A stretch of DNA of 21,841 bases from a virus, in the IMG/VR virus record IMGVR_UViG_3300042474_000949, positions 1 to 21,841 of that record; one strand, given 5' to 3'. This document shows positions 1 through 21,841 of this stretch, piece by piece. Within the stretch, counting starts at the first letter, position 1. Each line of letters opens with the position of its first letter. The notes under the pieces were generated by a model that was not told the DNA's origin, made no database searches, and saw only the letters and a program-made list of their open reading frames with translations. Position numbers and translations under genes: made by a program.

Positions 1-30
1 GGGACGCTTGATGCGCGTTGGACGCGCTAG
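1..30 (+). CDS. 3' end of an upstream gene, possibly major capsid (partial)
   Basis: Reading from base 1, an open frame ends at TAG 28-30 and gives the C-terminal residues GTLDARWTR. The position directly before a head-tail connector is where the major capsid gene ends in HK97-type phages, so a capsid C-terminus is the likely identity, but nine residues do not prove it. A second frame (from base 2) also stays open, up to a TGA just inside the next gene, so even the frame is uncertain. Confidence 0.35.
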   Translation, partial: GTLDARWTR

Positions 31-69
31 AATCACCGAGCAACCCATCCGCCCAGAAGGAGAAACCAA

Positions 70-675
70 ATGGCAATCGTGAACGGATATGTCACCCAAG
101 CAGAAGTCCAAAATGCGCTTGGTCTTGGGACGGCAACGCTGGTTCCAGACTCCGCAGAAATTGACAATGTGATTGAAGCCGTGTCCCGCGCCGTTGACGA
201 TTATTGCGGGCGGTTTTTCTATTCCGTCGCCGGAACCGTTGTGTTCACCGCCAACGACTATATGTTCCTCCCCATCGGTGATTGGGTTTCGGTCACCACC
301 GTCAAGACCGACGAAAACAATTCTGGCACGGTGACCAAAACATTGACCCCAAACATGGACTATCGATTGCAGCAAAACACCACATTTCAAGGGTGGCCAT
401 ATACGGCAATCCAGATCGCCTCATTCGGTTCCAACACGCTTCCGGTCGGGGTGACCCAAGGTGTTGAAGTGGTAGGGACACGGGGATGGTCTGCCGTCCC
501 TGAACCGATCCGTGCCGCTGCATTGATCCAGAGTGTGCGCGTGCATGCGCGTCGGGCTACTCCGTTCGGAGTTGCTGGGTCACCTGAAGGCGGGATCGTG
601 CGACTGCTTTCCCGATTGGATCCAGATGTCGAATTGATGGTTCGACCGTATCGTGCGCCACGGGAGGCGATCTAG
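70..675 (+). CDS. head-tail connector protein (gp6-like)
   Basis: 201 aa. Probably forms the adaptor ring between the portal and the tail. The N-terminal region is helical and acidic (an EVQNALGLG segment, then IDNVIEAVSRAVDDYCGRFF), the usual pattern in which gp6/gp15-type connectors begin a helical bundle with a 'D.YC.R.F' segment. The rest is beta-rich with a VEVVGTRGWSAVPEPI turn before a terminal helix (AALIQSVRVHARR), also typical of the family. AGAAGGAG at 56-63 is well placed for the ATG at 70. The TAG stop shares one base with the GTG start of the next gene, so the pair is translationally coupled. The family call rests on motif pattern and gene order. Confidence 0.75.
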   Translation: MAIVNGYVTQAEVQNALGLGTATLVPDSAEIDNVIEAVSRAVDDYCGRFFYSVAGTVVFTANDYMFLPIGDWVSVTTVKTDENNSGTVTKTLTPNMDYRLQQNTTFQGWPYTAIQIASFGSNTLPVGVTQGVEVVGTRGWSAVPEPIRAAALIQSVRVHARRATPFGVAGSPEGGIVRLLSRLDPDVELMVRPYRAPREAI

Positions 676-1112
676 TGAACGACGCGACCGTGTTGGCCGC
701 CATCGGAAACCACCTTCGCAATCTGACCCCACCATCGGGGCAGACGCTAAAAGTCGTTTATGACTACCCGCCGGAATCATTGGGGGCAACGCCCGCGGTC
801 GTGCTGTATCCTGGAAGCGATTCGGTTTCATACGGCGCGGCGAACCGAACAACCGAGTTGACCGTTTCCGCCGTGTTGTATTTGCCACAGGTTGAATACG
901 CCAGAAATTTCGCGGGGCTTGCGGTCTGGCGCGCGTGGATGCGAGACTCGCTTATCACCGCCGTGCTTCTAAACTCAACCGATGGGGTCGCCCAAGCGTC
1001 CGTCACATCAACCACCGTTGACGGTGGGACGGAGTATGCAGACGCATCGTTCATGACTGTCACCGCTACAATGGAAATCATCGGGGTCGAGCCGATCTCG
1101 GCATCCGCATAG
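675..1112 (+). CDS. tail completion / tail terminator-like protein
   Basis: 145 aa, starting at GTG 675, which overlaps the previous TAG by one base. The protein has an N-terminal helix (ATVLAAIGNHLRNL), then alternating beta strands, and ends in a strand typical of tail terminators (SFMTVTATMEIIGVEP). Its position between the head-tail connector and the tail-tube gene is the standard place for the tail terminator (lambda gpU-like) or a neck protein. No catalytic motif is seen. The function is inferred from size, order and predicted fold. A second head-closure protein is the main alternative. Confidence 0.6.
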   Translation: MNDATVLAAIGNHLRNLTPPSGQTLKVVYDYPPESLGATPAVVLYPGSDSVSYGAANRTTELTVSAVLYLPQVEYARNFAGLAVWRAWMRDSLITAVLLNSTDGVAQASVTSTTVDGGTEYADASFMTVTATMEIIGVEPISASA

Positions 1113-1127
1113 CGAAGGAGAACAATC

Positions 1128-2153
1128 GTGCCAGCAGCCTCGTCAGGGAACATCCTATTCAGCGCACTAGTCGGCAAAGCAGAGGGAACTGCGGGGACAT
1201 CGCCTTCGTTCGCGTCCGGCGGCAGAAAATTCTTGGTTGAGCCTACGGGGCTGATCACAATTGGCAAGACCTTTGAGATTGGCGAGGAGCGCAGCGTAGC
1301 CATTCGCAACCCAATCATTGCGACGATGGCAACGCTCACATCAAACGAACCAGAATTGTCCGTGTCCGTTCCGGCCGTGTCTATTGATGAAATGTCCGTG
1401 TGGCTCGGGATGGCATTTTCGCCAACGATCACGGGGACGGCTGTACCGTACAACTGGACATTCCAGCCATCAATGGGAACGGCAAGCAATTCGCCAACAT
1501 CCTATTCGTTCATTTCGATGGACGCGCAAGGTGGAACCGCCGCGGGTGGCAACGCGTACTTGCTCAACTATTGCCTCCCGACGGAAATTTCAATCACGGC
1601 AGATCGAAGCGGCTTGACCGCATTGAGCGCGACGCTGTTCGCGCAGAATGTCGCAGAAACGACCACGAATCCAGCGGCAGCGACCGCCGTGCCAACAAGC
1701 AAGTTCCTTTCGGGAAGACTCTGGAATGTCGCGACCGGAACCGCCTTGGCAACGGGGACGTTCACTGACTTCCAGTATGCGTTGGACTTCTCGTTGACGA
1801 TGCAAACGGGCATCGTTCGACAAGCCTACTTGGCCGGAACAACGACCTTCAGCACGCATTCTGAATCGGCTGCAATCGGCGGGGAATTGTCAATGACGAT
1901 TCAGAGCAACGCAAACGCATCCGCCAAATGGTTCCAGAAGTTGGGTCAGCAGCAATTTGTGAAGTTGGCTTGGACGGATGGAACCTACTCGGCAACGATC
2001 AACACATCCATCATCGTCACCGAAGTTGTGCCTATCGCTGGAAGCGAAGATGGCTTGACTACAATGACTGTGACGGGTCGGTTGGCGTATGATCCGGTCA
2101 GCGCATCAGCCATCAAAATCGTTGTGGAAAACGCAATCAGCGCGCTCCCGTAA
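1128..2153 (+). CDS. major tail (tube) protein
   Basis: 341 aa, starting at GTG 1128 with GCGAAGGAG at 1112-1120 as ribosome binding site. The composition is rich in Ala, Thr, Ser and Gly with alternating beta strands and almost no Cys, as expected for a hexameric tail-tube subunit. The segment near residues 245-275 (ESAAIGGELSMTIQSNANAS) and the C-terminal strands (GLTTMTVTGRLAYDP) fit the tube-protein beta sandwich. Its place, after the terminator-like gene and before the frameshifting chaperones, is the conserved siphovirus order. No sheath gene follows, so the tail should be non-contractile. At 341 aa it is somewhat long and may carry an extra surface domain. Confidence 0.75.
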   Translation: MPAASSGNILFSALVGKAEGTAGTSPSFASGGRKFLVEPTGLITIGKTFEIGEERSVAIRNPIIATMATLTSNEPELSVSVPAVSIDEMSVWLGMAFSPTITGTAVPYNWTFQPSMGTASNSPTSYSFISMDAQGGTAAGGNAYLLNYCLPTEISITADRSGLTALSATLFAQNVAETTTNPAAATAVPTSKFLSGRLWNVATGTALATGTFTDFQYALDFSLTMQTGIVRQAYLAGTTTFSTHSESAAIGGELSMTIQSNANASAKWFQKLGQQQFVKLAWTDGTYSATINTSIIVTEVVPIAGSEDGLTTMTVTGRLAYDPVSASAIKIVVENAISALP

Positions 2154-2181
2154 GTTCACGGGGGGCAGAAGGAGGATTGGA

Positions 2182-2472
2182 ATGACGGAATTGCGAGCGG
2201 ATCGGAAAATCCGAATTGAATTGGCTGCACCATTTGAAGGATGGTGGGCGGATATGCGGCTCCATGTGCCGTTCCGTCTGGCCGTGCAATTGGAATCAGA
2301 CAAGCCCGAAGATAGGGTGAACGCCATTCGTTCGCTGGTTGTCGATCACAACTTTCGCGAAGAAGTCGGATTTGATGATGTGTTGGGTGACCCAACCGAT
2401 GCGCCGGATGATGCCATCGCACAACTGCTTGAAAAGTGGGGAGCAATCAAAACCGCCGTCCCAAACGGGTGA
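2182..2472 (+). CDS. tail assembly chaperone (gpG-like)
   Basis: 96 aa, starting at ATG 2182 behind a strong AGAAGGAGGA ribosome site (2167-2176). It is a small acidic protein rich in Asp and Glu towards its end (DDVLGDPTDAPDDAIAQLLEKWG), matching gpG-type chaperones, which bind the tape measure during tail assembly and are absent from the mature virion. Longer frame extensions to about 2089 overlap the tail-tube gene and lack a ribosome site, so I reject them. Just before the TGA at 2470-2472 lies the slippery heptamer CCCAAAC, which lets a fraction of ribosomes continue into the next frame. Confidence 0.8.
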   Translation: MTELRADRKIRIELAAPFEGWWADMRLHVPFRLAVQLESDKPEDRVNAIRSLVVDHNFREEVGFDDVLGDPTDAPDDAIAQLLEKWGAIKTAVPNG

Positions 2473-2678
2473 GGCGGGCGGCACAAATGATCGCGCTCGG
2501 GCGACCGGGCGTGAAGCCTCCCGCCGAAGTGGTCGCCGTGATTCTGGCCGAACGCTGGGGCGTGCTGCCATCCGCTATCCTTGAATCAGAATTCGGCGAT
2601 GTGATTCGCTGGTGGACGATTGCGGCAGATTTGAACACGCAGAAAGGCGGAAATCGTGGCGGCTCAATCACGGGTTGA
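2182..2678 (+). CDS. tail assembly chaperone GT fusion via -1 frameshift
   Basis: Predicted 165-aa product of programmed -1 frameshifting. Ribosomes read 95 codons of the upstream frame to the AAC codon ending at 2466, slip back one base on CCCAAAC (2460-2466), and read 70 more codons to TGA 2676-2678. The added part starts RVRRAAQMIALGRPG and has a WWTIAADLNTQKGG tail. It is basic, in contrast to the acidic N-terminal part, as in lambda gpGT where the T domain contacts the tube. The downstream frame is closed by TGA at 2430, so the shift must occur between 2433 and 2472, and the heptamer lies in that window in the correct codon phase. The ratio of the two products cannot be read from sequence. 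Confidence 0.75.
2460..2466 (+). promoter_or_regulatory. -1 ribosomal frameshift slippery site CCCAAAC
   Basis: The heptamer fits X XXY YYZ in the upstream frame (C CCA AAC), so both tRNAs can re-pair after a one-base backward slip. The 0-frame stop follows one codon later. A possible downstream stem pairs GGCGGG (2473-2478) with CCCGCC (2520-2525), but its 41-nt loop makes it weak evidence. Confidence 0.75.
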
Positions 2679-3225
2679 TTTTGAAATTTCAAAGCAAACC
2701 ATCAAGGACATTGACGACCTTGGGCTTGCGATTGCGGCCGGATTCAACAACAAATTGATTGACAAAGCGTTGAACACCGCCGCGCTTCACACGGCCAAAG
2801 CAATGGTCAATCCCGTCAAGCAAGCCGCCGTTGGAGCGCGTGGCGGCGGCACGGGTCGGTTGCGCCGTGCGATCTGGGCGAAGCCCGTTATGCGCGACAA
2901 GCCCGGAGCCTATGTTGGCATTCGACCCGGAGCGAGCCGCGCAGACACGCGCGGGGCTTACTATCGATGGATTATCACCAGCGGCGTTCGAAATGTCCCC
3001 TATTTGATCAAGCCAAAAAACGCCGGTGCATTGAGCATCGGCGGCAAAGCACGACCGTTTGCCAACCGTGTGGCGAGCATTCCGGGCAACCCGTTCGTGT
3101 CGCGCACCGTGGAGCAGAACATGGACAAAGTTCGGCAATTGTTTGGCAACGCGTTGGCGAGTATTATTGAAAAAGGAATTCCGAAACGCGGCCGAGTCAA
3201 AATCACGATCCCAAAGCCGAGGTGA
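2656..3225 (+). CDS. HK97 gp10-like tail/neck protein
   Basis: 189 aa, starting at GTG 2656 with an AGAAAGGCGG ribosome site just upstream. It overlaps the end of the chaperone extension by 23 bases. The features match the HK97-gp10_like family: an N-terminal helix (LDKALNTAALHTAKAMVNPVK type), a Gly/Arg-rich turn (GARGGGTGRLRRAIW), a central YVGIRPG strand, and a C-terminal helix following RPFANRV and FVSRTVEQNMDKVR. Members usually sit between the connector and the tail tube. Here the gene lies between the chaperones and the tape measure, an uncommon position. Basic overall. It probably acts in tail completion. Confidence 0.65.
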   Translation: MAAQSRVDFEISKQTIKDIDDLGLAIAAGFNNKLIDKALNTAALHTAKAMVNPVKQAAVGARGGGTGRLRRAIWAKPVMRDKPGAYVGIRPGASRADTRGAYYRWIITSGVRNVPYLIKPKNAGALSIGGKARPFANRVASIPGNPFVSRTVEQNMDKVRQLFGNALASIIEKGIPKRGRVKITIPKPR

Positions 3226-3228
3226 TCA

Positions 3229-4692
3229 ATGGCATCTAGCGCACAAATTTCGTTCGCATTTGTCGCGAAAGACGCGGCATCTGCAACCATTCGCGGATTG
3301 TCCGCGACCGTTTCTGGGCTTGGCACGGTTGCAAGCAAAGTCGGCGGAATACTCAAAACCGGATTGAAGGTCGGCATTGCCGCAATCGGCGGCGCAATCG
3401 CCGGAGCCACCGCCGCGCTCTACAAGTTCACGCAAGCCGCGATCGAGGATGAAGCCGCGCAAGCCAAATTGAATTCCGTGTTGAAAGCACGCGGGATGTT
3501 GACCAACAAAAACATCGAAGAAACCGAAGCGATGATCAAGGCGGGTCAACGATTGGCATTCACCGACGACGAAATCCGCGACAGCCTTGCAACGGCGACC
3601 CAATTCACCAAGAATTTTGCGGGCGCGCAAAAGTTGGTCACGGCCGCGCAGGATGTTGCACGGGCGAAGGGCATTTCATTGGAACGGGCGACATCGCTGA
3701 TCGGCAAGGCATACAACGGCAACACCCGGGCATTGAAAACATTCGGAATTGAATTGGACAAAGATGCGACGCGGCAGCAAGTCCGCGAAGCATTGAACAA
3801 GAAATTCGCTGGGTCTGCCAAGACATACGCGACCACCACGGCGGGCGCAATCGATGCGGTCAAAATCGCCGTCGGTGAAGCGGGCGAAACGGTTGGCGCG
3901 GCGTTCCTTCCGATCATCAATCAATTGTTGGATGTGTTCTATACACGCGGGCTTCCAATCATTGAAGCAGTAGCCGATGGGATTTCCAAATTCGTCGCGG
4001 AAAATCAAAAGTTGATTCAAACCATCATCACCACGGCGGTTGAAATCGCGGCCAACCTGATCCCCGTTTTTGTCAAAATCGGGGAATTCATTTTCGGAAG
4101 CGTGGTTCCGGCAATCATCGGTTTCGTGCAGACGCTCACGGCTCCGGGCGGTGTCACGGATTCGATCGGAAAAGTCATTGGCGGAATTATGGAAAACCTT
4201 GTTCCGGCATTCAAAACATTCATGGACGGGGTGGGGAAACTCGTCGGAAAAGTGTTTGAATTGATTGGCGTGCTGTGGGGCGACGGAACCGGACCTCTGG
4301 CCGTTGCGGTCGGCGCAATCGGAAACGCATTCTCAATCGTGCTGTCCATCATCGGCAACATCGGCGGGGCAATCGCAACCGCAATTGGATTCATCATGGA
4401 TCTTGGCAAAGCAATCATGGATTCGCCAATTGGATTCCTGATCAAAGCAATCGCCGGAATCGTTGGGAATGCTGGTGGGGCGGTTCTTGGGGCGTTCAAT
4501 ATGGGGGGGAATAACTCCGTCACACCAGCGGCTGTGACAAGCGCAAACGGTCGGGATGGGATCGGTGGAAATTATACGATCAACACTTCGGTCAATTTGG
4601 ACGGTCAAATCGTAGCGCGAACGACCGACGAGAGACTGGGCAGAGCAGCCGCCAATAGCGGGAAAACTAGAACATCGCCGAGGAACTCTTAG
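3229..4692 (+). CDS. tail tape measure protein
   Basis: 487 aa, starting at ATG 3229, three bases after the previous stop. The tape measure sets tail length and passes through the tube on DNA ejection. Seen here: Ala/Gly-rich helical N-terminus with a hydrophobic stretch (about residues 45-65), long amphipathic helices with TKNFAGAQKLVTAAQDVARAKG, the family-typical SLIGKAYNGNTRALKTFGIELD (about residues 158-179), then several hydrophobic segments between about 260 and 415 (VGAIGNAFSIVLSIIGNIGG and similar) and a polar C-terminus. At the commonly used 0.15 nm per residue this predicts a tail of only about 70 nm. No peptidase or lytic domain is visible. Confidence 0.85.
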   Translation: MASSAQISFAFVAKDAASATIRGLSATVSGLGTVASKVGGILKTGLKVGIAAIGGAIAGATAALYKFTQAAIEDEAAQAKLNSVLKARGMLTNKNIEETEAMIKAGQRLAFTDDEIRDSLATATQFTKNFAGAQKLVTAAQDVARAKGISLERATSLIGKAYNGNTRALKTFGIELDKDATRQQVREALNKKFAGSAKTYATTTAGAIDAVKIAVGEAGETVGAAFLPIINQLLDVFYTRGLPIIEAVADGISKFVAENQKLIQTIITTAVEIAANLIPVFVKIGEFIFGSVVPAIIGFVQTLTAPGGVTDSIGKVIGGIMENLVPAFKTFMDGVGKLVGKVFELIGVLWGDGTGPLAVAVGAIGNAFSIVLSIIGNIGGAIATAIGFIMDLGKAIMDSPIGFLIKAIAGIVGNAGGAVLGAFNMGGNNSVTPAAVTSANGRDGIGGNYTINTSVNLDGQIVARTTDERLGRAAANSGKTRTSPRNS

Positions 4693-6828
4693 GTGGCGGT
4701 CGCACCGTATCAACTATGGGTTGACTGCCCCGCGGTGGCTTCTGCCGTTCGTACTTCTGGAACGGTGACGGTGACGACCGCATCAAATCACGGCATCGTT
4801 CCGGGCGCGGTGATTGCCTTGGAAGGTTTGACATCATCGGCGGGAACTTCAATGAACGCGGCGTGGACGGTTGCGACCGTCCCAAGCGCGACCACATTCA
4901 CATTCGTTTCATCTGGGACGGCTGGTTCGGCAACGTCAACCGACGATGATGGCAACTATATTGCCGCGCTATCACAAGATTTGCTCAACCCTTTGATCAA
5001 CTACGGCTCATCTGCAAGAGGTTCGGCGCTTTATGTCCCGACCGATTCGATTCAAATGGCCGCATCAGGGGACGGCGCGGGGGCGACGATGCAATTCAGC
5101 GTCAACCAAGACATCACCCCTTCCGTAGGGCCATGGTATTTGCTCGCGCCAGACGAAGCCCGCATCCGATTGATCACAAAAACAACCGGAACATCGCCCG
5201 CATCCGACGGTTCGGATGTGCTTTTCATTGGAACGATTGGCGGGGTGACGGCAAATCTGAACGGATCTGGCCAAGGAACGCAAGCGAACATTCAAGTCGC
5301 CGATGTGAATGCCGTGCTTGATAGGCTCGTCGTATTCGGCAAAGAAGTTTCAAACAAGGGGATTGCCAGCGAGACTCGCAACGGCATCGTGCGCGCGTCA
5401 AACATCGTCACCGTCCGAACGACTGCGAACCACGGATTTTCGGTCGGGATGCCATTCACCATCACAGGCGTGCTTGGCGGCGAAGGCACATCATTCAATG
5501 TGAGCAGCACCATCGCCACGGTGCCTTCATCCAAAACATTCACATTCAATCAATCGGGAAGCGCAGCCAACGGATATGACTATATTGAGATCACAACGGC
5601 GGCCAAGGCAACGTCTCGCACGGCGAATGTCGTGCGATTGACATTGGCCGATGCTCACGGTCTGAAGGGCGGAGAGTCCATCAAGGTGGTCGGCGTGAAG
5701 AACACCGTGGACGCGGTGGAACGACTGATTGACTCGGTGGTGTTCAGCGGGCAGAACTTGCGGGTGGTCAATGCAACGCAGATTGACGTGACCCTTGCGT
5801 CCCGCAGGGTGACCAACTTCGGAACATTCAGCACGCCGAACGCGCCGTACATCCGATTCGAGCCAGTCGGATCTCGCACGGTCACGCCAGCCGCAGGGTC
5901 AAATCAAGGAAGCATCGGCATCAACGGCAACGAGAGCGAAACGTCTGCCGTCAACAAAATGCTTGGTGTTGTTGCGGCCAACAAGAGCGACGACTATGCA
6001 TTGAATCGGCTATTGAAGACCACCACGACAACGCAAGTTTCTGGTTCAAGCAAACCAAACCAAGCGGGCATTGCATTCCCTGCCGGAACATTGCGCGCCG
6101 CATTGGATTCCGTGGTTGAAGCGTATAGCGGGATGGATTCCAGGGATCGCCGATATTTCGTGGACACCCGCGGTCGGCTTGACTATCGGCTGGTTGACAC
6201 GCTTTCAGTGCCAACATATGCGACCGCTCCTTATAAAATCATCACATCGGGAACGCAGAATCCAAACACGACAACCGAAGCAGCAACCATTTTTCCATAT
6301 GACTTGAAAGTTGATTGGGACTATCGAACCACGAAAGAAGCGTTGATTGTCACATCGTCCATTGACAACACGCCCGGAGCAACCCGCGTGCAAAACTATG
6401 TTGATTCCGGATATACGCTGCGACCGGTTTCCCCGCGTTTTGACGATGTGGTTGAAGCCCCGACCCGTAGCACGAATGTCCAAGCGGAACTCGGTCGCGT
6501 CGCAACGGCGTTCTTCTTGGAGCGGCACAAGCCTATTTTGTCTGGGTCGTTTACGATCCGTGGTGCGGGAACCGCTGCATTCAACGAATACGGGTTTGAT
6601 AACGGCTACAATCAAACGGGAACGGCCACATTCGCGCTCGTGGAAGGATGGAAGCCCGGACAGTGGGTGGATATCTCATGCAGCGGTTTGGGCTTGTCTG
6701 GGCTTTATAGAATCGAACAAGTTGATTGGGGGCTTGAATCTGGATCGTTCACATCATTCGTGGTGGTGACATTCAATCGTCGCCCCGCATCGACATTGAC
6801 TCATTTGTTGAATAGCAGAGGGGGTTAG
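4693..6828 (+). CDS. minor tail protein with repeated beta domains
   Basis: 711 aa, starting at GTG 4693 directly after the tape-measure stop (no gap). The product is probably part of the tail tip, by its position and its C-terminal region (WKPGQWVDISCSGLGLSGLY, then RIEQVDW), which resembles the distal domain of siphovirus minor tail proteins. Two clear internal repeats lie near residues 18-80 and 231-295: a valine/threonine strand, then ANHG or SNHG, a G.P or G.PF turn, an ATVPS turn and a TFTF strand. A third, more diverged unit lies at about 306-375 (VVRLTLADAHGLKGG). These resemble the small beta domains sometimes labelled E1-FCCH-like in phage tail proteins. No enzyme motif is seen. Confidence 0.65.
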   Translation: MAVAPYQLWVDCPAVASAVRTSGTVTVTTASNHGIVPGAVIALEGLTSSAGTSMNAAWTVATVPSATTFTFVSSGTAGSATSTDDDGNYIAALSQDLLNPLINYGSSARGSALYVPTDSIQMAASGDGAGATMQFSVNQDITPSVGPWYLLAPDEARIRLITKTTGTSPASDGSDVLFIGTIGGVTANLNGSGQGTQANIQVADVNAVLDRLVVFGKEVSNKGIASETRNGIVRASNIVTVRTTANHGFSVGMPFTITGVLGGEGTSFNVSSTIATVPSSKTFTFNQSGSAANGYDYIEITTAAKATSRTANVVRLTLADAHGLKGGESIKVVGVKNTVDAVERLIDSVVFSGQNLRVVNATQIDVTLASRRVTNFGTFSTPNAPYIRFEPVGSRTVTPAAGSNQGSIGINGNESETSAVNKMLGVVAANKSDDYALNRLLKTTTTTQVSGSSKPNQAGIAFPAGTLRAALDSVVEAYSGMDSRDRRYFVDTRGRLDYRLVDTLSVPTYATAPYKIITSGTQNPNTTTEAATIFPYDLKVDWDYRTTKEALIVTSSIDNTPGATRVQNYVDSGYTLRPVSPRFDDVVEAPTRSTNVQAELGRVATAFFLERHKPILSGSFTIRGAGTAAFNEYGFDNGYNQTGTATFALVEGWKPGQWVDISCSGLGLSGLYRIEQVDWGLESGSFTSFVVVTFNRRPASTLTHLLNSRGG

Positions 6829-6831
6829 CAA

Positions 6832-8553
6832 ATGCCAACGAGGTTCGGCGCAGACGGTGGGTTCGCTTCAACGACTAGCGGTGGGGTGTTTGACTCTTCG
6901 GGAAATCCAATCGTTTCCGCAGACAATGAATTTGGGTCAATTCCGCTAGGTCCGGCCGCGCTTGCCCAAACGCTTTTTTCAATCCCAAACGGCACATTCA
7001 ACATTCTGCCGTTTGACATTGCGAACCCAATTTCAAATGAAAACCCATTGCCTTATTGGTCATCACCGATTGACAATTCCGATGGAGAAATGACGGCCAA
7101 AATTGTTTATGACGAAACCGGGAACACTTATTCCCTCCGAATGTCGCCCGGAACTGCGTTGAGCGGTGACACGCTCGCAATCACCACACGCTCGGCGGTG
7201 ATTTCGGACGACAACCTTGCGCTTCGACAAAAAGCAATCGCCACGCTTGCGAAAGTTGGAACTTACGCGGGAACAACGCAAGTCAATTTGAAATTGGATG
7301 CGACTTACTACGACCACACAGGCACGCAGATCAGCACGAACGCAATCGGCACGGTTTTTGACAATGGCACGGTGAGCAGCATCGTTGGCTTTACCACCGC
7401 CGGAACCGCAATCGTGGGCGTATCGGCGGCTTATGTTGACTTGACTTTCACGATGACCGCAACGGCCAATGTCACGAGCGGCATTGCGTTTGACATTGAC
7501 ACCATCTTGTTGCAGACATCGCAAGGCGCAGGAGGCAGTCAGTCGTTTCTTATCACCGACACTTTCACGAGTAGCGGCACATGGACTCGCCCAACGGGAG
7601 TTGATTATCTCGTCGCCGTCGTCGCCGTTGGAGCGGGTGGCGGTGGAGGCGGGGGAGACGCCGCGATGGGGCTAACGGGCACTCATACCGGACTAACCGA
7701 AGTGCGCGGCGGTCGCGGCGGCGCGGGCGGAAGGTGGGCGATCCTGCGCGACGTCAAAGTCTCGGGAGTCGCGACCGTCTCAGTTGGAATCGGCGCGGGT
7801 GGCGCGGGCGGGAATGGAACATCAACCTCGAAGGGGACGAACTCTTACACTCAGGCGACCGTTATCGGGGGAAGCGCGGCAAGTGGCGGAACGACGACTT
7901 TCGGAACGTTCCTCACGGTTACGGGCGGGCAGGGCGGAGGTCGTGGATCTGACGGCGGAACCGCGTTAGGATCTGCGACGACTCCCCTTTATCCCGGAAC
8001 TCCGTTCGCGCAAGTCAGTGGCGGTCAGGGTGGGGACGGGCGCAATAATAACGGGTTGGCGGGTCAGGGGAACGTCAACGTATATTCGCAAGTCCCTTAC
8101 ACGACATCAATAAACGCCGCGGGCGCAAATGGAGCCGCGGGAACGATTTCGGGAGGAACCGGAATCAATGAAAACTCAATCGCGGGAACGGGCGGAACCG
8201 CAGGTTCCGTCGGATACGGCGGCGGCGGTGGCGGAGGTGCGCCGACGCTCGGGATTAGCCCCGATATCACTTTCCGAAACGCAGGAGTCGGCGGTGGCGG
8301 TGGAGGCGGAGGTGGAGCGAAACTCCAAGTTTACGGAGCATCCGTTACGTGGTCGGGCACCGCGGGTGCGGGTGGAAACGCAGGAGCAGGAGCGGGCGCG
8401 GGCGGAGGAGGAGGAGCCTCAATTCTGATTTATGGCGCAAGTTCAACGGGCGCGGGGGGTTCGGTTCAGTATCGCGATTCGAAAGGAACGGTTTTTTCTG
8501 GCGCGGGTGGCACCGGAACATCCGGAGCCGTGTTCATTACGTATATCGCATGA
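6832..8553 (+). CDS. glycine-rich tail adhesin / minor tail protein
   Basis: 573 aa, starting at ATG 6832, three bases after the preceding TAG. The first half (to about residue 235) is an ordinary beta-rich tail module. From about residue 243 a short domain opens with FLITDTFTSSGTWTRPTGVD, the usual entry to phage glycine-rich domains, and from about residue 266 to the end the chain is dominated by Gly and Ala runs such as GAGGGGGGG and GVGGGGGGGGGAK. Such glycine-rich regions form polyglycine-II-like packed tips in some phage adhesins and are variable host-recognition surfaces. Receptor binding is therefore inferred. Base composition is locally very G-rich, and two neighbouring frames stay open only because of that. 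Confidence 0.65.
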   Translation: MPTRFGADGGFASTTSGGVFDSSGNPIVSADNEFGSIPLGPAALAQTLFSIPNGTFNILPFDIANPISNENPLPYWSSPIDNSDGEMTAKIVYDETGNTYSLRMSPGTALSGDTLAITTRSAVISDDNLALRQKAIATLAKVGTYAGTTQVNLKLDATYYDHTGTQISTNAIGTVFDNGTVSSIVGFTTAGTAIVGVSAAYVDLTFTMTATANVTSGIAFDIDTILLQTSQGAGGSQSFLITDTFTSSGTWTRPTGVDYLVAVVAVGAGGGGGGGDAAMGLTGTHTGLTEVRGGRGGAGGRWAILRDVKVSGVATVSVGIGAGGAGGNGTSTSKGTNSYTQATVIGGSAASGGTTTFGTFLTVTGGQGGGRGSDGGTALGSATTPLYPGTPFAQVSGGQGGDGRNNNGLAGQGNVNVYSQVPYTTSINAAGANGAAGTISGGTGINENSIAGTGGTAGSVGYGGGGGGGAPTLGISPDITFRNAGVGGGGGGGGGAKLQVYGASVTWSGTAGAGGNAGAGAGAGGGGGASILIYGASSTGAGGSVQYRDSKGTVFSGAGGTGTSGAVFITYIA

Positions 8554-8840
8554 GGTATGTTTTCCTTTCTTCGGATAGCGTCGTCGTCAATACGATTGTT
8601 GGCGTTCTCAATGACGAGCAGATAGCCGCATTCCTTCACGACTATGCAATTTTATTCGGTGCGGATCGCGTCGTCACCGTTGCGGATGACTCAATCGCGA
8701 TCTATTCGGGGGGGAGGTACGATGTGGCCGCAGGATTTTTCTCGCCGCCTCCTCCGCCGCAGCCCGAAATCATTGAAGGCACGTCCGAGGAGATGACGAT
8801 AACGGAAGGAACGCCAGATGGCATCGCAGTCCTCGAATAA
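8550..8840 (+). CDS. small tail-associated protein of unknown function
   Basis: 96 aa, starting at ATG 8550 inside the ATGA junction with the adhesin stop. The N-terminal half looks like a compact alpha/beta domain (FLSSDSVVVNTIVGVLNDEQ, then VTVADDSIAIYSGG). It continues with GGRYDVAAGFFSPPPPPQP, a 'YD...F.PPPP' pattern often seen in small proteins encoded right after tail fibres, and an acidic tail. It could be a fibre chaperone or a minor virion protein. I do not recognise a named family. A longer frame reaching back to 8349 lies inside the adhesin and is rejected. Confidence 0.6.
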   Translation: MRYVFLSSDSVVVNTIVGVLNDEQIAAFLHDYAILFGADRVVTVADDSIAIYSGGRYDVAAGFFSPPPPPQPEIIEGTSEEMTITEGTPDGIAVLE

Positions 8841-9009
8841 TGCGGAGATTCTCGCGCGTCTGGATCGCATCGAGCGCGACCTCGGCACGATCAAATTGGA
8901 GTTGGCCGAAACCCGCGGAGCGTATCGGCTCGCCAAATTCGTCGTTGCTCTTTTGGGCGTTTCTGGTCTGGGTGGATTGACGGCGTGGTTTGCCGGACAA
9001 GGCAAATGA
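8818..9009 (+). CDS. XhlA-like small membrane protein, putative holin
   Basis: 63 aa, starting at ATG 8818 and overlapping the previous gene by 23 bases. It has two parts: an N-terminal heptad-like helix (ILARLDRIERDLGTIKLELA, residues 11-30) and one hydrophobic segment (about residues 39-58, KFVVALLGVSGLGGLTAWFA). This layout is that of XhlA/hemolysin-type phage membrane proteins that accompany lysins. It sits immediately before the lysin gene with an ATGA overlap, supporting a lysis role. Because a second holin candidate follows the lysin, this one may be an accessory holin or an antiholin. The specific role is not determined by the sequence. Confidence 0.55.
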   Translation: MASQSSNNAEILARLDRIERDLGTIKLELAETRGAYRLAKFVVALLGVSGLGGLTAWFAGQGK

Positions 9010-9581
9010 TGATCGTCGTTCGGTCGCAATTGGGGCTTGCGGAACGGCTAGGTGTCAAAGCGATGGACGACTGTGGACCGGCATCGTTGGCAACGGCGGC
9101 GACCCATCTCGGATTGAACACCACGACCAAGCAAGCGCATAAAGCGTGCGAACAAGCGGGGCGGCACGACACCCCAACGGGTGCAGAGGGAACGAGCGCG
9201 CGCGAGGTTCGCGATGCGGCCAAGGTTCTCGGTCTGAAATCTCGCATCGTTTACGATTGGAGTGATGCATCGAATTCGGTGAAATCTGGCGATGTGTTGA
9301 TTCTGAACATCCAAGCATCTCAACGGTCGGTGGCGGATCACCTTCGGTCTGCGTGGCAGCGCACCTACTGGAAGAAGCAGCCGCTCGCAACATACGGGCA
9401 TTGGGTCGTGTTGGCATATGACGCGCAAGGGTGGATGTACGCTTGCCCAACAATGAAAGAAGGAAATCCTGGACGGCGACCAACACCCGCCGAAGTCAAA
9501 ACACTTCGTGACTCAAAGGGTGACGCGGGATTCCCCACGCCCCCCGCAATGGTCGTGATTGCGGCCAGAAAGGTCGGCTGA
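9006..9581 (+). CDS. C39-like cysteine peptidase, putative endolysin
   Basis: 191 aa, starting at ATG 9006 in an ATGA junction (a second ATG follows at 9009). DDCGPASLATAATHLGL (Cys23) and YGHWVVLAYDAQG (His132) are the Cys and His boxes of papain-like C39 peptidases. C39 domains occur as N-terminal modules of actinophage lysin A proteins, where they are thought to cut peptide cross-links. Here the domain stands alone without a visible cell-wall-binding module. The usual Asp-Pro after the His box is replaced by ACP (residues 146-148), so the third catalytic residue is uncertain. Neighbours on both sides are holin-like, which makes a lysis role likely. A virion maturation protease is less likely. 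Confidence 0.65.
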   Translation: MMIVVRSQLGLAERLGVKAMDDCGPASLATAATHLGLNTTTKQAHKACEQAGRHDTPTGAEGTSAREVRDAAKVLGLKSRIVYDWSDASNSVKSGDVLILNIQASQRSVADHLRSAWQRTYWKKQPLATYGHWVVLAYDAQGWMYACPTMKEGNPGRRPTPAEVKTLRDSKGDAGFPTPPAMVVIAARKVG

Positions 9582-9582
9582 C

Positions 9583-9924
9583 ATGACATTCGATCCATTC
9601 GCGTCCGAACTTGCAACGGCGGTCATCGTTGCGCTTGTCCCCGTGGTCATCGGCGGTCTGGGATATCTCGCCCGTGCCGCCGTCGGATACCTTCGCGCAC
9701 GGGTATCCGCCGAGCATTTCACGATGGTTGAGCAGATCGCCGCGTCAGTCGTGGCGGGGGTCGAGATGACGCTCCGCGGCAAGGCGGGCGAAGAAAAGCG
9801 CGCCGCCGCGCTCGCGCTCGTCCGGTCTGAATGCGCCAAGCGTGGGATCGTCCTTGATGAAGCCCAGATTCTGACCGCCATTGAAGCCGCCGTCTATCGG
9901 GAGCGCATCGCCGCGTCCAAGTAG
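9583..9924 (+). CDS. holin, LL-H-like family
   Basis: 113 aa, starting at ATG 9583 with AGAAAGG as ribosome site. One N-terminal transmembrane helix (about residues 11-32, ATAVIVALVPVVIGGLGYLA) is followed by a charged amphipathic helix (AEHFTMVEQIAASVVAGVEM) and a KAGEEKRAAALALVRSECAKRG stretch ending in ILTAIEAAVYRER. This is the pattern of the LL-H holin family (one TM, then 'AV.A.EQ...G..K...A', and a final 'IEAAV'). These proteins permeabilise the membrane to release the lysin. It closes the lysis cassette: 71 non-coding bases with two hairpins follow. Confidence 0.7.
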   Translation: MTFDPFASELATAVIVALVPVVIGGLGYLARAAVGYLRARVSAEHFTMVEQIAASVVAGVEMTLRGKAGEEKRAAALALVRSECAKRGIVLDEAQILTAIEAAVYRERIAASK

Positions 9925-9932
9925 ACGCGCAC

Positions 9933-9976
9933 CCCGTGTTGAGGTATTGTCACGGGAGCGACGCGTAGCCCGTCGC
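9933..9976 (+). promoter_or_regulatory. two adjacent hairpins after the holin gene
   Basis: CCCGTG (9933-9938) pairs with CACGGG (9951-9956) across a 12-nt loop, and GCGACG (9958-9963) pairs with CGTCGC (9971-9976) across a 7-nt loop. No T-run follows. The short gap also contains TATTGT (9945-9950), but no convincing -35 box lies upstream. The element could attenuate transcription or protect mRNA ends. Confidence 0.35.
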
Positions 9977-9995
9977 ACAATTGGAGGTGGAACGG

Positions 9996-10256
9996 ATGTC
10001 AAAACTCGCAACGGCGTTGGCCGCAATTGCGCCCCGACGGAAAGGTCCGGCGTGCGCGGTGAAACGATTGCTTGAACTGTTGGAACCGTCTGAACGGGCG
10101 GCATTGGAATCGGCAATTTCCGACACGACCGAAAACCGACCGACCGGGAAAGCGTTGGTCATTGCGATCGAATCCGCGTATGACGCGCAGATCCATCGCG
10201 CATCCATTGAGCGTCACCGCCGCGGTGATTGCCTATGTTCACGGGAGGCGAAATGA
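9996..10256 (+). CDS. small DNA-binding-like protein with RHRRGDCLC end
   Basis: 86 aa, starting at ATG 9996 behind a good TTGGAGGTGG ribosome site. Two predicted helical blocks (VKRLLELLEPSERAALESAI and GKALVIAIESAYDAQIHRASIERHRR) are followed by a C-terminal RHRRGDCLC. Similar 'helix-turn ... vqRHRrGdCrC' proteins are common in actinophages, where the last helix behaves like a recognition helix and the His/Cys end may bind a metal. They sit near terminase or replication genes. I infer DNA binding but cannot name a target. The gene overlaps the phosphoesterase by ATGA, so the two are co-translated. Confidence 0.5.
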   Translation: MSKLATALAAIAPRRKGPACAVKRLLELLEPSERAALESAISDTTENRPTGKALVIAIESAYDAQIHRASIERHRRGDCLCSREAK

Positions 10257-11299
10257 CCAAGTTTGATGACGCGTTGGAAGACGCGAAATTGGTTGATCAA
10301 TTGTCAGATTTGAAATCCGCGCACACGCGCGTGCTGCGCCAATTAGAAAAATCCAAACGGTCGCAAGACGAATTGGTGGAAGCCGTCTATCAAGCGGCGA
10401 AAGATGCCGCGATGGGAATGAACATCACGCCCGTCCCAACACCGAAACCAGACAAGCGAAAACTCGCGCCAGAGGCGGCAATCTTGATGCTCGCCGATTG
10501 GCAAGTGGGGAAAGTGACCCCGACATATTCGTCGGATGTTGCCGCCGAACGCGTCAAGGCATTGGCGAAGAAGGTTCAGAAGTTGGTGGCGATCCAACGA
10601 GCGGATCATCCCGTTCGCGAATTGCACATTTTTTTGTTGGGAGATCTGGTCGAAGGCGAAGACATCTTCCCTGGGCAAGCGCATTTGATTGATGGCGGAT
10701 TGTATTCGCAAATCTTCCAGACGGCAGAAATGCTCGCGGGGTTGGTGCGAACGCTGGCCGCAGAATTTGAAACGGTCAATGTCGTTGGTGTCATCGGCAA
10801 TCATGGGCGAATGGGGCGGTTCGGTTCCGTTCGACCTGAAAGCAATGCCGATGCCATCGCATACCGGACGGCATCAATGATCGTGGCGAACGAGCCGCGA
10901 ATCAAATGGAAAGAAACCTTCACCAAGGGCGAACGCCATTGGCACGAATATGTGAATGTCCTTGGTCGCAAATGGCTGTTGTTCCATGGCGAGCAATTGA
11001 AGGGTGGGTCGTTCGGGTTCCCGTGGTATTCGCTCGCCAAGCGTTTGTCGGGATGGGCGTTGGCATTGGATGGCGGGAAACCCGACTATGCAGCCTTCGG
11101 CCATTGGCACACGCCCGTTCGGGTCGTTGCCGCGGATGGACGGATCACCGCATTCGGTTGCGGTTCCATTGAATCCTCGAATACCTACGCGCAAGAATGG
11201 GTTGCCGCGTCCGGCGAACCAGCGCAATGGTTGTTGTTCCAAACGCCATCGGGATTGTCTGCGGAGTACCTCATCCGTTTGGAAGATCCGACCAAGTAA
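10253..11299 (+). CDS. calcineurin-like metallophosphoesterase
   Basis: 348 aa, starting at ATG 10253 (ATGA overlap). After a coiled-coil-like N-terminus (about residues 5-55) the metallophosphoesterase motifs appear in order: ADWQVGK (Asp82), LLGDLVEGE (Asp131), GNHG (182-185), LFHGEQ (His245) and GHWHTP (283-288). The first box reads D-x-Q instead of the usual D-x-H, a substitution found in some phage members. Enzymes of this fold cleave phosphodiesters and need two metal ions, and several act as DNA nucleases (Mre11/SbcD type). It forms a two-gene unit with the preceding DNA-binding-like protein. A role in DNA processing is plausible, but the substrate is unknown. The late strand ends here, before the terminator-like hairpin. 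Confidence 0.75.
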   Translation: MTKFDDALEDAKLVDQLSDLKSAHTRVLRQLEKSKRSQDELVEAVYQAAKDAAMGMNITPVPTPKPDKRKLAPEAAILMLADWQVGKVTPTYSSDVAAERVKALAKKVQKLVAIQRADHPVRELHIFLLGDLVEGEDIFPGQAHLIDGGLYSQIFQTAEMLAGLVRTLAAEFETVNVVGVIGNHGRMGRFGSVRPESNADAIAYRTASMIVANEPRIKWKETFTKGERHWHEYVNVLGRKWLLFHGEQLKGGSFGFPWYSLAKRLSGWALALDGGKPDYAAFGHWHTPVRVVAADGRITAFGCGSIESSNTYAQEWVAASGEPAQWLLFQTPSGLSAEYLIRLEDPTK

Positions 11300-11310
11300 A
11301 CTTCGGAATC

Positions 11311-11339
11311 TGCCGCCAAGGTGCCTCCCCTTGGCGGCA
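11311..11339 (+). terminator. strong terminator-like hairpin at the end of the late block
   Basis: A perfect 11-bp stem, TGCCGCCAAGG (11311-11321) with CCTTGGCGGCA (11329-11339), and a 7-nt loop, 11 bases after the phosphoesterase stop. No T-run follows on either strand, so it is either a tract-less terminator of the kind common in high-G+C genomes or an RNA-stabilising stem. Confidence 0.55.
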
Positions 11340-11628
11340 ACCAAACCCCAAAATCTGCAACCTCGCGCTGCGGGGCGTTTTCCCCGTGGGGTCATATCAC
11401 CCCACCCCACCAATAAACGCGCCCCAGAAGCCCGCAAAAGGGCAAATGCGGGCATTTAGCGTGAGCCGCTCGGAGCCTAGCGTTTAGCGTTTCCCGACCG
11501 TATTCACCCCGATCACGGGGGGTCGCTGCTCTGGCAGCCGTTTCAGACGGGCTGGGCTGGCATCGGGTTTTGTCAAGCGCAAGGGGTGCGGCCGGAAATG
11601 GGGGTGGCGGTCAAACTCGTCACGGGAT

Positions 11629-11713
11629 GAGCAACTGCCGTTTTCGGGGGTTACTTCGAGCATCTGCCATCGGCGGTGAGTAACTGCCGTTTTCGGCGGT
11701 TACTCCAAGCATC
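11629..11713 (+). repeat. 36-bp direct repeat with internal hairpin, two copies
   Basis: Copies at 11629-11664 and 11678-11713 agree at 32 of 36 positions and start 49 bases apart. Each contains AACTGCCGTTTTCGG. Copy 2 folds into a 12-pair stem (GAGTAACTGCCG with CGGCGGTTACTC, one G-T pair) around a TTTT loop. Copy 1 pairs less well. Possible operator or iteron-like binding sites just upstream of the early operon. Confidence 0.7.
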
Positions 11714-11786
11714 GGTGATTTTGTCAGCATCGGGTCACGGGGGCGACCCCGCTCCGCCCGACCGACCCCCCAATCTGGAACACCCC

Positions 11787-11815
11787 TTGCATCCCTTATG
11801 GGACGGGCGTACCAT
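11787..11815 (+). promoter_or_regulatory. candidate promoter for the early operon
   Basis: TTGCAT (11787-11792) and TACCAT (11810-11815) are separated by 17 bases, about 50 bases upstream of the first early gene. The match to sigma-70 consensus is partial (3/6 and 4/6). A 6-bp hairpin (11824-11840) and a TTGGAGG ribosome site (11851-11857) follow in the leader. Confidence 0.35.
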
Positions 11816-11863
11816 TGGGGCAGACGGGGGACTTCCCCGTGAACAAAGCATTGGAGGTACACG

Positions 11864-12292
11864 ATGGCACGGACGGCCAAAACGGTGGATCAATCCAAAA
11901 TCACGGACGCGTTGTCACGGGAGATTTCCGGCGAAATCAAAACCGCCGTGGATTCGATCTTGGCGAAGCACGGTTTGGTTCGCGGGAAAATTTCCACGGG
12001 CTACGGCGACCGATTTGAATTCAAGGTCACGGCATACGCCAATGAAACGGGTCGCAACGGAATCAATCTGGCATCACGCGAAGCGATCTTGTTCCCGCTC
12101 ATCGGCGCGGCACATGGCTTGACGGCGGATGATCTGGGTTGCGAATTCACCTATATGGGTCAACGATGGATTTTGGTCGGGGCAAAAAACTCCGCCAAAA
12201 CGCCGATCATTGCCCAACGGGTCACGGACGGGAAGCGTTATATGTTGCCCGAAGCCGACCTTGTGATTTCGGCAATCAAGGCGGCACGATAA
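11864..12292 (+). CDS. conserved phage protein, unknown function (first early gene)
   Basis: 142 aa, starting at ATG 11864 with TTGGAGG seven bases upstream. It is the first gene after the non-coding region. The N-terminal part is helical (SKITDALSREISGEIKTAVDSILAKHG). The C-terminal part reads like a small beta barrel: EFTYMGQRWILVGAKNSAKTP, then RVTDGKRYMLPEADLV. The 'F.Y.G.RW.LVG ... DGKRY' pattern recurs in small phage proteins of unknown function. No catalytic or metal-binding residues stand out. The stop shares one base with the next start. Confidence 0.6.
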   Translation: MARTAKTVDQSKITDALSREISGEIKTAVDSILAKHGLVRGKISTGYGDRFEFKVTAYANETGRNGINLASREAILFPLIGAAHGLTADDLGCEFTYMGQRWILVGAKNSAKTPIIAQRVTDGKRYMLPEADLVISAIKAAR

Positions 12293-12513
12293 TGGCGCAC
12301 CGATTCACGGTCATCATTGAGGTTGAATTGGAACGCACCGAAGGCAAATTTGCATCCCGTGACGAGATGGCGGAAGCCATCCAAGAAGCGTTCGCGGGCG
12401 CGTGCGAAGGGGAATCGCTTTCGGGTCTGGGTGCAGACGGTGCATCCGATTATGAAATCATTTCGTCCGTGGTCGTGGAGGTCGCAGACGAACCAACCAA
12501 AAAGGGGGCGTGA
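12292..12513 (+). CDS. small conserved phage protein, unknown function
   Basis: 73 aa, starting at ATG 12292 and sharing a base with the upstream TAA. It has one beta-alpha-beta unit: HRFTVIIEVELERTEGKF, a helix (SRDEMAEAIQEAFAGA) and a terminal strand (YEIISSVVVEVADE), with GLGADGASDYE as the connecting loop. This outline resembles short proteins in actinophage early regions. Acidic. No function can be assigned. Confidence 0.6.
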   Translation: MAHRFTVIIEVELERTEGKFASRDEMAEAIQEAFAGACEGESLSGLGADGASDYEIISSVVVEVADEPTKKGA

Positions 12514-12794
12514 TGAACACCAATGACCATTTCCCCACGGGAGCAATCGTGTCGCGCAATGTCACCGACGACAACGGCGAACCGTTGGATCGGCTGCAAT
12601 TCGGTCGGGTCATTCGGGTCACCGAATGCGACCGTGTTCACCAATGGTGTGTCTACGAGGTGGACTTCGCGGCGGTCGAGGATTTGAAAATCCCCGCATC
12701 CGTTGAACCCATCTATTCCCCGGAATTGCGCTTTGAGGACGAACCGAATGGCGACGGCGAATGCGCGTTTTGCGCGGCGGTTCCTCATGCGTGA
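12513..12794 (+). CDS. small protein, unknown function
   Basis: 93 aa from ATG 12513. GTG 12510 is an alternative start, but AAAGGGGG (12501-12508) is better spaced for the ATG. The protein contains a predicted SH3-like beta fold (FPTGAIVSRNVTDDNGEP, FGRVIRVTECDRVHQWCVYEVDF), in which a 'G..V' strand, a long charged turn and a 'W.V.EVDF' strand follow one another. The C-terminus has a CAFC pair (ECAFCAAVPHA) that could bind metal. It overlaps the next gene by 8 bases. Confidence 0.55.
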   Translation: MNTNDHFPTGAIVSRNVTDDNGEPLDRLQFGRVIRVTECDRVHQWCVYEVDFAAVEDLKIPASVEPIYSPELRFEDEPNGDGECAFCAAVPHA

Positions 12795-13041
12795 ATTGAT
12801 CTATTTGCCGCATCTGGCCGATCTGCCCGATGAGGTGGTCGGGTTGTTGAACGAATGTTCAATGACCGACGAATACGCGCCCAACATTGCGGTTGGGCTT
12901 ACTCCGTCGGGGAAGTGGATCGTCTGCTTCAATGACGGGAATGGAATTCGGGTGTTTGGGGCGGGGCGGCGGAAGCCGACCCCGCGCCAGATCGCCCGTC
13001 ACATTGCGATGGAGGTGTTGGAATGCGACAAGAACCATTGA
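12787..13041 (+). CDS. small hypothetical phage protein
   Basis: 84 aa from ATG 12787, inside the end of the previous gene. Upstream in-frame starts have no ribosome site. The sequence suggests two strands (NIAVGLTPSGKWIVCFNDGNG, IRVFGAG) and a C-terminal basic helix (RRKPTPRQIARHIAMEVLECDK). The family is not recognised. The stop lies 19 bases inside the following tiny gene, showing continuous translational coupling. Confidence 0.5.
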   Translation: MRELIYLPHLADLPDEVVGLLNECSMTDEYAPNIAVGLTPSGKWIVCFNDGNGIRVFGAGRRKPTPRQIARHIAMEVLECDKNH

Positions 13042-13181
13042 TGGATTGGGGCGATGCAGACGAACACGGTGAATGCTCCGTGTGCGGCCAACATCGCGAA
13101 AAGATCAATTCCGGCGAACTAAAACCGTGCTATGCGTGGGAACGCATCACGGAAAAAGAAACGGAGGACGGCAATGAATGA
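13023..13181 (+). CDS. 52-aa protein with a CxxC pair
   Basis: Starts at ATG 13023, seven bases after a GGAGG ribosome site (13011-13015), and ends at TGA 13179-13181. The sequence has CSVCGQH near residues 18-24 and a further Cys36, consistent with a small zinc knuckle, plus a charged C-terminus. It overlaps its upstream neighbour by 19 bases and the next gene by 8. A later in-frame ATG at 13041 would give a 46-aa version. Function unknown. Confidence 0.55.
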   Translation: MRQEPLMDWGDADEHGECSVCGQHREKINSGELKPCYAWERITEKETEDGNE

Positions 13182-13269
13182 GATTCGAACAATGATTTTG
13201 GACGCGTTGGCGTTGGTGACATTCATCGCGGCGATGGTGTTGCTGCTTGCGATGGGGGCAATGCAATGA
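13174..13269 (+). CDS. 31-aa single-pass membrane protein
   Basis: ATG 13174 follows ACGGAGGACGG with good spacing and the frame ends at TGA 13267-13269, overlapping the next gene. Apart from a short charged start (MNEIRT) the whole protein is hydrophobic (LDALALVTFIAAMVLLLAMG), long enough for one membrane crossing. Its overlap with both neighbours and proper ribosome site argue that it is translated. Micro-proteins like this are common in phage early regions. The role is unknown. Confidence 0.5.
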   Translation: MNEIRTMILDALALVTFIAAMVLLLAMGAMQ

Positions 13270-13742
13270 TCGCCGTGACATACCCGTCGCTATTCAAAAC
13301 CGTCCCCGACCGTCGCGTGGAATCCTGGGGATCGCTGGTTGATTTGCTTTCCACGCACCGCGAAAACGCAGACAAGGAACGCGCGCCAATGTGGTCGCCC
13401 GTGACCCTTGCCGATGGCGGGAAGCGATGCAATGCGGCGGTCATCACGGTCAACGCGATGGTCGTTGATGTGGATGGCGGCACGGCGTTCGAGGTGGCGA
13501 AGGAGCGCGTCGCGGGGCGTGATTGGGTGGCGTATTCCACGCACTCCCACACGCCAGAAAATCCACGGTTCCACCTCGTCGTTCGTCTGGACGAACCGAT
13601 TTCCGGCGACCGCTGGGCGAAGGAATATGACCGCATCCGTGGCGAAATCGGGTGTGGCGATGTGTTGCGCGCCCCGTGCCACTCGTATTTTCTGCCGCAA
13701 CACCGCCCGAATGCGGATTGGTTCGTGGAGGTGGGGCGATGA
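13266..13742 (+). CDS. stand-alone AEP primase-like domain
   Basis: 158 aa from ATG 13266. The pattern MVVDVDGG (about residues 65-72), YSTHSHTPENPRFHLVVRLDEP (roughly 90-111), DRWAKEYDRIRGEIGCGDVLRAP and SYFLPQHRP follows the archaeo-eukaryotic primase-like N-terminal domain of phage and plasmid replication proteins: a DxD pair, an S-x-H-like box, then a 'D...R..YLP' end. In most such proteins a helicase domain follows. Here the gene ends and a methyltransferase begins (ATGA overlap). It may supply primer synthesis by itself or be a remnant. The family call is from motifs only. Confidence 0.55.
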   Translation: MIAVTYPSLFKTVPDRRVESWGSLVDLLSTHRENADKERAPMWSPVTLADGGKRCNAAVITVNAMVVDVDGGTAFEVAKERVAGRDWVAYSTHSHTPENPRFHLVVRLDEPISGDRWAKEYDRIRGEIGCGDVLRAPCHSYFLPQHRPNADWFVEVGR

Positions 13743-15046
13743 CATTGCGACACGCATCGTTTTTTTCGGGCGCGGGTGGATTGGACATCGGGTTTGAACG
13801 GGCGGGAATCCGCACCGTGTCGCATTCCGAGATTGATCCATACGCGTCCGCGGTCTTGAAACGGCATTGGCCGGAAACGCCAAACCTTGGCGACATCACG
13901 GCAATCAATTGGGAGGACATTCCACATGCAGAAATCTGGTCTGGCGGATTCCCGTGCCAAGACCTCAGCGTCGCTGGAAAACGCGCTGGGTTCGGCGGAT
14001 CACGGTCATCCCTCGCATTCACATTCCTTGACCTTGTTGAACGAGGTCGACCTCGGTGGCTCGTGCTGGAAAATGTCACGGGACTTTTCACATCCAACAA
14101 TGGTGCAGATTTCCGACGGCTCATTGGGGAGATTGCCCAACTCGGGTATGGCGTGGCGTGGCGCACCGTTGACGCTCGCCATTTCGGTGTTGCACAACGA
14201 CGAAGGCGCGTCTTCATCGTCTGCAACCGTGACGACGCTTTCAATGGTGTTGGAGCCCAACGCGCCGCGGAGGTTCTCGTTGAGTGCGAAGGCGGCTGCG
14301 GGCATATTGCGGCGGGCGGATCGGCGCGGCAAGACGCTTCCAGAATCGTTGCGGCTGGCGTTGGAAACTCTGGAAACGACATCGCCGCAACCGTCACCGC
14401 AAAATGGTCAAAAGGAAGCGGTGGACCTTCTGGGGACGAAACCCAAAACCTCGCCGTCGGTTCGGCGACTGACACCCGTGGAAACGGAACGGTTGATGGG
14501 GTGGCCAGACGGGTGGACAATCGTGGAATCCTGGGGCAAACCAACGATGGGTTTGTTCGGCCAGAAACGGAAATGACCGACTCTCGACGCGTGGGCAATT
14601 TTGAATTGTGGGATTTCCCGCCAGACGCGATCAACCCGACGCTGAACGCACGCCGTGCGCGCGACCAGATCGCATACACGGAACAACCCGTGCTTTCATT
14701 CCCGTCGCGGTTCGGATCAAATGCCAATGTCACCGAAGACCAAGCACAATCGTTCGCGCACAATGCGGGCGCTCCGGCGGTGCTGGTCGGCTCGCCGTAT
14801 GACGGGCTCAATCAGAAATTGCACGGGGATGGCGCACATCGAACCTTGCGGATCGGGCGCGATTCGTCGGATTTCGTGGTTGCGGAACCGAACACGGTGG
14901 ACAACGATGCGATGTTGCCCGTCGGTTTGGACGGTCACCGCTATCGGTGCTGCGGGAATGGCGTTGTCGCTCCCGTGGCGGAATGGATTGGCCGCCGCAT
15001 CGTTGCGGTTGATGCCAAATATTGGGCAGAAGGAGGCGAACGATGA
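13739..15046 (+). CDS. C5 cytosine DNA methyltransferase
   Basis: 435 aa from ATG 13739 (ATGA junction). It transfers a methyl group from AdoMet to cytosine C5. Motif I is FFSGAGGLDIGF (residues 8-19), motif IV is GGFPCQDLSVAG with catalytic Cys73, motif VI is ENV (111-113), motif VIII is QRRRRVF (153-159) and motif X is CGNGVVAPVAEWIG (405-418). The long region 160-400 would hold the target-recognition domain (ATVTAKWSKGSGGPSGDE is typical of phage members). Motif IX ('RRLTP.E.ERL.GFPD'), normally shortly before motif X, is absent from this frame. It occurs in the overlapping frame at 14463-14519. Target site unknown. It probably protects phage DNA from host restriction. Confidence 0.85.
   Translation: MTLRHASFFSGAGGLDIGFERAGIRTVSHSEIDPYASAVLKRHWPETPNLGDITAINWEDIPHAEIWSGGFPCQDLSVAGKRAGFGGSRSSLAFTFLDLVERGRPRWLVLENVTGLFTSNNGADFRRLIGEIAQLGYGVAWRTVDARHFGVAQRRRRVFIVCNRDDAFNGVGAQRAAEVLVECEGGCGHIAAGGSARQDASRIVAAGVGNSGNDIAATVTAKWSKGSGGPSGDETQNLAVGSATDTRGNGTVDGVARRVDNRGILGQTNDGFVRPETEMTDSRRVGNFELWDFPPDAINPTLNARRARDQIAYTEQPVLSFPSRFGSNANVTEDQAQSFAHNAGAPAVLVGSPYDGLNQKLHGDGAHRTLRIGRDSSDFVVAEPNTVDNDAMLPVGLDGHRYRCCGNGVVAPVAEWIGRRIVAVDAKYWAEGGER
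13926..14576 (+). CDS. overlapping-frame protein carrying methyltransferase motif IX
   Basis: 216 aa, entirely inside the methyltransferase gene in another frame. ATG 13926 has its own ribosome site, GGGAGGA (13911-13917), 8 bases upstream. The sequence contains DSRAKTSAS, DLGGSCWKMSRDF, LPNSGMAWRG, LSMVLEPNAPRRFSLSAKAA, AGILRRADRRGKTLP and finally RRLTPVETERLMGWPDGWT (residues 180-198), which is methyltransferase motif IX. From memory, the 'SAKA..GILRRA..RGK.LP' and motif IX combination is a recurrent phage protein family associated with these enzymes. It could be a separate subunit or complete the enzyme in trans. No frameshift site is obvious, so independent initiation is my preferred reading. 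Confidence 0.55.
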   Translation: MQKSGLADSRAKTSASLENALGSADHGHPSHSHSLTLLNEVDLGGSCWKMSRDFSHPTMVQISDGSLGRLPNSGMAWRGAPLTLAISVLHNDEGASSSSATVTTLSMVLEPNAPRRFSLSAKAAAGILRRADRRGKTLPESLRLALETLETTSPQPSPQNGQKEAVDLLGTKPKTSPSVRRLTPVETERLMGWPDGWTIVESWGKPTMGLFGQKRK

Positions 15047-15192
15047 AACTTGATCGGCGAAACGATCCCGTGACGATCACGGATTTCCGGCGAACGCGCC
15101 AACACGATTCGGGTGAACGGGCAACGCTGACGGTGTGGCTGATGTTCTTCGTGATCATCACCGCGCTGGTCGTCGGGGCGGTGGTCGAATGA
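15043..15192 (+). CDS. 49-aa single-pass membrane protein
   Basis: ATG 15043 overlaps the methyltransferase stop (ATGA) and is preceded by AGAAGGAGG. The frame ends at TGA 15190-15192, overlapping the next start. The N-terminal 28 residues are polar and basic (RRNDPV, FRRTRQHDSGER). Residues 29-47 form one hydrophobic helix (LTVWLMFFVIITALVVGAVV). By the positive-inside rule the N-terminus should face the cytoplasm. No family recognised. Confidence 0.5.
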   Translation: MKLDRRNDPVTITDFRRTRQHDSGERATLTVWLMFFVIITALVVGAVVE

Positions 15193-16067
15193 CCACGATT
15201 TCAAAAGCAATTGATCCAAAACGGGTTGGCATTTCCAAATCGCTGGTCACGTCAACGGCGTTGTGCAACCGAAAAGGTTGGTTCAATGAACACATCCGCA
15301 CGGCGGACGGGTCGCGTCTGCCGCTCATCGCCCCGGAACGGGTCGCGTTCGGGTCGGCGTTGGACGAGGCGATCTTATTCATCGCGTGGCACATCCGCGA
15401 AGGTCTGCCGTGGCGTGAATCGGATGCCGTGGCCGAAGGATTGAAGGCGGCGTTGGGTCGGAAGCATCAACCGAACATCAATTGGGAGGTGTTCGAGGTG
15501 CAACTCCGCAACGCCGTGGCGATCTTCCGCGCGGATGTGCTGAACGACACCGTGCCGGATTCGCGTCCATTGGTGGATTTCCGCGGTTCGATGTTGCAAG
15601 GTCTGGATGGCGAATCGTTGCGGGTTGGTGATCTGATCGGAACACCCGATTTCATCATCAACGGTGACACCCGACCGAACGGGCGCACGCTGATCTTGGA
15701 TCTGAAAGCATCGTCACGGGCGAAATCGGAACGGGATTTGCGTTCGGCAGAATTGTCATTCTACGCGTGGCTCTGGTCGGTTCACACGAGCGGCGAATTG
15801 CCAGATGTCGGCTATTTGACCTTCGCGCGAACGGCTAAACCGCGCTATCAGTTGCTCGTGGGACCGGCAGATGTTGGGCATTTGCTGCTCGCGGATGAAT
15901 TCGTCAAAACGACACGGGCGGTGATTGCGGCCAAACGCCAAGAAGATGTTGGGTTTTCCACATCATTTTGCGCGTCGTGTGAATGGCGAAAACCGAATCC
16001 AGAAGTGGGATTCGATGGATGTTCCATCGGGCTGCTTGTGGCGGCAGAAGAAACGGAGGTGGAGTGA
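15189..16067 (+). CDS. Cas4/RecB-like PD-(D/E)XK exonuclease with Fe-S cysteines
   Basis: 292 aa from ATG 15189 (ATGA junction). The nuclease core is GTPDFII (Asp154) followed by TLILDLKAS (Asp171-x-Lys173) and a helix AELSFYAWLW where RecB nucleases carry their Q/Y motif. Four cysteines are placed as in Cas4 and AddB: one near the N-terminus (Cys26 in TALCNRKGW) and three at the C-terminus (FCASCEW, Cys261 and Cys264, and Cys278), which suggests a 4Fe-4S cluster. Such phage enzymes resect DNA ends to make single strands. The next-but-one gene encodes a single-strand-annealing-like protein, so together they look like a recombination module. Confidence 0.75.
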   Translation: MTTISKAIDPKRVGISKSLVTSTALCNRKGWFNEHIRTADGSRLPLIAPERVAFGSALDEAILFIAWHIREGLPWRESDAVAEGLKAALGRKHQPNINWEVFEVQLRNAVAIFRADVLNDTVPDSRPLVDFRGSMLQGLDGESLRVGDLIGTPDFIINGDTRPNGRTLILDLKASSRAKSERDLRSAELSFYAWLWSVHTSGELPDVGYLTFARTAKPRYQLLVGPADVGHLLLADEFVKTTRAVIAAKRQEDVGFSTSFCASCEWRKPNPEVGFDGCSIGLLVAAEETEVE

Positions 16068-16513
16068 TGGCGTGGGTCGCGACGGGGGATTCCACATCGG
16101 AAGCGTGGCGACCTGGGGTTGTGAAATTGGTGGATGATGTGCGCGCGGCATTGTCGGACGATCTCCGGCGCGCACCGTGGAAGGGTTCGGCAAACCCATT
16201 CGCGGGTCATTGCTATGTCGCATCGGAAGCGGTGTTCCATGTCTTGGGCGGTCGTGCGGCGGGGATCACCCCGATCCATATGAAGCACGAGGCGCAACCA
16301 CATTGGGCGTTGCGGTTTTCGGATGGTTCAATCGTTGATCCGACCGCGGATCAATTCGCGACCCGTCCGAATTATTCGATGGCACGCAATGCGACATTTC
16401 TGACGGTGAAGCCGTCGCAACGGGCGGTCACATTGATCGCACGGATCAAATCGGGTTGGGTTCGGCCGGAAATTCGGTCGGCCAGAAATGGAGGCGATTC
16501 AAATGGCGTTTGA
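16067..16513 (+). CDS. conserved phage protein with Cys-His-Asp triad layout
   Basis: 148 aa from ATG 16067, one base into the previous TGA. Conserved-looking boxes are FAGHCYVASEAVFHVLGG (Cys49), PHWALRFSDGSIVDPTADQF (His79 and Asp91) and VKPSQRAVTLIARI. Proteins with 'HCY.ASEA.YHLLGG ... HW.L...G...DPT..QF' recur in phage early regions without a named function. The order Cys, His-Trp, Asp-Pro-Thr is that of NlpC/P60 or transglutaminase-like folds, so a papain-like enzyme is possible. No signal peptide is present, so it should act in the cytoplasm. This is an inference from residue layout. Confidence 0.55.
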   Translation: MAWVATGDSTSEAWRPGVVKLVDDVRAALSDDLRRAPWKGSANPFAGHCYVASEAVFHVLGGRAAGITPIHMKHEAQPHWALRFSDGSIVDPTADQFATRPNYSMARNATFLTVKPSQRAVTLIARIKSGWVRPEIRSARNGGDSNGV

Positions 16514-17147
16514 TTTGAAGGACTATGTGGATGTGGCGGAGCGGCTCCGCGAATTCTATGAAAAGCACCCATCGGGTCGGGTGACCACCGCCATCGTGGA
16601 GATGACGGACAAGCGGGTGGTCGTTCGGGCGGAGGCATTCCGTGCGGCGGATGCCGTCGTTCCGGCTGGGGTCGGTCATTCGGGATTGTCAATTCCTGGG
16701 GTGACCCCATACACGCGCGGATCGGAATTGGAGAATGCCGAAACTTCCGCCATCGGGCGGGCGTTGGTCGCGGCTGGTCTGGCATCCAAGCGGGTGGCAT
16801 CCGCGGACGAGGTGATGGCCAAGCGGGTGGACGGCGTGACACCCGTGACCGTGACCATTGGCGAACACGCGCCCGTTGAAACGGTGGTCATCCCATCGGA
16901 CGATGATCGAATCTTGCGGGCGGCGATGTCTCTGGCAAACGCAGATCCGACCACGGGTTCCACATGTCCCGTTCATCGGAAGCCGTGGAAACTCCGTGAA
17001 GGAACATCGTCCAAGACGGGCAAGGACTACTCATTCTGGTCATGCGGATCCAAGGATGACAATGCCCCGCGGGGTTGGTGCGACCAGCAACCATCCCCAG
17101 AATGGAAGGCGGCGAATGAACGCCGCAATTCGGATGGGGGCTATTGA
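16503..17147 (+). CDS. single-strand-annealing-like protein with zinc motif
   Basis: 214 aa. ATG 16503 is chosen because GGAGG (16490-16494) is correctly spaced for it. An ATG at 16488 would lie inside that site. The N-terminal domain reads like ERF/Rad52-type annealing proteins: DVAERLREFYEKHP, a VVVRAEAFRAAD strand, GVTPYTRGSELENAETSAIG then RAL (residues 66-88; 'ENAETSAIGRAL' is the signature). The C-terminus has a separate zinc-like unit, CPVH (155-158), then WSCGSK (Cys181) and GWC (Cys193). Such proteins coat and anneal ssDNA produced by the partner exonuclease encoded two genes upstream. Exact subfamily is not certain. Confidence 0.6.
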   Translation: MAFDLKDYVDVAERLREFYEKHPSGRVTTAIVEMTDKRVVVRAEAFRAADAVVPAGVGHSGLSIPGVTPYTRGSELENAETSAIGRALVAAGLASKRVASADEVMAKRVDGVTPVTVTIGEHAPVETVVIPSDDDRILRAAMSLANADPTTGSTCPVHRKPWKLREGTSSKTGKDYSFWSCGSKDDNAPRGWCDQQPSPEWKAANERRNSDGGY

Positions 17148-17659
17148 TGTCGGAGGCGTGGATCAAGGTTGCCGTCAAAACGCTCCGTGATCCGAAGGTG
17201 GTCACCCTATCGTCCGACGCGGTGCGTTGGGCGTGGGTGGCCATCCTTCTGGCCGCGAAGGAACAAACGCCGCCCGGACATTTTGATTCGGAACCCCATT
17301 TGCGGGCGGTCGTATCCCCGACCGTCGGGGAGCATTTCACCGAATTGGTCGAAAAAGGGTTGTTGAACATTGACCCAGACGGCGGGATTGCCCCCGCTCG
17401 ATGGCGGAGATACCAGATCGACCCGACCGCGGCTGACCGTCAAAAGCGGGTTCGCGAACGTGACGGGCGTGACATTGCCGTGACGAAAACCGTGACGGGG
17501 CGTGACATCGCCGTGACGCGTCACGCAAAAAATCGTGACGGTCACACCCTAGACATAGACAAGGACAAGGACATTGACAAGAAACTATTTATCTCAAACG
17601 GGAAGACGGAATCGGTGGGCGATGTGGTTCAACGGGCATTGAAGGCGGCCAAACCGTGA
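17147..17659 (+). CDS. replisome organizer-like protein (contains iteron array)
   Basis: 170 aa from ATG 17147 (one-base overlap; TTG 17144 is also possible). The N-terminal part (EAWIKVAVKTLRDPKVVTLS, AVRWAWVAILLAAKEQTPPG, FTELVEKGLLNID) matches the winged-helix start of phage replication initiators and DnaD-like proteins. Residues ~100-145 are a low-complexity linker with a repeated GRDIAVT followed by DIDKDKDIDK. The DNA coding this linker holds the CGTGAC repeats, as the origin lies inside lambda gene O. The C-terminal helix (GDVVQRALKAAK) may contact a helicase. The likely role is origin binding and helicase loading. No helicase gene is in the window, so the host enzyme is probably used. 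Confidence 0.6.
   Translation: MSEAWIKVAVKTLRDPKVVTLSSDAVRWAWVAILLAAKEQTPPGHFDSEPHLRAVVSPTVGEHFTELVEKGLLNIDPDGGIAPARWRRYQIDPTAADRQKRVRERDGRDIAVTKTVTGRDIAVTRHAKNRDGHTLDIDKDKDIDKKLFISNGKTESVGDVVQRALKAAKP
17459..17545 (+). repeat. helically spaced CGTGAC iterons, candidate replication origin
   Basis: CGTGAC starts at 17459, 17468, 17479, 17491, 17501, 17512 and 17534; the steps are 9, 11, 12, 10, 11 and 22 bp (mean near 10.7 per turn). Inverted units are GTCACG at 17520-17525 and GTCAC at 17540-17544. The 14-bp palindrome CGTGACGCGTCACG spans 17512-17525. A more A+T-rich stretch (about 17546-17605) follows, as expected for an unwinding element. Confidence 0.65.
17551..17580 (+). repeat. tandem NGACAW hexamer repeat
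   Basis: Five consecutive hexamers (AGACAT, AGACAA, GGACAA, GGACAT, TGACAA) encode DIDKDKDIDK in the replication protein. They directly follow the iterons. They may be part of the origin or simply low-complexity coding sequence. Confidence 0.6.
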
Positions 17660-18183
17660 CCGAATACGCGGCACGGGGTCGGTTGGTGCTCTTGGACGGG
17701 GCAACATTGGCGACGGCGAAAATCGTTGCCAATGGCAGAAACGCCCAGAATGCCAACGCGCCAGATCGCCCCTACTACGACCGCGCATTGATGCAAGACG
17801 ATGAAACGGCATCGCTCGCATCGGCGTGCGCGGAGGCGGCGGTGGCTGGATTGCTTGGCTTGGTCTGGCACGCCAAGGTTTGGGATGCGGCCGATCACCA
17901 CTTTCACCGTGACGAACCAGATGTGGGCGACACCATCGAGGTGCGCCGTATCCGTGAACCAGACAACGGGTTGGTGGTTCGGCAAAAGGATGTCGGGATC
18001 GGGAAAACCATCGTGATCGCATACCCGTTGCCGGAATCGGGGTTCGCAATCGTTGATGTCATCGGGTGGATGGTCGCCGATGACGCGTGGAGCGTGGGGG
18101 ACGACTATCGAACCCAGACGCGCCGCGTCCCGCAACGGGACATTCGGCCAATCGTTGAATTGATGGAAAGGGGCGCGCAATGA
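17656..18183 (+). CDS. conserved phage protein, possibly restriction-nuclease-like
   Basis: 175 aa from GTG 17656 (GTGA junction). Seen features: an Ala-rich helix with two acidic residues (SACAEAAVAGLLGLVWHAKVWD), a GDTIEVRRIREPDNGLVVRQKD strand-turn-strand, a KTIVIAYPLPESGFAIVDVIGW hairpin and the end RRVPQRDIRPIVELMERG. The succession of a helix with Glu, 'D..EVR', 'D' and a final 'P...L.P...L' resembles phage proteins with a PD-(D/E)XK-like fold, but the catalytic Lys is replaced by Arg here, so activity is doubtful. The region lies in the replication/recombination cluster, which fits a DNA role. Confidence 0.5.
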   Translation: MTEYAARGRLVLLDGATLATAKIVANGRNAQNANAPDRPYYDRALMQDDETASLASACAEAAVAGLLGLVWHAKVWDAADHHFHRDEPDVGDTIEVRRIREPDNGLVVRQKDVGIGKTIVIAYPLPESGFAIVDVIGWMVADDAWSVGDDYRTQTRRVPQRDIRPIVELMERGAQ

Positions 18184-18527
18184 GAAAAGCAAACACAAGC
18201 GACCGGACATTTGAACAACGGATGGAGCCCTACTACACGGAGGCGTTCCAGATTCTGCGTGGTCGCCAGAAGGCATACGGTCCGGCGAACATCCTCACCG
18301 CGGGTGTGTGGGGTGTCATTGAACAAGCGACCAACAAGGTCGAACGCGCACGGGCGCAATTGTTCGGTGACATTTTGGCGGGGAAAATCGTGCTGGACGA
18401 AATGGACAACGAAACCGAAACCGTGTTCCGGGATTCGTTGATTGATTTGATGAACTATGCCGCCATCGCGTTGGCCGTCTGGGACGGCGAATGGACGGCG
18501 GACATGAAGATGGAGGGAACCAAATGA
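18180..18527 (+). CDS. Nmad1-like (DUF1599) nucleotide-modification-associated protein
   Basis: 115 aa from ATG 18180 (ATGA junction). The all-helical domain shows FQILRGRQKAYGPANILTAG, GVIEQATNKVERARAQLFG and DSLIDLMNYAAIALAVWDGEW. 'R...YG..N......G..... K..R......... DSLIDL.NYA.IA' is the pattern of the family once called DUF1599 and later nucleotide-modification-associated domain 1. Members occur in phages near DNA-modification genes and may act on nucleotides in a MazG- or dUTPase-like way. The C5 methyltransferase about 3 kb upstream fits that context. No modified-base synthase is visible in this window. Confidence 0.65.
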   Translation: MRKANTSDRTFEQRMEPYYTEAFQILRGRQKAYGPANILTAGVWGVIEQATNKVERARAQLFGDILAGKIVLDEMDNETETVFRDSLIDLMNYAAIALAVWDGEWTADMKMEGTK

Positions 18528-18724
18528 CACGACGGGAAGAAGTGCTGCACGCAATCCGTGGGTTCGTGAAGGCGAACGGGTATTCACCAACGGTTCGGGA
18601 TTTGGCGGCGATCCTGGGGGTTGGCCATTCAACCATTCAACGGGCGTTGGAAGATCTGGTGAAGGACGGCAAAATCCAACGAGCAAATGGCGTGTCCCGT
18701 GGTCTGGTTTTGAGGGGGGAATGA
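18524..18724 (+). CDS. LexA-type winged-helix DNA-binding protein without peptidase domain
   Basis: 66 aa from ATG 18524 (ATGA junction). It matches the LexA N-terminal domain almost end to end: REEVLHAIRGFVKANGYSPT, then VRDLAAILGVGHSTIQRALE as helix-turn-helix and LVKDGKIQRANGVSRGLVL as the beta wing. Full LexA has a C-terminal autoproteolytic domain with Ser and Lys residues. Here the chain ends after the wing, so cleavage is not possible. It could dimerise poorly or act as a competitor or accessory regulator of host SOS operators or of phage promoters. Confident for the fold, not for the target. Confidence 0.75.
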   Translation: MTRREEVLHAIRGFVKANGYSPTVRDLAAILGVGHSTIQRALEDLVKDGKIQRANGVSRGLVLRGE

Positions 18725-18726
18725 CG

Positions 18727-18921
18727 ATGCCGGTTTATCAGTTCCAATGTCCGATTTGTGGGGTGTTGGAAGAACGAATGCAATCAATCAATTCGCCGTG
18801 GGCAACCACGCAAACGCCACGGTGTGAAAAGTGTGGCCCTTGGATGGTGCGCGTCATCTCCGCACCCTCCATCGTTTACAAGGGCAAGGGGTGGGCGAAG
18901 AAAGAACGGGGGACGAAATGA
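18727..18921 (+). CDS. FmdB-type zinc ribbon protein
   Basis: 64 aa. ATG 18727 gives the canonical MPVYQFQCPICG start and is 7-8 bases from the GGGGGG ribosome site. ATG 18721 is only one base from it and adds two residues. The zinc ribbon is CPICG (Cys8 and Cys11) plus CEKCG near residues 33-37, followed by VISAPSIVYKGKGWAKKE, the typical FmdB tail 'SAP.I.FKG.GW'. FmdB-family proteins are proposed regulators. In phages they are frequent small genes of early operons. Its function here is open, either DNA or protein binding. Confidence 0.75.
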   Translation: MPVYQFQCPICGVLEERMQSINSPWATTQTPRCEKCGPWMVRVISAPSIVYKGKGWAKKERGTK

Positions 18922-19247
18922 CGGAATCAACGGTGTTCGCGTCTGGGGTGTTGCAATTCGCGTTTGACATGGATGAAACGCGGGTCGAATTCGTTCGGAC
19001 AAACTACGCGACGGGCGGTCTGGCGGTGCTGGCGCGGAACGCCGAAACCCACGAGCCGTTGGCTCGGATGTCTGCCAATTTCGAAGGGGAAACGCTCCCG
19101 CCGGACGAATTCTATTTGCGGAATTGGAGCGAAAACACGGAAATCGCCCAATTGCTGATCTTGACGGGGGCAATCCAGCCCGTTGCCAATGCGGAGCCGA
19201 TGGAAATGAATCACGGGATAGCGTATCGTTGGCGCATCGTTGATTGA
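18918..19247 (+). CDS. DUF4313-like protein
   Basis: 109 aa from ATG 18918 (ATGA junction with the zinc ribbon gene). The sequence follows the DUF4313 outline: VEFVRTNYATGGLAVLARNA, EPLARMSANFEGETLPPDEF, YLRNWSENTEIAQLLILTGA and a final GIAYRWRIV strand ('Y..GG.A ... L.VN....L...EF.IK.WSEN......L...G'). The family has no known activity and is common in plasmids and phages of Gram-positives. No metal or active-site residues are evident. Confidence 0.6.
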   Translation: MTESTVFASGVLQFAFDMDETRVEFVRTNYATGGLAVLARNAETHEPLARMSANFEGETLPPDEFYLRNWSENTEIAQLLILTGAIQPVANAEPMEMNHGIAYRWRIVD

Positions 19248-19265
19248 CCCAGAAAGGACGGGTGA

Positions 19266-19454
19266 ATGAGCAAAGCAAAGCAGCAGGGCGGAACGAAGCG
19301 CGCACCCGTGTGGCACGCCGTCCCGTGCTTCCATTGCGGCCAACCAATCCCGTCCGGCGCAGACGGGTGGCGCGTTCGATGGATCAACTTCACGGATGGC
19401 GGTCGCAGAATGGCGATGACATGGCAACACCGAAAATGCACGGGGGTGAAGTGA
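19266..19454 (+). CDS. small zinc-finger-like protein
   Basis: 62 aa from ATG 19266, with AGAAAGGACGG upstream. An 18-bp gap before it is one of the few in this operon. A possible zinc site is CFHCGQPI (Cys21 and Cys24) with WQHRKC (His and Cys near residues 55-58). The Gly- and Trp-containing middle (GADGWRVRWINFTDGGRRM) looks beta-structured. Lys/Arg-rich, so nucleic acid binding is plausible. It overlaps the resolvase-like gene by one base. Confidence 0.6.
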   Translation: MSKAKQQGGTKRAPVWHAVPCFHCGQPIPSGADGWRVRWINFTDGGRRMAMTWQHRKCTGVK

Positions 19455-19852
19455 TGGGACGGTTCAAAGACATCGCGACGGGCGAGCAGATCAACACGGA
19501 GGAAATGCAGATCAAGCGAACCCGCGGGCGACGCGCTCGCAACCGAGGGAATGCATTTGAACGAGAAGTTGCTGCCCGTTTGGGTGGCGATGCAAAACGA
19601 GTGGGGATGTACGGTTCCAAAACCGATGTGGAATCCCCGTGGCTGGCCGCGCAAACGAAGGTCGGTGGATCATATCCCGAACGCATTGACGGGTGGTTGC
19701 GATCCATCAACGCCAAGAGCGACCAATTGCGCGCGGTGATCCTTGGTGATTCCCCTGGCGCGGGGATGCGCCGCCGGACGCTCATCGTGCTGGATTTTGA
19801 GGATTTCTGCGCGTGGTACTCGAACGGGACGGGCAATGAAGAAACGGAATGA
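19454..19852 (+). CDS. Holliday-junction-resolvase-like nuclease
   Basis: 132 aa from ATG 19454 (overlap of one base). Longer in-frame starts run through the preceding gene and are rejected. The core is RGNAFEREVAARLGGDAKRVGMYGSKTDV then LAAQTKVGG. Glu36 or Glu38, Asp58 and Gln67-x-Lys69 correspond to the E-D-(E/Q)xK nuclease pattern of archaeal-type Hjc resolvases. The C-terminal segment carries RIDGWLRSI and a FEDFCAWY ending. It would cut recombination intermediates, fitting with the nuclease and annealing genes upstream. The N-terminus is very basic (KRTRGRRARNR). Confidence 0.6.
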   Translation: MGRFKDIATGEQINTEEMQIKRTRGRRARNRGNAFEREVAARLGGDAKRVGMYGSKTDVESPWLAAQTKVGGSYPERIDGWLRSINAKSDQLRAVILGDSPGAGMRRRTLIVLDFEDFCAWYSNGTGNEETE

Positions 19853-20042
19853 TTCAATCTTGACCCGCCGTGATCTGGTGTTGGCGTTCACCGAGGCGAG
19901 AACGCTGGCAGAGCGTGCGCTCGCATCTGCCCCCGAATATGTTCGCGGGTATCAGGACGGGCTTGCCGTTGCCATTGAGATTGTGCGAGCATTGGACAAT
20001 ATGGATCGCGCAATCGTGCATCAAAAGGTCGAACGGCGTTGA
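19836..20042 (+). CDS. small helical protein, unknown function
   Basis: 68 aa from ATG 19836, overlapping the resolvase-like gene by 17 bases. After a basic start (MKKRNDSILTRRD) it is almost wholly helical (LVLAFTEARTLAERALASAP, then YQDGLAVAIEIVRALDNMDR). No transmembrane segment, no cysteines. Could be a small regulator. I do not recognise it. Its stop overlaps the TTG start of the next gene. Confidence 0.5.
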   Translation: MKKRNDSILTRRDLVLAFTEARTLAERALASAPEYVRGYQDGLAVAIEIVRALDNMDRAIVHQKVERR

Positions 20043-20518
20043 CGCGCTCGGCCGTCATCTGGTTGGTGGCGGTCATCATCGCATCAAGCGCGGTGGCAAC
20101 CTCGCCAGATCCGGTCATTGCCCCAACGCCAATCCCGACCCCAATCCCGACCCCAATCGTCCAGATTGATCCGAACCCAACCATCCGAGGCATTGCCACG
20201 CACTACGACGCGGAACGACACGGACAATCTGCGTGGTACACGAGGCAAGGCTTGGTGATGTATGGGGCGGCTGGTCCGGCATTGCGGAAAATTGTTCGGC
20301 ACAAATGGGGCAATCGCTATCGCGTCATCGTGTCGTCAAAATTGACGGGCATCGCGGTCGTGGTCTGGGTCGTTGACTTCTGCGAATGTCGCGGCGGTGA
20401 CAAAAACCCCGACAATGACCGATTGATTGATCTGGCTCCCGCCGTCTGGGACGCGCTGGGTGTCCCGTTATGGCGGGGCGTGACTGGCGTGACGATTGAA
20501 GTGCTCCCGACGCGATGA
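20039..20518 (+). CDS. secreted RlpA-like double-psi beta-barrel protein
   Basis: 159 aa from TTG 20039 (TTGA junction; AAAGGTCG lies about 10 bases upstream). The N-terminus is a clear signal peptide (hydrophobic residues about 5-20, AVIWLVAVIIASSAVA). A Pro-Thr-Ile linker with three TPIP-like units (about residues 30-40) leads to a GIATHYDAERHG start, then a WVVDFCEC segment, DNDRLIDLAPAVWDALG and a final GVTGVTIEVLP. This matches the RlpA/expansin double-psi barrel: 'G.ATYY', 'V..D.C.C', 'IDL....F', 'G...V.IE'. RlpA enzymes cut glycan strands lacking peptides. The protein should act outside the membrane, an unusual item in an early operon. Confidence 0.65.
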   Translation: MTRSAVIWLVAVIIASSAVATSPDPVIAPTPIPTPIPTPIVQIDPNPTIRGIATHYDAERHGQSAWYTRQGLVMYGAAGPALRKIVRHKWGNRYRVIVSSKLTGIAVVVWVVDFCECRGGDKNPDNDRLIDLAPAVWDALGVPLWRGVTGVTIEVLPTR

Positions 20519-20555
20519 TTGCATTTCGTGTATCGTTGCGCGTCTAGGGGGGACA

Positions 20556-21038
20556 ATGGTGCAGGAATCAAAAGACGACCGACTTGAACGAATGCGGGCG
20601 AATCTGCAATCTCCGCAATCAAAAATTTTCACCCAAATGGTGCGAACCGCACGAGGTGATTCACGGGCATTGGCAGGTGTCGCGTATGCCCACGAGCGGC
20701 TCGGTCTGCCCGCGTCGTGGCTGCGTGAACGAATGGCTGGCCGGATTCGCGTGAAGCCGTTGGACATTGAAATCTTGGATCGGGTCATTGACATCGCCAA
20801 ATCAACCCCGAACGGGGTGGCGTTGAACATCGAGCGCGACCCCGCGCAATCGGCGGAGGTCGGGGAATATCGGCGGGCTGTGGCGAAGATGTGCCGTGAA
20901 TGCGCGCCCGCGCCAGACAAGGGCAAAGACCAGCAATGCCCCGATGGTCAATGCCCATTGCGCCCCGTGTCCCCATTGGAATTGCACCCACGCGCACACC
21001 GAAACCCCCCGATTGTCGGGAAGGATTGGGCGCGCTAG
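20556..21038 (+). CDS. phage regulator-like protein with C-terminal zinc motif
   Basis: 160 aa from ATG 20556 behind AGGGGGGA. The N-terminal part is helical with an AHERLGLPASWLRERMAGR segment that could be a helix-turn-helix. The C-terminus has CRECAPAPDKGKDQQCPDGQ then CPLRPVSPLEL. A 'CxxC ... C....CPL.P' unit closes many phage regulatory proteins encoded just before the packaging genes, and probably binds zinc. I infer a DNA-binding regulator of late genes, but the family name is uncertain. A 37-base gap separates it from the RlpA-like gene. Confidence 0.5.
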   Translation: MVQESKDDRLERMRANLQSPQSKIFTQMVRTARGDSRALAGVAYAHERLGLPASWLRERMAGRIRVKPLDIEILDRVIDIAKSTPNGVALNIERDPAQSAEVGEYRRAVAKMCRECAPAPDKGKDQQCPDGQCPLRPVSPLELHPRAHRNPPIVGKDWAR

Positions 21039-21048
21039 ACTTCCCATC

Positions 21049-21123
21049 GGGCGCGCGTGGACGCTCGCCGCGGCGTGATGCCAATTGGCGGGGAAATCGG
21101 GGTTCAACTCCCCGACGCGTCCA
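21049..21123 (+). other. tRNA-like 3' half (T-arm plus acceptor), possible tRNA relic or attP
   Basis: CGGGG-TTCAACT-CCCCG (21098-21114) is a perfect T-arm with the invariant TTCAA loop start. The following GCGTCC (21117-21122) can pair with upstream GGGCGC (21049-21054, one G-T) or, with A21123, with TGGACGC (21058-21064). No normal anticodon arm can be drawn between them: that stretch has palindromes CGCCGCGGCG (21066-21075) and GCCAATTGGC (21080-21089) instead. A degenerate tRNA or a 3'-tRNA attachment site is possible. Confidence 0.4.
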
Positions 21124-21142
21124 TCAACACAAAGGGGGTTCA

Positions 21143-21547
21143 ATGGCCAAGGTTGACAAGTGGGTTGCGCTTGATGCGTGGATGACCAATGCCCAGCGGG
21201 TGTTGGGCTTGTCTGGCTGGGTCGTGACCGTGTTGCGGGACGCGGCAGACGTGACCGCGTGGGCAGACATTGAACCCCATAGCCAAGCCAACACCGCGGA
21301 TCTGCGGTTGGCTCATGACTTCTGGCGGCAACCCGCCGTCCGGCAACGGCTCGTCTTGACCCACGAATTGATCCACCTGATCACATCCCGCGTTGACCGC
21401 ATGGTCGACACGCTTGAAGATCCGATGGGAAAATTGGCGTTTGCCGTGTTCGAACCGCAATATTCAGACGCGACCGAACGCATGGTTGAACACCTGGCCA
21501 CAATCATCGCCCCGATGCTCCCGCTCCCGTCGCTGCCTAAGGGGTGA
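21143..21547 (+). CDS. HExxH zinc metalloprotein, conserved in phages
   Basis: 134 aa from ATG 21143, with AAAGGGGG (21131-21138) upstream. The zinc-binding motif HELIH (His74-Glu75-Leu-Ile-His78) follows a hydrophobic strand (RLVLTHELIHLI), as in minimal metallopeptidases (zincins, ImmA/IrrE-like). The N-terminal half (GLSGWVVTVLRDAADV, EPHSQANTADLRLAHDFW) matches phage proteins 'W.I.V........A.I.......A.I......F' that precede HExxH. The third zinc ligand would be in the C-terminal helix (DATERMVEHLATIIAP), likely the Glu. A proteolytic role, perhaps against a host or phage regulator, is inferred. Confidence 0.6.
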   Translation: MAKVDKWVALDAWMTNAQRVLGLSGWVVTVLRDAADVTAWADIEPHSQANTADLRLAHDFWRQPAVRQRLVLTHELIHLITSRVDRMVDTLEDPMGKLAFAVFEPQYSDATERMVEHLATIIAPMLPLPSLPKG

Positions 21548-21840
21548 ATCCGAAGCGTCCGTGCTTGGAATGCGGCGCACCGAGCCGTGGTTCACGGTGC
21601 GAATTGCACCAGATTCCGGACACCCGAAAGCGCCCAGGATACGGCGCGGAGTGGACGAAGATCAGCCGCGAGATGCGGCGGCGCAACCCCGTGTGTTCGA
21701 TGTGCGCCCGAACCGGAATCCCGTTGGCCGTTGACCACATCGTTCCGCGGTCGTTGGGTGGGTCGGATGACCCGTGGAATCTGAGGGTGCTGTGCGGTGA
21801 TTGCCACCGTCGTTTCGGGAGAACACGACGGACAAAATGA
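21544..21840 (+). CDS. HNH endonuclease
   Basis: 98 aa from GTG 21544 (GTGA junction). The HNH motif is AVDHIVPRSLGG (His65), DDPWNLRVLCGDCHRRFG (Asn79 and His88), with Cys pairs CSMC (51-54) and CGDC (84-87) holding a structural zinc. An extra N-terminal pair CLEC (Cys7 and Cys10) is typical of phage packaging HNH proteins. In siphoviruses such genes lie immediately before the terminase small subunit and assist DNA cutting at cos. Its last bases overlap an ATG (21837-21839) that probably starts that gene. A free-standing homing endonuclease is less likely because it is fused into the operon. Confidence 0.85.
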   Translation: MNPKRPCLECGAPSRGSRCELHQIPDTRKRPGYGAEWTKISREMRRRNPVCSMCARTGIPLAVDHIVPRSLGGSDDPWNLRVLCGDCHRRFGRTRRTK

Positions 21841-21841
21841 A

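Follow-up and report, generated by a model that had tools for sequence, protein, structure and literature searches.

In the mycobacteriophages L5 and D29, a strong hairpin in the intergenic region between genes 32 and 33 ends the late operon (PMC5712189). In cluster A mycobacteriophages, the non-coding, operator-controlled region of the early lytic promoter Pleft gives rise to abundant stable RNAs (PMC5712189). A different kind of element is known from the Gram-positive small RNAs (sRNAs) LhrC, RsaE, FsrA, and SprD, whose C-rich loops present a CU-rich motif complementary to the Shine-Dalgarno (SD) sequence (PMC4132741). Here we analyze a virus contig of 21,841 bases (the window), in which a 564-nt gap at 11300-11863 is the largest in a tightly packed phage genome with all genes on one strand. 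We put a probability of about 0.75 on this region joining the late operon of a ~32.7-kb phage to its early operon as a regulatory junction, where late transcription would terminate and early transcription would restart. The type of region is ordinary, and it holds one strongly covarying RNA element, a hairpin called H1, which we think is best read as a previously undescribed hairpin of the late 3′ untranslated region (UTR).

The gap and its relatives

The gap is bounded by the stop of the upstream open reading frame (ORF) at 11299 and by the next SD-preceded ATG at 11864; outside it, the ORFs of the window abut or overlap. No plausible gene lies within 11300-11863. The gap shrinks to 180-300 nt in cousins, and L014 shows a net loss of more than 100 nt, changes unlike those of a coding region; it is therefore non-coding, and the first-pass annotation was right to describe 564 non-coding bases between late and early genes. 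The last late gene encodes a calcineurin-like phosphoesterase or exonuclease (Table 1), with a Pfam Metallophos score just under the cutoff; the longest form of its ORF starts at 10229. The first early gene has no phrog, Pfam, or phage-collection match. The gene following the leader hairpin appears to differ among the window, L015, L016, and L017, and this suggests that the first early position is a variable accessory slot, possibly for host takeover or anti-defense. A C-5 cytosine DNA methyltransferase (13652-15046) is also found among the early genes.

Table 1. Features of the gap and of selected genes in the window
Feature	Position	Strand	Remarks
Last late gene, calcineurin-like phosphoesterase / exonuclease	10253-11299	+	phrog_284 exonuclease, E=3e-47
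H1 hairpin, loop NGCCUCC	11309-11341	+	perfect stem 11311-11321 / 11329-11339; covariation
T2, CCUCGC-GCU-GCGGGG + CGUUUU	11361-11381	+	conserved in L012, L014
Clade-specific insert, segment A	11386-11572	.	small stems 11431-11452, 11507-11520, 11525-11538, 11538-11550
20-nt near-palindrome GTGGGGTCATATCACCCCAC	11386-11405	.	unchanged in all clade members
B1, GGCGGU...ACUGCC (inner CUCGUC/GAUGAG stem), then GUUUU	11606-11644	+	absent from L005/L014
B2, CGGCGGU-GAGUA-ACUGCCG, then UUUU	11671-11693	+	absent from L005/L014
12-bp hairpin GAGUAACUGCCG-UUUU-CGGCGGUUACUC	11678-11705	+	identical in L006/L007, absent from L005/L014
Predicted early promoter TTGCAT-N17-TACCAT	11787-11815	+	aligns with TTGACG/TTGCRC-N17-18-TATAGT-like elements in 16 relatives
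Operator-like dyad GGGAC-GGGC-GTACC	11800-11813	.	counterparts in relatives
Leader hairpin ACGGGG-GACUU-CCCCGU	11824-11840	+	few nt from predicted transcript start
SD GGAGGU of first early gene	11853-11858	+	
First early gene, 142 aa	11864-12292	+	68% identical in L005-L007
Replication initiation gene	17144-17659		
LexA-like winged-helix (wHTH) protein, small, without peptidase domain	18491-18724		

The comparison set comprised 20 sequences (L011-L017 and L137-L149). Where the two align, L004/L011 is identical to the window; its source contig is 32,820 bases long. A repeat of ~90 bases is common to both ends of that contig, and the phage genome is therefore probably a circular assembly of ~32.7 kb. 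Identity across the gap is 88-96% with L005/L014, L006/L012, and L007/L013, and a search with an exonuclease profile added cousins at 67-78% identity (L015-L017 and L137-L148) and the more distant L149 at 56%. The same order follows the exonuclease in 19 of the 20 sequences, those with an exonuclease at least 67% identical, the exception being L149: H1, further hairpins, promoter, leader hairpin, SD, and early genes. The gap measures 180-211 nt in L015-L017, L137-L140, and L142, 297-299 nt in L141, L143, L144, L146, and L148, and 448-565 nt in the window's clade. Judging from these lengths and the shared order, the ends of the gap are common property, with a middle of ~390 nt (11386-11772) that is specific to the clade. 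Within the phage collection, Pontimonas phage phiPsal1 has the nearest terminase (41% identical), followed by phiC31-like phages, which points to an actinobacterium as the probable host. Genome contigs gave no copy of the exonuclease locus, whether in a prophage or in a host.

The first-pass annotation had seen at least eight stems in series and took their density as a sign of structured RNA, a chain of terminators, or a regulatory switch. The stems are there: allowing one G-U, we counted 12 non-overlapping stems of at least 5 bp. Their density exceeds chance only modestly: dinucleotide shuffles give 7.65 ± 2.07 (3 of 100 reach 12) and 7% of other 564-nt stretches of the same genome match the count. 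Stems of at least 6 bp number 7 against 2.95 in shuffles (1 of 100 reaches this), and strict Watson-Crick stems of at least 5 bp number 7 against 3.85 (8 of 100). In a sliding-window analysis, two parts of the gap had folding z-scores near -2.9, and several coding stretches had scores between -3.5 and -5.7; the strongest of the whole window fall in coding stretches of the + strand, at 12901-13050 (-5.7) and 17101-17250 (-5.0). Hairpin density is modestly above chance and, taken alone, is insufficient for the earlier claim. The Rfam search that the annotation had proposed returned no family match in the window at the curated score or at lax thresholds, where the best match lay far below threshold, and no tRNA or tmRNA was found.

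The H1 hairpin

H1 is a 13-bp hairpin that lies 10-25 nt past the late-gene stop codon in 19 phage sequences. We measured covariation on an alignment of 14 sequences without gaps, 8 of them distinct, leaving out L140 and L142, in which the hairpin is the same but for one bulged base. Changes on both sides occur in 10 of the 13 pairs, and 95.2% of the cells in the alignment are paired. None of 500 shuffles reached the covariation score, and pairing fell to 36-60% in a control in which one arm was slid by 1-3 bases. The stem has a mean pairwise identity of 57% and the loop GCCTCC one of 100%; at 4-fold sites of the neighboring gene, L015, L137, and L139 differ from the window by 52-59%. H1 is thus a structured cis-RNA candidate in the usual sense, its stem being kept by compensatory changes among relatives, and comparison identifies both H1 and the early leader hairpin as conserved covarying structures. 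Among the non-Watson-Crick cells of H1, G·T (9) outnumbers A·C (3); wobbles of the G·U rather than the A·C kind fit an RNA read from the + strand.

A covariance model (R1) scores H1 at 45 bits in the window and detects a single strong copy in each family genome (42-50 bits), with the bulged forms at 21-25 bits. Across 0.78 Mb of other viral DNA, phiC31 and phiPsal1 included, the model had no significant match. A 14-base pattern, GGGTCATATCACCC, proved too short and matched unrelated contigs, which then served as negative controls. In phiPsal1, a GCCTCC loop caps an imperfect hairpin downstream of a repair endonuclease gene, on the opposite strand (L201:30640-30680, minus strand); this hairpin is not called by the H1 model and is therefore probably due to chance. 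In a limited literature search, we found no description of an H1-like element.

The predicted fold of H1 has an energy of -20.8 kcal/mol and is followed in the window by ACCAAACCCC. The U-tract of an intrinsic terminator is absent there, so a role for H1 as a terminator is doubtful; in relatives, the sequence after H1 is pyrimidine-rich and T-runs are rare. Since the loop is invariant while the stem drifts freely, the loop is probably read by something, whether a protein or a pairing partner. One tentative reading, which would fit within the junction model, is that a phage or host factor for antitermination, termination, or decay binds the hairpin and recognizes the loop. Such recognition typically shows as a constant loop on a stem that varies, but no candidate protein was identified, and the motif did not turn up in the literature searched. 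Also compatible with the junction model, and in our estimate unlikely, is a riboregulator: the loop GCCUCC of the late transcript, or of a processed fragment of its 3′ UTR, would act as an anti-SD, pairing with GGAGG(C/U) of early mRNA, and perhaps with other messages too, and so stop translation late in infection. The loop stays unchanged while the stem drifts, and SD-blocking C-rich UCCC loops are established for RNAIII, RsaE, SprD, FsrA, and LhrC (PMC4132741). Like the loops of the LhrC/RsaE type, that of H1 is CU-rich and complementary to SD sequences; GGAGGC occurs in 12 of 17 aligned leaders, and the GGAGGU of the window's clade is a G-U match. However, any CCUCC loop complements any SD, which makes complementarity weak evidence, and the leaders of L137 and L142 use GGAGGA. 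SD preference was tried as support for loop-SD pairing and discarded, as GGAGGC is not favored over GGAGGT throughout these genomes. If this reading is true, H1 would silence the translation of early genes from the start of late transcription on, and the phage family would have a feedback switch from late to early that is based on RNA.

Terminator-like hairpins, insert, and early promoter block

T2, B1, and B2 are GC-rich hairpins with four U within 0-2 nt of the stem and with stem energies of -7.3, -14.0, and -10.6 kcal/mol, respectively; T2 is short. The + strand of the window has seven hairpin+TTTT signals, and these three fall within the gap, which makes up 2.6% of the window, while none of the six signals on the minus strand does. 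A consensus scan with a 5-T rule called no terminator, T2, B1, and B2 being below that rule. At the place matching T2, L137, L138, and L142 have a much stronger hairpin+U-run after H1; the sequence following H1 in L015, L016, L140, L141, and L144 yielded no T-run terminator. Three hairpin+UUUU signals on the transcribed strand lend support to the chain of terminators that the first-pass annotation had listed, and T2, B1, and B2 are predicted to end transcription. B2 and the 12-bp hairpin that overlaps it are mutually exclusive because both use the strand ACUGCCG. Attenuators likewise have mutually exclusive hairpins; the present pair shows no variation in the available sequences.

The middle of the gap is an insert whose segment A has no counterpart in the cousins L015-L017. 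Between the window and L005/L014, segment A differs at 13 of 187 positions, against 33 of 167 4-fold sites of the neighboring gene (Fisher p=4e-4); with L006/L012, the numbers are 3 of 187 and 10 of 171, a marginal difference (p=0.045). Most changes lie outside the small stems, a weak observation given three distinct clade sequences only, a number that also leaves segment A with no useful covariation. The near-palindrome at its start could be either an RNA hairpin or a DNA operator. Further on are 49-nt repeats, the first unit of which overlaps B1. The repeats and their hairpins are missing in the close relative L005/L014, where 113 nt of the middle are absent, and so are dispensable. Outside the clade, no copies of the insert were found in viral contigs. 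A host-derived hairpin repeat was considered and rejected: an exact pattern, searched in 84,980 genomes, had 3 scattered matches in unrelated bacteria, a number near chance. Four irregularly spaced GCATC-type motifs (11559, 11657, 11709, and 11728) are also seen in the insert; these could be iterons, or else no more than leftovers of the 49-nt repeat. As a whole, the insert may lengthen the terminator block.

Could all 564 nt belong to a single large, structured non-coding RNA? In favor of this, the + strand can adopt a large multibranched minimum-energy fold, and segment A has fewer changes than synonymous sites do. Against this, helix I4 of the fold (11579-11588/11781-11790) is broken in L006/L012, and in L006 the local hairpin CGCA/TGCG becomes CGCG/CGCG; moreover, the 113 nt lost from L005/L014 lie in mid-gap, cousins lack the insert, the 3′ part is taken up by promoter and leader, and even lax thresholds gave no Rfam match. 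We consider a single large RNA very unlikely and the claim not supported. The structured RNA proposed by the first-pass annotation holds for two separate elements, H1 and the early leader hairpin, which covary across related phages, and is not supported for one RNA spanning the region. The insert (11386-11772) might instead be a replication origin or another site acting at the DNA level, given its dyads, its 49-nt direct repeat, and the GCATC-type motifs. This, too, is improbable: a repeat unit with hairpins is missing in L005/L014, the cousins are wholly without the insert, and cumulative GC skew shows no turn at the region.

The promoter, operator-like dyad, leader, and ribosome site occupy the downstream ~90 nt, where the first-pass annotation did not identify them. 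The predicted promoter agrees weakly with the sigma-70 consensus, at 3/6 and 4/6 bases, and was not called by a consensus scan; the aligned elements of relatives match sigma-70 better (TTGACG, TATAGT), with TATAGT, TATACT, or TACCAT as -10 counterparts. Counterparts of the dyad read GGKAC-N4-GTACC or GGGAAC-N4-GTTCC and lie in the spacer or overlap the -10 element, and no enrichment of the dyad was found elsewhere in the window. The leader hairpin is paired in 16 of 16 distinct sequences, with compensatory changes in 2 of 5 pairs. Over 11773-11863, the window and L005 differ at 0 of 91 positions, against 33 of 167 at 4-fold sites (p=2e-7), and by this comparison the promoter/leader block is conserved. 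A leader peptide (GTG AAN ...) in the early leader was considered and rejected because its frame is not kept among relatives.

The promoter-dyad-leader module has a second copy behind an HNH gene in several relatives. Such copies, with leader hairpin, were seen in L176, L175, L181, L183, L187, and L195, behind HNH where readable. A second intergenic region, from HNH to a ParB-like gene upstream of the terminase, is present in the window (21544-21841), in L190 (1-193), and at the end of L191; it carries the contig-end repeat. The LexA-like wHTH protein, which 12 of 14 related records carry with 52-100% identity, would be a natural candidate for the early repressor.

The junction model and known systems

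Four parts of the model are inferred: that transcription terminates, that the promoter is active, which protein is the repressor, and what part, if any, the H1 loop plays. As late transcription leaves the exonuclease gene, H1 with its GCCUCC loop would form in the 3′ UTR. Transcription would then stop at one or more hairpin+U-run signals resembling intrinsic terminators, namely T2 and, in the window's clade, also B1 and B2. Early transcription would restart from the TTGCAT-N17-TACCAT promoter, and a repressor sitting on the dyad GGGAC-N4-GTACC would probably control this restart; the LexA-like wHTH protein is the candidate for that role. The early mRNA would begin with a protective or regulatory leader hairpin, followed by a strong SD. 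Most likely, the junction keeps late read-through away from the early promoter and places the restart under repressor control; the first-pass annotation was right to see more than spacer here. With H1, a group of uncultivated phages, possibly infecting actinobacteria, gains a concrete RNA element backed by covariation. The junction marks their late/early switch point and a shared promoter-leader module, found twice in some relatives; together, H1, junction, and module make the gene-regulation plan of these phages testable.

The phiC31-like Streptomyces phages and Pontimonas phage phiPsal1 have a similar one-strand, late-then-early layout; unlike the window, the phiC31 and phiPsal1 genomes have no match to the H1 model. 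LexA/SOS boxes, GAAC-N4-GTTC, are contained in the dyads of L015-L017 and of several second promoters. The dyad of the window, GGGAC-N4-GTACC, is not a LexA-type operator; GAAC-N4-GTTC is found in some relatives only, and most have GTAC half-sites. H1 shares with LhrC, RsaE, FsrA, and SprD a hairpin loop that is CU-rich and complementary to the SD, but those are separate, trans-acting sRNAs with UCCC seeds, whereas H1 is predicted to lie in a late 3′ UTR and has the motif GCCUCC. The late terminator of L5 and D29, like the window's region, stands at the end of an actinobacteriophage late operon. In the D29 sequence, a canonical hairpin with a different loop is followed by CTTTTT; the GCCTCC loop and a match to the H1 model are absent, the next gene, integrase, is on the opposite strand, and the gap has no early promoter of the window's kind. 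The likeness to Pleft of the cluster A mycobacteriophages is that of a non-coding region at an operator-controlled early lytic promoter; the Pleft RNA lies downstream of its promoter, whereas most of the structure in the window lies upstream of the early promoter.
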